Source: Arthrobacter sp. V1I7 (GTDB taxonomy: Bacteria > Actinomycetota > Actinomycetes > Actinomycetales > Micrococcaceae). From it: a DNA stretch of 64,000 nucleotides. Below, in pieces: positions 1 to 64,000 of the stretch. Below the pieces are notes generated by a model that was given only the letters and a program-made list of their open reading frames with translations, searched no databases and was not told where the DNA came from. The first letter of the stretch is position 1. Every line of letters begins with the position of its first letter. A program made the translations under genes and the position numbers. Location of the stretch: the NCBI RefSeq assembly GCF_030817015.1, contig NZ_JAUSYS010000001.1, positions 558,001 to 622,000 of the forward strand, written 5' to 3'.

Positions 1-933
1 CTGCTCCGGGCCGTGGCCGGAGACCCGGCGGACCTGCAGATCATGTACGGCATCCACGGCGAGCGCCGGCTGCCGGAAATGGAACTTCCCTGGTTGCGGG
101 GCTACGAGGGCTCTTTTCCGGTGCGGATCGGAAACGGCGCGGCCGCGCAGCTGCAGCTGGATGTCTGGGGCGAGGTTCTGGACTGCCTGTCGCTGACGAG
201 GAACTCGCTGCTGGAGCACACGGACGAATCCTGGGATGTCCAGGTGGCGCTGATGGAGCATCTGGAAAAGGCCTGGACCTGGCCGGACAACGGACTCTGG
301 GAGATGCGCGGACCGAGACGGCACTTCACCCATTCGAAGGTCATGGCCTGGGTCGCCGCGGACCGCATGGTCAAGGGCGTCCGGGACTTCGGACTGGCAG
401 GCCCGGCCGACCGCTGGGAGGAACTGCGGGACACCATCCGCGCCGAGGTGATGGAAAAAGGCTTCGACGCCGAACGCAACACCTTCGTGCAGTCCTACGG
501 GAGCCCGGAACTGGACGCCAGCCTGCTGCTCATCCCCCGGGTGGGATTCCTGCCGCCGGATGACCCGCGGGTGATCGGAACAATCGACGCCGTGCAGCGC
601 GAGCTCACGCACGACGGTTTCCTGATCCGTTACAAGCCAGCAGAAAGCGACGACGGCCTGCCGGGCGGGGAGGGCGTGTTTCTTGCGTGTTCGTTCTGGT
701 TGGTCGAGGCCCTGCTGGGGGCGGGCCGGCATCACGAGGCCAGGAAGCTGTTCGAGCGGCTGCTGGCGCTGCGCAACGACGTCGGGCTCCTCAGCGAGGA
801 ATGGAGCGTTGAGGACGGCCGGCAGCTCGGGAACACCCCGCAGGCGTTCAGCCACTTTGCCCTCGTGCTGAGCGCCCTCGAACTGCATGAAGACGCCGTG
901 CACCGCAGCGACACCCCGCTCGCGGGCGGTTGA
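1..933 (+). CDS. Glycoside hydrolase family 15 protein (glucoamylase/trehalase-like), 3' part
   Basis: The frame is already open at base 1 (CTG CTC CGG GCC), so the gene starts upstream of the window; 310 codons of its C-terminal part are visible. The segments WEMRGPRRHFTHSKVMAWVAADR and, near the end, GGEGVFLACSFWLVEALLGAG followed by LLSEEWSVEDG and GNTPQAFSHFALVLSAL are typical of the (alpha/alpha)6 barrel of bacterial GH15 glucoamylase/trehalase-like enzymes. These hydrolyse alpha-glucosides such as trehalose in the cytoplasm. The substrate cannot be decided from this half. No signal peptide can be judged because the N-terminus is missing. The next gene is a sugar-phosphatase-type HAD protein, compatible with sugar metabolism. 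Confidence 0.85.
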   Translation: MLRAVAGDPADLQIMYGIHGERRLPEMELPWLRGYEGSFPVRIGNGAAAQLQLDVWGEVLDCLSLTRNSLLEHTDESWDVQVALMEHLEKAWTWPDNGLWEMRGPRRHFTHSKVMAWVAADRMVKGVRDFGLAGPADRWEELRDTIRAEVMEKGFDAERNTFVQSYGSPELDASLLLIPRVGFLPPDDPRVIGTIDAVQRELTHDGFLIRYKPAESDDGLPGGEGVFLACSFWLVEALLGAGRHHEARKLFERLLALRNDVGLLSEEWSVEDGRQLGNTPQAFSHFALVLSALELHEDAVHRSDTPLAGG

Positions 934-1004
934 CGCGTTGTCGAGCTTCAATGCCAATGACCTGGAGAGGGCCCAACGTGGGGAAGAGGATGTAGGAGAG
1001 TGCG

Positions 1005-1097
1005 ATGGCTGGATATTTCGGGCTCGTGGACGCGCCCGACGGCGGATACCCGCGTCGGGCGCTCGCGGCTGGAAGGAGGGCACGTGCACGCAACTGA
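1005..1097 (+). CDS. Possible 30-residue small protein overlapping the HAD gene start
   Basis: An ATG preceded by a good Shine-Dalgarno (TAGGAG, about 993-998) opens a 30-codon frame beginning MAGYFGLVDAPDGGYPRRAL and ending in an Arg/Ala-rich tail. Its TGA lies 14 nt inside the HAD gene, whose GTG start has its own strong SD. The arrangement would allow translational coupling. I do not recognise the peptide. It could be a chance frame in GC-rich DNA; the main support is the ribosome binding site and the overlap. Confidence 0.25.
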   Translation: MAGYFGLVDAPDGGYPRRALAAGRRARARN

Positions 1098-1818
1098 TCC
1101 CGCCGCAGACGGCCAGCCACAACACGGCGGCCGGCGCAGAGCGGCGGTACTATTCGACGTCGACGGCACCCTGGTCGATTCGTCCTACATCCACACCCTG
1201 GCCTGGTGGCAGGCCTTCCGGCAGGCGGGCCACGACGTTCCGATGGCCCGCATTCACCGCTCGGTCGGGATGGGCGGGGACAGGATCGTCGACAGCCTGC
1301 TCCCGTCCGACCGGGATGCCTCCGAGGACAGCACGATCTTGGCCTCGCACGCGGCGGTGTTCGCCACCTTCTGGCCCGCCCTGCGTCCCTTGGAGGGCGC
1401 CAAGGAGCTGCTCGCGCAGTGCCATGAAAGCGGCCTCGCCGTCGCCCTGGCTTCCTCGGCCCGGGAGCGCGACCTTGAGGCCCTTCGGGCCACCATCGCG
1501 GCGGACGCCTTCATCGACGCGGCCACAAGCTCCAGCGACGCGAAGGAGAGCAAGCCCGCCCCCGATATCATCGTCGCGGCACTGAAAGCCCTCGGCGTGC
1601 AGGCTTCGGATGCCGTCTATGTGGGCGACGCCGTCTGGGACATCTACGCGGCCGGGAAGCTCGATATTCCGGCGATCGGATTGACCTGCGGCGGCACGAG
1701 TGAATCGGAACTGCGCGAAGCCGGCGCTGTTGAGATCTACGCCACCCCCCGGGTGCTGCTGGAGAATCTCGCTTCCAGCGCGATCGGGAAACTCAGCGCC
1801 CGCCTGCAGCAGCCCTGA
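1084..1818 (+). CDS. HAD-superfamily hydrolase (phosphoglycolate phosphatase/beta-phosphoglucomutase type)
   Basis: A 244-residue cytoplasmic phosphatase-fold protein. Motif I is DVDGTLVDS with the nucleophile D25 and acid/base D27. Motif II is the Ser in LASSARER, motif III the Lys in ESKPAPDI, and motif IV GDAVWD. An alpha-helical cap (subclass I) lies between motifs I and II. The GTG at 1084 is chosen over upstream ATGs because AAGGAGG sits 4 nt before it and the conserved fold begins shortly after. Family members dephosphorylate small phosphorylated sugars or glycolates, or isomerise beta-glucose-1-phosphate; the substrate is not predictable here. It follows a GH15 glycosidase on the same strand, so a sugar-phosphate substrate is plausible. 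Confidence 0.85.
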   Translation: MHATDPAADGQPQHGGRRRAAVLFDVDGTLVDSSYIHTLAWWQAFRQAGHDVPMARIHRSVGMGGDRIVDSLLPSDRDASEDSTILASHAAVFATFWPALRPLEGAKELLAQCHESGLAVALASSARERDLEALRATIAADAFIDAATSSSDAKESKPAPDIIVAALKALGVQASDAVYVGDAVWDIYAAGKLDIPAIGLTCGGTSESELREAGAVEIYATPRVLLENLASSAIGKLSARLQQP

Positions 1819-1834
1819 CCAACGGCTCCTGGCG

Positions 1835-2728
1835 CTACGGGCGACCGGGAAACTTCCGCCACATCCTGACGAAGTCCGCTTCCGCGCCGGCTGCCAGGCT
1901 TTCCTCCCTGGCATGCAGCCGGCCGAAGCTGAAACCGCTCCCGCCGGTGGGCAGGGACCGCAGGCCCAGCTCGGCCAGCAGGGTCCGGGACATCACGGTG
2001 TCGTGGTGCAGGCCAAGCGTGGTCTGGATCCGGCGCGCCGCCTTGGCTGTCTTCCGGGCCCGCTTTCCGGCGCGGCCCCGGCCTCCGCGGACGGTGGCCG
2101 CGAGTTCGGCGAAATAGCGCAGTCGCTTCGCCGCCTTCCGGACCTCGTGCAGGCGCGCGTCCCGGACCGGGGTGTTGCCGTGGGAGGCGGCAGGAAGGTC
2201 CGCCACCGCACGGACCAAGCGGGCGGTATCCCTGGAAACGGCCTTCCTGAAGGCCTTGCGCGGGGGCCGCGAGGCCCGCCCTGACAGCTTCCCGGCGGTG
2301 AGCAGTGACTCAAGGCCGGTGATCAACCGGGCGTAGCGCTCGCTGTCCAGTGCCGCGAGGACGTCTTGATGTCCGGCCGCGGCCGCCGCGCCGAGTTCCG
2401 CGTCGATGAGCCGGGCAGGCCGCCCGTGGGTGAGTTCCTCGGGTTCGGCCGCGAGCAGCTCCCGGAGCCTCGCCTGGACGACCCGGGGGTCCCGGGCCGC
2501 GCCCAGCGACCCGGAGAGCCAGCGCAACTCGGAGCGGATGTCTTCGGCCTCGCCGGTACTGAACAGCTTGCGGCTGCTGGCCAGCAGGGATCGGAGCCTG
2601 CGGGCCGCCACCCGCATCTGGTGCACGGATTCTGCCTCGTCTTCCCGGACTCCGGGTGCATGCCGCCGCAGTTCACTGAGCTGTTGTTCCAGATAGCTCA
2701 GCAGAACGTCCCCGGCGGTGGTGGCCAT
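1835..2728 (-). CDS. CHAD domain-containing protein
   Basis: 297 residues, rich in Arg, Lys and His in helices. The N-terminal segment ESVHQMRVAARRLRSLLASSRKLF is the hallmark of the CHAD domain (conserved histidine alpha-helical domain), and the second half repeats a related pattern (LHEVRKAAKRLRYFAELA). CHAD proteins bind inorganic polyphosphate on a basic groove and often accompany polyphosphate metabolism genes; an exopolyphosphatase-family gene is present about 51 kb away in this window but not next to it. The CYTH domain seen in some relatives is absent. A TAAAGT -10-like hexamer 5 nt upstream of the ATG suggests a very short or absent leader. Confidence 0.85.
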   Translation of the reverse strand: MATTAGDVLLSYLEQQLSELRRHAPGVREDEAESVHQMRVAARRLRSLLASSRKLFSTGEAEDIRSELRWLSGSLGAARDPRVVQARLRELLAAEPEELTHGRPARLIDAELGAAAAAGHQDVLAALDSERYARLITGLESLLTAGKLSGRASRPPRKAFRKAVSRDTARLVRAVADLPAASHGNTPVRDARLHEVRKAAKRLRYFAELAATVRGGRGRAGKRARKTAKAARRIQTTLGLHHDTVMSRTLLAELGLRSLPTGGSGFSFGRLHAREESLAAGAEADFVRMWRKFPGRP

Positions 2729-2789
2729 GCTTCACTTTACGTCTTGGACGCAAGCCCCGGATGCCCCGCGACGGCGTTAGAGTGTGTCC
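2729..2789. promoter_or_regulatory. Divergent promoter region between CHAD gene and small membrane protein
   Basis: Only 61 nt separate the two divergent starts. On the minus strand TAAAGT (2734-2739) lies 5 nt before the CHAD ATG. On the plus strand TAGAGT (2778-2783) lies 6 nt before ATG 2790. Neither start has a Shine-Dalgarno. Both fit the -10 position of leaderless transcripts; no convincing -35 is visible. Confidence 0.5.
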
Positions 2790-3104
2790 ATGAATCGAGT
2801 CGGGGATGACCGTGTAGGGCCGGGGCGGAGGCAGCTCGTTGCCGGCCTGGCGGTGCCCCTGCTTGCCGTGTCGCTGCTCCTGGCCGGGCTGATTCTGACG
2901 TCGCTGCCGGTGCGCTCGCAAGACGTCGGCTGGTTTGCCTACGCGCCGCTTTCGCAGCAGACCTTCCAGCTCCAGGGCCTCACCATGATCGGTCCCGAGG
3001 CCTGGACGGGAATCGCAATGATCAGCCTCGGGCTGCTGATCCTCGCCTTCTGGTCCGGCTACCGCATCGGCACCCGCAGCCGGCAATCCCGCGGCCTGCC
3101 GTGA
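2790..3104 (+). CDS. Small membrane protein, unknown function
   Basis: 104 residues with two predicted membrane helices: one near residues 18-38 ([20 protein letters not shown]) and one near 74-92 ([17 protein letters not shown]). An extracytoplasmic loop of about 35 residues lies between them, with a short basic C-tail. ATG 2790 is preferred to the GTG two codons upstream because TAGAGT lies 6 nt before it, as in leaderless starts. No catalytic motif is seen and I do not recognise the family. The gene stands alone between a divergent CHAD gene and a downstream SDR gene on the same strand. Confidence 0.6.
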
Positions 3105-3112
3105 GCCGGTCT

Positions 3113-3142
3113 CCCGGCATACGCTGGCCCGGCATACGCTGG
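3113..3142 (+). repeat. Tandem duplication of a 15-bp unit
   Basis: CCCGGCATACGCTGG occurs twice in perfect tandem (3113-3127 and 3128-3142), directly after the membrane protein stop codon and before the SDR gene. Probably slippage; no function seen. Confidence 0.8.
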
Positions 3143-3195
3143 CCCGGAAGCCAGCATCCCGCACCCGTCCCGCCACCACCACCGAGGAGCTCCGC

Positions 3196-3957
3196 ATGAC
3201 ACGACAGCACCAGCCCGGCCGCGTCGCCGTCGTCACCGGTGCAGGTTCGGGAATCGGGCGGGCGGTCGCCCGGCTGATGCTGGCCGAGGGTTACCGGGTC
3301 GTGCTCGGCGGACGGCGGGAGGCGCCGCTGCAGGAGACCGCCGCGGGCCACGCCCAGGCGTTTGTGGTGCCCTGCGACGTGACCGTGCCCGACGACGTCG
3401 AGCGGCTGTTCGCTGCGGTGCACGAACGCTGGGGCCGGGTGGACGTGCTGTTCAACAACGCGGGGGTGTTCGGCCCGGCGGCTTCGGTGGACGAGATCAG
3501 CCTTGCGGACTGGGACGCGACCGTAGCGGTTAACCTCACCGGGTCCCTGCTCTGCGCCGCGGCCGCGGTCCGGGCGATGAAGGCGCAGTCCCCGCAAGGC
3601 GGGCGCATCATCAACAACGGCTCGATCGCCGCGCACTCGCCCAGGCCGCGGACGGTCGCGTACACGGTCACGAAGCATGCCATGACCGGGCTGACCAAGA
3701 GCATCGAGCTGGACGGGCGCGGCTTCGGCATCACTTGCGGGCAGATCGACATCGGCAACGCCGCCACGGAACTCATGGACGAGATCGGTGTCGGGTCCGG
3801 CGCGCTGCAGGCCGACGGCAGCCGCCGCGTGGAGCCGACGTTCCCGGTGGCGGACGCCGCCCGTGCCGTGCTGCTGATGGCCGGGATGCCAGCGTCGGCA
3901 AGTGTCGGGTCCGTGCTGATCACGGCCACGGGAATGCCGTTCATCGGGCGCGGTTAA
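3196..3957 (+). CDS. Short-chain dehydrogenase/reductase (SDR)
   Basis: 253 residues, the classical SDR length. The nucleotide-binding motif TGAGSGIG is at residues 14-21, the NNAG motif at 87-90, and the catalytic set Ser143, Tyr156 and Lys160 (YxxxK) is complete. These enzymes oxidise or reduce alcohols and ketones with NAD(P)H in the cytoplasm; the substrate is unknown. The ATG follows GAGGAG at 8-nt spacing. The gene is monocistronic, with the next gene convergent. Confidence 0.9.
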
Positions 3958-3995
3958 GCCCGCTGCTCCCGGCGCTGCTGGCCGGCCCCGCCAGG

Positions 3996-4418
3996 CTAAA
4001 GCGGCAGCAGACCGGACAGATCGGCGCGCAGTCCCGAGGCGGCGACCCGCCCGCTGCTCACGGCGTCCGCCCAGCTCAGCTGCCCGCCGACCATGGCCAG
4101 CCAGGTGGCGGCGTCGCACTCGATGACGTTCGGGGGGGTGCCGCGGGTGTGGCGCGGTCCCTGCACGCATTGCGTGACACCGAACGGCGGGACCCGGACC
4201 TCGACGGAGTTTCCGGGTGCCCGGGCAGTGACTTCCTCGAGCGAGTAGCGCACCGCCGTCGCGATCGTGCTGCGCGGGACCGCGCCGGCGGCGCCCGGTA
4301 CGACGTCGCCGCTGGGGTCCTGGCTGCCTGGGTCCCGGGCGCCGGTGCTGGCTTCCAGCCAGGCGGCCAGCGCCGAGCGGCCCTCCTCGACTGCGATCCG
4401 GCGTCGTTGAACTCCCAC
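3996..4418 (-). CDS. Sterol carrier family protein
   Basis: 140 residues starting at a GTG. The C-terminal segment VIECDAATWLAMVGGQLSWADAV resembles the SCP2-like lipid-binding domain of the actinobacterial sterol-carrier family, a short form without an enzymatic domain. The N-terminal RRRIAVEEGRSALAAWL is also typical of that family. The ligand is unknown. It starts 8 nt after the asparaginase stop on the same strand, so the two are probably cotranscribed and translationally coupled; the functional link is not known. Confidence 0.7.
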   Translation of the reverse strand: MGVQRRRIAVEEGRSALAAWLEASTGARDPGSQDPSGDVVPGAAGAVPRSTIATAVRYSLEEVTARAPGNSVEVRVPPFGVTQCVQGPRHTRGTPPNVIECDAATWLAMVGGQLSWADAVSSGRVAASGLRADLSGLLPL

Positions 4419-4426
4419 TGACCCGC

Positions 4427-5443
4427 CTAGTCCAGCAGCGCCGAGACGGCACGGCCCAGACGGATCTTGCCTACCGGACGGCCCCCGCCCAGCACCGGCT
4501 CCACCACCTTCTCCAGCACGCTGGAGACTTCCGGGATCTCGACGGCGCCGGCGGCCGCGAGCATGGTCAGTCCCACGAGCGTGGTGGCCCGGATGTTGCC
4601 GTCCAGGACCTTGATGGCAACGGAGACGCCCTGCGGGGTGGCCATCCCCAGGACACCTTCGGCGCCGATCTTGGCGAGGATGCCGAGCTCATCCATGACG
4701 ATGGTGTTGGACTCCCCACGACCCTGCACCGCCCACGGGTAGTCCAGCATGGACGTGGCGATGGTCGCGGCGCGGGCGTTGGAGTTCTTGTCCCCCGGGG
4801 CCTTGGCCAGCTTCGAGAACGCCCGGGCCAGACCGGTCAGCGAGACGGCCGCCACCGGGGCCCCGCAGCCGTCGATGCCCAGGTGGGCGATGCTTTCCCC
4901 GCAGTACTCCTCGATTACGGACCGGATCCGCTGCTGCAGGGGGTGGTTCGGCTCCAGGTAGCTGTGGGTGTCCCAGCCGTTCTCGGTGCAGGCCCACAGG
5001 AAGGCGGCGTGCTTGCCGGAGCAGTTGAACGCCAGGCGCGACTTGCCCCGCTCGGAGTGGACCAGCCAGTTCCGGGCGGACTCGTCCTGCGGCCAGTCCG
5101 CCGGGCACTGCAGCTGTTCTTCCTTGACGCCGGCGGCCTTCAGCATGCCCTCGACCACGTCCATGTGGTCCAGCGAGCCGACGTGGCTGCCGCAGGCAAT
5201 CGCCGCCTGGGCGCCGCGCAGGGGGACACCGGACTGCATCGCGGCCAGGGCCTGCAGCGGCTTGAGGGTCGAGCGGGCGAAGATCGGGGTGGTGATGTCG
5301 CCGAGTTCGGTGACGACGGTGCCGTCGGCGGACATCACGACGGCGGAGCCGATGTGGCGGGACTCAACGAAACCGCTGCGTTCAACAACTGCCAGTTCGA
5401 CGGCGGACTCGACGGTGAAGGTGGCATGCGAATTCAGGGGCAT
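4427..5443 (-). CDS. L-asparaginase, Rhizobium etli (class 3) type
   Basis: 338 residues. The catalytic features of the R. etli-type asparaginases, unrelated to the E. coli AnsA/AnsB fold, are all present: Ser58 and Lys61 in ARSTLKP, Ser90 in CGSHVGS, and the zinc-site triplet Cys141/Lys144 (NCSGKHA) and Cys193 (GIDGCGAP). The predicted reaction is hydrolysis of L-asparagine to aspartate and ammonia in the cytoplasm. There is no signal peptide. It is followed at 8 nt by a sterol-carrier gene. The start is set by the first in-frame ATG with a full-length family N-terminus. Confidence 0.9.
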   Translation of the reverse strand: MPLNSHATFTVESAVELAVVERSGFVESRHIGSAVVMSADGTVVTELGDITTPIFARSTLKPLQALAAMQSGVPLRGAQAAIACGSHVGSLDHMDVVEGMLKAAGVKEEQLQCPADWPQDESARNWLVHSERGKSRLAFNCSGKHAAFLWACTENGWDTHSYLEPNHPLQQRIRSVIEEYCGESIAHLGIDGCGAPVAAVSLTGLARAFSKLAKAPGDKNSNARAATIATSMLDYPWAVQGRGESNTIVMDELGILAKIGAEGVLGMATPQGVSVAIKVLDGNIRATTLVGLTMLAAAGAVEIPEVSSVLEKVVEPVLGGGRPVGKIRLGRAVSALLD

Positions 5444-5478
5444 GTGGTCAGTCTATGGTGCCTCGCGGGATACTCCGG

Positions 5479-7086
5479 TTATTGCACGGTCACCATAACC
5501 GACTGCCAGCCGGAGGCACCGTCGGGAACTGGATCCGCACGCCTTTCCGTCTGCACTTCTCCGGTGCCGTCGGTGGCGCGGGCCTTGATGTAGTGCGGGC
5601 CGGGGGTCGCCTCCCAGTCGAAGGACCACTGCCGCCAGGTGATGAGGGAAGCCTCGGCGGAGAGCGTGGCCTCGGTCCAGGGGCCCTCGTCGATCTGCAC
5701 CTCGACCTTCGTGATGCCTCGTGTCTGGGCCCAGGCGGTGCCGCCGATCGCGACCCGCCCGGCCGGGACATGGGCGAAGGATTTGGGGACCTCAACGCGG
5801 GCCATGGTTTTGATCGGGCCGCGTTCGGACCAGCCGCGCTCGGTCCAGTACGCCTTGCTGTCGGCAAAGCGCGTGACCTCGAGGTCCACGACCCATTTCG
5901 TGGCCGAGACGAAGCCGTACAGCCCGGGAACCACCATGCGCACCGGGTAGCCGTGTTCGAGCGGGAGGGCCTCGCCGTTCATCCCGATGGCCAGCATGGC
6001 GTCGCGGTCGTCCTGCAGTACCTCCAGCGGGGTGGAGGCGCTGAAGCCGTCGATCGAGGTGGAGAGCACCATGTCCGCACCGTCCTTGGGCCGGGCCATC
6101 TTGAGCACATCACGGATGGGCAGGCCGAGCCATTTGGCGTTGCCGGCCAGGTTTCCGCCGACCGGATTGGAGACGCAGGTCAGGCTCACATGGGATTCGA
6201 TCAGCTCCGCGTCGAGCAGGTCCTGGAAGCTGAGCCGGACCTCCTGTTCCACGAGGCCGTGGACGCGCAGTTCCCACTCCCGAGCGTTGATTTCCGGCAC
6301 GCTCAGGGCGGTGTCAATGCGGTAGAAGTCCTTGTTGGGCGTCAGCCACGGCGTGACTCCCGGTGCCTTGGACTGCACCCCGGCGGGAACGGCCGGGGCG
6401 GCCTTGGCCGGCGCGGGCAGTTGGAGGGATTCGCGGGCTTGGGCCACGTTGCTGCGGGCCGCGCTGAGCAGCCGGCCGCCCGTCGCGGCGATGGCCGAGG
6501 CGGCTGCGGTGACGCCCGTTGCGGCGAAGAAGGCGCGCCGGCTGGCGGCGGGGCGTTCCGGTTCCTTGGCGGCGACGTCCGAGGCCATTTCCGGCCATTC
6601 CCGCATCCGCCACAGCCGGGTGACCAGGAGCCGGAGCACGATCAGCCCGGCGAGGGTGCCGATCAGCGAAGGAATCGCGTCCAGCGGCTTGACGCTGGCC
6701 CGGGTGACGACGCTGGCCACGATCACGGCGCCCATCAGCAGCACACCGGCCACGCCCAGGGCCCACTTGCGGTAGGCCACCACGCCCAGCACACAGGCAA
6801 GCAGCAGGATGGTCACGCCCATGCCGACGAAGAGTGCCGCCTTGTCGTTCGTGCCGAAGGTGGCGATCGCGAAGTCCTTCATCCATGGCGGAGTGAAATC
6901 GATGAAGGTCGAGCCTAGGGCGATCAGCGGCGTCGCCCGCGCCGTGAAGAAGGCGCCGATCAGTTCCGCCACGGACAGGACGACGGCGGCCGCGGCCACG
7001 CCGGCCAGCGCGGCCAGCGCGATGGGATTTCCGAGCCGTTTCCGGGGCTCCTGCCGGGCGTGGTTCTGCATGCTGGGCTTCTTCAT
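5479..7086 (-). CDS. Membrane-anchored molybdopterin-dependent oxidoreductase (sulfite oxidase family)
   Basis: 535 residues. The first about 190 carry four or five membrane helices (for example IALAALAGVAAAAVVLSVAELIG and ALFVGMGVTILLLACVLGVVAY). An SRRAFFAATGVTAAASAIA segment around the linker resembles a Tat-like motif. The rest is a sulfite-oxidase-type Moco domain with the Moco-binding Cys in SLTCVSNPVGG (about residue 303), the AMLAIGMNGEALPLEHGYPVRMVVPGLYG core split by loops, and a C-terminal Mo-co dimerisation domain. The active domain is probably outside the membrane. The substrate is unknown. I place the start at ATG 7086 (ATG 7071 is possible, with GAAGAAG upstream); the open frame further upstream only runs through repeat DNA. 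Confidence 0.88.
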   Translation of the reverse strand: MKKPSMQNHARQEPRKRLGNPIALAALAGVAAAAVVLSVAELIGAFFTARATPLIALGSTFIDFTPPWMKDFAIATFGTNDKAALFVGMGVTILLLACVLGVVAYRKWALGVAGVLLMGAVIVASVVTRASVKPLDAIPSLIGTLAGLIVLRLLVTRLWRMREWPEMASDVAAKEPERPAASRRAFFAATGVTAAASAIAATGGRLLSAARSNVAQARESLQLPAPAKAAPAVPAGVQSKAPGVTPWLTPNKDFYRIDTALSVPEINAREWELRVHGLVEQEVRLSFQDLLDAELIESHVSLTCVSNPVGGNLAGNAKWLGLPIRDVLKMARPKDGADMVLSTSIDGFSASTPLEVLQDDRDAMLAIGMNGEALPLEHGYPVRMVVPGLYGFVSATKWVVDLEVTRFADSKAYWTERGWSERGPIKTMARVEVPKSFAHVPAGRVAIGGTAWAQTRGITKVEVQIDEGPWTEATLSAEASLITWRQWSFDWEATPGPHYIKARATDGTGEVQTERRADPVPDGASGWQSVMVTVQ

Positions 7087-7132
7087 ACACTGTGTTCGTA
7101 GCCGCACGCTCTGCGGATTGTCCCGCCCCACA

Positions 7133-7692
7133 GGACATGCCCTCCGCTCGTGCCCAGCCACACTGCCGCGCCGAAGGGACATGCCCTCCGACCGCGCCCA
7201 GCGGTGGACATAATGCCATTGTGTCCATCGCTCGCGGCCAGGAGTGGGCATGTCCCGCGTTCGCAGGCCTGAGGACTGGACATGTCCCACGCTGCCCCGC
7301 CGCCCAGGACATGCCCTCCGCCCGGCCCCGCGGCCACGACTGGGCAAGTCCAGCTCGTGCCCGACTCCTCCCGCCTGTAGGACATACCCTCCGCCCCGCG
7401 CTGCCCCGCGCCACAGGACATGCTCTCCGCTCGCGCCCAGGACTGGGCAAGTCCAGCTCGTGCCCCCGACCCCTCCCGCCTGTAGGACATACCCTCCGCC
7501 CCGCGCTGCCCCGCGCCACAGGACATGCTCTCCGCTCGCGCCCGGGGATGGGCATGATGCCATTGTGTCCATTGTTCGCGGCCAGGACTGGGCATGTCCC
7601 GCGCTCGCAGGCCTGGGCATCGGGCATGTCCATCGCCCGCGGCCAGGATTGGGCATGTCCCGCAGTCAAGGACGTCACCACTGGGCATGTCC
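7133..7692. repeat. GGACAT/ATGTCC palindromic repeat array, locus 1
   Basis: Dense array of at least 15 short elements: GGACATGCCCTCCG, GGACATACCCTCCG, TGGGCAAGTCC, GGGCATGTCC, and two longer palindromes GGACAT-N9-GTGTCC (7206-7226) and GGGCAT-N9-GTGTCC (7550-7570). A unit of about 103 bp is duplicated in tandem (7338-7440 and 7441-7543), so the array grew partly by duplication. It fills the gap between the divergent molybdo-oxidoreductase and purD. Stop-free frames through it are an artefact of the base composition. The same elements recur near 15.9-16.3 kb and 21.3-21.4 kb. Confidence 0.85.
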
Positions 7693-7732
7693 AGCGGCGG
7701 ACACAGCTTAGGAACCAGCCGGGTCCACAAAG

Positions 7733-7738
7733 TACCCT
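7733..7738 (+). promoter_or_regulatory. -10-like hexamer of purD (leaderless)
   Basis: TACCCT ends 8 nt before the purD GTG and there is no Shine-Dalgarno. The identical hexamer stands 7 nt before the trhO GTG at 43714. No clear -35 is visible. Confidence 0.45.
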
Positions 7739-7746
7739 TGGGAACT

Positions 7747-9057
7747 GTGAAGGTACTCGTCATCGGCCCCGGCGGCCGCGAACACGCAATTGTCCGATCC
7801 CTGCTCGCAGACCCCAACGTTTCCGAAGTCCACGCGGCTCCGGGCAACGCCGGCATCAGTAAGCTGGTCCCCACGCATGCGATTGACGCGAACGACCCCG
7901 ACGCCGTGGCCGCCCTGGCCGCCAAGCTCACGGTGGACCTCGTGGTTGTCGGTCCCGAGGCGCCGCTCGCTGCGGGTGTCTCCGACACCGTCCGCGACGC
8001 CGGCATCCCGGTATTCGGTCCGAGCAAGGCCGCCGCCCAGCTGGAAGCCTCCAAGGCCTTCGCCAAGGAAGTCATGGCCGAGGCGGGCGTCCCCACCGCG
8101 ATGGCACGGGTGGCCGGCAACGCCGAGGAAGCCGCCGACGCGCTCGACACCTTCGGGGCTCCCTACGTGGTGAAGGACGACGGCCTCGCCGCCGGGAAGG
8201 GCGTCGTGGTCACCAACGACCGCGGTGAGGCCCTCGCCCATGCGCAGAGCTGCTTCGCTGCCGGCGGCACCGTCGTGATCGAGGAGTTCCTGGACGGCCC
8301 AGAGGTTTCGGTATTCGTCCTCTGCGACGGCAGCAACACCGTGGCGCTCTCCCCGGCCCAGGACTTCAAGCGCATCTTCGACAACGATGAAGGCCCCAAC
8401 ACCGGCGGCATGGGCGCCTACACGCCGCTGGAGTGGGCCCCCGAGGGCCTCGTCGACGAGGTCCTTGACCGCATCGCCCAGCCCACGGTCAATCAGATGG
8501 CGCACCGCGGCACGCCGTTCGTGGGGGTGCTGTTCGTCGGTCTGGCCCTCACCGCCCGGGGCACGCGGGTCATCGAGTACAACGTCCGTTTCGGCGACCC
8601 GGAGACCCAGGCTGTCCTGGCCCGGCTCAAGACTCCCCTCGGCGGCCTGCTGATGGCGGCCGCGAAGGGCGAACTGGACAAGGTCCAGCCGCTGCGCTGG
8701 TCCAAAGACTCAGCCGTCGCCGTCGTCGTCGCCGCGGAAAACTACCCCGGAGCCCCCCGCACGGGAGACCGGATCCGCGGGCTCAAGAAGGTTGAAGCCA
8801 TCGAGGGCGTCCATGTCATCCATGCCGGCACCAAGCTCGACGCCGAGGGCAAGGTGGTGTCCGCCGGCGGGCGCGTCCTCGCCGTGGTGGCGCTGGGGAC
8901 CGACCTCGTCGAGGCCCGGGAACGGGCGTACGACGGCGTCGAGCTGGTGCAGCTGGAGGGCGGCCAGTTCCGCACCGACATCGGCGGTAAGGCGGCCCGC
9001 GGCGAGATCAAGGTCACGTCGTCCGGCGCCCCGGCCACCACGAAAGCGAAGGCCTAA
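7747..9057 (+). CDS. purD: Phosphoribosylamine-glycine ligase
   Basis: 436 residues, the normal PurD length. It begins VKVLVIGPGGREHAIVRSL, the diagnostic N-terminus of GAR synthetase, followed by the ATP-grasp domain (PYVVKDDGLAAGKGVVV, GPEVSVFVLCDG, NTGGMGAYTP, GVLFVGL, EYNVRFGDPE). It catalyses ATP-dependent ligation of glycine to phosphoribosylamine, step 2 of de novo purine synthesis. GTG 7747 is the start; the frame is open further upstream only because it crosses the repeat array. purC follows after 2 nt, so the pair is an operon. Confidence 0.95.
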   Translation: MKVLVIGPGGREHAIVRSLLADPNVSEVHAAPGNAGISKLVPTHAIDANDPDAVAALAAKLTVDLVVVGPEAPLAAGVSDTVRDAGIPVFGPSKAAAQLEASKAFAKEVMAEAGVPTAMARVAGNAEEAADALDTFGAPYVVKDDGLAAGKGVVVTNDRGEALAHAQSCFAAGGTVVIEEFLDGPEVSVFVLCDGSNTVALSPAQDFKRIFDNDEGPNTGGMGAYTPLEWAPEGLVDEVLDRIAQPTVNQMAHRGTPFVGVLFVGLALTARGTRVIEYNVRFGDPETQAVLARLKTPLGGLLMAAAKGELDKVQPLRWSKDSAVAVVVAAENYPGAPRTGDRIRGLKKVEAIEGVHVIHAGTKLDAEGKVVSAGGRVLAVVALGTDLVEARERAYDGVELVQLEGGQFRTDIGGKAARGEIKVTSSGAPATTKAKA

Positions 9058-9059
9058 GC

Positions 9060-10016
9060 ATGACCGGCACCAATTCCTCCCTGCCCGGTGACGCACCGAA
9101 GGGCCTGGATACCGCCGCGCCGGACCTGCCGGGCTGGAAGCACGTCTACTCCGGCAAGGTCCGCGACCTGTACGTTCCGGTGGATGAGACCATCACCGAG
9201 CGAATGGGCCGCGAATGCGTCCTGGTGGTGGCGAGTGACCGGATTAGCGCCTTCGACCACGTCCTGGCCAGTGAAATCCCGGACAAGGGCCGTATCCTCA
9301 CCCAGCTCAGCCTGTGGTGGTTCGAGCAGCTGGGCGTGGAGCACCACGTGCTCGCGTCCACGGTCGACGGCGGCGTCCCCGCCGCCGTCGAGGGCCGCGC
9401 GATGATCTGCAAGAAGCTGGACATGTTCCCCGTCGAGTGCATCGCCCGCGGCTACCTCACCGGCTCCGGGCTCGCCGAATACCGGCAGACGCGCACCGTA
9501 TGCAGCATCCCGCTGCCTGAGGGCCTCGTGGATGGATCCCGGCTCGACCCGGCGATCTTCACCCCCTCCGCCAAGGCCGAGGTGGGCGAGCACGACGAGA
9601 ACATCACCTACGACGCTGTCGTCCAAATGGTCGGCGACGACATCGCGGCCCGGCTGAGCGAACTCACCCTGGAGATCTACACGAGGGCCGAGGCGATCGC
9701 CCGGGGCCGCGGCATCATCCTGGCGGACACCAAGGTGGAGTTCGGCTTCGACGCCGCCACCGGCGTCATCACCCTGGGCGATGAGGTGTTGACCCCGGAC
9801 TCCTCCCGGTTCTGGGACGCCGCCACCTATGAGCCCGGCAAGGCCCAGCCGTCCTACGACAAGCAGTACGTCCGCGACTGGCTGACCTCGGCCGAATCCG
9901 GCTGGGACAAGTCCTCCGACGTGCCCCCGCCTCCGCTGCCGGCCTACGTCGTCGCCCGGACCCGCAGCCGCTACGTCGAGGCCTACGAGAAGCTCACCGG
10001 CCGGCCGTTCAGTTAA
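9060..10016 (+). CDS. purC: Phosphoribosylaminoimidazole-succinocarboxamide synthase
   Basis: 318 residues with the SAICAR synthetase signatures YSGKVRDLY, ASDRISAFDHVL, ECIARGYLTGSG and ILADTKVEFGFD. It joins aspartate to CAIR using ATP in purine biosynthesis. This is the longer form (about 300 aa) found in actinobacteria and yeast rather than the 240-aa enterobacterial form. It begins 2 nt after purD. Its TAA (10014-10016) overlaps the TAA of the convergent XRE-TPR regulator (10013-10015) within one TTAA, so the two genes share their ends and no terminator fits between them. Confidence 0.95.
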   Translation: MTGTNSSLPGDAPKGLDTAAPDLPGWKHVYSGKVRDLYVPVDETITERMGRECVLVVASDRISAFDHVLASEIPDKGRILTQLSLWWFEQLGVEHHVLASTVDGGVPAAVEGRAMICKKLDMFPVECIARGYLTGSGLAEYRQTRTVCSIPLPEGLVDGSRLDPAIFTPSAKAEVGEHDENITYDAVVQMVGDDIAARLSELTLEIYTRAEAIARGRGIILADTKVEFGFDAATGVITLGDEVLTPDSSRFWDAATYEPGKAQPSYDKQYVRDWLTSAESGWDKSSDVPPPPLPAYVVARTRSRYVEAYEKLTGRPFS

Positions 10017-11293
10017 CTGTTCGCCGGGGTTTTCGTCGAGGCGGCCGCCTCGGCACGGCGCTTCGCCAGCCGGATCTCCAGCACCGCATCCAGTGCCTGC
10101 TGGACCCGGTCCGAGGCCCCCGCGGCGCTGAACTCCTTCTGCGCCTCACCGAGGTAGATGAGGGCCTCGTCGGATTCGCCGGCGGCCTTGAGCGCCTTGC
10201 CGAGCAGGAGAGCCACCTCGCCGGCGACGTGCCGGGCCAGCGCATCGCGTTCGGCGTGGATCTCCCGCAGCTTCTGGACTGCGGCGACGATGTCCCCGGT
10301 GAGGTAGAGCCAGCGGGCCCGGATGAAGGCCACTTCAAGCTCGTCGGTCCTGTTGCCGCCGACAATGGACAGCGCCAGCTCGGCGCGTTCGATCGAGGTC
10401 AGCGTCTCCGGCTCCACGATCCCCGAGGACAGCCTCACTGCGGCGGACGCCTTGTTGAAGCGAGCCCACAGGTCGATGTCGTTGGCGGGGGAGAGCATCT
10501 GCGCCGCGCGCTCATGGTACTTGATCCCCTCGGCGTAGTCGTGGCGCATGAAGGCGACGTTCCCGATCACCCAGGCGACTTCGCCGGCGAGCTGGGTCAT
10601 CGAATGATCATCCATCTGCGCGTTCATGTCCTGGCAGTACTGCCAGGCCTCGTCCAGCCGGCCGCTTTCGGCCAGCGCCCCAATCAGCGCCCGCAGCGCC
10701 CCGATGATGAGGGTGGATCCCTTGGGCAGGTCGGCGCAGAGCCGCACCGCTTCCTGGGCATGCGCGACGGCGACGGCCAGCTCCCCCTGCCCGTGGCATA
10801 CGGCCGCCAGCATCTGCCGGGCTCGGACGCCCAGCCCGGCCGATTCGGCCGCCATCGGGTGGTCCAGCAGCCGCTGCACGAGGTTCTGGCATTCCTTGAG
10901 CTCGCCCTGCTTCATGAGGCATTCAGCCTGCATGTAGGTCATGTTCCACCACGCGCTGGTGTTCTTGGCCTCGAGCGCGATCTGGGCCGCTGCCGCGGCG
11001 TGGGTGGCCGCCAGCGGGTAGTCTCTCAGGTCCCAGGCCTGCCGGGCGTACAGCACGGCGAGCACGTATTCGGCGTCACTGACGGAGACCGGCTGACTCC
11101 AAGCCTCCAGCGCCTTGGGGGCAAGTTCGAGGCGGCGGGCAAGCTCTTCGATGACATCAGCGGTCGGTTCGCGGCGTCCGGTTTCGAGCAGTGAGATGTA
11201 GCTGGGCGAGTACAGATCCCGGCCCAGTTCCGCCTGCGTGAGACCCCGTTCCAGCCGTTCCGCGCGGAGCTTCTCCCCAAATCCGTTCCCCAC
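10013..11293 (-). CDS. XRE-family regulator with C-terminal TPR-like domain (RRNPP-like architecture)
   Basis: 426 residues from a GTG with an excellent SD (AGGAGG, 5-nt spacer). Residues about 7-62 are an XRE helix-turn-helix (LRAERLERGLTQAELGRD, YISLLETGRREP). The remaining about 350 residues are helical and Ala/Leu-rich with repeated TPR-like pairs (for example ARQAWDLRDYPLAATHAAAA, ALAESGRLDEAWQYCQDM, AFMRHDYAEGIKYHERAA, GKALKAAGESDEALIYLGEA). HTH plus TPR is the layout of Rgg/PlcR/PrgX-type receptors that bind exported and re-imported peptides. It is divergent, across 128 bp, from a gene for an exported precursor with three identical octapeptides, the expected neighbour of such a receptor. 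Ligand and targets are unproven; other XRE-TPR proteins have no peptide ligand. Confidence 0.82.
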   Translation of the reverse strand: MGNGFGEKLRAERLERGLTQAELGRDLYSPSYISLLETGRREPTADVIEELARRLELAPKALEAWSQPVSVSDAEYVLAVLYARQAWDLRDYPLAATHAAAAAQIALEAKNTSAWWNMTYMQAECLMKQGELKECQNLVQRLLDHPMAAESAGLGVRARQMLAAVCHGQGELAVAVAHAQEAVRLCADLPKGSTLIIGALRALIGALAESGRLDEAWQYCQDMNAQMDDHSMTQLAGEVAWVIGNVAFMRHDYAEGIKYHERAAQMLSPANDIDLWARFNKASAAVRLSSGIVEPETLTSIERAELALSIVGGNRTDELEVAFIRARWLYLTGDIVAAVQKLREIHAERDALARHVAGEVALLLGKALKAAGESDEALIYLGEAQKEFSAAGASDRVQQALDAVLEIRLAKRRAEAAASTKTPANS

Positions 11294-11332
11294 GGATACC
11301 TCCTCATTCCGGACATTCTTTGTACTAAGTGC

Positions 11333-11363
11333 TTGACAGCCCCTGTGGAAATCATTTTACAAT
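11333..11363 (+). promoter_or_regulatory. Putative promoter and dyad upstream of the repeat-peptide gene
   Basis: TTGACA (11333-11338) is a perfect -35; TACAAT (11358-11363, 19-bp spacer) or TTTACA (11356-11361, 17-bp) can serve as -10. TGTCAA at 11367-11372 mirrors TTGACA across a 28-bp gap, so a dyad brackets the promoter. It lies in the 128-bp gap shared with the divergent regulator and would be a natural operator, but no operator is proven. Confidence 0.5.
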
Positions 11364-11421
11364 GTGTGTCAACAAGGTAGTGCTGACTTGGTGCAGACCC
11401 CGACTCTTATTGAGGATCTCT

Positions 11422-11613
11422 ATGTTGAAGAAGATTGCAGCCGGCGTCCTGCTGGCGGGTGCCCTCGCGTTTGCCGCCGCGGCCCCGGCGGCGCTGTCAG
11501 TAAGTGCTATCGGTAACTGGCCGGATCCCATGGGCCACACCTCGGCAATCGGCAACTGGCCGGATCCGATGACGTCCTCCCCGGACATCGGCAACTGGCC
11601 GGACCCCATGTAG
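11422..11613 (+). CDS. Exported peptide precursor with three IGNWPDPM repeats (candidate signal peptide)
   Basis: 63 residues. The start is ATG 11422, with GAGG 6 nt upstream. Residues 1-25 form a Sec signal (MLKK, then a long Ala/Leu/Val core). The remainder is almost only three copies of [A/D]IGNWPDPM at 29-37, 42-50 and 55-63: period 13, four-residue spacers (GHTS, TSSP), the last copy ending exactly at the C-terminus. A VSA motif at 27-29 could be the signal-peptidase site and would expose IGNWPDPM as mature N-terminus. The copies differ at synonymous positions (GCT/GCA, GGT/GGC, GAT/GAC, CCC/CCG), so the peptide rather than the DNA appears to be kept. It is divergent from an XRE-TPR regulator and followed by a strong terminator. 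Most likely a secreted signalling peptide precursor; a RiPP or other secreted peptide is possible, though no modification enzymes are adjacent. Confidence 0.75.
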   Translation: MLKKIAAGVLLAGALAFAAAAPAALSVSAIGNWPDPMGHTSAIGNWPDPMTSSPDIGNWPDPM

Positions 11614-11627
11614 GCAATACCCAGAGG

Positions 11628-11669
11628 AGCCCCGGGACATGCGCGAACCATGTCCCGGGGCTTCTTTTT
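11628..11669 (+). terminator. Rho-independent terminator of the repeat-peptide gene
   Basis: A perfect 14-bp stem (AGCCCCGGGACATG / CATGTCCCGGGGCT) with a 7-nt loop, followed by TCTTTTT, 14 nt after the stop codon. It is the strongest intrinsic terminator in the window and marks a short monocistronic transcript. The stem contains the GGGACATG motif found in the palindromic arrays. Confidence 0.9.
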
Positions 11670-11790
11670 GTGTGGAGCTTCACCTTGGGCCCCGCCCGGC
11701 GCCCGCGTTTGCCCCGCCCGGCGCGGCGCCCGCGTTCGCCCCGCTGTCCTGGCGGCGGCGCAACGGATTGCCGGTCACAAATCCGGACAT

Positions 11791-11828
11791 AAAAGAAGAG
11801 GGCCTTCCGATTGGAAGACCCTCTTCTT
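11791..11828 (-). terminator. Terminator downstream of tRNA-Pro
   Basis: On the minus strand AAGAAGAGGGTCTTCC pairs with GGAAGGCCCTCTTCTT (one G:T pair, 4-nt loop) and runs into TTTT, only a few bases after the tRNA 3' end. It is followed by GC-rich sequence (11670-11790) with an imperfect GCCCGGCGC-type repeat and no gene. Confidence 0.85.
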
Positions 11829-11831
11829 GAT

Positions 11832-11908
11832 TGGTCGGGATGACAGGATTTGAACCTGCGACCTCGTCGTCCCGAACGACGCGCGCTACCAAGCTGCGCC
11901 ACATCCCG
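11832..11908 (-). tRNA. tRNA-Pro (anticodon CGG)
   Basis: 77 nt including an encoded CCA. The acceptor stem CGGGATG/CATCCCG (11902-11908 with 11836-11842) is perfect, with discriminator A. The anticodon stem CGTCG/CGACG encloses TTCGGGA, giving anticodon CGG for proline CCG codons. The T-arm GCAGGTTCAAATCCTGT is standard. A terminator follows directly. Confidence 0.97.
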
Positions 11909-12021
11909 ATCCGCTGCTACAAAAGCAACTTCACAAGAGTATCCGATGTGGGCCCCGGATGTGAAATCGGCCGGCGGTCCGCCCCGAGCATCCGGAGAAC
12001 AGGAGCATCCGGAGAAGGGGA

Positions 12022-13851
12022 TCAGACCAGCGAGTCTTTCCAGGCCCCGTGCAGCCGGGCGAAGTGCCCGCCGCCGCCGACCAGTTGCTCCGGGGTGCCG
12101 TCCTCGACAATGCGGCCGTCGTGCACCACCAGAACCCGGTCTGCGGTCTCGACCGTGGAGAGCCGGTGCGCGATGATGAGCGCGGTCCGGCCGGCGTCGC
12201 TGCCGGTGCCCTGCAGGAGCTGGCTGAGGCCGTTCTGCACGAGCCGTTCGGACGGGATGTCCAGCGAGGACGTCGCCTCGTCAAGGATCAGCACGGCCGG
12301 GCGCGCCAGGAAGGCCCGGGCGAAGCTGATCAGCTGGCGCTGCCCGGCTGAAACGCGGCCGCCACGCTTGTTGACGTCCGTGTCATAGCCCTCCGGGAGT
12401 TCCTGGATGAACGCGTGGGCACCGACCGCCCGGGCGGCATCCTCGATCTCCTGCCGCGATGCGTCGGGGCGGCCCAGACCGATGTTGTCCGCCACGGAGC
12501 CGCTGAACAGGAAGGCCTCCTGGGTGACCATGACAACGTTCCGCCGCAGATCCGCCGTCGTGAGCTGGCGCAGGTCCACGCCGTCGAGCAACAGGGACCC
12601 GGAGGAGACGTCGTAGAACCGGGCAATCAGCTTCGCCAGCGTCGATTTCCCGGCGCCGGTCTGCCCCACCAGGGCCACGGTCTGGCCGGCGGGGATGTGC
12701 AGGTCCATGGTCGGGATGATCACCGGACCATTCCCGTAACGGAACTGGACGGCACGGAACTCGATAGTGCCTTTCGCGTCCTGCAGGGCCACCGGGTTCC
12801 TGGGCGGCCGGACGGTGGGGACTTCCTCGAGCAGCCCGGAGACCTTTTCGAGCGCGGCCTGGGCGCTCTGGAAGGAGTTGTAGAACATCGCCATCTGGTC
12901 CACCGGCTGGAAAAAGCGCTTGGTGGACAGGATCAGGGCCAGCAGCACGCCGACGGCGAGGTCGCCGCTAAGCACCCGGAAGCCGCCGAAGAGCAGCACG
13001 ACGGCGACGCAGACGTTCCCGATCAGCACCAGACCGGGCTGGAAGATGCCGTTGAGGTTGATTGAGCGGACGGTGGCCTTGCGATAGTCCTCGGCGAGTC
13101 CGGTGTAGCGGACCGAGTTTTCGGGTTCCTTGCGGAAGGCCTTGACCGCGCGGATCCCGGTCATGGTCTCGACGAAGTGCACGATCAGCCGGGCGGAGAC
13201 CACGCGGGACTCGCGGAACGCGATCTGGGAGTGCTTCTGGTACCAGCGCGCCAGGAAATACATCGGCACGCCCGCCGCCAGCACCAGCAGCCCGCTGCGC
13301 CAGTCCAGCGCAAACACCGTGGCGGCGGTGAACATCATGAACAACAGCCCGGACGCGAGCGAACTCACCCCGGAGTCCAGCAACTCGCGGAGCGCCTCAA
13401 GGTCCGAGGTCTGCCGGGCAATGATGCGCCCGGAGGTGTATTTCTCGTGGAACTCCAGGCTCAGCCGCTGCGTATGCCGGAATACCCGGACCCGCAGGTC
13501 CAGCAGCATCGCCTGGCTGAGTCGCGCCGTCGAGGTCACGTACACGGCAGTGAGCCCCGCCGTCGCGACGGCGGCGGCGAGGTAGGCGGCGCCGGTGAGC
13601 ACCAGCGGGAGGTTGTCCCCGGCGCGGAGGGCCGGCAGGGCCCGGTCGATGCCGAAGGCGATCAGCGCCGGTCCGGCCACGCGCGCCGCCTGGGACAGTA
13701 CGACGGCGGCGATGGTCAGCCAGAAGCGGCGCCGGACCGGGCGGATCAGGGAGCGCAGCAGGGCCAGCGAGCGGCGCCGGACGGCCTTGCTCTCGCTCTT
13801 GGACAGGTGCGCGTTGTCCTCGTTGGCGGTGCCGAAGGTGGAACTGCTCAT
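12022..13851 (-). CDS. ABC transporter, fused permease/ATPase, catalytic subunit of a heterodimeric exporter
   Basis: 609 residues: six membrane helices (about 40-330), then an ATP-binding domain with Walker [10 protein letters not shown] (about residue 398), signature VSAGQRQ (the usual LSGGQ is altered), and Walker [13 protein letters not shown] with the catalytic Glu present. Its ATG overlaps the TGA of the preceding ABC gene by 4 nt, so the two subunits are cotranslated. In heterodimeric exporters of the TM287/288 or BmrC/BmrD kind one partner has a full Walker B and the other a degenerate one, and this pair shows that pattern. The substrate is unknown (drug, lipid or peptide). Nothing in the sequence ties it to the repeat-peptide gene about 400 bp away on the other strand. 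Confidence 0.9.
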
Positions 13852-15680
13852 CGGGATACCTCCTCGGCCTCGAGGTCTGGCAGTTCGGAGTCATACAAAT
13901 CGGAATCCAGGTCCCGCGGTTCGGGATCGAGGCTGGCAATGACGTAACGGTAGTGGCTGTTCTGGGACAGCAGCTCGGCGTGGGTGCCGACGGCGGAGAT
14001 CCGGCCTTTCTCGAGCAGCGCCACCCGGTCCGCCAGCGCCACCGTGGACGGGCGGTGGGCGACGATCAGCGTGGTCGTGTCCGCGAGGACCTCCCGCAGC
14101 CGGTGCTCGACAAGTTCCTCCGTGTTGACGTCCAGGGCAGAGAGCGGGTCGTCGAGGACCAGCACCTTCGGCCGGGCGGCGATGGCGCGGGCCAAGGCGA
14201 TGCGCTGGCGCTGGCCGCCGGAGAGGCTGAGCCCTTCATCGCCGATCAGCGTGTCCAGACCGTCGGGCAGGGAGTAGGCGAAGTGGGCCTGGGCGACGTC
14301 GAGCGCCTCTTCCAGGGCCTCCTCGTGGTGCGCTTCCGAACTGGTGCCGGGGACGCCGAGCAGCACGTTGTCCCGGACTGAACTGGAAAACAGGGTGGTG
14401 TCTTCGAAGGCCACAGCGACGATGCTCCGCAGTTCCTCCACGCTGAATTCGCGCAAGTCCACGCCGTCGATGGTGATGGATCCGGCCGTGACCTCGTAAA
14501 GCCGGGGGACCAGCTGGAGCAGGGCGCTCTTGCCGCTGCCCGTGATACCGACGAGCGCCATGGTCTCGCCCGGGTTGATATCCAGGCTGATGTCCTTGAG
14601 GATCGGCGTGTCGGCGGCGTCCTCGAAGGCGAAGGCGGCGTTGCGGAAGCTCAGGGCGCCCTGGAGCTCGGCGGGGCGGTGAGGGTCCTCCGGGCTGGTG
14701 ATGGTGTTGGCCGCGTCCATGACCTCGAAGTGTCGGTCTATGGCGGTCTTTGCGGTCAGCGCCATGGCCAGGAGCATGCCGCAGAACTCCACCGGTGCCG
14801 CGATCACGGCGGCGGTGGCGAAGAACGCCACGAGTGCCCCGATGCTGAGTTCCCCGGTGGAGGCCAGCAGCACGCCGACGACGAGTCCGGCACCGAGGGC
14901 CAGCTCGGGCAGCAGGGTGACGACCAGGCTGAAGACGGCCAGGTGCTTCGCCTTGGCGATCTCGGTCTGGCGGAGCTCCTCGGCCTGTCCATTAAAGTTC
15001 TCCAGCGCCTCGCGGCTGCGGCCGAACGCCTTGAGCACGCGGATGCCGTGCACGGACTCCTCGACCGTGGTGGCGAGGTCCCCGGCCTGGTCCTGGCTAC
15101 GGCGGGCCACCTTGCTGTAGCGGGTGCGGAAACGGAAGCCGTAGATCATGATCGGCACCGCGGCGGCGAGGAAGATCAGGGCCAGCTGCCAGCTCATCGA
15201 GAACATCACGACGACGCCGATCGCCACGGTCAGGGTGGTGACCACGAGCATGATGGCGCCGAAGGCCATCCAGCGGCGCAGGAAGTTCAGGTCGGTCATG
15301 GCCCGGGAGAGCAGTTGCCCGGATCCCCAGCGGTCATGGAAGGACACCGTGAGATCCTGCAGATGGCCGTACAGGGACACTCGCATCCGGGTCTCGACCG
15401 TGGTGGCGGGATTGATCACGAACTGCCGCCGCAGCGCCACGAGGCCCGCCTCGGTCACGCCCAGGCCCAGGATCACGAGGGAGGCGATCCAGACGGCGTC
15501 CGCGCTCCCGCCCGGGCGGAGGGATTCGTTGACCAGGACGCGGAGCACCTGCGGGATCGTCAGGGCCACCACGCTGGCCAGCAACGCGCAGAGCAGGCCC
15601 AGAACGAGGCGCGGCAGGATCGGCCTGACGTGGGGGTAAAGACGGCTGATGGAGGAGAAAAACGGAGTCTGCTTGGCCAT
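13848..15680 (-). CDS. ABC transporter, fused permease/ATPase, partner with degenerate Walker B
   Basis: 610 residues: six membrane helices (about 20-300), Walker [12 protein letters not shown] (about residue 378), intact signature [14 protein letters not shown] and Walker [13 protein letters not shown]. The residue after the Walker B Asp is Asp instead of the catalytic Glu, so its own composite ATP site should be slow or inactive, as in the regulatory half of heterodimeric exporters. It is the first gene of the two-gene operon. A TAGATA/TAAAAC AT-rich stretch is present upstream of the ATG. Substrate unknown. Confidence 0.9.
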
Positions 15681-15866
15681 GCCTGCTTCTTAAAACGCGC
15701 CTGCGAAGTATCTAACGCAACTGGAGGTAGTTTCCGGTAGCAACTACCCTAGGCCATCGGGTGACCGGGTTCACAGGAACCGGGTCACATCAGGATCTGG
15801 CCCAATCAGTACATGCCGCAATGCCCGGCCGGCGTCCGGGGTCCGGGGGCCGGGGGCGGGCGGCGG

Positions 15867-16270
15867 GGGACATGTCCAGTCCTGGCAGCGAGGGGTGGGT
15901 CCGGACCTCGCAATGCCGGGGGACATGTCCAGTCCTGGCCGCCAGGGATGGGCATAGGCCCGTTATGTCCAACCGTGGTCCCCGGGGGAGGGCATGTCCC
16001 GGGGCGGACGTGGTTCAGGGGTGGGCCCGGACCGCGCAACGCCGGGGGACATGTCCAGTCCTGGCCGCCAGGGATGGGCATAGGCCCGTTATGTCCAACC
16101 GTGGTCCCCGGGGGAGGGCATGTCCCCCCGGCGGGCGTGGTTCAGGGGTGGGCCCGGACCGCGCAATGCCGGGGGACATGTCCAGTCCTGGCCGCGAGGG
16201 ATGGGCATAGGCCCGTTATGTCCAACCGTGGTCCCCAGGGGAGGGCATGTCCCCCCGGCGGGCGTGGGTC
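15867..16270. repeat. GGACAT/ATGTCC palindromic repeat array, locus 2 (126-127 bp tandem units)
   Basis: Three near-identical tandem units (15891-16016, 16017-16143, 16144-16270), preceded by part of another unit (15867-15890). Each holds GGACATGTCC-AGTCCTGGC, then GGGCAT-N9-ATGTCC (15950-15970, 16076-16096, 16203-16223), then GGGCATGTCCC. The N9 core AGGCCCGTT is identical in all three. The array fills the gap between the ABC exporter start and the metallophosphoesterase stop codon, which lies in the last bases of the array. Confidence 0.9.
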
Positions 16271-17216
16271 AGGGCCGGGGCGTGAGGGTCAGGAGCACGG
16301 CCTCGGGCCGGCAGGCGATGCGGACCGGGGCGAAGCGCGAGGTGCCGATGCCGCCGGAGACGTTGACCGGCGTCGTGCGTCCGTTGCTTTGCCAGTCGTT
16401 CAGACCCTTGGCACGCCAGGTGGGGAGGTCGCAATTGGAGACCAGGGCGCCGTAGCCCGGGAGGCAGATCTGGCCGCCGTGGGTGTGTCCGGCGAACAGC
16501 AGGTCCGCCCCCTCCTCGGTGAAGTGATCCAGGACGCGCTGGTATGGGGCATGGGCGACGGCGATGCGCAGGTGCGCTGACGCGTTCTGGCCCTTGGTCC
16601 CGCGCGGCCAGCCCGCGTAGCGCTCGAGGCCCAGGTGGGGATCGTCCACGCCGGAAAAATCAAGGCGCAGTCCCTTGACCACGAGCGACTGGGACCGGTT
16701 GGTGAGGTCCACCCAGCCGCCCATCCCGAAACCGGAGCGCAGCCGCGGCCAGTCCAGGTCGACCGGGTTCTGGCGCTCCCCGGACGGACCGCGCAGGTAG
16801 GAGGCGGGGTTCTTGAGCTGCGGGCCGAAGTAGTCGTTGGAACCGGGCACAAAGACGCCCGGGAACTCCATCAGGGGCTGCAACGCCTCGAGCAGGGGTT
16901 TCACCGCGTTGACGTGACTGAGGTTGTCACCGGTGTTTACGACCAGATCGGGCGACAGGTCCGCCAGCGAGGCAAGCCACCCGGCCTTCCGGCGCTGGCC
17001 GGGCACGAAGTGGATGTCGCTGAGATGCAGCACGCGGATCGGCCCGTGGCCCGGCGGCAGAAGGGCCAGTGACTCCTCCCGCAGGACGAACTGGTTCTTC
17101 TCCCACAGTCCGTAGCCGGCGGCGGCGGCCCCGGTCGCTGCGCCAAAAGCCGCCGTTACGGCAAGGCCGCGCCCGAAGCCCCGGACGCGGCCCGCCAGCG
17201 TGGTTCCCCCGGCCAC
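16269..17216 (-). CDS. Metallophosphoesterase (YkuE/calcineurin-like)
   Basis: 315 residues. A hydrophobic N-terminal segment (LAVTAAFGAATGAAAAGYGLW) likely anchors it in the membrane. The two-metal phosphoesterase motifs follow in order: SDIHF (D-x-H), GDNL, GSNDYF (normally GNHD) and FAGHTHGGQICLP. YkuE-type relatives are exported and linked to envelope metabolism. It starts 3 nt after the class A PBP stop codon, so it is the second gene of a PBP operon, supporting an envelope role. The substrate is unknown. The GNHD motif is altered to GSND, which may affect the metal site. Confidence 0.88.
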   Translation of the reverse strand: MAGGTTLAGRVRGFGRGLAVTAAFGAATGAAAAGYGLWEKNQFVLREESLALLPPGHGPIRVLHLSDIHFVPGQRRKAGWLASLADLSPDLVVNTGDNLSHVNAVKPLLEALQPLMEFPGVFVPGSNDYFGPQLKNPASYLRGPSGERQNPVDLDWPRLRSGFGMGGWVDLTNRSQSLVVKGLRLDFSGVDDPHLGLERYAGWPRGTKGQNASAHLRIAVAHAPYQRVLDHFTEEGADLLFAGHTHGGQICLPGYGALVSNCDLPTWRAKGLNDWQSNGRTTPVNVSGGIGTSRFAPVRIACRPEAVLLTLTPRP

Positions 17217-17219
17217 TGG

Positions 17220-19502
17220 CTACTTTTCCTTGTCGCTGGGGCTCGGTGACGGCTCCGGCTTCTCGGTGGGCGTCGATTCCCTGGTTGCCGGGGTGGTGGG
17301 GCGCACGATCGGAGCCGGGCCGGTGACCAGGTTGGACGGCGGGGCGGGGAACGGATTCGTCCCGTACGCCGGGGCCACGGCGGACATGAAGTTCGAGAAC
17401 TGCGGGCCCGCGATCATGTAACCGTCGACCCCCCGGTAGAACTTGCCGTTGATGGTGACGTTCTGGCCGGCCCGCTGCTGCGAGCCGAGGGCGTCACCGA
17501 ACCACGACGCCGTCGCCAGTCCGCTGGTGTGGCCGACGACCCAGGTGGAGCCGTTGTTGTTCGAGGTACCGGTCTTGGCCGCGATCGGGAAGGAGGTACG
17601 GGTGGAGATCCGGGGCTGGATCAAGGACCCGGAACCCCTGTTGAGGACTTCCTGCAGAGCGAAGTTCACCCCGCGGGCCACCTCGGGCTTGAGCGCGTCA
17701 CGGCAGTTCGTGGCCTGGGCCGGAAGCTGCGCGCCGGTCTGGTCCGTCACCTCGGTGATGGCGATCGGTTCGCAGTACTTGCCGTCGTTGGCGAAGGTGG
17801 CGAAGGAGCTGGCCATGGTCAGCGGCGACGTCTGGGTGGAACCCAGCAGGTTGCCGGTCGAGAACATATTGATTTTCGGGTTGGGTGCGGTGATCTTTCC
17901 GGAGCTGTCCCGTTCGGGCAGGCCACCGTGAAGGCCGACGGCGTCAACGGTCTTCTGGATGCCGCAGAAGTCCAGCTGCGCGGCCGAGGCGAAGGTGACG
18001 GTGTTGATCGAGTTGTAGAGGCCCTCCAGGACGCTCATGGAGCGGTAGTAATTCTCCTCGGCGTTCTGCAGGTCGTCGGCCGCGCCGAGACCCTTCTCGG
18101 CGGTGTTGTAGGCGCCGGTGGTTATGCCGCAGGAGTTCCGCCATCTGAAGTTCAGCGGGTACCTGCGCACTGCACCGTTGACGACCGTGTTCATCGACTT
18201 GCCCTCGTTCAGCCATTGCGCGAAGGTGAACGGCTTCATGGTCGAGCCCGGCTGCGCACCGCCGAGGCCGTTCAGGTCGTTGCCGTCGGCGTCGTACTGG
18301 TCGACGCTGAAGTTCAGCTGGGAATCGAACTTGCCCTCGGCGGGGAACCACACGGTGTTCTGCGCCATGTTGGTGATTTTGCCGGTGCCGGGCTGGACGG
18401 AGACGAGGGCCGCGCCCCACTTGTCCGGATTGGCGCCGGCGGAGCCGTCCACCTGGGCCTGCGCCGCAGCCTGGGCGTTCGGGTCGAGGGTCGTCTTGAT
18501 GGTCAGTCCGCCGCGGAAGACTTTCTTCTCGCGCTCGTCGGCGTCGGCACCGTAGGCCGGGTCATTCAGCAGCAGGTGGAGCACGTAATCACAGAAATAG
18601 GGGGCCGTGGTGGAGTAGGCGCAGCCCTGCCGTGCCGGGGTGACCTTGGTTTCCACCGGGGTGGCTACGGCGGCGTCGTAATCTGCCTGCTGGATCTTTC
18701 CGGTGCTGAGCATCGAGCTGAGCACCAGGTCCCGACGGTTCTTCGCGTTTTCCGGATTGGCGATCGGATCGTAGAAGGACGGGCTGTTCACGACGCCCGC
18801 CAGCAGCGCAGCCTGCGGCAGCGTCAGGTCTTTCGCGGTGGTGCTGAAGAAGAACTTGGAGGCGGCCTCAATGCCGTAGGCGTCCCGGTTGAAGAACACG
18901 ATGTTCAGGTAGCCCTCAAGGATCTGTTCCTTGGTGAACTTCTTTTCCAGCGCGATGGCGAGCTTCATCTCGCGGAGTTTGTCCCCGACACCCTTGTTGA
19001 CGCCGTTCAGGAGGACCTGGTCGCCCTTGCCCTCGGCCTCGAGGGAGGAGTTGATGACGTTGTTGACGTACTGCTGCGTGATGGTCGACGCGCCCTGCCT
19101 GTTGCCGCGGGCGGTGCTGACGAGGGCCCGCATGATGCCGGTGGTGTCCACGCCGCCGTGCTCGTAGAAGCGGCTGTCCTCGATGGCGATCACCGCATCC
19201 TTGATGTGTGGCGACATCTGGTCCAGCGATACCCGGGTGCGGTTCTCGGCGTAAAGGTTGGCGATGACGCTGCCGTCCGAGGCCAGCACGGTCGTCGACT
19301 GACTGGGCGGATCCACCTGCAGTTCGGCCGGAAGGGTCTCAAAGAATTTGATCGAACCGCTCGCCGCGCTGCCGGATATGGCAGCCGCCGGGACCAGCAG
19401 CCCCGCCACCAGGACACCACAAATGGCGCTCACGCCCAGGAAAAGAAGGACTTTTCCGAGGGTGGTGGCCGTGTCAAATAAAGGGTTCTTACCAGTCGCC
19501 AT
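17220..19502 (-). CDS. ponA: Class A penicillin-binding protein (bifunctional transglycosylase/transpeptidase)
   Basis: 760 residues: one membrane helix near 20-45, then a GT51 glycosyltransferase domain with EDSRFYEHGGVD (about 105-117, catalytic Glu) and GASTITQQYVNN (about 135-147). The transpeptidase domain has SxxK as STMK (about 419), YNSIN (about 498) and KTGTS (about 644). The C-tail is Pro/Ser/Glu-rich. It polymerises and cross-links peptidoglycan outside the membrane. ATG 19502 is chosen because TAAAGT lies 7 nt upstream, a leaderless arrangement, and the N-terminus is short and charged. It is cotranscribed with the metallophosphoesterase. Confidence 0.93.
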   Translation of the reverse strand: MATGKNPLFDTATTLGKVLLFLGVSAICGVLVAGLLVPAAAISGSAASGSIKFFETLPAELQVDPPSQSTTVLASDGSVIANLYAENRTRVSLDQMSPHIKDAVIAIEDSRFYEHGGVDTTGIMRALVSTARGNRQGASTITQQYVNNVINSSLEAEGKGDQVLLNGVNKGVGDKLREMKLAIALEKKFTKEQILEGYLNIVFFNRDAYGIEAASKFFFSTTAKDLTLPQAALLAGVVNSPSFYDPIANPENAKNRRDLVLSSMLSTGKIQQADYDAAVATPVETKVTPARQGCAYSTTAPYFCDYVLHLLLNDPAYGADADEREKKVFRGGLTIKTTLDPNAQAAAQAQVDGSAGANPDKWGAALVSVQPGTGKITNMAQNTVWFPAEGKFDSQLNFSVDQYDADGNDLNGLGGAQPGSTMKPFTFAQWLNEGKSMNTVVNGAVRRYPLNFRWRNSCGITTGAYNTAEKGLGAADDLQNAEENYYRSMSVLEGLYNSINTVTFASAAQLDFCGIQKTVDAVGLHGGLPERDSSGKITAPNPKINMFSTGNLLGSTQTSPLTMASSFATFANDGKYCEPIAITEVTDQTGAQLPAQATNCRDALKPEVARGVNFALQEVLNRGSGSLIQPRISTRTSFPIAAKTGTSNNNGSTWVVGHTSGLATASWFGDALGSQQRAGQNVTINGKFYRGVDGYMIAGPQFSNFMSAVAPAYGTNPFPAPPSNLVTGPAPIVRPTTPATRESTPTEKPEPSPSPSDKEK

Positions 19503-19539
19503 GTTTTCCACTTTACCGGCAAGTACTAGGCTTACTCGC
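19503..19539. promoter_or_regulatory. 37-bp divergent promoter between ponA and the DUF4177 gene
   Basis: TAAAGT on the minus strand (19510-19515) lies 7 nt before the ponA ATG. TAGGCT on the plus strand (19527-19532) lies 7 nt before the DUF4177 ATG. Neither start has a Shine-Dalgarno. Both -35 regions would have to overlap the opposite gene's -10 or start. Confidence 0.5.
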
Positions 19540-19695
19540 ATGACGAAATGGGAGTACGCCACGATTCCGCTCATTATCCACGCTACAAAGCAGATCCTGG
19601 ATCAGTGGGGCGACGACGGCTGGGAGCTTGTCCAGGTTGTTCCGGGCCCGGACGGCAACGGCCTGGTTGCCTACCTGAAGCGGGAGAAGCAGTAG
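19540..19695 (+). CDS. DUF4177-type small protein
   Basis: 51 residues, MTKWEYATIPL...DDGWELVQVVPG...YLKREKQ. The WEY N-terminus and the DGWELVQV core are characteristic of the DUF4177 family of small cytoplasmic proteins of unknown function. The length is complete for the family. The start is fixed by TAGGCT 7 nt upstream. ridA begins 2 nt after its stop, so the two form an operon divergent from ponA. Confidence 0.8.
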   Translation: MTKWEYATIPLIIHATKQILDQWGDDGWELVQVVPGPDGNGLVAYLKREKQ

Positions 19696-19697
19696 CC

Positions 19698-20276
19698 ATG
19701 AGCACCCCAGCAGCGGCCGCGCCCGGCGCCTCCGCGAACCCGGCCCAGCAGGAAAACCCCGCCGCCGGCACCGACAACGCGGGCGCGTCGTCCGCCGTCG
19801 AACAGCGCCTGGCCGAGCTCGGCCTGACACTGCCGGAGGTCGCCGCGCCGGTGGCCGCCTACGTTCCCGCGGTCGTCTCCGGCAACCACGTCTACACCTC
19901 CGGCCAGCTGCCGTTCATCGACGGAAAACTCCAGGCCACAGGCAAGGTCTCCTCCGGCACGGAAGGAACCTCGGACGAGCCGACCGTTTCCCCCGAAGCC
20001 GCGAGGGACTACGCCGCCGTGTGCGCCGTGAACGCGCTGGCCGCGGTGAAGAGCGTCATCGGCGACCTGGACCGCATCACACGGATCGTCAAGGTGGTCG
20101 GTTTCGTCGCCTCGGACCCGTCCTTCACCGGCCAGCCCGGGGTGATCAACGGCGCTTCCGAACTGCTGGGCAAGGTCCTCGGCGACGCCGGCCAGCACGC
20201 GCGTTCCGCCGTCGGCGTCACTGTCCTGCCGCTCGACTCTCCCGTTGAGGTCGAACTGATCGCCGAATTCGCCTAG
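19698..20276 (+). CDS. RidA/YjgF family protein
   Basis: 192 residues. After a 40-residue Ala/Pro-rich N-terminal extension the RidA domain follows (YVPAVVSGNHVYTSGQLPFIDGKL, CAVNALAAVKSVIGDLDRITRIVKVVGFVAS, VGVTVLPLDSPVEVELIAEFA). RidA proteins deaminate reactive enamine/imine intermediates such as 2-aminoacrylate. This is the longer RidA-like subgroup, whose substrate range is uncertain, and the canonical C-terminal Arg-containing motif is not obvious. It sits 2 nt after DUF4177, with a Nudix gene 17 nt downstream on the same strand. Confidence 0.85.
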   Translation: MSTPAAAAPGASANPAQQENPAAGTDNAGASSAVEQRLAELGLTLPEVAAPVAAYVPAVVSGNHVYTSGQLPFIDGKLQATGKVSSGTEGTSDEPTVSPEAARDYAAVCAVNALAAVKSVIGDLDRITRIVKVVGFVASDPSFTGQPGVINGASELLGKVLGDAGQHARSAVGVTVLPLDSPVEVELIAEFA

Positions 20277-20293
20277 AGGGCCGGTCACTTCCC

Positions 20294-21208
20294 TTGCCTC
20301 AGTTAGCCCGACGACTTTTCGCTCTTCCCGCCGACCTGGAAGGGGCGGCACGCAGCTGGCTTGAACACGGCGAACGGACGCCGCGCGCGGCCCGGTACGC
20401 GTCCTCGGTGGTCCTCCTGCGGGATTCCCCGACGGGACTGGAGACCTGGCTGGGTTACCGGCCAGGGTCTTCGCCCCTGGGCGTGCTCGCCTTCCCGGGG
20501 GGATCACTGGAGGCGTCCGACGACGACGCGGTCGGCTGGTTGGGCCCCTCACCCCAGCATTGGGCCGAGCAGATGGGAACGGACGACGTCGGGCTGGCGC
20601 GCCGCCACGTGGTCGGCGCCATCCGTGAACTGTTCGAGGAGACCGGCGTCCTGCTGGCCGGGCCGGACCTGTCCGGCACCGTGGAGGGCACGTCCACCCC
20701 GAAGTGGATGCGTGCCCGGGAAGCCGTGGCCGCGCAGGAGAAATCGTTCACCGAAGTGCTGGCCAAACGCGGGCTTTCGGTGCGGACGGACCTGCTGAAG
20801 CCGCTGGTCAACTGGCTTAGCCCCGACTTTGCGCACCTTCGATTCAACACCCGTTATTTCGCTGCCACGGTGCCGATGAACCAGCAGCCCTCGCTGCTGG
20901 CCAGCAAGGGTGTCTGGGGCCGGTGGGTCTGCGTCCGCAAGGTCATCAACGAGCGGGACACCACGGTGCTTGGCGACGAGGTGGGCCAGGAGAACACCGT
21001 CGGGCTGACCCTGAGCCAACTCCTGGTGCCAGGCTCCGAGATCATGCTCGAAAAGATGGCCGCCGCCAACGGCTGCATCGCGTACCTGAGCTACAAACGC
21101 AAAGCCCACGTCTACCAGCCCAAACTCGTCGAGGAAGACGACGGCCGGCTCCTGCTTGAGGTGGAAGCCGCAAAGACCGTCGCAGGGGAGCCGCAGCGGG
21201 AACGCTGA
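20294..21208 (+). CDS. Nudix hydrolase with long insertion (NUDT7/19-like)
   Basis: 304 residues. FPGGSLEASDDD opens the Nudix fold, and the metal-binding half-box GAIRELFEETGVLL comes about 45 residues later. This separation by an insert is typical of the NUDT19-like subgroup, which in eukaryotes acts on CoA esters. The start is uncertain: TTG 20294 gives MPQLARRLF, with only a distant GAGGG upstream. The substrate is not predictable. It is the last gene of the DUF4177-ridA-nudix group and is followed by the third repeat array. Confidence 0.8.
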   Translation: MPQLARRLFALPADLEGAARSWLEHGERTPRAARYASSVVLLRDSPTGLETWLGYRPGSSPLGVLAFPGGSLEASDDDAVGWLGPSPQHWAEQMGTDDVGLARRHVVGAIRELFEETGVLLAGPDLSGTVEGTSTPKWMRAREAVAAQEKSFTEVLAKRGLSVRTDLLKPLVNWLSPDFAHLRFNTRYFAATVPMNQQPSLLASKGVWGRWVCVRKVINERDTTVLGDEVGQENTVGLTLSQLLVPGSEIMLEKMAAANGCIAYLSYKRKAHVYQPKLVEEDDGRLLLEVEAAKTVAGEPQRER

Positions 21209-21274
21209 TCCTGCCCGCGTGACGGGCGGGCGATGCGGCCAGGGCTGCCGGTGCGCGCCCGCGTTCCGGCCGGT

Positions 21275-21420
21275 GGACATGCCCCACCTCTCCTCCCCGG
21301 GCCAGGGGGACATGCGCTCCCCTGTCTGAGTCCAGTGGACATAATGGCTATATGTCCAGTCCACGGTCCCGGGACTGGGCATGTCCCGCGAACCTGTGCG
21401 CGAGGACTGGGCATGTCCCG
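21275..21420. repeat. GGACAT/ATGTCC palindromic repeat array, locus 3
   Basis: Five elements in 146 bp: GGACATGCCCC, GGGACATGCGC, the palindrome GGACAT-N9-ATGTCC (21337-21357, core AATGGCTAT), and two GACTGGGCATGTCCCGCG copies. It is the least expanded locus, with no tandem unit. It lies between the nudix and crp genes, which converge on it. Confidence 0.85.
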
Positions 21421-21447
21421 CGGTTCGCTTCACAGCCCCAAACTCAG

Positions 21448-21477
21448 AAGGCCGGTCCCGTTTCACGGGCCGGCCTT
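21448..21477. terminator. Bidirectional terminator between nudix and crp
   Basis: AAGGCCGG-t-CCCG pairs with CGGGCCGGCCTT around a 4-5-nt loop (one bulged T). It lies 20 nt after the crp stop on the minus strand and could also serve the nudix gene. The T-tract is poor in both directions. Confidence 0.6.
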
Positions 21478-21497
21478 CGTTGTGCTGCTGGATACTC

Positions 21498-22175
21498 TTA
21501 GCGGGAGCGCTGACGCAGGCGCTGCATGTCGAGGATGACGACGGCGCGGGCTTCCAGGCGCAGCCAGCCGCGCTGGACGAACTCGGCGAGGGCCTTGTTG
21601 ACGGTCTCGCGGGACGCGCCGACCAGCTGTGCCAGCTCTTCCTGGGTGAGCTCGTGGGCCACCAGGACGCCGTCGGTCGCGGGGCGCCCGAAACGGTCCG
21701 CGAGGTCCAGCAGGGCCTTGGCCACGCGGCCCGGGACGTCGGAGAAGACCAGGTCGGACAACGAATCGTTGGTGCGGCGCAGGCGGCGGGCCAGGGCCTG
21801 CAGCAGCTGCGCGGAAACTTCCGGGCGTGTGCGCAGCAGCGCGTTGAGGCTTTCGTTCTTCAGCCCGGCGAGGCGCGTTTCCGAGACCGCTGTGGCTGTG
21901 GCGGTCCGGGGGCTCGGATCAAACAGTGCCATTTCGCCAAACAGCTCACCCGGTCCGAGGATGGCCAGGAGCGATTCCCGGCCGTCCGGCGACGTGCGGC
22001 CGAGCTTCACCTTGCCGGAGACGATGAAGTACAGCTGGTCACCCTGGTCGCCTTCCCGGAATACCGAGGCCCCGCGTGAGAGGTCCACCTCGGTGAGTTC
22101 GTCCGTCAGCAGACGGAACGCCTCGTCGTCGAGCGTGGCAAAAAGTGGTGCGCGGCGCAATACCTCGATGTCCAT
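21498..22175 (-). CDS. crp: Crp/Fnr-family regulator (Crp/GlxR type)
   Basis: 225 residues. The cyclic-nucleotide-binding domain is at about 5-120, with the phosphate-binding cassette GELFGEMALFDPSPRTATA (Glu81, Arg90, Thr91) that contacts cAMP in Crp and GlxR. A long dimerisation helix follows, then a winged HTH at about 176-199 (LTQEELAQLVGASRETVNKAL). It is a cAMP-dependent global regulator of carbon metabolism in actinobacteria. AGGAG lies about 6 nt upstream of the ATG. A partial Crp box is present in its own promoter. acsA in this window is a typical target family, but no good box was found there. Confidence 0.92.
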   Translation of the reverse strand: MDIEVLRRAPLFATLDDEAFRLLTDELTEVDLSRGASVFREGDQGDQLYFIVSGKVKLGRTSPDGRESLLAILGPGELFGEMALFDPSPRTATATAVSETRLAGLKNESLNALLRTRPEVSAQLLQALARRLRRTNDSLSDLVFSDVPGRVAKALLDLADRFGRPATDGVLVAHELTQEELAQLVGASRETVNKALAEFVQRGWLRLEARAVVILDMQRLRQRSR

Positions 22176-22240
22176 GAAATCTCCTGACTTACTGTGTCGG
22201 CTGGGGCGCTTCAGCCATTCTTCCAGAATTTTGACACTCC

Positions 22241-22256
22241 TGTGACGTAGTTGGCA
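22241..22256. promoter_or_regulatory. Possible Crp/GlxR box in the crp-marP intergenic region
   Basis: TGTGACGTAGTTGGCA matches the TGTGANNTANNTCACA consensus except for two bases of the right half (TGGCA instead of TCACA). It lies 66 nt upstream of the crp start and could mediate autoregulation, or act on the divergent marP gene. Confidence 0.35.
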
Positions 22257-22282
22257 CCGAAAGGCGCGAAATGGAGCCGCCG

Positions 22283-22320
22283 GCGCCGGCGGACCCTTGG
22301 CGCCGGCGGTCCGCCGGCGC
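22283..22320. other. Long GC hairpin in the marP 5' region
   Basis: GCGCCGGCGGACC pairs perfectly with GGTCCGCCGGCGC (13 bp, 12-nt loop). There is no T-tract. A TAGAAT -10-like hexamer lies further downstream (22346-22351), so the hairpin is probably upstream of the marP transcript. Confidence 0.5.
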
Positions 22321-22379
22321 GCGGCAAACTGTCAGCCACCGCCGGTAGAATTGGTCCCTACCGCCCCTAAGGAGGCCTG

Positions 22380-23564
22380 GTGTTCGGCATGACCATCCTG
22401 GACCTGGCGTTGATCCTGACGCTGCTGTCCTACCTGATCTACGGCCTGCGCAACGGCTTCCTGGTGACGCTCGGAGGTATCGCCGGCTTCGCGGCGGGTG
22501 CCGTGGGCGCATTTGTTTCGGTCCCGATAGTCAGCGATCTCGTGGACAACGCCGGCTGGCGCCTGACGGCTGTCGTCGCCACCGCCGTCCTGTTGATGGT
22601 TATCGGCCACGGCCTCGGCACCATGATCGGGCGCAGGATCCGCAGCGTCGTGAAGATCAGCCCGCTCCGTGCCGCGGACCGGGTGGTGGGCGGCGGAGTG
22701 AACGTGGTCGTCTCCGCCTTGGTCATGTCGCTGCTGGCGTTTAGCATTAGCGCCCTGGGCGTTCCCTTTGCCTCGCAGCAGATCGCCGAATCCAAGGTGA
22801 TTAGGTTCATCGACGGGATGACTCCGAACCCCATCAAGACTTCGATGGCGCAGTTGCGGTCCGCGGTGATCGGCGAGGGCATCCCGACGCTTTTCGAAGG
22901 CTTTGCCCAGGGCCAGCCTGCGTCCGTCCCGGACGTCAATACTGACACCCCTGCGCTGAATGCTGCGGCTGACTCCGTCTTGAAGATCGCCGGAACCGCA
23001 TATCAGTGCGGACAGAACCAGACTGGCACCGGCTTCGTGGTGTCACCGGGCCGGGTGGTGACAAACGCCCATGTCGTCGCCGGTGTTCCGGAGCCGGTGG
23101 TCGAGGTTCCGGACGGGGGCGCCTTGCCCGGACGCGTCGTGTACTTCGACGGCCAGCATGATCTTGCAGTCCTGGCCGTGGACGGTCTGCGCTCCGCGCC
23201 GCTGCCGCTCGGTTCCGTCCTGCCCGCCGGCAGCCCGGCCGCGTTTGCCGGCTACCCGCACGGCGGGCCGTTCGAGTCCAACCCCGCGACGGTGCAGGAC
23301 ATCATCACCGTGCTCGTTCCGGATATCTACGGCAACAACGCAGCGCCCGCGGACGTTTACCGCCTGGCCGGGGACGTGCAGCCGGGCAATTCCGGGGGGC
23401 CCTTGCTGACCACCGACGGGCAGGTCGCCGGCGTCGTGTTTGCCAAGGCAACAACCGGATCCTCGCTCGGCTACGCGATCACGATGGCCGATCTGGGTCC
23501 GGTCGCCGCCCTGGCGCCCGGACTCGACCGCCCCGTCTCCGCGGGGCAGTGCATCACGAAGTAG
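22380..23564 (+). CDS. MarP-like membrane serine protease (CvpA domain plus trypsin-like domain)
   Basis: 394 residues. The first about 165 are a CvpA-type membrane domain with four helices. A trypsin-like protease domain follows with a full triad: His231 (TNAHVV), Asp261 (HDLAVL) and Ser338 (GNSGGP). This is the layout of mycobacterial MarP, a periplasmic protease needed for acid resistance and cell-wall hydrolase activation. GTG 22380 is preceded by AAGGAGG at 4 nt; the ATG three codons later is an alternative. The gene is divergent from crp and convergent with aroQ. Confidence 0.9.
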   Translation: MFGMTILDLALILTLLSYLIYGLRNGFLVTLGGIAGFAAGAVGAFVSVPIVSDLVDNAGWRLTAVVATAVLLMVIGHGLGTMIGRRIRSVVKISPLRAADRVVGGGVNVVVSALVMSLLAFSISALGVPFASQQIAESKVIRFIDGMTPNPIKTSMAQLRSAVIGEGIPTLFEGFAQGQPASVPDVNTDTPALNAAADSVLKIAGTAYQCGQNQTGTGFVVSPGRVVTNAHVVAGVPEPVVEVPDGGALPGRVVYFDGQHDLAVLAVDGLRSAPLPLGSVLPAGSPAAFAGYPHGGPFESNPATVQDIITVLVPDIYGNNAAPADVYRLAGDVQPGNSGGPLLTTDGQVAGVVFAKATTGSSLGYAITMADLGPVAALAPGLDRPVSAGQCITK

Positions 23565-23668
23565 CCCGCGGCGTCCAGATAGGCCATGCCCGTGGCGTGC
23601 GCCGTCTGCCTGCCTGCCCTGCGAGCCGACACCGGTTCCGCCCACGCCGGTGCCATGGGGGGACTCGG

Positions 23669-24142
23669 TTAGTCCCGGCTGGTCTCCAGCCCCGCGAGGT
23701 ACTCCACTGCGAAGCGGTAGCCCATGATGCCGGCGCCGGCGATCACGGCCTTGCTGATGTCCGCGAGGTAGGAGCGATGCCGGAACTCCTCCCGGGCGTG
23801 GACATTGGTGATGTGGACCTCGACGGCGGGCAGCTGCACCGCGGAAATCGCGTCCCGGATCGCGATCGAGGTGTGCGTGTACGCGCCGGCGTTGATGACA
23901 ATACCGATCGCCTTGCCGCGGGCTGTATGGATGGCGTCGACCAGGGCGCCTTCGTGGTTGGACTGGAAACACTCGACGTTCAGCCCATGGGCAGCGCCGG
24001 CGTCCTTGGCGAGTTGTTCGACGTCGGCCAACGTGGCCGTACCGTACTTCTCCGGTTCGCGGGTGCCGAGCAGGTTCAGGTTGGGTCCGTTGAGGACCAG
24101 GATGGTGCCGCGGCCGGCACCGGCGGGGGTAGCTTCGCTCAT
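23669..24142 (-). CDS. aroQ: Type II 3-dehydroquinate dehydratase
   Basis: 157 residues, the usual length. [20 protein letters not shown] holds the active-site Arg28 and catalytic Tyr33, followed by [29 protein letters not shown] and [18 protein letters not shown]. It converts 3-dehydroquinate to 3-dehydroshikimate in the shikimate pathway, whose first enzyme (DAHP synthase) is at the end of this window. ATG 24142 fits the normal N-terminus; longer frames add only Arg/Gly-rich sequence. No other shikimate genes are adjacent. Confidence 0.94.
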
Positions 24143-24368
24143 GCCTGCCAATGTATCGCAGAGAGCCCCGGGGATTCCCCCGGGCCTGCCGGAGCGGCGG
24201 CCCTGCCGCAACTGGAAGGGCCGCCCTGCCGCGACCGGCAGGATCCGGATGAAGCTCCCGGGCCGGCTGGCGCGCGGGGAAACCTCGACCCAGGCGAGTC
24301 ATCAGGCGCAAGATTGCGCCCCGGATGGCTGCCCGCCGTCCTGGAATGGGTGCCCGCTATCCGGAGTG

Positions 24369-24407
24369 GACGGCGGCGCCGCCCACTTGGGTGGGGCCGC
24401 CGCCGTC
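24369..24407 (-). terminator. GC hairpin downstream of acsA
   Basis: GACGGCGGC pairs with GCCGCCGTC around a partly paired GCC-rich middle, 30 nt after the acsA stop on the minus strand. There is no T-run, so termination is only a guess. The rest of 24143-24435 holds no gene I can support. Confidence 0.4.
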
Positions 24408-24435
24408 GGGCCGCCTGATCCGGCCGGCCCGGCTG

Positions 24436-26484
24436 CTACTTCCTCAGCGACTGTGCAATCTGGGCCATCACCGTGTTGTCGGCCAGGGTGGTCGCGTCGC
24501 CGACCTCGCGGCCTTCCGCGACGTCCTTGAGCAGGCGGCGCATGATCTTGCCGGAGCGGGTCTTCGGCAGTTCGGGCACCACAAGGATCGTCTTGGGCTT
24601 GGCGATCGGGCCAATCTCCTTGCCCACGTGGTTGCGGAGCTCCTGGACGATCTCGTCGCCGGAGTCCACCGCGTCCCCGCGCAGGATCACGAAGGCGACA
24701 ACGGCCTGGCCGGTGGTCTCATCGGCCGCTCCGACGACGGCGGCCTCCGCCACGGCAGGGTGGCTGACCAGCGCGGACTCGATCTCGGCGGTGGAGAGGC
24801 GGTGTCCGGAAATATTCATCACGTCATCCACCCGCCCGAGCAACCAGACGTCGCCGTCCTCGTCCTTCTTGGCGCCGTCACCGGCGAAGTACATGCCCTC
24901 GAAGCGGGACCAGTAGGTGTCTTTGAACCGCTCCGGGTCGCCCCAGATGCCGCGCAGCATGGCCGGCCACGGTTCGCGGATCACCAGGAACCCGCCGTGC
25001 CCGTTGGGCACCGATTCGCCGAGCTCGTCCACGACGTCCACGGCGATTCCGGGGAGCGGGACCTGGGCGGAGCCGGGCTTGGTGGCCGTCACGCCGGGCA
25101 GTGGGGCGATCATCTGCGCCCCGGTTTCGGTCTGCCACCAGGTGTCGACGATCGGGGCCGGGGTGTCTTTGCGTTTGCCGTTCTTGCCGGCATTGCCGCC
25201 GATGACCTCGCGGTACCACATCCACGCCTCGGGGTTGATGGGTTCGCCGACGGAGCCCAGGACGCGGATCGAGGAGAGGTCGGACCGGGCCGGGATCTCC
25301 TTGCCCCACTTCATGAAGGTGCGGATGGCGGTCGGGGCGGTGTACAGGATGGAGACCTTGTACTTCTCCACGATTTCCCACCACCGGCCCTGGTGTGGGG
25401 AGTCGGGGGTGCCCTCGTAAATGACCTGGGTGGCGCCGTTGATGAACGGCGCGTAGGCGACGTAGGAGTGCCCCGTGATCCAGCCGACGTCGGCGGTGCA
25501 CCAGTAGACGTCCGTCTCCGGGTGCAGGTCGAACACGGCCTTGTGCGTGTACGCGGTCTGGGTGAGGTAGCCGCCGGTGGTGTGCAGGATGCCCTTGGGC
25601 TTGCCGGTAGTGCCGGAGGTGTAGAGGATGAAGAGCGGGTGCTCCGAGTCGTGCCCCACGGCAGTGTGCTCCGGGGAGGCCAGCCCGACGGTGTCCGCCC
25701 ACCAGTGGTCGCGGCCGTCGTGCCAGTCCACGTCCTGGCCGTTGCGCTTGACGACGACGACGTTCTGGACGGTATGGCCGTTATGGGCCAGGGCTTCATC
25801 GACGGCAGGCTTCAGGGCGCTGGGCTTGCCGCGGCGGTAGGTGCCGTCCGCGGTGACCACGAGCCTGGCCTCGGCGTCGTCGATCCGGGAGCGCAGTGCG
25901 TCGGCGGAGAAACCACCGAACACCACCGAGTGGATGGCGCCGATCCTGGCGCACGCCAGCAGCGTGATCACGGCCTCGGGGATCATGGGCAGGTAAACCG
26001 CGACGCGGTCACCCTTGACCACACCGAGGGATTCGAACGCGTTCGCGGCCTTCTTTACTTCCTCGGTCAGCTGCGCGTAGGTGTAGGACCGGGTGTCGCC
26101 CGGTTCGCCCTCGAAGTAGATCGCGACCCTGTCTCCGTGGCCGTTCTTTACGTGGCGGTCCAGGGCGTTGTACGCGGCGTTGACCTCGCCGCCAACGAAC
26201 CACTTCGCGAACGGCGGGTTGGACCAGTCCAGCGCCTGGTCGAAGTCCTTGGACCAGGTGAGCAGCTCACGGGCCTGCTTCGCCCAGAAGGCGGGGCGGT
26301 CGGCGTCGGCCTCCGCGTAGTCGGCGTCGGTGACCACGGCGTTGCGGGCGAACTCGGCCGAGGGAGCGAATCTGCGGTTCTCGTGTGACAGGTTTTCGAA
26401 CGCGTCGCCGTGCTGCGGTGTGCTGACGGAAGACGTAGGGCCGGGTGCCTGGGTCGTCGTGGCGCCGGGGGTCTGCTGGGACAT
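24436..26484 (-). CDS. acsA: Acetyl-CoA synthetase
   Basis: 682 residues with the full set of ANL-family motifs: [17 protein letters not shown] (P-loop), [28 protein letters not shown], and C-terminal [11 protein letters not shown] whose Lys is the acetylation site in Acs. It activates acetate to acetyl-CoA through acetyl-AMP. ATG 26484 is preferred because GAGG is 6 nt upstream; an ATG five codons earlier lacks an SD. Monocistronic. Confidence 0.96.
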
Positions 26485-26786
26485 GGTGAACCTCATCATT
26501 CATCGATCCGTGCTGCGCGGGCGCCCGGATCTGCTGCGCCGTGCCGCAGGCGCGACGTCGGGCAGCGGTCGATCACGGGCGTCCCGCAAAGAACTGTTCC
26601 GCAACAAACACTAGTACCTGGGTGCGACAGAAGGTGTGCCCCGTCACAACGGGAGCCGTGAGCGGTGTCTGTTAAGCGCTGAATGGCGCCGGTCAGGGGG
26701 GACTGGTGCCGCCCCGGCCCGGACTCTGGCGCTGCCGGTGATCGTCGGACAAAATTGGGCCAGGAACCTCTGAAACAGAGGCAGAA
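26485..26786. other. acsA upstream region, no gene seen
   Basis: About 300 bp of regulatory or empty sequence. A small inverted repeat CCTCTG-AAA-CAGAGG (26767-26781) precedes the pseudogene. No convincing Crp or RamB-type box was found. Frames on the minus strand here lack family resemblance and a ribosome binding site. Confidence 0.5.
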
Positions 26787-27274
26787 ATGAGACTTTGGGG
26801 CCTGGTGGCCCGCGCCCTGGCGCCTGGCCCGCCGGGCGTGGGACTGGTACGCAGTGCAGGAGCAGGACCCGACGATTCACCCGACGCCAGGACTGATCCG
26901 CGAGGTCACGCAACCCGGCCAGGGCCTCAACCCCCTGATTGCGCCGTTCTGGCAAGCGGACTACGGCTGGGACGGAATCGACGCCGGGGCTGTGAACGCG
27001 TGGGAGCGGGAATGCCGTCCGCAGGCCTCCGGGCAGCGCCCAACGAGGCTCCGAAGATTGGCGGTCGCATTGCCCGAACCGCAGAGCCTCCCGGCGCTGA
27101 TCGCCGCCTGGGAGGGGCGGTCTCGACACCGTGATCGTTCTGCCGTACGCGGGGTACGTTGCCCGCCGTCTCACGCACCGCCACCTCGCAGTATCGGCCG
27201 TAACACGCAGCGATCCGGTCAGCTACAGCCGAGCCACCGGCGTGGCGCGGGTCACCGGCCGATCCGAAGGATGA
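26787..27274 (+). pseudogene. Frameshifted small gene, family not recognised
   Basis: ATG 26787 has a good SD (GAGG, 5-6 nt). Removing one G from the GGGG run at 26797-26800 yields MRLWAWWPAPWRLARRAWDW, continuing YAVQEQDPTIHPTPGLIREV and so on to SLPALIAAWE. Removing one more G from the GGGG at 27114-27117 restores the frame to GGLDTVIVLPYAGYVARRLT and a natural C-terminus ending at TGA 27272-27274. With both corrections the gene is 486 nt, 161 residues. Two independent indels in G-runs fit either decay or base-calling error. I do not recognise the protein; the Trp-rich N-terminus and well-formed hydrophobic pattern argue that it once was, or is, coding. Confidence 0.4.
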
Positions 27275-27447
27275 CGCGGATTTGGCGGTGCAGTGCACGG
27301 CTTGTCAGCTAGTGATCGGACGGTCACTTGGCTAGGCTGAGATGGAGTTGCGACATCCGATGGAGGCGACCTGAACCGCGCGCGGTCCAGTCTCCGCCTG
27401 CCGTTCCGCGGCACCGTCCTGGGTTGCACCATGCTAAGGAGAACAGA

Positions 27448-28911
27448 ATGAACGAGCAAGCTAATGGGCAGCTCCACGCGCCTTCCGACGGCCACGGCAA
27501 CACCGGGCCCGCCCGTCCCGCCGGCTTCGGGGACGCCCCCCGTTTCACGGTGGACAAGGCGAAAGGAAAGTCCGGCATGAAGAACGAGGCCGTCCTCGGC
27601 CCGTTCACCGTCCGGGACCTGACTGTTTTCGGCTCCACGTTGATTCTCTTCATCGCTTCGCTGATTCCGATGTTCGCCGTCCGTTACAACCTGTGGAACC
27701 TGGGGAGCCTCTTCTTCCTGGGCCTGGGTATCCTGCTGCCGCTGATTGTCAGCGCCCTCTTCGTGGCGCGCCGCCTCAGCCCCGGAACAAGGATGCGGAT
27801 CGGTTCATTGTCCGTGGACCAGTTCGCCTCGGTGGTGGCGTCCTTCGCCGTCGCCTTCTTCTTCCTCGCCGTGGCCGGCGCCTACGTGCCGAGCATGCTG
27901 CTGGCCCTCGTGGGGGCACTGGGACTCTTTGCCGCGACCGTCCTCGCCCGCCTGATCCCCTACCTGGCCGGCGACTTCCTGGACCGCCAGGAGACCCCGG
28001 CGCATGTGGTGGCACGCGATACTGCGGCGCCCGTCCGCAAGCCCCGTGCGCCCAAGGCGCCCAAGGAGCAGAAGAAAGCCAAGGATTACCAGGACAGCAG
28101 CACGGGTACCGTCGCAGGCTGGGCCAAGCGCATGACCCCCGGCGGTCCTGCCGCAACCCCGGCCCCGCGCGCCGCCGAGCCCCGGGCCGCTGCTGCGGAC
28201 GACGCCGTTCCAGGTACCGCCGCTGCGGCTCCGTCCGGGGCCACGGCGCCGTCGGCCGGGCCGGCTGCAGCCGCGGCCGCGCAGACCGCTGCTGCCCCCC
28301 GGGCCGTTCCTGCTCCGGGGTCCGGTGCCACGGCTACGGGTGTCCCGGCAACCCAGGCTTCCGGCGTTGTTCCTGCCGCGACGGCAGCCCCTTCGACGGC
28401 AGCCCCGTCCACGGCTGCTGCCCCGCCGTCCGCAGCAGAGCCGGCCGGTCCGTCCGCCGCTGAGCAGACCCGGACTCCCGGCGTCGGGCAGTCCGATGGG
28501 AACGCCGCAGTCGCCCCGGCGGCCGCCGCCGAGCCGACACACGAGGAACGGCAGGCGAAGACCACAGCGGCTGCCGAGCAGACCCTCGCGGCGGACGTGC
28601 CGGCGGCCGCCAGCAACAGCGCTCCCACCACCGTCAACCCGCAGGTACGGTCGCAGGAGCCTATCGGGGCCACCGTCGATCCTGCGAGTCGGACAGCGCC
28701 GAATCAGGCCCAGCCTGTCCACGACGCCTTCTGGTTCGCCGTCGCCCGGCCGCGCACGGCTGTCGATGAACACACGGGCGCTCCGGCATTCGTGATTGAA
28801 CCCGGCGGCTGGGTCCTGGCCCTAGAGGACCGGGGGAGCGAGTTCCTGGTCCAACATACCGACGGCAGGGTGGGCGTGCTGCGCGACCTCAGCAATATCG
28901 AGCGCGGTTAG
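27448..28911 (+). CDS. Membrane protein with long Ala/Pro-rich linker and small C-terminal domain
   Basis: 487 residues. The N-terminal 45 are polar. Four membrane helices follow at about 50-170 ([76 protein letters not shown]), then a Lys/Pro-rich stretch. About 200 residues of Ala/Pro/Thr/Ser low complexity span about 230-425. A compact end domain (about 428-487, [37 protein letters not shown]) looks like a small beta-barrel. AAGGAG lies 6 nt before ATG 27448. Function is unknown. It precedes nth by only 10 nt, so it may share its transcript. Confidence 0.7.
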
Positions 28912-28921
28912 CCGGACGCCG

Positions 28922-29830
28922 GTGGCCACCGCCGAGGAGTCCGAGCCCGGCAGCGTCGGGCCTGCCAGCCCTGGCGCGTCCGCGCCAAGTACGTCGGGTC
29001 CCGACAGCCCGGGTATGGCCGGCCCCGCACCTGCGGGGCCCAAGGCCGCGGGCGAGTCCCTGCTCGGACTCAAGCGACGCGCCCGCCGGATCAACCGGGC
29101 GCTGGCGGAGCAGTACCCGTACGCGCACGCTGAACTGGATTTCCGTAATCCCTTTGAACTCGTCGTGGCCACGGTGCTCTCGGCGCAGACCACGGATGTG
29201 CTCGTCAACCAGATCACCCGGCTGCTGTTCGCCCGGTACCCGGACGCACGGAGCCTTGCGGAGGCGGATCCGGACGAGCTTGAAGGCATCATCAAGCCCA
29301 CTGGGTTCTTCCGCGCGAAGGCGCGGAGCCTGCTGGCCCTGAGCAACCGGCTGGTGGATGAGTACGACGGCGAGGTGCCCGGACGCCTGGAGGATCTCGT
29401 GACGCTGCCCGGCGTCGGGCGGAAAACCGCCAACGTCGTGTTGGGAAACGCCTTCGGTATCCCCGGCATCACCGTGGACACCCACTTCGGCCGGCTGGCG
29501 AGGCGGTTCGGCTGGACAGACTCGGAGGATCCGGTGAAGATCGAATTCGACGTCGCCGAACTATTCGAGCCGAAGGACTGGACCATGCTCTCGCACCGGG
29601 TCGTGTTCCACGGCCGCCGGGTCTGCCATTCGCGAAAGCCGGCCTGCGGGGCCTGCGCGGTGGCCAACTGGTGCCCGAGCTACGGGATGGGGGAGACCGA
29701 TCCGGAGAAGGCGAAGAAGCTGCTGAAGTACGAACTGGCCCCGGGACAGGAGGAGCTGCTCGCGAAGCTGCTTGCCGAGACCCACCGGGCCGCGGAAATC
29801 CGGATGGAATCGCAGAGGAAGCCGCGGTGA
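28922..29830 (+). CDS. nth: Endonuclease III
   Basis: 302 residues; about 50 N-terminal residues rich in Pro/Gly/Ser precede the conserved enzyme. The HhH-GPD core [13 protein letters not shown] (catalytic Lys), [13 protein letters not shown] (catalytic Asp) and the [4Fe-4S] pattern C-x6-C-x2-C-x5-C ([17 protein letters not shown]) are intact. It removes oxidised pyrimidines from DNA and cleaves abasic sites. The GTG at 28922 gives the long form; starts nearer [10 protein letters not shown] are possible. It overlaps the next Nudix gene by GTGA. Confidence 0.94.
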
Positions 29831-30507
29831 CGGCCCGCGAGGATCTCCTCGATCTGGCGGCCGGGGTCGCGGCGGGCACGGCCCCGGCGCCGGATCCGCG
29901 CTGGCGGGAACTCGCCATTGAACCAGGAGAGCGCGTCCGCCGCGCCGCCGTCCTGATGCTGTTTGGGGCCCTTGACCATGTCCCCGCGGCCTCGGGCAAG
30001 AAACTTGCTCCGGCTGACCTGGACGTCCTGCTGCTGCAGCGCGCCCAGACCCTGGATGACCATCCGGGACAGATAGCGTTCCCCGGAGGCGGTATCGACG
30101 ACGGCGAGTCGGCGGTTGACGCCGCCCTGCGCGAAGCCCGGGAGGAAACCGGGCTTGACCCGTCCGGCGTCGAGGTGCTCGGGGTCATGCCCGAACTGGC
30201 GCTGCCCCGCGGCAACTTCCTGGTGACGCCCGTCCTGGCCTGGTGGGCCGCCCAGTCACCCGTGCGGGTGGTGGACTACGGCGAGTCTTCCCAGGTCTTC
30301 CGCGTCCCTGTCCGCGACCTGTTGGATCCTGACAACCGGGTGATGGCAACCGTCAGCCGGGCCGGCCAGACCTTCCAAAGCCCCGCGTTCACCGTCAACG
30401 AAGTGGTGGTGTGGGGCTTCACCGGGATGATCCTCAACCAGCTGTTCGAGCAGCTGGGTTGGGCGGTTCCCTGGGACGGAACGCGGCTTTACGGGATCGA
30501 CGTCTGA
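29827..30507 (+). CDS. CoA pyrophosphatase-type Nudix hydrolase
   Basis: 226 residues. The CoA-specific UPF0035 motif [21 protein letters not shown] is directly followed by a perfect Nudix box ([19 protein letters not shown], then EETGL). The predicted reaction is cleavage of CoA or its derivatives to 3',5'-ADP and phosphopantetheine. GTG 29827 overlaps the nth TGA by 4 nt, so translation is coupled; many actinobacteria keep nth and this Nudix gene together. Confidence 0.9.
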
Positions 30508-30544
30508 CGCGGCCGGAAGGTCGCTCTTCGCACAGCGTGCAGTG

Positions 30545-30826
30545 CTAGTGTGGGGCGAGCCGCGGGCTCGTCCGCGTAGTGCCCAGCCGGGTTGCCTCCC
30601 GGCCGCTCGACGCGTTCTTCCCGGGCCGGGACTTGTCGACGACCAAGCCGGTGGCGGCATTCTCGCGCACAGCGGTGATGCCCGCGGCAGCGGCCTTGAT
30701 GGTGTCGAACAATGGCGAAACGGCGACAACCGTTCCATCCGGTGCGGTCAGCTTGAAGAAATACGCTTTCTCTCCAGCCTCTGCGATCTCAAAAATGCCA
30801 GCCAATCTGCTGCCTTCCAAATCCAT
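30545..30826 (-). CDS. DUF1508 (YegP-like) domain protein
   Basis: 93 residues. IFEIAEAGEKAYFFKLTAPDGTVV and SPLFDTIKAAAAGITAVRENA match the DUF1508 pattern (FxFxLKAxNGxxI, GIxSVxxNA). The domain is a small beta-alpha fold of unknown role found in many bacteria. A single copy is present, where E. coli YegP has two. ATG 30826 has AAGGA 3 nt upstream; in-frame ATGs at 30838 and 30871 are alternatives. The C-tail is Arg/Thr-rich and looks unstructured. Confidence 0.7.
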   Translation of the reverse strand: MDLEGSRLAGIFEIAEAGEKAYFFKLTAPDGTVVAVSPLFDTIKAAAAGITAVRENAATGLVVDKSRPGKNASSGREATRLGTTRTSPRLAPH

Positions 30827-30945
30827 GCGTCCTTGCATTGGCCGGTGGAACCAGGAACGGCTACCGGCCATTTCGAGCGTAGCCGGGTTGACGGACCGGA
30901 CACAATGCTACCGACGGGTACGTTACGTCCCGTGGTCCCGGTCCC

Positions 30946-32661
30946 TTATTTCGCCTTGTCGTAGGAGTCCACGACCGCCATGCTGACCGGGAAGTCCACC
31001 GGGATCCGGCCGAAAAGCAGCTCCTTGGCGGCGTCCGCAGCCTCCTCGATGGCGAGAATGCAGTCCCCGACCGCCTCCTCCGGACAATGGATCATGACTT
31101 CGTCATGCAGAAAGAACACCAGTTCCCCGGCGGGCAAGCTGTCCGCGCGCATAGCCCGCAGCCGCCGTCGTAATTCGGCCAGCCAGCATGCCGCCCAGTC
31201 CGCGGCTGAGCCCTGCACCACGAAGTTGCGGGTGAACCGGCCCCGGGACCTGGCCAGGGTATCGGCACGGCGCTGTTCTTCGGCGGTGGCGGACTGTTGG
31301 CTCCGCAGCCACCCCTCCGACGGCGGCGGGCTGCTGCGGCCGAGCCGGGAGGTGACGGTCTTCCCGGCTTCACCCTGGCGCGCCGCGTGCTCCACAAACC
31401 CGACAGCCCGGGGATAAGTGCGGGCCAGTTGGGGCATGAGCCGCCCGGACTCGCCCGTGGTGGCCCCGTAGATGGCCCCCAGGAGCGCCATCTTTGCCTT
31501 CGCCCGGTCACCGCCGAAACCCTGCGCCGCGATGCCGGCGTAGAGGTCCTTGTCCCGGGCCGCCTCGGCCATCTTCGAGTCCTGGGCAAGCGCCACCAGC
31601 ACCCGCGGTTCGAGCTGGGAAGCATCCGCAACGATCAGCTTGTGGCCCGGATCGGCGTGCACGGCGCCACGGATCTGGCGCGGAATCTGCAGCGCCCCGC
31701 CGCCGCGGGAGGCCCAGCGGCCCGAGACCACGCCGCCGACGACATACTCCGGCTGGAACCGGCCATCCCTGACCCAGGCGTCGAGCCAGGCCCAGCCGTT
31801 GGCCGCATGGAGCCTTGACAGTTTCTTGTACGCCAGGAGCGGCTCGATCGCCCGGTGCGACGATTCCTTCAGCTCCCACTGACGGGTGGACTTCACCTCG
31901 ACCCCGTTCCGGTGCAGGGCGCGCATGAGCTCCTGGGGTGAATCCGGGTTGAGCGAAGGGGAGCTCAGCAGCTGCCGGAGCTCTGTGGTGAGCGCCTCAA
32001 GTTTGGCCGGACGGCGGCCCTGCGGAGGGCGCGGACCCAAGTGGTCGGCGAGAATCTCCTCGTGCAGCTCCGTCCGCCAGGGGACCCCGACGTGCTGCAT
32101 TTCCGCGGCAATCATGGCCCCTGCGGATTCAGCCGCCAGGAGCAACTGGAGCCGCTGCTTACGGTTGGCCGGCTGGCCGGCGGCCCCCGCCTGGTTGAGA
32201 GCCTCCTGCTGCGCGGCGTACTCTTCGCGCAGGTCCTCCGGGTTGTGGCGCGACGCCCGCCGAAGTGCCGGATCGTCAAACAAGGCCCCCTGGTCCGCGG
32301 GCGGAGGCGGCGGCTGGAGGGCCCGCGGCGGCTGCTGCAGATCATCGTCCTGGGTGAGTTTCTCGGCGTTCCGGGCGTAGGAGGTGTGGGCGGTGAATTC
32401 CGAGTGTGCCAGGATCGCGCCGCACAGTGAGAGGTCATAGCAGCGCTCCAGCTCCACCCCGGCGGCCAGCAGTGACGGGTACCAGTCCTGCGTGCGGTGC
32501 CAGATCCAGCGCGGCCGCCGCTTCTCGAGCTGAAGCACGACGCCGGCCAGTTCCGCGGCGCTGATGACCCTCGGTTCGGGGCTGGCCGGGTGAGGGGCGC
32601 CCCCGGCGGTGAGTTCCTGGAGGGCTGCGCCGTCAGCGTGGGCGGCGAGCAGCAGATACAT
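30946..32661 (-). CDS. Family A DNA polymerase-like protein (bifunctional 3'-5' exonuclease/polymerase)
   Basis: 571 residues, shorter than Pol I and without the 5' nuclease. The N-terminal 180 residues are a divergent exonuclease-like region. The polymerase motifs are A VADASQLEPRVLVALAQD (the first Asp kept; YSQIELR changed to ASQLEPR), B RAKAKMALLGAIYG (R-x3-K-x7-YG kept) and C HDEVMIH. This protein is a recurrent second family A polymerase in actinobacteria; its repair role is not established here. It is divergent from the Tad locus. ATG 32661 is chosen because the conserved part starts MYLLLAAH. Confidence 0.87.
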   Translation of the reverse strand: MYLLLAAHADGAALQELTAGGAPHPASPEPRVISAAELAGVVLQLEKRRPRWIWHRTQDWYPSLLAAGVELERCYDLSLCGAILAHSEFTAHTSYARNAEKLTQDDDLQQPPRALQPPPPPADQGALFDDPALRRASRHNPEDLREEYAAQQEALNQAGAAGQPANRKQRLQLLLAAESAGAMIAAEMQHVGVPWRTELHEEILADHLGPRPPQGRRPAKLEALTTELRQLLSSPSLNPDSPQELMRALHRNGVEVKSTRQWELKESSHRAIEPLLAYKKLSRLHAANGWAWLDAWVRDGRFQPEYVVGGVVSGRWASRGGGALQIPRQIRGAVHADPGHKLIVADASQLEPRVLVALAQDSKMAEAARDKDLYAGIAAQGFGGDRAKAKMALLGAIYGATTGESGRLMPQLARTYPRAVGFVEHAARQGEAGKTVTSRLGRSSPPPSEGWLRSQQSATAEEQRRADTLARSRGRFTRNFVVQGSAADWAACWLAELRRRLRAMRADSLPAGELVFFLHDEVMIHCPEEAVGDCILAIEEAADAAKELLFGRIPVDFPVSMAVVDSYDKAK

Positions 32662-32753
32662 ACGGTCAATTCTGCCCTGTGGCTCGGGGCGGCTTGTCCA
32701 CATAGCCCGGCGCGCGGCTTACGGGCCGGTCCGCCCAGAGGCAGAGTGACGGT

Positions 32754-33875
32754 ATGAGCCGGCATGAGCTATTTCCCCCCGACACCCCACGCCGGCGCGG
32801 CGCCGGGCCCGGTGAGGCGGCCTGGCTGCCGGACGCGTCGGCGGAGACGCTGCTGGTAACCGCGAACGAGCTGCTCCACGGAGAAGTGGAGCGCATCGTG
32901 GCGGCGGCCGGCGGTACCTTGCGGACGGTGCCGGACGTGCTGGAGGCAGCGCCGTTCTGGGCCGCTGCGGCGGCGGTGCTGGTGGGAAACGACATCACCG
33001 CGCTTCCGCCGCGGCGCCGGGCGCCGGCCGTTCTGCTCGGACTGGCCGACGACGGGGACAGCCTCTGGCAGCTGGCGGCCGCGATAGGGGCGGAACGCGT
33101 CGCCGTGCTGCCCGAAGCCTCGGCCTGGCTTGCCGCGCACCTCAGCCGTTCCCGTTCGCCCGCGGCAGGCGGGCTCGTCCTCGGCATCAGCGGCGGCTGC
33201 GGCGGGGCGGGAGCCACCACCGCTGCCATCTGGCTGGCCCAGGCCGCTGCACGGCACGGCGCCGACGTCCTCCTGGTGGACGGTGACCCCCGCGGCGGCG
33301 GCCTTGAACTCGCTTTGGGCGCCGAGGAGACGCCCGGTCTCCGCTGGCCGGATCTCGCCGGGGCAAGTGGGAGCATCGATCCGGGCCAGCTGGCCGAGTC
33401 CCTGCCGACGGCGGGAGGTTTCTCCTTCCTGTCCTGGCCGGGCAGTCGCGACGGCGCCACGGTCGTGGAGACAGCCACTGTGTCCATCGTCCTGGAAGCT
33501 GCCCGGCGCGGCTTTGACCTGGTGGTGCTGGACATCGGCCGCGGAAGTGAGTCGCTGCGGGCGCTCGCCTGGGACTGCGACCGGCTCGTTCTCATCGTCC
33601 CCGCCCAGCTGCGCGCGGCCGTCGCGACTGCGCGACTGCTGCACGATCTCCCTCCCGTGGAAACCTCCCTTGTCGTCCGGGGCAAGCCTGGAGCCGTGCT
33701 GGACGGAGGGCTGATTGCGGACTCGGTCGGACTTCCCCTGTCCGGGATCATGCCGGAAGTCCGGGGCACTGCCGCGGCGACGGAACTTGGACGGCTCCTG
33801 ATCTCGGGTCAGCAACGCATCGTCCGCCGCTTCGCCGCAGCGGTACTCGAGCTGAGCGTCGGGGAAGTCCGGTGA
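32754..33875 (+). CDS. ssd: CpaE/TadZ-like (Ssd family) P-loop protein of the Tad locus
   Basis: 373 residues. A receiver-like N-terminal part precedes a MinD/ParA-type ATPase: deviant Walker A GGCGGAGATT (about 150-160), VLLVDGDPRGGG, and FDLVVLDIGRG. CpaE/TadZ proteins position the Tad pilus machine at the pole; actinobacterial relatives are also called septum-site-determining Ssd. It is the first gene of the ssd-tadA-tadB-tadC operon and overlaps tadA by GTGA. A CAGAGT hexamer lies 6 nt before the ATG. Confidence 0.85.
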   Translation: MSRHELFPPDTPRRRGAGPGEAAWLPDASAETLLVTANELLHGEVERIVAAAGGTLRTVPDVLEAAPFWAAAAAVLVGNDITALPPRRRAPAVLLGLADDGDSLWQLAAAIGAERVAVLPEASAWLAAHLSRSRSPAAGGLVLGISGGCGGAGATTAAIWLAQAAARHGADVLLVDGDPRGGGLELALGAEETPGLRWPDLAGASGSIDPGQLAESLPTAGGFSFLSWPGSRDGATVVETATVSIVLEAARRGFDLVVLDIGRGSESLRALAWDCDRLVLIVPAQLRAAVATARLLHDLPPVETSLVVRGKPGAVLDGGLIADSVGLPLSGIMPEVRGTAAATELGRLLISGQQRIVRRFAAAVLELSVGEVR

Positions 33876-35131
33876 GCGCGCACGCGGCGGCGGGCCCCCC
33901 GGACGCTGCCGCCGCCGGCAGGCGCCGCCTCGGCAACCGGCCGGGGGCCGGCAGCTCCGCGGACGAGCAGTTGTTACAGACCGTGCGGGAGTCCGTTCTG
34001 TCCGAGGCCGGGCCGGTCACGCCATCCCGCGTGGCCGCCGCCGTGCAAGCGACCGGACGGCTGCTCGGCACCGCGGGTGCCCTGGCCGCGGTGGACAGCA
34101 TCAGTGCGGAACTCACCGGGCTGGGCCCGCTGCAGGCACTGGCGAGGGATCCCGCCGTGACGGACATCTTCGTCAACGGACCCGACTCGGTGTGGATTGA
34201 CCGCGGCAACGGCCCGGAGAAAGTGCCGGTGTTCTTCTCCGGCGAGCCACAGATCCGCGCGCTGGCAGCACGGCTTGTGGCGGCCGGCGGGCGGCGCCTC
34301 GACGACGGATCTCCGTGCGTGGACGTCCGGCTGGACGGCGGCTACCGGGTCCATGCGGTCCTGCCGCCGATCTCCACGGCGGGCACCCTGCTGAGCGTGA
34401 GAATCCGACGGGAACGAGTGTTCACGATGCCGGAGCTGCGGCAGATCGGCATGTTCGGCACCCTCATCGGGACGGTGCTGGAACGCATGATCGATCGCAG
34501 GTTGGGTTTCTTGATTAGCGGAGCCACCGGTTCCGGAAAGACGACGCTGCTCGCGACGCTCCTCGGCCTATGCCGTCCGGGGGAACGGCTCGTCCTGATT
34601 GAAGACGCTTCCGAGCTCAACCCGGTGCACCCGCATGTCGTGTCGCTGGAGACCCGGCATGGAAACCTCGAGGGAAGCGGCGTCGTCGACCTGGGCGAGC
34701 TGGTCCGCCAGGCCTTGAGGATGCGGCCCGACCGGCTGGTCGTGGGCGAATGCCGGGGCGCCGAGGTCCGGGAGCTCCTGACAGCCATGAACACCGGCCA
34801 CACCGGAGGCGGCGGAACCATCCACGCAAACACCGCTGGCGCCGTCCCCGCCCGGCTGACGGCGCTCGGGGCGCTCGCCGGCATGGGCCAGGACGCCGTG
34901 CGCCTGCAGGTGGCGAGCGCGCTGGACGCCGTCGTCCATGTGGGCAGGACCGGGGCCCGGCGGCACGTGGTGTGCATCGGCGTCCTGGAGGACCTCGAAG
35001 AAGGCCTGGCAGTCACCGTGGCTCTCGAGGCGTCAGGGGACGCCGAGGCCGGCGTCCGTTGCGGCCCGGCGTGGCCGGGGCTGGCGGACCGTCTGGGCCT
35101 GGATCCAGGGCCAGACGGGATCCCGGCGTGA
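33872..35131 (+). CDS. tadA: TadA/CpaF-type secretion ATPase
   Basis: 419 residues of the VirB11/GspE superfamily. GATGSGKT (217-224) is Walker A, LIEDASELN the Asp box, RQALRMRPDRLVVGECRGAE Walker B, and NTGHTGGGGTIHANT the His box. It is the cytoplasmic hexameric motor that powers assembly of the Flp/Tad pilus. Its GTG overlaps the ssd stop and its TGA overlaps the tadB GTG, both by 4 nt. About 75 disordered N-terminal residues rich in Ala/Gly precede the N-domain. Confidence 0.95.
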   Translation: MSAHAAAGPPDAAAAGRRRLGNRPGAGSSADEQLLQTVRESVLSEAGPVTPSRVAAAVQATGRLLGTAGALAAVDSISAELTGLGPLQALARDPAVTDIFVNGPDSVWIDRGNGPEKVPVFFSGEPQIRALAARLVAAGGRRLDDGSPCVDVRLDGGYRVHAVLPPISTAGTLLSVRIRRERVFTMPELRQIGMFGTLIGTVLERMIDRRLGFLISGATGSGKTTLLATLLGLCRPGERLVLIEDASELNPVHPHVVSLETRHGNLEGSGVVDLGELVRQALRMRPDRLVVGECRGAEVRELLTAMNTGHTGGGGTIHANTAGAVPARLTALGALAGMGQDAVRLQVASALDAVVHVGRTGARRHVVCIGVLEDLEEGLAVTVALEASGDAEAGVRCGPAWPGLADRLGLDPGPDGIPA

Positions 35132-36012
35132 CGCCGGCTCTGGCCGGAGTGTTGGCGCTCGCCGTCTGGTTGGCGCTTTCGCCGCCCGGCGGCCCGAGCC
35201 GGCGGCTCCGGCTGCGGCTCGCCCGGCCCCCCAGGAACGCGGCGCGGGGGCCCGCCGACCGCCGTTCGGGACCTGGCGCGGGGCCAGCCCGGGGCCGCGG
35301 GGCTGCCTTGCGACGCGGCACGCCGCGCCTGCCGGTGCTCCGCGGTCTGCGCCCGCAGAGGTGGACGCAGCCCGGGCAGACGTTCGCACCGATGGCCCTG
35401 CTGGTCCAGCAGTCCGCCGCGCTGCTCAGAGGGGGCCGATCCCCCGCCCGGCTCTGGGATGAGCTCTGGCTGCTCTATGGCGGCGAGCCTGCACCGGGCC
35501 GGTCCGCGTCCGACGTTCCGCCCGCAGCGCTCGCCCCGGCCTCCCGGGCCAGCCTCGCGGCCGCCCGGGCTGCCGCGAGGTGTGGAGCCCCCGTGGGGGA
35601 GGCCATCCGGAGGGCCGCCGCTGTCCGGGTCTCCGGCGCTTCGCCGGGACGCCCTGCGGCCGAGCAGGAACGCGGTGCCTGGATCGAGTTCGCCGCGTGC
35701 TTCGACGTGGCGGAGGCGAGCGGCTGTCCGCTGGCCGATGTTTTGACGCGCTTCGCCGCCCAGCTCGAGGCCGAAGAGGATGCGGAAGCGGCACGACAGA
35801 CTGCCCTTGCCGGTCCCCGGGCCACAGCTCGCCTGCTCAGCTGGCTGCCCGTCCTCGGATTGGGACTCGGCATGCTGCTGGGCGTGGACCCGATAAACAT
35901 CCTGCTGGGGGAGCCGGCAGGCCTTGCGGCGCTCGCGGCGGGCGTTGCCCTCACAGCCGCCGGACGGATCTGGTCGACCAGGCTCGTCCGGTCAGCGGCC
36001 GGACAGTCGTGA
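35128..36012 (+). CDS. tadB: TadB-like type II secretion F-domain membrane protein
   Basis: 294 residues. One helix lies at the N-terminus, then a basic low-complexity linker. A GspF/TadB F domain follows (ALLRGGRSPARLWDEL, ACFDVAEASGCPLADVLTRFAAQLEAEED), and two C-terminal helices (LLSWLPVLGLGLGMLLGVDP and the following Ala-rich helix). It forms the inner-membrane platform with TadC. The GTG at 35128 overlaps the tadA stop. A large open frame upstream in this phase is only a shadow of tadA. Confidence 0.87.
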   Translation: MTPALAGVLALAVWLALSPPGGPSRRLRLRLARPPRNAARGPADRRSGPGAGPARGRGAALRRGTPRLPVLRGLRPQRWTQPGQTFAPMALLVQQSAALLRGGRSPARLWDELWLLYGGEPAPGRSASDVPPAALAPASRASLAAARAAARCGAPVGEAIRRAAAVRVSGASPGRPAAEQERGAWIEFAACFDVAEASGCPLADVLTRFAAQLEAEEDAEAARQTALAGPRATARLLSWLPVLGLGLGMLLGVDPINILLGEPAGLAALAAGVALTAAGRIWSTRLVRSAAGQS

Positions 36013-36623
36013 TGACTGCCGAGATGGCCGGTCTCGCCGTCGCGGTACTGCTGGCGGCGGCCACCTCGGTGGCATTTACCGACCGCTCCCAGGCCAGACA
36101 GCGGCTCAGGCGGCGGCAACACGAACCGTGGTCGGCAGGGCCCGGCGGAACCCCGGGAACCGCCCACGGCGACGAGGGAACGGCCGACGCCCCCGGCCTC
36201 GGCGACACCGCCATGATGCTCGAGCTGATTGGGGCGATGCTGGACGCAGGGTCCGGGCTCGGACGGGCATTGGAACTGGCCGCGGGCCTCGCCACCCAGG
36301 AGTTCCGCGCGCCGCTTCGCCCGGTCGTGTCCGCGCTGGCTCTCGGTGCCGACTGGGACGCAGCCTGGCGCAGTTCAGACGTCCGATCGCCTCGGCTGCT
36401 GGACTTACAAGACGCCCTGGGCTTCGCCGCCCTGACGGGGGCGCCCTCCTCCGCCGTTCTGTACGCTCAAGCGGCCCGGATCCGCCGGGAACGCTTCAGG
36501 ACCGCCGAGAAAAAGGCCGCTGCTCTTGGCGTGAAGCTCGTCGTCCCTCTGGGTCTTTGCTCCCTGCCGGCCTTTGTATGTCTGGGCATCGTGCCCGTGC
36601 TCCTGGCGATGATCCCCGGCTGA
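36012..36623 (+). CDS. tadC: TadC-like type II secretion F-domain membrane protein
   Basis: 203 residues: N-terminal helix (AGLAVAVLLAAATSVAF), an F domain (MMLELIGAMLDAGSGLGRAL, FAALTGAPSSAVLYAQAARIRRERF) and a C-terminal helix pair (LGLCSLPAFVCLGIVPVLLAMI). It is the second platform subunit of the Tad system. ATG 36012 shares a base with the tadB TGA; a GTG one codon earlier is an alternative. The operon stops here; the next Tad gene is 2.4 kb away, beyond a secreted-protein gene. Confidence 0.87.
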   Translation: MTAEMAGLAVAVLLAAATSVAFTDRSQARQRLRRRQHEPWSAGPGGTPGTAHGDEGTADAPGLGDTAMMLELIGAMLDAGSGLGRALELAAGLATQEFRAPLRPVVSALALGADWDAAWRSSDVRSPRLLDLQDALGFAALTGAPSSAVLYAQAARIRRERFRTAEKKAAALGVKLVVPLGLCSLPAFVCLGIVPVLLAMIPG

Positions 36624-36786
36624 TTCAAGGTTTTCCAAAGTGCCTCTCGATATTGTGCGGTAGGCATCGCAGTACGAGCGCCCTCGTGTGTGACCCAGTG
36701 ATAGCTACCCGCTCAGGGCGTCCGGTATGTCGGTACGTCTGAGAAAAATATTCGGGAGTTTGAAGTCAGGGCAGGGGGGCAGATCA

Positions 36787-38637
36787 ATGATTCGACTGCG
36801 AAGGGCCGGTGTGATTGCGGCGCTAAATCTGTTGGTGGTGGCAGGGCTGGCTGTTGGTGCCACACCGGCTCACGCCGTAACCTGCGCCCCTGGAACGCCG
36901 GCACCCACCAACAACTATCCGGGCACAACAGTGCTGGCGACCAGTTTCGAGTCCCAAACGATCGCAGCGGCTGGCTTCCGTGCCCCTGCCACTGCGGGGA
37001 CAGGCACGGCCACAATTTCCGACGCAGACGCCCACTCCGGTAAGTGCGCCGCCAAGCTGCACGTAACCACCGCGGCGGGCTCCCTGGCGAACTTTTCCAC
37101 GCCCCTGCCCGCCGGCAGCAAGGACGTTTACGCCGACGGATGGTTTAACGTCACTGCCAAGGGTGTCGACGGCAACAACGTTCCCTACTTCCGCTTCTTC
37201 ACCAACGGAACCCGGACCCTCGACGTCTATCGCTCCAACAACGGAATCGGCCCGCTGTGGCTGCGGGTCGCGTCCCCGACCGGGACCCCCACTTACACTC
37301 GGCTGGCGCCCTCCGTGAAGCTGAACAGCTGGCATCACCTGACACTGCACGCAGTCGCCAACGGAGCCGCGACCACGGTGGAAATCTGGTTCGATAACAA
37401 ACTGGTCTTCTCCAGCGGCCAGGTCGCCATCGACGTCGACACCTTCTCCGCCGTGCAGCTGGGCGCTGAACATCGGCGCCAGGCAGGCGACGTCTACATC
37501 GATGACGTCATTATCAAGAGCTCCAAGGGAGTGGCCGGAAAGCCGGGAACCTTCGTTCCCGTTACTCCCGCCCGGATGCTTGACACCAGGTCCGCCTCGC
37601 CGGTGGCTGCCGATTCCGCAGTCTCATTCCAGGTCGCAGGCGTAAGGGGCATTCCGGCCAAGGTGGCGTCGGTGGTGTTCAACCTGACGGTCACGTCGCC
37701 GCGGTCCGCAGGTTTCATCACTGCCTATGCCTCAGGCACCGGTCGCCCGAACGCGTCCAACCTTAACTTCGCCCCCGGGCAAACCGTGCCGAACCTCGTG
37801 ACGGTCCCGGTGGGGACCGACGGGAAGGTCACGCTCTTCAACCGATCTCCCGGGAGCGCCCAGCTCATCGCTGACGTCACCGGCTATTACATCACCGGCA
37901 CCCCGGCGATACCCGGCTCCTTCCGATCCCTCGCGCCCTCCCGGATCCTTGACACCCGGAACGCCTCGCCCGTCGGTGCGGATTCGGCGGTGTCCTTCCA
38001 GGTCGCCGGGGCCCGCGGCATCCCTGCGTCGGTGGCGTCGGTGGTCTTCAACCTCACCGTGACCGAGGCCCGGTCCTTCGGTTTCATCACGGCCTATGCC
38101 TCCGGGACGGGACGCCCCAACGCCTCCAACCTGAACTTTGCCGCGAACCAGACCGTGCCGAACCTGGTAACGGTTCCCGTGGGAGCTGACGGAAAGGTCA
38201 CGCTGTTCAACCGCTCCGGCGGCACCGCCCAGCTCATTGCAGATGTTGCCGGGTACTACCTTCCCGGCACGCCGACGGAGCCGGGCGCCTTCAAAGCCAT
38301 CGGGCCCACCCGGGCACTGGACACCAGGAACGCTTCGCCCGCTGCGGCGGACGCAGCGGTTGCCTTCCGGGTCGCCGGCGCTAACGGCATTCCCGCTAGC
38401 GTCTCTGCCGTCGTCTTCAACCTGACGGTCACGGCGCCCCGGTCCTTCGGTTTCGTTACCGCCTACGCTTCCGGTACGGCGCGTCCCAACGCGTCCAACC
38501 TGAACTTCGCCACCGGGCAGACAGTTCCGAACCTGGTCGCTGTCCCCGTAGGCTCCGACGGCCGGGTCTCGTTATTCAACCGCTCCTCCGGCACCTCCCA
38601 GCTCATCGCGGACATCGCGGGTTACTTCCTCCGATAG
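36787..38637 (+). CDS. Secreted protein: laminin-G-like N-terminal domain plus three 123-residue DTR repeats
   Basis: 616 residues. The Sec signal spans 1 to about 30 (ending ATPAHA). Residues about 45-248 look like a concanavalin/LamG-type jelly roll (LNSWHHLTLHAVANGAATTVEIWFDNKLVF). Three tandem repeats begin at Phe256, Phe379 and Phe502, exactly 123 residues apart. Each has the pattern PxRxLDTR, SASPVxADSAVSFQVAG, GIPAxVxxVVFNLTVT, GFxTAYASGTxRPNASNLNF, VPNLVxVPVGxDG and LIADxxGYY. Such LDTR repeats occur in large actinobacterial surface and secreted enzymes, where they seem to be wall or carbohydrate-binding modules. There is no sortase motif. It lies inside the Tad locus, so a pilus-associated adhesin is possible. 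Base composition is visibly less GC-rich than the tad genes. Confidence 0.8.
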   Translation: MIRLRRAGVIAALNLLVVAGLAVGATPAHAVTCAPGTPAPTNNYPGTTVLATSFESQTIAAAGFRAPATAGTGTATISDADAHSGKCAAKLHVTTAAGSLANFSTPLPAGSKDVYADGWFNVTAKGVDGNNVPYFRFFTNGTRTLDVYRSNNGIGPLWLRVASPTGTPTYTRLAPSVKLNSWHHLTLHAVANGAATTVEIWFDNKLVFSSGQVAIDVDTFSAVQLGAEHRRQAGDVYIDDVIIKSSKGVAGKPGTFVPVTPARMLDTRSASPVAADSAVSFQVAGVRGIPAKVASVVFNLTVTSPRSAGFITAYASGTGRPNASNLNFAPGQTVPNLVTVPVGTDGKVTLFNRSPGSAQLIADVTGYYITGTPAIPGSFRSLAPSRILDTRNASPVGADSAVSFQVAGARGIPASVASVVFNLTVTEARSFGFITAYASGTGRPNASNLNFAANQTVPNLVTVPVGADGKVTLFNRSGGTAQLIADVAGYYLPGTPTEPGAFKAIGPTRALDTRNASPAAADAAVAFRVAGANGIPASVSAVVFNLTVTAPRSFGFVTAYASGTARPNASNLNFATGQTVPNLVAVPVGSDGRVSLFNRSSGTSQLIADIAGYFLR

Positions 38638-38675
38638 GGCACTGAGTAGGGACAGAAGCCGAGTTCCGGATGATT

Positions 38676-38722
38676 GAAGGCCTCTTAGCCTGGTGCGTAC
38701 CGCCGATGGCTAGGAGGCCTTC
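38676..38722 (+). terminator. Hairpin downstream of the DTR-repeat protein gene
   Basis: GAAGGCCTCTTAGCC pairs with GGCTAGGAGGCCTTC (one mismatch, 17-nt loop), 40 nt after the stop codon. Only a short TC-rich tail follows. Probably terminates the secreted-protein transcript. Confidence 0.6.
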
Positions 38723-38728
38723 CTCATG

Positions 38729-38866
38729 TCCCGTTGGCCGGTGCCGGCCTGTTGGCCGCGTTTGGCGGGCGGCGTGGGCCGACGTTGGCCTGTTGGCCTG
38801 TGCCGGCCTGCGTGGCCGGTGTCGTCCCGTTGGCCGGTGTCGGCCTGTTGGCCGCGTTTGGCGGGC
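38729..38866 (+). repeat. 42-bp direct repeat within a TTGGCCG-rich tract
   Basis: A 42-bp sequence starting TCCCGTTGGCCGGTG occurs at 38729-38770 and 38825-38866 with one difference (C/T). The 54 bp between them are made of shorter pieces of the same motif (GTTGGCCTG, TGCCGGCCTG, CGTGGCCGGTG). No long coding frame with family resemblance crosses it. It separates the DTR gene from the pilin-like gene. Confidence 0.8.
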
Positions 38867-39062
38867 TGAACGCGTTGGCCGGCGATTTCCGAGGAGGCGC
38901 GAGCCGTGGCCGGCCCTGGGCTGACCTGCTGGAGTGCTCCTCCACATCCTGCGGGATGGCAACGTTTTCCACTTGGGCGTTCTCCCGACTTACCGGCATG
39001 GCCGGGAGCAGGGAGAGTCGAAGGAGCCGGCGATTCAGCCGGACCCTTTGAAAGGAAGCCAC

Positions 39063-39347
39063 ATGTCGATTCACCGAGACGCCCCGGCCGAAAACCGCCG
39101 GGAAGCCGCCGATCATGGAACCACGGAGGTCCGTGAAATTTATCCCGGCGCCCGCGCGGCCCGCCCGGTCCACAGCGGCCGTCCAAGAAGGCCCAAGGGT
39201 TCCGAGGCCGGAATGGCAACCGCCGAGTACGCCATCGCCACCCTGGCCGCCGTGGGCTTTGCCGGGGTGCTCGTGTTCATCATGCGCAGCGACGAGGTCC
39301 GCGGCTTCCTGCTTAATCTCATCCGCACGGCGCTGGCGTTGCCATGA
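39063..39347 (+). CDS. DUF4244 pilin-like protein of the Tad locus
   Basis: 94 residues. A 48-residue polar basic N-terminal leader ends in GSEAG, then MATAEYAIATLAAVGFAGVL begins a single membrane helix, followed by MRSDEVRGFLLNLIRTAL. This is the actinobacterial DUF4244 family, always small and found in Tad loci, with the Glu+5-like position (AEY) of type IVb prepilins. It is probably the major pilin, cleaved at the Gly before the hydrophobic part. AAGGA lies 7 nt before the ATG. The stop overlaps the tadE ATG. Confidence 0.82.
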   Translation: MSIHRDAPAENRREAADHGTTEVREIYPGARAARPVHSGRPRRPKGSEAGMATAEYAIATLAAVGFAGVLVFIMRSDEVRGFLLNLIRTALALP

Positions 39348-39874
39348 AGCCCGGACGCCCCGACATCGAGACTGCACGCGGGCAGCCGTTCCGGCCGAAG
39401 CTTCGGGCATCCCGAGGAGCCGCCTCCCCACCCGCAGGTGACCGCCCCCGGACGCGTTTGGGTTCCGCGGGCGGCTCCTGCCGCGGCGCGGTCACCGCCG
39501 AATTTGCTGTGGCCTTGCCAGCCGTCATTCTCCTGCTGGCCATGGTCCTGGCCGGCTCGGCCGCCGGGGTGACGCAGCTTCGCTTCGAGGAAGCCGCCCG
39601 GGCAGGTGCGCGTGCCCTCGCGCGGGGCGACACTGCTGCCGACGTCGGGGGAATCGTGCGCCGCCTTGCGGGGGAATCAGCTGGGTCGGCGGTGACTTCC
39701 GACGGCGAATGGAGCAGTGTCGCTGTCTCCGGCCGAGTGCAAGGCGCCGTCGGTTCGCTCATTCCGTGGACGCTCTCCGCCCGCGCCTGGGTGCGGCGAG
39801 AGTCAGCCCCGGCTTCGGCCCCTGTCCGGATCGCACCGGCGCAGCGCCACCAACCGGCGGGGCTGAGTTCGTGA
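39344..39874 (+). CDS. tadE: TadE-like minor pilin
   Basis: 176 residues. After a 48-residue basic leader comes GAVTAEFAVALPAVILLLAMVLAG, the TadE motif with Glu (AEF) at the start of the helix, then a short extracytoplasmic domain. TadE proteins are pseudopilins of the Tad pilus. ATG 39344 overlaps the DUF4244 TGA by 4 nt, and its TGA overlaps the next GTG by 4 nt. The C-terminal about 35 residues are Ala/Pro-rich. Confidence 0.85.
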   Translation: MKPGRPDIETARGQPFRPKLRASRGAASPPAGDRPRTRLGSAGGSCRGAVTAEFAVALPAVILLLAMVLAGSAAGVTQLRFEEAARAGARALARGDTAADVGGIVRRLAGESAGSAVTSDGEWSSVAVSGRVQGAVGSLIPWTLSARAWVRRESAPASAPVRIAPAQRHQPAGLSS

Positions 39875-40272
39875 AGCCGCAGCCGGCTGTCCCTGCCGAG
39901 CCGGCGCGGCTGCGGCACCCCGACCGCGGCTCGGGTACGGTCCTCGCTCTGGCCCTGGGGTTGGTCCTGCTCATCGCGGCGGTCTTGATCGCGCTGCTGG
40001 CGCAGGCTGCGATGATGGCGTCCCGGGCCGCTGCAGCAGCCGACCTCGCGGCGCTGGCGGCTGCGGATGCGGCCAGGGGGATCACTGATGGCGAGCCCTG
40101 TGCCATTGCCCGCGAGGTCGCGCGGCGGCACCAGTCAAGGGTCCTGAGCTGTTCCGAGGGGGCAGGGGAAACCGTTCAAGTCCGGACGCAGCTTGACGCC
40201 GGCACGATGTTCGGGGCATCGGCCACCGGACTCGCCCGCGCCGGTCCGCCGCCCGCGGAGACCGTGCCGTAG
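39871..40272 (+). CDS. TadE-like/Rv3654c-type protein
   Basis: 133 residues: GSGTVLALALGLVLLIAAVLIAL is a single helix preceded by a Gly-Ser-Gly typical of this family, then ASRAAAAADLAALAAADAAR, which resembles the TadG/Rv3654c start. Two Cys (EPCAIARE, VLSCSEG) may form a disulfide outside the membrane. It is the last gene of the Tad locus, overlapping tadE by GTGA. The helicase downstream is convergent, a neighbourhood seen in many actinobacteria. Confidence 0.82.
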   Translation: MKPQPAVPAEPARLRHPDRGSGTVLALALGLVLLIAAVLIALLAQAAMMASRAAAAADLAALAAADAARGITDGEPCAIAREVARRHQSRVLSCSEGAGETVQVRTQLDAGTMFGASATGLARAGPPPAETVP

Positions 40273-40300
40273 CGGCGCGTGAGGCCGGGCCAGCCCAGGG

Positions 40301-42786
40301 TCAGGCCTGGAGAGGAGTCACGGTCAGGTCCGCGCCGCCGTGTTTCCCGTTGGACCCTGTCCCGTCGCCGGCTGATCCGTCGCACGCCTCTCTGCCTGCA
40401 GCGTTAGTACCACTAGTGTCGTCCATGACACCCGCGTTCATGAATTCAGACGCGTCCTTTAACAGAACATCGATCAGGGTGACAGCGGCATCCTTGTCCA
40501 AGGGGTTGTTCTTGTTGCCGCATTTGGGGGACTGCACACACGAAGGACAGCCGGACTCGCATTCGCAGGCCTTGATCGCGTCGCGGGTGGCGGACAGCCA
40601 CACCCTCGCCTTGTCGTAGCCGCGTTCGGCGAAGCCCGCGCCGCCCGCGTGCCCGTCGTACACGAAGATCGTGGGCACTCCGGTGTCCGCGTGGATGGCC
40701 GTGGACACGCCGCCGATGTCCCAGCGGTCGCTGGAGGCAACCAGCGGCAGCAGTCCGATGGCGGCGTGTTCGGCGGCATGCAGGGCGCCGGGAAACTGCG
40801 CCTCGATCAGCCCGGCGCCGGTCAGGGAGCGGTTGTCCATGACGAACCAGACGGCCTTGGTGAACAGGTCCCGGGCGCCGAGCTGCAGCGGTTCCTCGCC
40901 GAGGATTTCATTCGAGATCAGTGCCTTGCGCTGGAAGGAGACCACCTGCGTTGTTACCTTCACGTCGCCGAAATGCACGGCCACGTCGCCCCACTGGGTG
41001 GTGCGCCGGGTCTCCAGCACCTCGATCTGGGTCACGTCCCGGGCGGTGGTGTAGTAGTCCGGATTGGCGCGGCGCACCACCACGCAGTGATCGTCCTCGT
41101 TCAGGTCCTCGACCACGTAGCTCTCGCCCTGGTGCACGTACACGGCTCCGGTGTGCGCCTGGTAGTGCGTCTGCGGCGCATCCATGGTCCCCAGCAGGGA
41201 GCCTGTGTCTGCGTCCACGATGCTCACCGGCCCGCCGCCGTCGGCCCGTAGGTTCACCATGGCCGCTGCGCTCTGCGGTGCGTCCAGAACCAGCCGGCAG
41301 GCCGCTTGCGCAGGTAGCCCTGGGCCACGAGCTGGTTCAGCAGCTTCTCCGCCGTGCCGCCGAACAGCTCAAGTTCGGCGTAGCCCAGCGGTAGTTCGGC
41401 GGCCGCGGCGCAGAGGTGCGGTCCCAGCACATAGGGATTGGCGGGATCGAAGACGGTGGCTTCCACCGACACGTCGAAGATCGCCTCGGGATGGTTCACG
41501 AGGTACGTGTCCAGCGGATCATCACTTGCCACAAAAGCGGCGATGGCATCCTGGCCGGCACGGCCCGCACGGCCGATCTGCTGGAACAACGACGCGCGGG
41601 TTCCCGGCCAGCCGGCCACCAGCACCGCGTCGAGACCGGAGATGTCGATGCCGAGCTCCAGGGCCGAGGTGCTGGAGACTCCCAGGAGCGCTCCTGAGCG
41701 CAGGGCTTTCTCGAGCGCGCGGCGTTCTTCCGGCAGGTAGCCTGAGCGGTAGGCCGCAACCCGCTGCGGCAGGCTGGGATCCACCTCGTCCAGGAGCCGT
41801 TTCGTGATGGACGCAATCGTCTCTGCGCCCCGCCGTGACTTGATGAAGGCAATGGTCCTGACCCGTGAGGCCACCAGGTTGGCCAGCAGGTCCGCGGTTT
41901 CGGCCACGGCAGTCCGGCGTTCCTTTGCGCCGTTCTCGCCCCGGAGCTCCGTCAGGGCAGGCTCCCAAAAGGCGACGGTGGTGGAGCCGTGAGGGGAGGA
42001 GTCTTCCGAGACCGCGCGGACCGGCGCACCGATAAGCCTGCCGAAGGACGTCCCCGGCTCCGAGGCGGTGGCCGAAGCTGCGATGAAAACGGGCCCGGGA
42101 TGCGAGCCGTCCGGGCTGTAGTAGGCGCAGATGCGGCGCAACCGGCGCATCAAATTGGCCACATGGGAACCGAAAACGCCGCGGTAGCTGTGTGCCTCGT
42201 CGACGATCACGTAGCGCAGCCGGCGGAAAAACCGGGCCCACCAGGCGTGGTTGGGAAGGATCCCGAAGTGCAGCATGTCCGGATTGGCCAAAATGAAGTT
42301 CGCGTGGTCCCGGATCCAGCGCCGCGACGCCGGATCGGTGTCGCCGTCATAGGTTTCGGCCCGGACGGTTGGGAGCTTCAGCGACTGGATGGCGGCCAGC
42401 TGGTCGGCGGCCAAAGCCTTGGTGGGAGACAGGTACAGCGTGACGGCGCCGTCGTCGTGGATTTTGCCCGGTTCCGCCAGGACGCGGAGCTCCGAGCGGT
42501 GGATCGCGTCCAGCGCCGGCAGCTGGTAGGCCAGCGATTTGCCTGAAGCGGTTCCGGTGGCGATCACGACGTGCTCCCCGGCATGCGCCAGATCCGCGGC
42601 CTGGATTTGGTGGCGGTACGGCTCCTGGATTCCAAGGGAGCCGTACGCGGTCACCAGATCGGGATGCGCCCACTCCGGCCACGGCGTGTACACCGCCGGG
42701 CGGGAGGGGATGGTGCGCACATGACGAAGCTGTTCCGGGTCCGGGCCGCGGCCCAGCAACGGAATCAGGGACTCATGTGGGTTCAC
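40301..42786 (-). pseudogene. DEAH-type helicase with C-terminal DUF1998 (MrfA-like), interrupted by a frameshift
   Basis: Two adjacent frames together make one protein. 42786-41254 (510 codons) carries Walker A ATGTASGKS, DEAH (VDEAHSYRGVFG), SATAS and QQIGRAGRAG. 41260-40301 carries the DUF1998 part with the four-Cys metal site (CECESGCPSCVQSPKCG). At about 41280 the first frame reads WFWT then HRRAQRPW-stop, while the second frame continues APQSAAAMVNLRADGG; one extra base would join WFWT to APQ without loss. The intact length would be about 828 residues, normal for the family. MrfA-like helicases act in DNA repair. Real mutation or sequence error cannot be told apart here. Confidence 0.85.
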
Positions 42787-42829
42787 TCAAACATTCTTTC
42801 ACCCGGACTCAAATCGGCCGGGTGCGGCC

Positions 42830-43522
42830 TCAACCCACGGACAAGTCCGAACCCTCATCCGATGCCGAAAGCATCAGCACACGGCAGACGGTGCTCCAGC
42901 CGAGGTGGGAGTACAGCTTCTGGCCGTCCAAAGAGGCCAGCAGCAGTCCGGTTTCCACCTCGTGCTCGAACGCTTGGGCGGCCAGCGCCCGCATGATGAA
43001 ACTGCCCAGCCCGCGCCGCTGGAAACCCGGTTCAGTGACGATCTTGTCGAAGATCGCTGTGCGGTCCACCACGAACACTCGTCCGCTCGCGGCCACTTCC
43101 TCGGCCGCGCGGACCACGGCATGTTGCACACTGTCGATCCTGGACACCTCGAGCTTGAGGTCGTCGTCGGAAAGCCAGGGGTCCTCCGCGTCCTGGGTCT
43201 CCATGTCCACGATCATCATGGTCTGTGAAGCCGAAGTGACATTAAGGGCGTGCCGCTGCGCCAGGGAGGTGTAGCGATCCAAATCGTTGGTGAAGATGGT
43301 CAGGATCCGGGCCGGCACTTCTGCGGTGCTCGCGGCCAGTTGTGCAAACTCCGGATCCGAGGGATCGTGGGCGAAATACCCCCACTCACGGGTTGTGTCA
43401 GCGCGCAGGACCGCCGGGAACCGGCCCTCCCTGCGCGTTTCATAACCACGGCAACCGGCCCAGCCGGCCACCCAAGTTTCCACCAGATGGGTGGTGTCTT
43501 CAACCATGGCGTCCAGACTCAT
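42830..43522 (-). CDS. GNAT family N-acetyltransferase
   Basis: 230 residues. The C-terminal GNAT core contains the acetyl-CoA motif PGFQRRGLGSFIMRALAAQA (Q/R-x-x-G-x-G) and the following ETGLLLASLDGQKLYSHLGW. The N-terminal half is less conserved. The substrate is unknown. ATG 43522 (MSLDAMVEDTTHLVE) is preferred to a codon 33 nt further upstream. It lies 43 bp upstream of the helicase on the same strand, possibly cotranscribed. Confidence 0.8.
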   Translation of the reverse strand: MSLDAMVEDTTHLVETWVAGWAGCRGYETRREGRFPAVLRADTTREWGYFAHDPSDPEFAQLAASTAEVPARILTIFTNDLDRYTSLAQRHALNVTSASQTMMIVDMETQDAEDPWLSDDDLKLEVSRIDSVQHAVVRAAEEVAASGRVFVVDRTAIFDKIVTEPGFQRRGLGSFIMRALAAQAFEHEVETGLLLASLDGQKLYSHLGWSTVCRVLMLSASDEGSDLSVG

Positions 43523-43700
43523 GAGATGAGCGTATTCCAGCCCCGTCACAAGCAACAGTGGCCGGACTGGGGAACCGGCCTCGCTGATGAAATCGTGGCT
43601 GTCCTGGGAGGCGTTCCCGCCCCTGCCGGCCGCCCTGCCGGCCGCCCCGCCGGCCTTCGTGCGTCCCGGCGCCCGGTGTCCGCGCCGTCGGACGCTCCAG

Positions 43701-43706
43701 TACCCT
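43701..43706 (+). promoter_or_regulatory. -10-like hexamer of trhO (leaderless)
   Basis: TACCCT ends 7 nt before the GTG, with no Shine-Dalgarno, the same hexamer as at purD. Upstream, 43620-43657 is a run of short CCTGCCGGCCG repeats. Confidence 0.45.
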
Positions 43707-43713
43707 TAAACAC

Positions 43714-44607
43714 GTGGCTTTGAACCGAATTGTGCTCTTTTACGGCTTTACTCCTCTGACGGATCCGGATGCCGTCCGGCTCTGGCAGCGCGCCCTGTGC
43801 GAGAAACTCGGGCTGACCGGCCGCGTCATCATCTCCAAGGACGGCATCAATGCGACCGTCGGCGGCGAGCTGCAGGCGGTCAAGCAGTACGTGAAGACCA
43901 CCCGCGAGTACAGGGGGTTCCACGGCATCGACGTGAAGTGGTCCGACGGCAGCGCCGAGGACTTCCCGCGGCTCAGCGTCAAGGTGCGGGACGAGATCGT
44001 GTCCTTCGGCGCCCCCGGCGAACTCACAGTGGACGCCAACGGCGTCGTGGGCGGCGGCAAGCACCTCACCCCCGCGGAAGTCCACGAGCTCGTCGAGGCC
44101 AGAAAGGCCTCCGGCGACGAAGTCGTCTTCTTCGACGGGCGCAACGGGTTCGAGGCCCAGATCGGCAAGTTCAAGGATGCGATCGTCCCCGACGTCGCGA
44201 CCACCCACGACTTCATCAAGGAACTCGATTCCGGCAAGTATGACGCCCTCAAGGACAAGCCGGTGGTCACCTACTGCACCGGCGGCATCCGGTGCGAAGT
44301 GCTCTCCAGCCTCATGGTCAACCGCGGTTTCAAGGAGGTTTACCAACTCGACGGCGGGATCGTCCGCTACGGCGAGACGTTCCGGGACCGGGGCCTCTGG
44401 GAAGGCTCGCTCTACGTATTCGACAAGCGCATGCACCTGGAATTCAGCGAGGATGCCAAGACGATCGGCCAGTGCGTCCGCTGCGCGGCGCCAACCAGCA
44501 AATTCGAGAATTGCTCGAACCCGGCGTGCCGGACGCTGACACTGTATTGCACGGATTGTGCCGCCAGCCCCGAGACGCTGCGCTGCCCCGAAGGCTGCGC
44601 GGCCTGA
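43714..44607 (+). CDS. trhO: tRNA uridine(34) hydroxylase (rhodanese family)
   Basis: 297 residues. The N-terminal acylphosphatase-like domain begins [13 protein letters not shown], a rhodanese domain follows with active-site Cys188 in [10 protein letters not shown], and the C-terminal Cys-rich tail ([25 protein letters not shown]) can bind a metal. TrhO (formerly YceA/UPF0176) uses O2 to make 5-hydroxyuridine at the wobble base of tRNA. The GTG is fixed by the -10-like TACCCT 7 nt upstream. Confidence 0.93.
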
Positions 44608-44643
44608 GGCTTCCCCCGCCAGCCGTGCTCCCGTCAGCCGTGC

Positions 44644-45165
44644 TCAGATACGGCTGATGCGGTAGGCGAAGTTTGCCGGCGCGTCCGCATCCACCTTGAG
44701 GCTGAGGATCGCATCAGTGGGGAGGGTCACCACGCTTACTCGTGAGGTCCCGCACCGGAGGCTGAGGTCCACCAGTTCGTTCTCACCGTTTTCCACGGAA
44801 AAGGACACGCGGCGGGTGCTCCGGCAGGCAAGGGTCAGGGCGTAGGTGCCCTTGGGCAGCTGCGCGGTCGTATCATTCCGCTCCTCGTCGGCCTCCAGGG
44901 TTCCGAAGCCCGTGTGAAAGGTCTCCCCCTTGGCGTCGGGCAGCACCTGCAGGACCCAGGCATCAAGTTCAGCTCCTGACACGGGCTGGTTCAGGCTCGG
45001 ATCCTGAGGGATCGCGGCATCGCTTAACCTTGGCGCGGCGGAAGGACCGCCATTTTCACTGGATAGGCCTTCGTCGTACTCGTAGGCGCAGCCGGTCAGG
45101 ACTCCCGCAAGCAGCGCAACGGACGTCGCGGCGGCCGCTGCTGTTTGGCGCATCCGCGGCATCAT
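44644..45165 (-). CDS. Lipoprotein, paralogue 3 of a tandem group
   Basis: 173 residues. The signal ends in the lipobox LTGC (Cys at about 26), then CAYEYDEG. Later segments GTYALTLACRSTRRVSFSV, VDLSLRCGTSRVSVV and FAYRISRI resemble the two lipoprotein genes upstream: a beta-sandwich-like pattern with two Cys that may form a disulfide. Function is unknown. It is the last of three genes in one direction; the starts MMPRMRQ and MRQ cannot be separated. Confidence 0.72.
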   Translation of the reverse strand: MMPRMRQTAAAAATSVALLAGVLTGCAYEYDEGLSSENGGPSAAPRLSDAAIPQDPSLNQPVSGAELDAWVLQVLPDAKGETFHTGFGTLEADEERNDTTAQLPKGTYALTLACRSTRRVSFSVENGENELVDLSLRCGTSRVSVVTLPTDAILSLKVDADAPANFAYRISRI

Positions 45166-45280
45166 TGTTTCCGAGCAGTTTCCGGGCCAGGCATGCCCCG
45201 ACTTTAGACGCGCCTAACCTGATTCCGCTAGAGCCGAACGGCCCAGTCGTGAATTGCCGGTCTCCCACCGCTGGCGGGAC

Positions 45281-45862
45281 CTACGGAGCCGAACCGCTCC
45301 CGCTGATCCGGACTCCAGCGACGGCACCGATTCCGGGATCGGCGGAGCCCTCCGGGAACTGCACCACATGGGCCGAGACGGAACCGGTCTCAAGGTTGAC
45401 CTCCGAACTGGCGACTCCTCCACACTCGAGGTTGAGCTCGAGCAAGGTGCTCGCAGCTCCGCCCTGGCCGGCGAATTGCGTCACTGTCAGATGCGCTCCC
45501 GGAGCGCCGATGCACGCCGCCGTGACGGTATACCGGCCCGGCACGGTGACCCGGACAGAGGTTGTGAATCCTCCGCTGGCGCTGTCGCGAACGCCGCCAG
45601 CACCCCCGGTGAGCAGCCTGTCGGGCAGCGCCCCAAGTATCCGGTCAAGCTCCACTGTGTTCCGGGCCTCCGCGGCCACGAGTTCGGCGTCCCGGGGAGC
45701 CTGCGGGGCGTCCGGTCCGGACGAGGCCGACGGGCTGACCGCCGCCGGGGCCAGCCCGACGTCGTCCGCGTACTCGCACCCAGCCAGCCCGGAAGTACCA
45801 GCGGCCAAGGCCAGCAGCAGCGCCGCTTGGCGCCTCCATCGCGGACCCACGGCAGCAGACAT
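45281..45862 (-). CDS. Lipoprotein, paralogue 2 of a tandem group
   Basis: 193 residues from ATG 45862. Lipobox LAGC is followed by CEYADDVG, close to the CAYEYDEG start of its neighbour. The body has GRYTVTAACIGAPGAHLTVTQF and LNLECGGVASSEVNL, the same order of a beta-strand with AC and a second Cys as in the paralogue. A longer frame upstream lacks a signal-peptide-like start. Function is unknown; it probably sits at the outer face of the membrane. Confidence 0.72.
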   Translation of the reverse strand: MSAAVGPRWRRQAALLLALAAGTSGLAGCEYADDVGLAPAAVSPSASSGPDAPQAPRDAELVAAEARNTVELDRILGALPDRLLTGGAGGVRDSASGGFTTSVRVTVPGRYTVTAACIGAPGAHLTVTQFAGQGGAASTLLELNLECGGVASSEVNLETGSVSAHVVQFPEGSADPGIGAVAGVRISGSGSAP

Positions 45863-45902
45863 GCCCCTGAGCCTACTGGCTGGTACCAGAAGCGCAAGGG
45901 AG

Positions 45903-46364
45903 CTACGCGGCGGGAACGAGGTGGTAGGCATAGATGAGCGGGGCGTCCACACTGGCCGTACTGATCTCCACGGTGCCGGCCGCCGGGATCAAAATGCGCG
46001 CCGTCTCGCGGCTGCCGTTGCAGGCTGCCCCCGCTTCGGTCAGCCTGCGTCCGTCCAGCGAGACCTCGAAAAAGGCCTTGCCCCCGCCGTCGCAGCTCAC
46101 GGTGAGCGTGTACCTGCCGGCCGGGACTCCTGTGGCCGCCTTGAGGATCGGGTCGCGGTTGAGGATCTTGCCCGCGTCCTCCAGCACAATTGCGCTTGCC
46201 GAGGGCAGCGCGGTCGCTCTCCACTCCGGCACATCGGCGGATTCGATGGAACGGACGGGCGAGCATGCCGAAGCGGCGAGCACGACGGCGGCACCGGCCG
46301 CCGCGCCGGCGAACCGCCGCCGCAGGCCGGGGTTGCCGAGGACGCGGGAGGTACGGAAGAACAC
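45903..46364 (-). CDS. Lipoprotein, paralogue 1 of a tandem group
   Basis: 153 residues with a basic N-region, a hydrophobic core and the lipobox-like AASAC (Cys near 34). GRYTLTVSCDGGGKAFFEVSLDGR and AGAACNGSRETARILIP, then APLIYAYHLVP, follow the same strand and Cys layout as the two downstream genes. It is the first of three tandem relatives, 40 bp upstream of the next. Function is unknown. Confidence 0.7.
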   Translation of the reverse strand: MFFRTSRVLGNPGLRRRFAGAAAGAAVVLAASACSPVRSIESADVPEWRATALPSASAIVLEDAGKILNRDPILKAATGVPAGRYTLTVSCDGGGKAFFEVSLDGRRLTEAGAACNGSRETARILIPAAGTVEISTASVDAPLIYAYHLVPAA

Positions 46365-46624
46365 TCCTTCAACCTACCCCGTGCAGCCGTGTCCGCCGGC
46401 AGGCTCAGGGGCCAGCCGGTTCCGCGGGACCGCCCCGGGCCGCCCCTGGTCGGCCGTGAATCCGAGCATCTTTCCCGGTGCAGGGCACGGTACGCCCTGT
46501 CGCGCGGTCGGTTCGCTTCCGCATCCGTGAGCGTGCGGTCCAGCGGCTGCAGCGCCAGTCGAAAGAGCACGTTCACCTGCTCCGGCTGCAACCGCAAACG
46601 TTCGACGGCGACGCCGTAGGCCCC

Positions 46625-46655
46625 TTGACCTTGACGCAACGTCAACCTTTAAAGT
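46625..46655 (+). promoter_or_regulatory. MerR-type promoter of the tipA-like gene
   Basis: TTGACC (46625-46630) and TAAAGT (46650-46655) are separated by 19 bp, the overlong spacer of MerR-regulated promoters. The spacer contains the perfect dyad TTGACG-CAA-CGTCAA (46631-46645), the expected operator. Autoregulation by the downstream TipA-like protein is the obvious inference. The 46365-46624 stretch upstream holds nothing I recognise. Confidence 0.8.
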
Positions 46656-46701
46656 CGGAGGACTAACCAGGAACTCAGGAGATCATCGAGGAGGGCCGCC
46701 C

Positions 46702-47478
46702 ATGGATTGGTCCGTGCAACAGATCGCAATGCTGGCCGGCACCACGAGCCGGACGTTGCGCCACTATGACGACATCGGGCTGCTCAAGCCCAGTCGCACC
46801 GGGGTCAACGGTTACCGGTACTACGACCAAGCGGCGCTCGTGCGGCTCCAACGCATCCTGCTCCTGCGGGGGCTCGGGCTCGGGCTGCCGGCCGTGGCAG
46901 AGGTCATCGGCCAGGAACCGGACGCAGAGAAGGCCCTTGGCCGGCACCTCGAGTGGCTCCGGCGGGAACAGGACAGGCTGACCCGGCAGATCGCCTCGGT
47001 CCAGCAAACCATGGAGGCAGTGAAAGAAGGAGGAGGAATCATGGCGGAGAAAATGTTCGACGGCTTTGACCACACCCAGTACAAGCAGGAGGTCGAGGAA
47101 CGTTGGGGAAAGGACGCGTATGCCGCAGGCGACGCTTGGTGGCGGGGAATGGGAGCCTCGGAAAAGGACGCCTGGAAGCGGCGCTCCGAGCAACTGGGCA
47201 ACGACTGGATCGCGGCCGCGGCCGCGGCATCAGGTGTCGCTCCGGACAGCAGGGAGGCGCAGGAGCTGGCCCGGCGGCAGGTCGAGTGGTTGGCCCGCAT
47301 TCCCGGGACGCCAGCGGCGGCACCCGCCACGGGCATCAACAGGGACATCAAGGGATACGTGACCGGCCTCGCTGAGCTGTACGTGGCCGACCCCCGCTTC
47401 GCCAAGAACTACGGCGGCGCGGAGGGAGCGGCCTTCGTCCGCGACGCGCTGCGGATCTACGCGGAGAAGCACCTCTAA
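46702..47478 (+). CDS. TipA-like MerR-family regulator (TipAL form)
   Basis: 258 residues: MerR winged helix at 1-70 (QQIAMLAGTTSRTLRHYDDI, GYRYYDQAALVRLQRIL), a coiled coil at about 75-110, and a TipAS antibiotic-recognition domain from 114 (FDGFDHTQYKQEVEERWG, then the globin-like helical part to DALRIYAEKHL). In Streptomyces TipAL activates its own promoter when thiopeptides bind, and the TipAS domain alone is made from an internal start as a drug sequesterer. Both features can be present here. No Cys occurs anywhere, so covalent thiostrepton capture as in TipAS (via Cys) is not possible; a non-covalent ligand is likely. GAGGAGGG precedes ATG 46702. Confidence 0.92.
   Translation: MDWSVQQIAMLAGTTSRTLRHYDDIGLLKPSRTGVNGYRYYDQAALVRLQRILLLRGLGLGLPAVAEVIGQEPDAEKALGRHLEWLRREQDRLTRQIASVQQTMEAVKEGGGIMAEKMFDGFDHTQYKQEVEERWGKDAYAAGDAWWRGMGASEKDAWKRRSEQLGNDWIAAAAAASGVAPDSREAQELARRQVEWLARIPGTPAAAPATGINRDIKGYVTGLAELYVADPRFAKNYGGAEGAAFVRDALRIYAEKHL
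47026..47043 (+). promoter_or_regulatory. Internal ribosome binding site and start for TipAS
   Basis: AAGGAGGAGG lies about 5 nt before the in-frame ATG at 47041 (Met114, MAEKMFDGF), at the exact border between the coiled coil and the TipAS domain. Independent production of the 145-residue ligand-binding domain is strongly suggested. Confidence 0.75.
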
Positions 47479-47481
47479 ACT
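47476..47481 (+). promoter_or_regulatory. -10-like hexamer of the methyltransferase gene inside the tipA stop codon
   Basis: TAAACT contains the tipA TAA and ends 6 nt before the GTG of the methyltransferase. There is no Shine-Dalgarno, so a leaderless transcript starting at the GTG is likely. Confidence 0.45.
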
Positions 47482-47487
47482 TGTCCG

Positions 47488-49125
47488 GTGACCGACTCAA
47501 CGCACTTTATCGACGGCAACATTCCCGACGCACCCCGCAGCGACCTCCCCGGCCTGCTCGTAGTGCTCGGCGCGGACTTGCGGAGCATCGGCTACACCGT
47601 CGACGGTGTGGCGGAGCTCCTCGGCGAGGCCGCGCATTCCGCCCTCAGCCGGGATCAGTTGATCCCGGCGCTGATTGTCACCGGGCGCGCCCTGGCCGGG
47701 GAGCCGACGACGGCGGCGCTCGCCGCCGTCGTCCGGCTCTGGCTGCTGGCGGAGCCGCAGCGGGCCGAGACCGTTGATGATTCCCTCCCCCGCATCGGCA
47801 CTCAGGGCCTACTGGAGCTGGGCCTGGTGGAGCTGTCCGGGGAGGGCCTGGTGCAGGCGCGGGTGGACCTGCGGCCGTACGGCTGGGCCGGAACCGCGGG
47901 GGAGGGCACCGTCAGCAGCGGCGGGGCGGATCTGTGGGTCGCCAGCGACCTCGCCGCGCACCAGCGCCCGGGCGTCCTCGGCCACGACCATGTGCTGGGG
48001 ATCGGGCAGGCGTCCACCACCCTGGTGCAGGTCACCGCACGCCGGCATGTGGCCCGGGCCCTGGACGTCGGCACCGGCTGCGGCATCCAGACCTTCCACC
48101 TGCTGCACCACGCGGAGCACGTCACCGCCACCGACATTTCCGAACGCGCCCTCGCGTTCACCCGCTTCAATCTGCTGCTCAACGCCCCTGAGCTGCACCT
48201 GGACCCCGCCAAGCTGGAGGACCGCGTGAGCCTGCGCCAGGGTTCGATGCTGGAACCGGTGGCCGGTGAGGAGTTCGAACTGGTGGTTTCCAATCCGCCG
48301 TTTGTCATCACTCCCCGCAGCACGGGCGAAGCCGCTGCCGATCAGTTCACCTACCGCGACGGCGGCCTGCCGGGGGATGACATCGTCGGTTCGCTGGTCC
48401 GGGCGTTGCCCTCGGTCCTGGCCCCGGCCGGGACAGCCCAGCTCCTGGGCAACTGGGAAATCCCGGCCGGTGCGTCCTGGGATGAGCGGCCGAAGAGCTG
48501 GACCGGCCCGGACGTGGACGTATGGTTCATCCAGCGCGAACAGGTGGGCCCGGAACAGTACGCCGAGACCTGGCTGCAGGACGCCTCCGAATCCCGGGAC
48601 CGGCAGCTCTACCAGGACTCCTACGCGGCCTACCTCGACGACTTTGCCTCCCGGAACGTCGAGGCCATCGGGTTCGGGATGATCTGGCTGCGGCGTCCGG
48701 AGCACGACGCCGACCCGGTGATCTCCCGCTTCGAGGAAATCACCTACCCGATCGAACAGCCCGTCGGGCCACACCTCGGCGCCGCCGTCGAACGCGCCGA
48801 CTGGCTGGCCGCCCACGAGCTGGCCGACGCGCACCTGGTCGTGGCCGAGGATGTCACCGAGGAGCGGCATCAGCGCCCCGGTGCCGAACACCCCGGCGTC
48901 ATCCTGCTGCGCCAGGGCGCGGGCCTGCGCCGCACCAACCTGCTGAGCACCGAGCTGGTCGGCTTTGTCTCAGCCTGCGACGGCGACCTGTCCGTCGGAC
49001 AGATTATCGGCGCCCTCGAGGCCCTGCTCGGGGGATACGACGGCTTTGACGCCGAGAGCTTCCGCGGCGGACTCCTCACGGAAGTGGGAAACCTGGTCCG
49101 GGAAGGCTTCCTCCTGCCCGCCTGA
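47488..49125 (+). CDS. Class I SAM-dependent methyltransferase of the HemK/RsmC type, long actinobacterial form
   Basis: 545 residues. An N-terminal all-helical about 170-residue domain precedes the Rossmann methyltransferase, with motif I ALDVGTGCGIQTFHL (near 191) and the catalytic NPPF (269-272) seen in enzymes that methylate a planar nitrogen of protein glutamine or a nucleobase. The C-terminal about 150 residues (DLSVGQIIGALEALLG and following) resemble a winged-helix extension. The target is unknown: ribosomal protein, release factor or RNA. The start is fixed by TAAACT 6 nt upstream. Confidence 0.85.
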   Translation: MTDSTHFIDGNIPDAPRSDLPGLLVVLGADLRSIGYTVDGVAELLGEAAHSALSRDQLIPALIVTGRALAGEPTTAALAAVVRLWLLAEPQRAETVDDSLPRIGTQGLLELGLVELSGEGLVQARVDLRPYGWAGTAGEGTVSSGGADLWVASDLAAHQRPGVLGHDHVLGIGQASTTLVQVTARRHVARALDVGTGCGIQTFHLLHHAEHVTATDISERALAFTRFNLLLNAPELHLDPAKLEDRVSLRQGSMLEPVAGEEFELVVSNPPFVITPRSTGEAAADQFTYRDGGLPGDDIVGSLVRALPSVLAPAGTAQLLGNWEIPAGASWDERPKSWTGPDVDVWFIQREQVGPEQYAETWLQDASESRDRQLYQDSYAAYLDDFASRNVEAIGFGMIWLRRPEHDADPVISRFEEITYPIEQPVGPHLGAAVERADWLAAHELADAHLVVAEDVTEERHQRPGAEHPGVILLRQGAGLRRTNLLSTELVGFVSACDGDLSVGQIIGALEALLGGYDGFDAESFRGGLLTEVGNLVREGFLLPA

Positions 49126-49165
49126 CGGGTGTCAAGCATGTCTTTCAGAGTCTGCCGCGGATCGA

Positions 49166-49171
49166 TAGACT
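49166..49171 (+). promoter_or_regulatory. -10-like hexamer of the winged-helix gene (leaderless)
   Basis: TAGACT ends 6 nt before GTG 49178; no Shine-Dalgarno. One of the clearest leaderless-type starts in the window. Confidence 0.5.
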
Positions 49172-49177
49172 GGTTGA

Positions 49178-49888
49178 GTGAATGCAGAAACCCGAAAGGC
49201 GGAGTCCGCCGCTCCGCCGGTTGCCAAACGCAGGCCGCGCCCCGAAAAGAAAGTGGAAATCACCGATCCGAAGGCGATCCGGGCCTTGGCCCATGCCGCC
49301 CGGCTGGAAGTCATCTCCGAGCTGTATTCCACCCAGGTCAGCCGCACGGCCACCGAACTCGCCGCCCAGACCGGCCTCACCCCCAGCGCCATGAGCTACC
49401 ACCTCCGCGCCCTGCAGAAGTGGGGCATCGTGGTGCCGGCGGCTACTGCCGGAGATGCCCGCGAACGCCGCTGGAAAGCCGCGGGCACCGACTTCACCAT
49501 CAACTCCGGCGGGGGAGTGGCGAGCCCCGAATTCGCTGTGCTGGACCTCGAGCTGGCTGCGTTCCGCCGCCGTGTCAACGCCTATGCCAGAACCCGGGAT
49601 GAACGCCGGGAGCGGGGCGAGTCCACGGACGGTCCCTCGTCCGTGGTGCTGGCCAGCAACCTGCTCTACCTGACACCGGACCAGCGGACCGAGCTGACCG
49701 AACGGCTGTTTGACCTGCTGCGGGACTATGAGCTTGAGGACCCCGACCGCGTGCCCGAGGGCGCCCAGCGGATGGCGACCATGTGGTCGATGATTCCGGA
49801 TGACCGGGGCAACGCCGCAGCCGGGTCGGGCGGTTCCCCGGAGAGCACCTCCCGAGCGCCGGGAGACAGCGGCGACCGCCCCGCCTGA
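49178..49888 (+). CDS. ArsR-like winged-helix transcriptional regulator
   Basis: 236 residues. The HTH core at about 27-95 (DPKAIRALAHAARLEVISEL, ATELAAQTGLTPSAMSYHLR, ALQKWGIV) is followed by the wing RERRWKAAG. An alpha-helical second half (about 115-200) and a disordered Ser/Gly/Pro tail follow. There are no metal-binding Cys, so it is not a metal sensor of the ArsR/SmtB kind; similar proteins dimerise through the second half. The ligand is unknown. It lies between a methyltransferase and topA. Confidence 0.8.
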   Translation: MNAETRKAESAAPPVAKRRPRPEKKVEITDPKAIRALAHAARLEVISELYSTQVSRTATELAAQTGLTPSAMSYHLRALQKWGIVVPAATAGDARERRWKAAGTDFTINSGGGVASPEFAVLDLELAAFRRRVNAYARTRDERRERGESTDGPSSVVLASNLLYLTPDQRTELTERLFDLLRDYELEDPDRVPEGAQRMATMWSMIPDDRGNAAAGSGGSPESTSRAPGDSGDRPA

Positions 49889-50046
49889 CACCGCTGGCAG
49901 CGGCCGGGCTGCGCCGCCGCACGACGGCCGTAAGTCGTTGCGGGAAACCCCGTTTTCCACCCGGATGCGCGGGAACCGTCAAAATATGGTGAACTAGGCG
50001 GGTATGGGCGCATCTGCCCGAGCAACCCTTTTTCTGTAGGAGCACC

Positions 50047-52773
<2,727 letters not shown>

Positions 52774-52892
52774 GCCGGGGTGTCGCCGGGCTCGCCGGAA
52801 GCGCGCGGGAACGCCGGAAATTTCCGGCGACCCCGCAGCGGACGGGCGAATTCGCGTTTGCGGAGCCGGTCGCAACGTGATCGAGTAGGAGC

Positions 52893-53345
52893 ATGACTGA
52901 ACAGCAGACTCCTTTGGATCCCCAGCCGCTGAACGATCTCGAAGAGCAGCTCGCCCGGGGTGAGCAGCCGGACGCCAACCCCGTGGACGTCATCCTGGCC
53001 TTCCTCAACAACGAGGTCTACGTGGTCAGCTCCGACGCCCTCGAAGGGGCCGACGCGCAGGTCGAGCCGCTCGTGCTCGCCAATTCCTCCGGGAAGCCCG
53101 TGCTGGCTGTTTTTTCGCACCCGAGCCGTGTCGGCGAGCAGTACCTTGAGGCTGCTCCCAACGTGCTCGGCACACAGGGCGCTGCGATCATCGGCAACCT
53201 CGGGGACGAGCTCGGCATGGTCATCAACCCCGGTGCGGCGTTCGGTTTCGAAATCGATCCGGAAGGCGTCGCCAACATCCGCCGCGACTTCAAGCCGGCC
53301 GACGACCCGGAGGATGCCGCCGGGCCCGACGGCGAGCACGGCTGA
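52893..53345 (+). CDS. SseB-like protein
   Basis: 150 residues. LEEQLARGEQPDANPVDVILAFLNNEVYV and the later GNLGDELGMVINPGAAFGFEIDPEG match the SseB N-terminal domain, a soluble fold of unknown function; no membrane segment or catalytic motif. TAGGAGCATG gives the SD. An 18-bp perfect palindrome CGCCGGAAATTTCCGGCG (52812-52829) in the upstream gap may terminate topA. Confidence 0.75.
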   Translation: MTEQQTPLDPQPLNDLEEQLARGEQPDANPVDVILAFLNNEVYVVSSDALEGADAQVEPLVLANSSGKPVLAVFSHPSRVGEQYLEAAPNVLGTQGAAIIGNLGDELGMVINPGAAFGFEIDPEGVANIRRDFKPADDPEDAAGPDGEHG

Positions 53346-53351
53346 CGGCGG

Positions 53352-53381
53352 TTAGGTCCGCGGCTTCGACCGGGGAATAAT
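53352..53381 (+). promoter_or_regulatory. Promoter of the Ppx/GppA gene
   Basis: TTAGGT (53352-53357) and AATAAT (53376-53381) have an 18-bp spacer. AATAAT ends 6 nt before ATG 53388, so the transcript is probably leaderless. Confidence 0.5.
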
Positions 53382-53387
53382 GGCAGC

Positions 53388-54398
53388 ATGCGTCTTGGCG
53401 TCCTCGATATCGGTTCAAACACCGTGCACCTGCTGCTGGTTGACGCGCACCCGGGCGCACGCCCGGTGCCCTTCGCCTCGCATAAGCGCCCGCTGTCCCT
53501 CGTCCAGTTCCTCGACCGCGACGGCAACATCAACGACGCCGGCCAGCATGAGCTGACCGAGTTCGTCCTGGAGGCCTGGGAATTTGCGGCCAAGCACAAG
53601 GCCGACGACCTCCTCGCCTTCTGCACGTCGGCGATCCGTGAGGCCACAAATGGGCCCGCCGTACTGGCCCGGGTCAAACATGAGACCACCGTGACCCTTC
53701 AGGAGCTGACCGGCAGCGAAGAAGCGTCCATGACGTTCTTCGCTGTCCGCCGCTGGTACGGCTGGGGCGCCGGGCCCATCCTGGACCTCGACATCGGCGG
53801 CGGGTCGTTCGAGATGGCCTACGGTCAGGACGAACTCCCCGAACTCGCGATGTCCGTCCCGCTCGGAGCCAGCCGGCTCACCCGGGACTGGCTGCATGAG
53901 GACCCGCCCTCGGCCAAGAGCGTCAAGGAACTGCGGCGCTACATCCGGACCACGCTCAGCCCCGTGGCCCGCAATTTCGAGAGACTGGGCCGGGCGAACC
54001 TGGTGGCCGGAACGTCCAAGACCTTCCGTTCGCTGGCGCGCCTCGCGGGCGCCGCGCCCAGTGCCGCCGGACCGTACGCCAAGCGGGAGCTGTTCGCCAC
54101 GGACCTGGGCCTCTGGGCACAGCGCATCTCGGCCATGAAGGTGGAGGACCGGCTGCACCTTCCCGGCGTCTCGGAGGCCCGCGCGCCCCAGTTGCTCGCC
54201 GGGGCGCTCGTGGCGGAGGCCGCCCTGGAGCTGTTCGGGTTTCCCAGCATGGAAATCTGCCCCTGGGCCCTGCGCGAAGGACTCATTCTCCGGCGCCTGG
54301 ACCAGCTGGTCTTCGACGGTCCGCTGGAGCCCGCGCCCCATGTGGGCCCTCTCGCGGACGAGCATCGCGCGGACGTCCGGGCCGTCGACGTCAGCTGA
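53388..54398 (+). CDS. Ppx/GppA family phosphatase (exopolyphosphatase-like)
   Basis: 336 residues of the ASKHA fold: phosphate-1 VLDIGSNTVHLLLVDAHPG at the N-terminus and phosphate-2 LDLDIGGGSFEMAYG in the middle. Family members release phosphate from polyphosphate or hydrolyse pppGpp. It is the short actinobacterial form, about 310-340 residues, lacking the C-terminal HD-like domain of E. coli Ppx. The start is set by the leaderless-type AATAAT. Confidence 0.9.
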   Translation: MRLGVLDIGSNTVHLLLVDAHPGARPVPFASHKRPLSLVQFLDRDGNINDAGQHELTEFVLEAWEFAAKHKADDLLAFCTSAIREATNGPAVLARVKHETTVTLQELTGSEEASMTFFAVRRWYGWGAGPILDLDIGGGSFEMAYGQDELPELAMSVPLGASRLTRDWLHEDPPSAKSVKELRRYIRTTLSPVARNFERLGRANLVAGTSKTFRSLARLAGAAPSAAGPYAKRELFATDLGLWAQRISAMKVEDRLHLPGVSEARAPQLLAGALVAEAALELFGFPSMEICPWALREGLILRRLDQLVFDGPLEPAPHVGPLADEHRADVRAVDVS

Positions 54399-54430
54399 GC
54401 GGAGCCGCGGACGTCCGATGAGCGGGGTGA

Positions 54431-54565
54431 CTCTGTGCGCAGGACAGTGTCGATCAGCTTCTCGCAGTCGCCGAACTGGAGGGGCCGGAACAGACTTTGC
54501 AGCAGCTCGAGGGGCTTGCGCTGGACAACTACTACCTTTTCCAGGGACCGAACGTTCCTGGCTAG
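54431..54565 (+). pseudogene. Remnant of an ECF sigma factor C-terminal domain
   Basis: In one frame 54434-54562 reads CAQDSVDQLLAVAELEGPEQ, then TLQQLEGLALDNYYLFQGPNVPG and a stop. AVAELEGPEQxLxxLExLxLDxYYLF is the start of the TPR-like C-terminal domain of DUF6596-type ECF sigma factors. Nothing upstream continues the protein (the frame begins after TGA 54428-54430), and the conserved RADLLRRLG that should follow is missing. It is probably a decayed fragment left between ppx and proC. Confidence 0.4.
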
Positions 54566-54609
54566 CCGGCTGCGGGGCCTGGGGTCCAGCCGACGGCGTT
54601 AAGCGAGTA

Positions 54610-54666
54610 AGCGCCGGGCGGCTCCGCAGGGGAACTGGGGGGACCGTTCTGCAGCCGCCCGGCGCT
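54610..54666. other. Perfect 14-bp stem with 29-nt loop
   Basis: AGCGCCGGGCGGCT (54610-54623) and AGCCGCCCGGCGCT (54653-54666) are perfectly complementary. There is no T-tract, and it lies 210 bp after the Ppx stop and 350 bp before proC. Confidence 0.6.
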
Positions 54667-55019
54667 ACTATCATCACTCGCACCTGGTTGAGGCACTTCC
54701 CAAGTTATGCGCCGATCTTGGGAGTTCCAGCAAATTCGGCTGGGTATTGGCTGGCAATCCGGCTTCGGGACAGTTCGTTCCTGCTCACCGCGGGAAGCCT
54801 GCGCCGGGTGCCATTAAACGGCGAAGGCACCGGCCGTCCGTTGCGGGAATATGGTGAAAACCCGCTACGAACTGCCGGTGCCAGGCAACCATCCGCATGG
54901 TTGCGGTATCACTCGCACCCTCAATGAGGTAGTCACCAAGGTAGTCCCGGAGTTTGTGCGTAGGCTGCGCCGGGGATGTGAACTGGCTGGGAGTCCGGCC
55001 GGACTGCAATGATGGGGTC
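54667..55019. other. Intergenic region before proC, no gene seen
   Basis: About 350 bp of lower GC than its surroundings. Frames on both strands lack ribosome binding sites and family resemblance. AATGAT (55008-55013) ends 6 nt before the proC ATG and may be its -10. The region may hold decayed sequence like the sigma remnant just upstream. Confidence 0.4.
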
Positions 55020-55853
55020 ATGAGCAACCGAATTGCATTCCTGGGCTGTGGATCGATGAACGAGGCCATCCTGGGCGGCCTGATCGCGGGCGGCACCGAC
55101 CCGGCGGACATTGTCGCCACGGTCCGCCGCGCCGAACGGGCCGCCGAGCTCGCCGAACGGCACCATGGCATCACGGCGATTGCCGGGGAGGAAGAGCCGG
55201 AGAACAACAAACAGGCGGCCACCGGGTCCCAGGTCGTGATCCTGGGCGTCAAACCCGTGGGCATCGCGGACCTGGCCCGCGAGATCGGTGATTCGCTGGC
55301 GCCGGACGCGATCGTGATCAGCGTCGCCGCGGCCGTGTCGCTCGAGCAGCTGGAGGCGGCCCTGCCGGCCGGTCAGCCGGTCATCCGCACCATGCCCAAC
55401 ACCCCGGCGAAGCTGGGCCGGGGCGTCGTCTCCGTGTCACCGGGCACGCATTGCACCGCAGCGCAGCTCCAACTGGCCAAGGACCTCCTTTCTGCCGCCG
55501 GCACCGTCGTCGAGGTTCCCGAGGACCAGGTCGATGCGCTGTCAGCGGTCAGTGGCTCCGGCCCGGCCTACGCCTTCTACCTGGCCGAAGCCATGGCCGC
55601 GGCCGGCGTCGAGCTGGGACTGGACCCGGACCTGTCGCTGCTGATCGCGCGCGAAACCGTGGCCGGGGCCGGGTTCATGCTGGCCGAGCCCGGTGCGGAT
55701 CCCGCGGCGCTCCGGAGGGCCGTCACGAGCCCCAACGGCACCACCGAACGAGCCATCGCCACCTTTGACGAGCGCGGTCTACCCGCGATCGTTGCCGACG
55801 GCGCCCGGGCCGCCGCCACGCGGGCGGCCGAGATCACGAAGCAGCTCGCCTAG
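55020..55853 (+). CDS. proC: Pyrroline-5-carboxylate reductase
   Basis: 277 residues. IAFLGCGSMNEAILGGLI is the NADP-binding N-terminus, with RTMPNTPAKLGRGV and the C-terminal signature SGSGPAYAFYLAEAMAAAGV. It is the last step of proline synthesis (P5C to proline). ATG 55020 is preferred over upstream codons because the Rossmann motif begins six residues later and an AATGAT hexamer is 6 nt upstream. Confidence 0.95.
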   Translation: MSNRIAFLGCGSMNEAILGGLIAGGTDPADIVATVRRAERAAELAERHHGITAIAGEEEPENNKQAATGSQVVILGVKPVGIADLAREIGDSLAPDAIVISVAAAVSLEQLEAALPAGQPVIRTMPNTPAKLGRGVVSVSPGTHCTAAQLQLAKDLLSAAGTVVEVPEDQVDALSAVSGSGPAYAFYLAEAMAAAGVELGLDPDLSLLIARETVAGAGFMLAEPGADPAALRRAVTSPNGTTERAIATFDERGLPAIVADGARAAATRAAEITKQLA

Positions 55854-55883
55854 CGGGGGAGCCACAGTCTTACGGCCACCGTC

Positions 55884-56570
55884 CTACGGCCTCGAGGCGA
55901 ACCTCTCGAGCAGGTCCACGTGGCCGGAAACAATGAGCATGTCCCGTGCGGAGACCTTCGTCTCCGGCCGGGCATAGGTGAAGTCCTCGCCCGGGGATTT
56001 CACGCCCACAATGGTGACGCCGTACTTGGACCGGACCTTGGACTCCTCGAGTGTGAAGCCCACCGTTTCGCGTGGCGGGTACATCTTCACAATCGCGAAG
56101 TCGTCGTCGAACTCGATAAAGTCCAGCATCCGGCCGGAGACCAGGTGCGCGGCGCGGACGCCCGCGTCGGCCTCCGGGTAGATGACGTGGTGGGCGCCGA
56201 TCCGGGTCAGGATCTTGCCGTGCGAGGGTGTGATCGCCTTGACCCAGAGGTGCTGGATGCCGAGGTCCACGAGGTTGACCGTAATCAGCACGGAGGACTC
56301 GATCGAGGTGCCCACTCCCACGACCGCTGAGCTGAACTCCTGCGCGCCGAGCTGGCGGAGGGCATCGATGTTGGTGGCATCGGCCTCAACGACGTGGGTC
56401 AGGACGCTGGCCCATTTCTGCACCAGGTTCCGGTCGCGTTCGATCGCGAGCACCTCACGGCCCTGCTTGACCAACTGCTCGGCGGTGGACGAGCCGAAGC
56501 GGCCCAGCCCGACCACCAGCACGGGGGCGTTGTGGGCGGGCCGGTCGACGGCGCCTGATGAACTAGCCAA
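55884..56570 (-). CDS. trkA: TrkA/KtrA-type potassium channel regulatory subunit
   Basis: 228 residues: RCK-N domain with VVGLGRFGSSTAEQLVKQG and acidic IERD at the end of the second strand (NAD/ATP site), then an RCK-C domain (GFTLEESKVRSKYGVTIVGVK). It is a cytoplasmic regulator that forms rings under the TrkH/KtrB channel. It overlaps the end of trkH by 8 nt, so the two are cotranslated. Confidence 0.92.
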   Translation of the reverse strand: MASSSGAVDRPAHNAPVLVVGLGRFGSSTAEQLVKQGREVLAIERDRNLVQKWASVLTHVVEADATNIDALRQLGAQEFSSAVVGVGTSIESSVLITVNLVDLGIQHLWVKAITPSHGKILTRIGAHHVIYPEADAGVRAAHLVSGRMLDFIEFDDDFAIVKMYPPRETVGFTLEESKVRSKYGVTIVGVKSPGEDFTYARPETKVSARDMLIVSGHVDLLERFASRP

Positions 56571-57993
56571 TGATGGGCCTCTCTTCCGGGTAGTGGTACA
56601 GCTGGCTGCGCTGGCGCAGGGCCAGGGCAGCGGCGAGGGTGACGGTCCCGACGCGTCCGGCGAACATCAGGGCGCTGAGGACATAGACCCCCGACGGCGG
56701 CAGTTCGGCGCTGAGGTTGGTGCTCAGGCCCACCGTGGCGAAGGCGGAGATGGTTTCAAACAGCACCCGGTCCAGGGACGCCTCGCTGATCTGCAGCAAA
56801 AGCAGGGCCGAAACGGCCACGAGGGTGGCGCCGGCGACGATCACCGAGATGGCCACCCGCATGGTGCCCTCCGGGATGGTGCGGCCGTAGATCTTCACGT
56901 CGGAGTCTCCGCGGGCCTCGGCCACGATCGCCAGGAACATCACGGCGATGGTGGTCACCTTGATGCCGCCGGCGGTCGACGCGGAGCCGCCGCCGGCGAA
57001 CATCAGGGCATCCGTCAGCAGCATGGTGGTCGAATCCATCTGGTTCTGGTCCACCAGGTTGAAGCCGCCGGACCGGGTCATCACGGACGCGAAGAGTGAA
57101 TGGATGATTTTGTCCGCGTCGCTCATGCCGCCGATGGTCCGGATGTTTTCCCACTCCATCAGCCCCCAGAGCACAGTGCCGGCAACGAGGAGGATGAACG
57201 ACACCTGGATGGTCAGCTTGGTGTGGAGGTTCCACTTTTTCCAGTTCAAACCGTTCTGCTGCAGCACCATGACCACGGGGAAACCCAGGCTCCCGAGGAA
57301 GACACCCAGCATGAGCGGTACCAGGATCCACAGATCGGTCTCATACGGGACGATCCCGTCGGAGTGGGGCGTGAAACCGGCGTTGTTGAACGCGGAGATG
57401 GAGTAGAACACCCCGTGCCAGACCGACTGGCCGAAGCTTTCGCCCAGGGCGAGGAACCGCGGGATCAGCGCGAGGGCGAGCGCCGCCTCGATCACCACGG
57501 AGGTGACGATGACGATCCGCAGCAGCGTGCCGACCTCGCCCAGCCGGCCGGCGTTCATGGCCTCCTGCGCAATCAGCTTGCCCCGGACTCCGAGTCTCTT
57601 GCTGACCATGAGCGCCAGCAGCGACGCCAACGTCAGGGTGCCCAGCCCGCCGACGAAGACGCCGATCAGGATGATGAGCTGTCCGAAGAAGGACCAGTGC
57701 ACGGCCGTGGAGACCACCGTCAGGCCGGTGACACAGACGGCAGACGCCGCGGTGAAGAGCGCCTGGTGCAGGGGGGTGACGGTTCCCGTGGCCGAGGACA
57801 GCGGCAGCGACAGCAGGGCCGTGAAGACCAGGATCACCACGGCGAACGTGGTCAGCGCGAGGCGCGCAGGTGAGCTGTTGGCAATGTTGTCGATGAAATC
57901 GCGCAGCCGCGTGAAGATCCACAGGCCCTCCCGCTCGGGAGTGCCGGGCTGCCAGCTGACCGCGCTCGTGGCCCTCGACTGGCGTTGCGTCAT
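56563..57993 (-). CDS. trkH: TrkH/KtrB-type potassium transporter
   Basis: 476 residues, about ten membrane helices arranged as four M1-P-M2 units. The selectivity-filter regions are AASAVCVTGLTV, SAFNNAGFTP, TRSGGFNLVD and SAFATVGLST, and GGGSASTAGGIKVTT is typical of KtrB/TrkH. It takes up K+ (and possibly Na+-coupled K+) through the inner membrane together with TrkA. ATG 57993 follows GAGGAC at a long spacing. It is divergent from acuC. Confidence 0.93.
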   Translation of the reverse strand: MTQRQSRATSAVSWQPGTPEREGLWIFTRLRDFIDNIANSSPARLALTTFAVVILVFTALLSLPLSSATGTVTPLHQALFTAASAVCVTGLTVVSTAVHWSFFGQLIILIGVFVGGLGTLTLASLLALMVSKRLGVRGKLIAQEAMNAGRLGEVGTLLRIVIVTSVVIEAALALALIPRFLALGESFGQSVWHGVFYSISAFNNAGFTPHSDGIVPYETDLWILVPLMLGVFLGSLGFPVVMVLQQNGLNWKKWNLHTKLTIQVSFILLVAGTVLWGLMEWENIRTIGGMSDADKIIHSLFASVMTRSGGFNLVDQNQMDSTTMLLTDALMFAGGGSASTAGGIKVTTIAVMFLAIVAEARGDSDVKIYGRTIPEGTMRVAISVIVAGATLVAVSALLLLQISEASLDRVLFETISAFATVGLSTNLSAELPPSGVYVLSALMFAGRVGTVTLAAALALRQRSQLYHYPEERPIIG

Positions 57994-58083
57994 GTGTGGT
58001 TTGTCCTCGGTTGAAACTTCTTCCTTCAGTAGTAAACCACTAAAGTCCGCGCAATGACGGGGGAGAGGAGCCCTCGGCTCGGG

Positions 58084-58089
58084 TAGCCT
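58084..58089 (+). promoter_or_regulatory. -10-like hexamer of acuC (leaderless)
   Basis: TAGCCT ends 7 nt before ATG 58097 and there is no Shine-Dalgarno. The TTG three bases before the ATG is therefore not preferred. Confidence 0.45.
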
Positions 58090-58096
58090 GTGATTG

Positions 58097-59320
58097 ATGA
58101 CATACCTGCCCGGACCCACCCAGGCCGCATTGCCGACGACGGTGGTGTGGGACCCGGACATGACTGCCTACAATTTCGGCCACGGCCACCCGATGGCGCC
58201 GGAGCGCATGGAACTCACGGCCCGGCTGGCCGGCAGCCTCGGCCTGCTGGATCTGGACCACGTCAGCGTGGCCGCACCCGAGGTGGCGTCCGATGAGGAA
58301 CTCCGCACCGTGCACAGCCCCGAGTTCGTGGCCGCCGTCCGGCGCGTCAGCGAGGACCCCGGCACCCCTGACCTGGAGCGCGGACTCGGCACCGAGGACG
58401 ACCCCGCGTTCGCCGGCATGCATGAGGCCAGCGCCCGGCTGGCCGGGGGCTCCCTGCTCGCAGCCGCCGCGATCCTGGACGGCAGCGCGGTCCGGGCGGT
58501 GAACTTCGGCGGCGGGATGCACCACGCCTCCCGCGAGCGCGCGAGTGGGTTCTGCATCTACAACGACGCGGCCCTGGCGATCCAGCGTCTGCTCGACGGC
58601 GGCGTGCAGCGGGTCGCGTACCTCGACGTCGACGCGCACCACGGCGACGGCACCCAAAGTATCTTCTGGGACGATCCGCGGGTGCTGACCATCTCGCTGC
58701 ACGAGACCGGACTGACCCTCTTCCCGGGCACCGGCTTCGCCAACGAGATCGGCGGACCGAACGCCGCGGGCAGCGCCGTGAATGTGGCCCTCCCGGCCGG
58801 CACCGGGGATGCCGGCTGGCTCCGGGCCTTCCACGCGGTGGTGCCGCAGCTGGTCGGAGCCTTCGCGCCGGAAATGATTGTCAGCCAGCACGGGTGCGAC
58901 TCGCACCGGCTGGATCCGCTGACCCACCTGAACATCAGCGTGGACGGCCAGCGCGAGGTCACCACGGCGATCGGGAACCTCGCGGCCCGTTACTGCGACG
59001 ACCGCTGGATCTCGACCGGCGGCGGCGGCTACAACATCTTCAGCGTGGTGCCCCGCTCCTGGAGCCACCTCATCGCGATCGCCGCGGGGCGCCCGGTCCC
59101 GCTCCGCACGCCCGTCCCGGAGGACTGGCGCCGCCACGTGAAGGACAAGTACGGGGCCAGGTACGGCGTGGAGCCGCCCCGGTTCATGGGGGACGACGTC
59201 GACCTGTGGTGGCGTTCCTGGGAAGTCGGCTTCGACCCCAACGACGAAGTGGATCGCACCGTGATGGCCACCCGCAAGGAAGTATTTCCGCTCTACGGAC
59301 TGGACCCCTGGTTCGACTGA
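58097..59320 (+). CDS. acuC: AcuC-like histone deacetylase family protein
   Basis: 407 residues of the arginase/deacetylase fold. Zinc ligands are in YLDVDAHHGDGT (D-x-H) and the later QHGCDSHRLDPLTHL; the catalytic HH pair is in GGMHHASRERASGFC; the final Gly-rich GGGGYN is present. Bacterial AcuC deacetylates acetyl-lysine proteins, notably acetyl-CoA synthetase, which is also encoded in this window (acsA). It is not adjacent to acsA, so the link is inferred from the known family role. Confidence 0.9.
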   Translation: MTYLPGPTQAALPTTVVWDPDMTAYNFGHGHPMAPERMELTARLAGSLGLLDLDHVSVAAPEVASDEELRTVHSPEFVAAVRRVSEDPGTPDLERGLGTEDDPAFAGMHEASARLAGGSLLAAAAILDGSAVRAVNFGGGMHHASRERASGFCIYNDAALAIQRLLDGGVQRVAYLDVDAHHGDGTQSIFWDDPRVLTISLHETGLTLFPGTGFANEIGGPNAAGSAVNVALPAGTGDAGWLRAFHAVVPQLVGAFAPEMIVSQHGCDSHRLDPLTHLNISVDGQREVTTAIGNLAARYCDDRWISTGGGGYNIFSVVPRSWSHLIAIAAGRPVPLRTPVPEDWRRHVKDKYGARYGVEPPRFMGDDVDLWWRSWEVGFDPNDEVDRTVMATRKEVFPLYGLDPWFD

Positions 59321-59385
59321 AAGATCCGGAGCGACCCCGGCTGCCCGCGCGGGAAATAGTGGATGCCATCCGGCGTATATGTCGC

Positions 59386-59391
59386 TAGTGT
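59386..59391 (+). promoter_or_regulatory. -10-like hexamer of the ArsR-type gene
   Basis: TAGTGT ends 7 nt before ATG 59399. GGAGGG also lies there, so a leadered start with SD on a longer transcript cannot be excluded. Confidence 0.35.
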
Positions 59392-59398
59392 GGAGGGC

Positions 59399-59998
59399 AT
59401 GGTGACAGACGACGTATTTGCCGTCATTGCTGAGGCAACCCGGCGTGACATTCTGGTGGCCCTCCGCAAGGGGGACAAAGCGGTGGGGGAGCTGGTCCAG
59501 GAACTGGAGGCAAGCCAGCCCACCATTTCCAAACATCTCAAAGTGCTCCGTGAAGCGGACCTCGTCAGCATGCGGGCCCAGGGCCAGAAACGCTACTATG
59601 CCCTGAATCCGAAACCCCTCGCGGGCATCGCCAGCTGGCTGGAGACGTTCGACGTCGGCACCCCGGAGGTGCCCGGGGCGCCGGTGGCCAGGGTCCCCGA
59701 CAAGATGCTCCAGACCGCTCCGGACGGACTGGGCGCCGCCGCCGCCCTTTCAGCCGCCCCGGCCGCGCCGCAGCCAGCCGCCGCCGCCATTTCAGCCGCC
59801 CCGGCCGCGCCGCAGTCAGCCGCCGCTGCCCTGGCCGGCCGCACCGCCGGCAGCCCGCTGAGTCCCGCCGTCGTTCTCCCCGTCGGCGCCGCCGGTGAGG
59901 ACAGGATGCCGCAGCAGATCGGACGCACCGTCGGCCGTGCCGCCACGAAGGCCGCCGACCTGCTGGCCAGCCTGCCCAAATTCGGCCGGAAAAAGTAG
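59399..59998 (+). CDS. ArsR-family winged-helix regulator with Ala/Pro-rich tail
   Basis: 199 residues. ArsR HTH at 1-75 (VFAVIAEATRRDILVALRKG, QPTISKHLKVLREADLV, GQKRYYALNPKPL), then SWLETF. It lacks the CxC metal site. Residues about 110-145 repeat the motif SAAPAAPQ(P/S)AAAA twice. The tail GRTVGRAATKAADLLASLPK is basic and amphipathic. Function is unknown. The gene is 145 bp upstream of gdhA on the same strand. Confidence 0.83.
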   Translation: MVTDDVFAVIAEATRRDILVALRKGDKAVGELVQELEASQPTISKHLKVLREADLVSMRAQGQKRYYALNPKPLAGIASWLETFDVGTPEVPGAPVARVPDKMLQTAPDGLGAAAALSAAPAAPQPAAAAISAAPAAPQSAAAALAGRTAGSPLSPAVVLPVGAAGEDRMPQQIGRTVGRAATKAADLLASLPKFGRKK

Positions 59999-60134
59999 CC
60001 CGGCCCGCTGTGTCCCGTGCCACCCCGGTTTGGTCGCACGGGGTGCCCGCCGGTCCTCGAATAGAATCCTTTCCCGCCGGTGCAACCATGGAGGGGCTTG
60101 ATTGTTGTGCCCACTGACGGGCGCCAAGGTTTAG

Positions 60135-62804
<2,670 letters not shown>

Positions 62805-63055
62805 GGTTGCCTCCGGGCAGGTCTCGTGGTGCGGGATGTTCTGCGTGCGGCGAAGCTCCGCCGGCTGTGGGTCCAACCCGAGTCTAGGCACTTGAAGCCG
62901 TGGGTGTTGCTGGAATCCTGGGCAGCCTCACGGGCGCGTCCGGCGTCTCCCTCGCTCGCCGAGGCCGCCGGCTGCTGGAGGCGCCACGGCGGCACGGCGC
63001 CGGGCGGAGCACCGCGGCATTCCGGCTGCCGCGGCGCAATGTTACGCACCCCGTT

Positions 63056-63085
63056 TTGCCGCAGGGACGTTCCCGGGGCTATGGT
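63056..63085 (+). promoter_or_regulatory. Promoter of the aroG leader
   Basis: TTGCCG (63056-63061) and TATGGT (63080-63085) are separated by 18 bp. TATGGT ends 7 nt before the ATG of the leader peptide, so that peptide would be translated from a leaderless mRNA. Confidence 0.45.
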
Positions 63086-63092
63086 CAGCGCT

Positions 63093-63152
63093 ATGACAAA
63101 CCGTTGGTATGCGTATTTTTCGTTGGCTCTGGAGGGGCCCGCGTCTAACTGA
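63093..63152 (+). CDS. Leader peptide rich in aromatic residues upstream of DAHP synthase
   Basis: 19 residues, MTNRWYAYFSLALEGPASN, with the cluster W-Y-A-Y-F at 5-9, followed by sequences that can form alternative hairpins and then aroG. A short peptide loaded with the end-product amino acids Trp, Tyr and Phe in front of the first shikimate enzyme is the classic design of ribosome-mediated attenuation; Corynebacterium has a comparable leader for its aroF. The ATG is 7 nt after a -10-like TATGGT. An in-frame ATG at 63081 would add four residues. Its expression is not shown. Confidence 0.6.
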   Translation: MTNRWYAYFSLALEGPASN

Positions 63153-63204
63153 CACGCATCCAACCTTCCTTCAGAGCCAACAGGGCAGAGATCATTCTCT
63201 GCCC
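63123..63204 (+). promoter_or_regulatory. Attenuator-like hairpins upstream of aroG
   Basis: TTGGCTCTG (63123-63131, inside the leader peptide right after the aromatic codons) pairs perfectly with CAGAGCCAA (63172-63180). GGGCAGAG (63183-63190) pairs with CTCTGCCC (63197-63204) as a terminator-like stem. GGCTCTG can alternatively contact the CAGAG of the terminator arm, giving mutually exclusive structures. Ribosome position on W-Y-A-Y-F would decide which forms. The T-tract after the second stem is weak. Confidence 0.55.
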
Positions 63205-63265
63205 TTCGCCATTTCCCGGCGGGTTCTGATCAGGGCCCGCTCCGTAACCGGAACAGGACCTCAGC

Positions 63266-64000
63266 ATGAGCATCGAAGCAGCCCCCGAATCCCAGCAGTC
63301 CACGTCCAATCTCCGTGTCAGCGAGTTCACCTCGCTGCCCACGCCGCAGGCCATGATGGCTGAGCTGCCGCTCGACACCCAGGCCGCCGAGGTCGTCGGA
63401 CGCGGCCGGGACGAGGTCCGGGCCATCCTGGACGGCGTCGATGACCGGCTCCTGGTGATCGTCGGGCCTTGTTCGATCCATGACCCCAAGGCCGGGCTGG
63501 AGTACGCCCGCCGGCTGGTCAGCCAGGCCGAAAAGCACCGCGAAGACCTGCTGATCGTGATGCGCACCTACTTCGAGAAGCCGAGGACCACGGTGGGCTG
63601 GAAGGGCCTGATCAACGATCCTCAGCTCGATGGCAGCCACGACATTGCCGCCGGGCTCCGGGCCGCCCGCCGGTTCCTGCAGCAGATCACCGCGCTCGGC
63701 CTGCCCACGGCCACCGAATTCCTCGAGCCGATCAGCCCCCAGTACATGGCGGACCTCGTCTCCTGGGGTGCCATCGGGGCGCGGACAACCGAAAGCCAGA
63801 TCCACCGGCAGCTGGCGTCGGGGCTTTCCATGCCGATCGGCTTCAAGAACGGGACCGACGGCGACCTCCAGGTCGCGCTGGACGCGTGCAGCGCCGCCGG
63901 CGCGGCCCAGGCCTTCCTCGGGATCGACGATGAGGGCCGGGCGGCGCTCGTATCCACGGCCGGCAATCGGGACGCCCACATCATCCTCCGCGGCGGACGC
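63266..64000 (+). CDS. aroG: Class I DAHP synthase (3-deoxy-7-phosphoheptulonate synthase), 5' part
   Basis: 245 codons are visible; the gene runs off the window. [39 protein letters not shown] and [52 protein letters not shown] are the AroF/G/H family blocks (read here as consecutive short motifs). It condenses PEP and erythrose-4-phosphate, the entry to aromatic amino acids. It is the AroG-type, not the class II enzyme of mycobacteria. An AGGACC lies 8 nt upstream. Control by the leader peptide is inferred. Confidence 0.94.

Follow-up and report, generated by a model that had tools for sequence, protein, structure and literature searches.

A conserved octapeptide precursor beside an XRE-TPR regulator in Arthrobacter: a probable RRNPPA-like signalling pair with leaderless copies in host and phage genomes

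The closest described counterparts of the gene pair reported here are the RRNPPA systems of Bacillota. In PlcR-PapR, the receptor consists of an HTH domain followed by TPRs and the gene of a small exported precursor is adjacent; ComR-ComS and Rgg-SHP combine an XRE-TPR regulator with a short pheromone, and in the arbitrium system AimR-AimP a phage receptor senses an exported peptide. Phages Phi3T and phi105 encode both the receptor and the precursor of a Rap-Phr pair themselves (PMC11343458), and Paratox is described as a phage protein that binds and inhibits ComR. Actinobacterial signals are typically enzyme-made small molecules and oligopeptides are the way of Bacillota, according to a 2023 survey (PMC10075063). 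Here, we describe a divergent regulator-precursor pair of Actinomycetota, found in a stretch of 64,000 nucleotides (the window) of Arthrobacter sp. V1I7, that probably is a peptide quorum-sensing system and would work as the RRNPPA systems do. The features of the locus, in positions of the window, are:

10013..11293, minus strand: XRE-TPR regulator with a GTG start, 426 aa; candidate receptor of the octapeptide in the cytoplasm (sequence, profiles, model)
10034..11083, minus strand: TPR superhelix, about residues 71-420 (Pfam; helical in the AlphaFold2 model)
11102..11281, minus strand: HTH domain, residues 5-64 (Pfam HTH_31, HTH_3)
11330..11375, no strand: conserved block of 46 bp, proposed operator over the peptide promoter (50/50 genus loci, fixed spacing)
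11412..11416, plus strand: GAGGA, Shine-Dalgarno sequence for the peptide gene (read by eye)
11422..11613, plus strand: precursor gene, 63 aa (sequence)
11422..11508, plus strand: Sec signal and residues up to copy 1, residues 1-29 (by eye)
11509..11532, plus strand: IGNWPDPM copy 1 (sequence)
11548..11571, plus strand: IGNWPDPM copy 2 (sequence)
11587..11610, plus strand: IGNWPDPM copy 3, at the C-terminus (sequence)
11623..11669, plus strand: intrinsic terminator hairpin and T run (-36.2 kcal/mol, z -6.4; missed by a consensus scan)

The precursor is read from an ATG at 11422 to a stop codon at 11613 and has the layout MLKKIAAGVLLAGALAFAAAAPAALSVSA-IGNWPDPM-GHTSA-IGNWPDPM-TSSPD-IGNWPDPM-stop, in which the copies recur with a period of 39 nt (13 aa). 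An earlier note on this DNA had claimed such a three-copy precursor with synonymous differences between the copies, and these are indeed present: copy 1 is encoded by ATC GGT AAC TGG CCG GAT CCC ATG, copy 2 uses GGC and CCG and copy 3 uses GGC and GAC CCC. The DNA pattern for GNWPDPM matched three times in the window, compared to 0 matches in 100 shuffles, and no further match was found elsewhere in the 5.03-Mb genome. The NCBIfam model of DWW-type pheromones touches the precursor only in the signal sequence (E 0.13), and no match to the precursor was found among plasmids. The regulator starts with a GTG at 11293 and stops at 10013; coordinates and domain matches confirm the divergence from the precursor gene across 128 bp that had been described before, and the Shine-Dalgarno sequence ascribed to the peptide gene can be read by eye. 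The promoter ascribed to the peptide gene in the same note stood in part: TTGACA is present at 11333-11338, and TTTACA or TACAAT would be the second hexamer, but a consensus scan of 11250-11750 reported no sigma-70 promoter. The scan reported no terminator either; since the hairpin after the precursor stop folds with the energy listed above, we nevertheless accept the strong terminator that the note had proposed. The 46-bp block, with the pattern TGCTTGACAG...CTGT..AA...ATTTTACAATG..TGTCAACAA, was present in all 50 genus loci in a scan confined to receptor loci; 19 of the 50 were also aligned. By eye, two dyads TTnACA-N5-TGT with a spacing of 23 bp can be discerned in it; it is operator-like and we propose it as the operator over the peptide promoter.

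The regulator has the layout of RRNPPA receptors, an N-terminal HTH domain and a C-terminal TPR superhelix, and exceeds the Pfam cut-offs for HTH_31, HTH_3 and TPR_12. A profile built from 44 receptors matched PlcR (2qfc) with an E value of 2.4e-11 in one stretch (profile positions 4-217) that covers HTH and TPR; 15 repeat proteins outscored PlcR in this search, but without a passing stretch. The regulator thus appears to be homologous to a known RRNPPA member beyond the HTH alone. Fragments of the ComR HTH also matched the profile (E 2.6e-4). The AlphaFold2 model (pLDDT 90.3, pTM 0.78) is helical throughout and aligns with Rap, NprR and AimR, whose fold it is predicted to share, although other TPR proteins align as well. 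In RRNPPA receptors, conserved asparagine residues contact the peptide backbone; N245 and N280, conserved in at least 90% of the 44 receptors, are candidates for this role. The PADLOC matches and most PHROGs matches to the regulator cover the HTH only, while one weak PADLOC match (E 0.015) spans residues 135-264. Together with the adjacent exported-type precursor, the PlcR match lends support to the RRNPP-type receptor that the earlier note had envisaged.

The pair is a property of the genus. A receptor match at E 1e-20 was obtained in 197 of 198 genus genomes and exact GNWPDPM DNA in 160; of the remaining 38 genomes 12 were read, and all 12 have IGNWPDPA beside the receptor, with both copies changed. 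A divergent precursor adjoins the regulator in each of the 50 genus loci read, as had been predicted for orthologous regulators. The core is [IV]GNWPDPM in 38 of them and IGNWPDPA in 12, the latter confined to one clade. All 50 receptor-adjacent genes carry a signal-like sequence, called by a simple rule, so that a small, exported-type precursor with the signal near its C-terminus, as in RRNPPA systems, was seen at every locus; the core is the very end of the protein in 47 precursors. The predicted conservation of the repeats at the protein level is evident from 121 precursors, which contain 378 exact GNWPDPM heptads as opposed to 150 different linkers among 257. Judged from these sequences, the core is nearly invariant in the genus while the linkers vary freely. 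A signal sequence and a conserved C-terminus with W-P are also what a secretion-monitoring arrest peptide like SecM or ApdA would have, with WPDP stalling the ribosome. This reading is hardly credible: the strong terminator hairpin lies directly after the precursor and leaves no downstream gene for an arrest peptide to control, the copy number is at least two in 46 of the 50 genus precursors, and a link to the receptor sequence would not be predicted.

Such a link was found. Receptor residue 202 is alanine in the 38 genus receptors with GNWPDPM and in six from another genus (75% identity), and isoleucine in the receptors with GNWPDPA (12) and GNWPDPF (2). M and A receptors are told apart at 18 positions, nine of which fall within residues 186-227 (binomial 1.9e-5). 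Receptor and core apparently change together, and the covariation of peptide and TPR region that had been proposed as a check is seen at residue 202 and in this segment. The co-change also bears on the idea that the locus makes a secreted antimicrobial peptide or RiPP, with the repeats as its cores and the XRE-TPR protein merely its regulator. RiPPs, too, include precursors that combine several cores with a conserved leader, but we consider this idea very improbable: the surroundings of the pair show no evident modification or immunity gene, the neighbours being a purC-like gene (by eye) and a tRNA-Pro gene, and the co-change, the bare octapeptide in phages and the leaderless ORFs described below would go unexplained. 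Comparison gives good support to the signalling reading of the regulator-precursor pair.

Related receptors in Arsenicicoccus and in the rest of the family adjoin precursors with other W-P cores. Among 41 HTH-class loci of family and order, 22 have an exported and five a leaderless W-P peptide, and none was found at the other 14. The short leaderless precursors at L106, L107 and L110 recall ComR-ComS and Rgg-SHP, which likewise combine XRE-TPR and a short peptide, although those peptides differ from the W-P cores. A protein search with an Arsenicicoccus receptor gave six relatives. Outside the order, receptor matches were obtained in four of 394 genomes of the class (E 1e-17 to 4e-14), with no clear W-P peptide beside them; one of these loci, L332, shows an ORF that looks exported and contains DIGWP twice. 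A second class of receptors lacks the HTH, and its profile matched no RRNPPA member. An exported W-P peptide lies beside 21 of 21 of these receptors (weak at L130) and, in divergent orientation, at 77 of 80 further loci (78 passed the filter; L284 was spurious and removed). As a control, 437 other ORF starts of the same loci were examined, of which 20 passed the filter and six had a core-like end: three were the receptors' own peptides, at truncated loci missed by the mask, one was another peptide of this type (L288) and two were unrelated. A GGDEF-EAL gene lies within 2 kb at 72 of the 80 HTH-less loci versus 0 of 40 HTH-class loci, which suggests that a peptide feeds into cyclic-di-GMP signalling.

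Unexpectedly, GNWPDPM is also borne by leaderless chromosomal ORFs (L055-L074), some of which contain in addition the core of the same genome's second pheromone; like the HTH-less receptor class and the phage copies described next, they are absent from the earlier note. In such ORFs of G066 and G097, IGFWPD or IGYWPD stands next to GNWPDPM, a mismatch with their second pheromone, IGWWPN. Furthermore, leaderless minigenes with the products MRIGNWPDPM, MKRIGNWPDPM and MRRIGNWPDPM, again without a signal peptide, occur in phages of at least three groups, and seven of the carriers are isolated Arthrobacter phages. Among 10 viral contigs with GNWPDPM, chance probably accounts for the matches in L320 and L321, and L325 has a longer ORF of membrane type. 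The pattern IGWWP[ND] with a T-purine-purine codon directly after it was found in seven viral contigs, four with a true stop, and GNWPDPA in one, without a stop; in none of these is a start with a Shine-Dalgarno sequence evident, so mimicry is seen for GNWPDPM only. The leaderless host and phage copies point to a cytoplasmic target of the peptide. They could even mean that the core is mainly an intracellular ligand and that the system reads gene expression and not cell density, the exported form being minor or of different use, in line with the leaderless peptides that diverge from five receptors. We regard this as unlikely, as a signal-like sequence is present in the receptor-adjacent gene at 50 of 50 genus loci and 77 of 80 HTH-less loci.

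For the quorum-sensing system favoured here, sequence comparison provides the pairing, the conservation of the core, its co-change with the receptor, the conserved block, the PlcR match and the leaderless and phage copies; the steps from export and trimming to re-import and binding, as well as the sign of the effect and the regulated genes, are inferred. The precursor would be exported and cut to the octapeptide or a slightly shorter form ([IV]GNWPDPM), which would be re-imported and occupy the TPR groove of the XRE-TPR regulator; with the peptide in place, the regulator would bind the intergenic operator block and other genes differently. Because the peptide would act inside the cell, neither the leaderless ORFs nor the phage minigenes would need a signal peptide for the core they carry, and such copies would set the receptor at any cell density. 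The pair thus resembles PlcR-PapR in domain order and in the adjacent small exported precursor, but it occurs in Actinomycetota and usually encodes several octapeptide copies with a W-P core. Phages may set the peptide's target from inside the cell. Whereas Phi3T and phi105 bring their own receptor and precursor, the phages here have only a bare leaderless copy of the host peptide; unlike in AimR-AimP, no phage relative of the receptor was confirmed among 33 IMG/VR stretches that matched receptor patterns. Paratox is alike in that a phage product acts on a host quorum receptor, which is a proposal in our case, but it is an inhibitor protein and the agent proposed here is a copy of the ligand itself. 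No description of such quorum hijacking by bare pheromone copies was found in the literature searched.

Altogether, we lean towards the view that the G-x-W-P-x peptides are a large actinobacterial pheromone family of their own. Its receptors would fall into a DNA-acting class and a class linked to cyclic-di-GMP enzymes, leaderless host polypeptides would combine the cores of the host's two pheromones, and at least three phage groups would have acquired bare copies with which they set the host receptor from inside in the course of infection. The parts are present in named environmental strains and isolated phages. A genus-wide, nearly invariant peptide signal would open cell-cell signalling of common soil actinobacteria to simple tests, since the ligand can be purchased as an octapeptide, and the phage copies offer a natural experiment on the reasons a virus could have for setting a quorum receptor.

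The XRE-TPR regulator of Arthrobacter sp. V1I7 and the precursor of its putative peptide ligand are divergently encoded, 128 bp apart, between a purC-like gene and a tRNA gene:

9060-10016, purC-like gene (assigned by eye)
10013-11293, minus strand, XRE-TPR regulator, 426 aa
11422-11613, plus strand, precursor, 63 aa, containing a signal-like sequence and IGNWPDPM in three copies that differ in their codons
11832-11908, tRNA-Pro gene

An earlier note, based on sequence reading, had proposed a pheromone pair here, and its description of precursor, repeats, regulator and spacing was borne out. A strong hairpin lies 3' of the precursor gene, and a DNA pattern search found no leaderless GNWPDPM copy, i.e. 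one in an ORF without a recognisable signal peptide, in this genome. Nearby, 5479-8150 and 15761-16580 contain overlapping repetitive ORFs with GHVP/ACPV-type words on both strands, which are probably repeat DNA and not genes.

At E 1e-20 the regulator has a match in 197 of the 198 genomes of the genus, and the exact GNWPDPM DNA pattern is present in 160 of them; a backward control pattern gave 0/198. We inspected 50 loci: the one described here, the 29 next best-scoring and 20 chosen ones, 12 of which came from the 38 genomes without the pattern. The divergent precursor was present in all 50, so the peptide gene does stand beside orthologous regulators, as the earlier note had wished to see checked in relatives. 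In the 12 pattern-less genomes inspected (12 of 38) both copies in each precursor read IGNWPDPA. Precursors carry one (4 loci), two (14), three (20) or four (12) copies of the respective core, and 47 of 50 end in it. The protein database contains 402 relatives of the precursor at E 1; in the best 120 of these plus our own, an unaltered GNWPDPM is found 378 times, with Ile or Val in front of it except in a single case, whereas the 257 linkers comprise 150 different ones. The repeats are therefore kept at the protein level, and selection maintains the octapeptide and not the surrounding protein.

Receptor and peptide change together, and the co-variation of peptide and TPR part that the earlier note suggested testing is indeed seen. 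The receptors with GNWPDPA form one side of a fully supported branch; of the 18 positions that distinguish them from the 38 others, nine fall within residues 186-227 (binomial 1.9e-5, calculated without regard to relatedness). At residue 202, Ala is shared by the 38 receptors of the genus and six GNWPDPM receptors from a different genus (75-76% identity); the GNWPDPA and GNWPDPF receptors have Ile there. Since Ala-202 is also found with some other cores, it cannot serve as a code on its own. Residue 308 is Leu with GNWPDPM, Phe with GNWPDPA and His with GNWPDPF. At least 90% of 44 receptors retain Trp115, Trp116, Trp241, Asn245, Trp276, Asn280 and Arg287; Trp and Pro are likewise retained in the peptides.

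The intergenic region of all 50 genus loci harbors an operator-like block of fixed length (46 bp), TGCTTGACAG...CTGT..AA...ATTTTACAATG..TGTCAACAA, whose lowest score was 76, compared to a highest score of -33 in three shuffles of 730 kb. It can be read as two TTnACA-N5-TGT dyads, 23 bp apart, across the probable peptide-gene promoter. Related genera have weaker forms of it at their receptor loci (L077, L079, L080, L306). No regulon can be derived from the block, since no further site above the threshold occurs among the loci scanned.

Beyond the genus, a receptor relative was found in 63 of 149 Micrococcaceae genomes (17 of 32 genera; E 1e-30), in 26 of 396 genomes at the level of the order (E 1e-15) and, with a profile of the HTH-less receptors described below, in 10 of 394 at the level of the class (E 1e-12). 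The family and order sample comprised 60 loci. Among 41 loci with receptors of the HTH class, a divergent exported peptide with W-P cores accompanies the receptor at 22 and a divergent leaderless one at five; none was found at the remaining 14, whose receptors have 35-60% identity. The cores include GNWPDPF, GIWPNS, VGNWPDA, ATGNWPN, VWIWPD, VGEWPH and VGDWPH, and VGGSWPT in Arsenicicoccus. Beside the HTH-class receptors of L102, L103, L106, L107 and L110, short divergent peptides are encoded that have no leader and end in W-P motifs, such as VGDWPD and GIGDWPHAA. L332, in another family of the class, has a distantly related receptor and may be an outlying member; an exported-looking ORF with two DIGWP repeats lies nearby. 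Contig WNZI01000017.1 (L299), labelled Vibrio cholerae strain 35D, encodes an Arthrobacter-type receptor and a peptide with VGNWPY; this assembly is probably mislabelled or contaminated.

A second class of receptors lacks the HTH; these proteins of about 340 aa match the regulator from about residue 70 on, and in one of them (L126) Pfam finds TPR domains only. All 21 examined, including that of V1I7 itself, are accompanied by an exported W-P peptide (weak in L130), with ends such as GWWPN, GWWPH, VGSWPF, NNWPY and GGLWPY; the one beside the HTH-less receptor of V1I7 has GPGWWPDAKP twice. At 80 further loci, one of which (L306) is of the HTH class and some of which repeat genomes of the earlier set, 78 passed the filter for such peptides and one hit (L284) was spurious, leaving 77. 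As a control, 20 of 437 other ORF starts in the same loci passed, six with a core-like end: three (L255, L297, L304) come from truncated loci, where the mask had missed the peptide that goes with the receptor, L288 is another W-P peptide, and L289 and L300 are unrelated. Of the 80 loci, 73 have a GGDEF-EAL homologue on the same strand (72 within 2 kb, 71 within 1 kb), and the HTH-less locus of V1I7 has one as well (55% identity); it was found at none of 40 HTH-class loci (flanks of about 2 kb). Its position is upstream at 37 loci and downstream at 36, and the arrangement is thus not always a single operon. This genomic association suggests that the HTH-less class may link peptide sensing to cyclic-di-GMP. 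A histidine kinase homologue is near receptor and peptide in 30 of the 80 loci (HTH-less loci: L002, L117, L126, L236-L315).

The search for GNWPDPM in the genus also matched genes distant from the receptor, and at all 20 such places examined the ORF lacks a recognisable signal peptide. Leaderless ORFs of this kind were recorded in L055-L074, L191, L194, L195, L198-L203, L206-L210, L215, L217, L223, L355 and L356. Some terminate precisely in IGNWPDPM, and some combine different cores, such as L061 with three IGNWPDPM and two IGWWPNTM. In the five places where the preceding gene was examined (L055, L061, L065, L071, L073), it encodes an exported proline-rich protein with a conserved C-terminus, DPGSSPD or DPGCSPD. 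In eight genomes with GWWP[N/D/H] in a leaderless ORF, WWP is followed by the same residue as in the second pheromone of that genome (N: G115, G101, G148, G158; D: G020, G063, G082; H: G105). According to the tree, D arose once and H at least once more, so these are about two independent matches, not eight. Two genomes, G066 and G097, mismatch, with leaderless IGFWPD and IGYWPD versus the second pheromone IGWWPN.

Bare octapeptide copies, with differing codons, are present in at least three phage groups (minigene loci L316-L319, L322-L324, L340-L345, L354). The GNWPDPM pattern occurs in ten IMG/VR contigs, in eight with a stop immediately after it. In seven of the contigs the copy is a tiny ORF that has, by eye, a Shine-Dalgarno sequence; four distinct sequences are represented: MRIGNWPDPM in L316 = L317, L319 = L323 and L322, and MMSTIGNWPDPM in L318 = L324. 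Terminase, exonuclease and other phage families are among the neighbours in L316, L318, L319 and L322; since some neighbouring genes are shared, we treat the contigs as a single group. Arthrobacter phages head the list of isolated relatives for parts of L318 and L322, although they account for 22 of 240 and 31 of 263 matching records, respectively, most being from other hosts. In the jumbo phages Talia1610, Mimi and Racecar, the ORF for MKRIGNWPDPM (AAGGAG, then GTG AAG CGA/AGA ATC GGT AAC TGG CCC GAC CC(T/C) ATG TAA) overlaps with the end of a gene annotated as hypothetical. RedFox, PhluffyCoco, KHumphrey and Juno112 encode MRRIGNWPDPM directly after the SSB gene (GAGGAGG, then ATG CGG CGC ATC GGC AAT TGG CCT GAT CCC ATG TGA), with no gene annotated there in the three records whose flanks were examined. 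In both groups a terminator-like hairpin follows (by eye). Seven isolated phages is a lower bound because blastn searches require near-exact codons; pattern searches for minigenes with two other cores found none. A. globiformis NBRC 12137, which we take to be the phage host strain NRRL B-2979, encodes a precursor in which IGNWPDPM occurs three times (L160); shared DNA (L146 lies within L276) links this genome to G157.

By homology, the precursor would be exported, trimmed to [IV]GNWPDPM or shorter, re-imported and bound in the TPR groove; binding would then alter regulation at the putative intergenic operator and of other genes. The leaderless copies support a cytoplasmic site of action. Actinobacterial signals are typically small molecules, according to PMC10075063; the available part of PMC9765709 makes no mention of actinobacteria, and the Arthrobacter entries in that of PMC4748050 contain only LuxR-type and similar domains. 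In the literature searched, which left bioRxiv as such and most subscription journals outside its scope, NWPDPM occurs in none of 5.39 million papers, and RRNPP systems in Micrococcaceae were not found either; nor did the search reveal a comparable actinobacterial or Arthrobacter peptide-receptor system, phage-encoded pheromone mimics or Arthrobacter phage minigenes of this kind. The Rap-Phr systems of phages have repeated pheromones, as described in PMC11343458. The phage copies may represent a new kind of hijacking: speculatively, a phage that sets the state of the receptor could shut off a density-linked defence or shift the physiology of its host towards replication.
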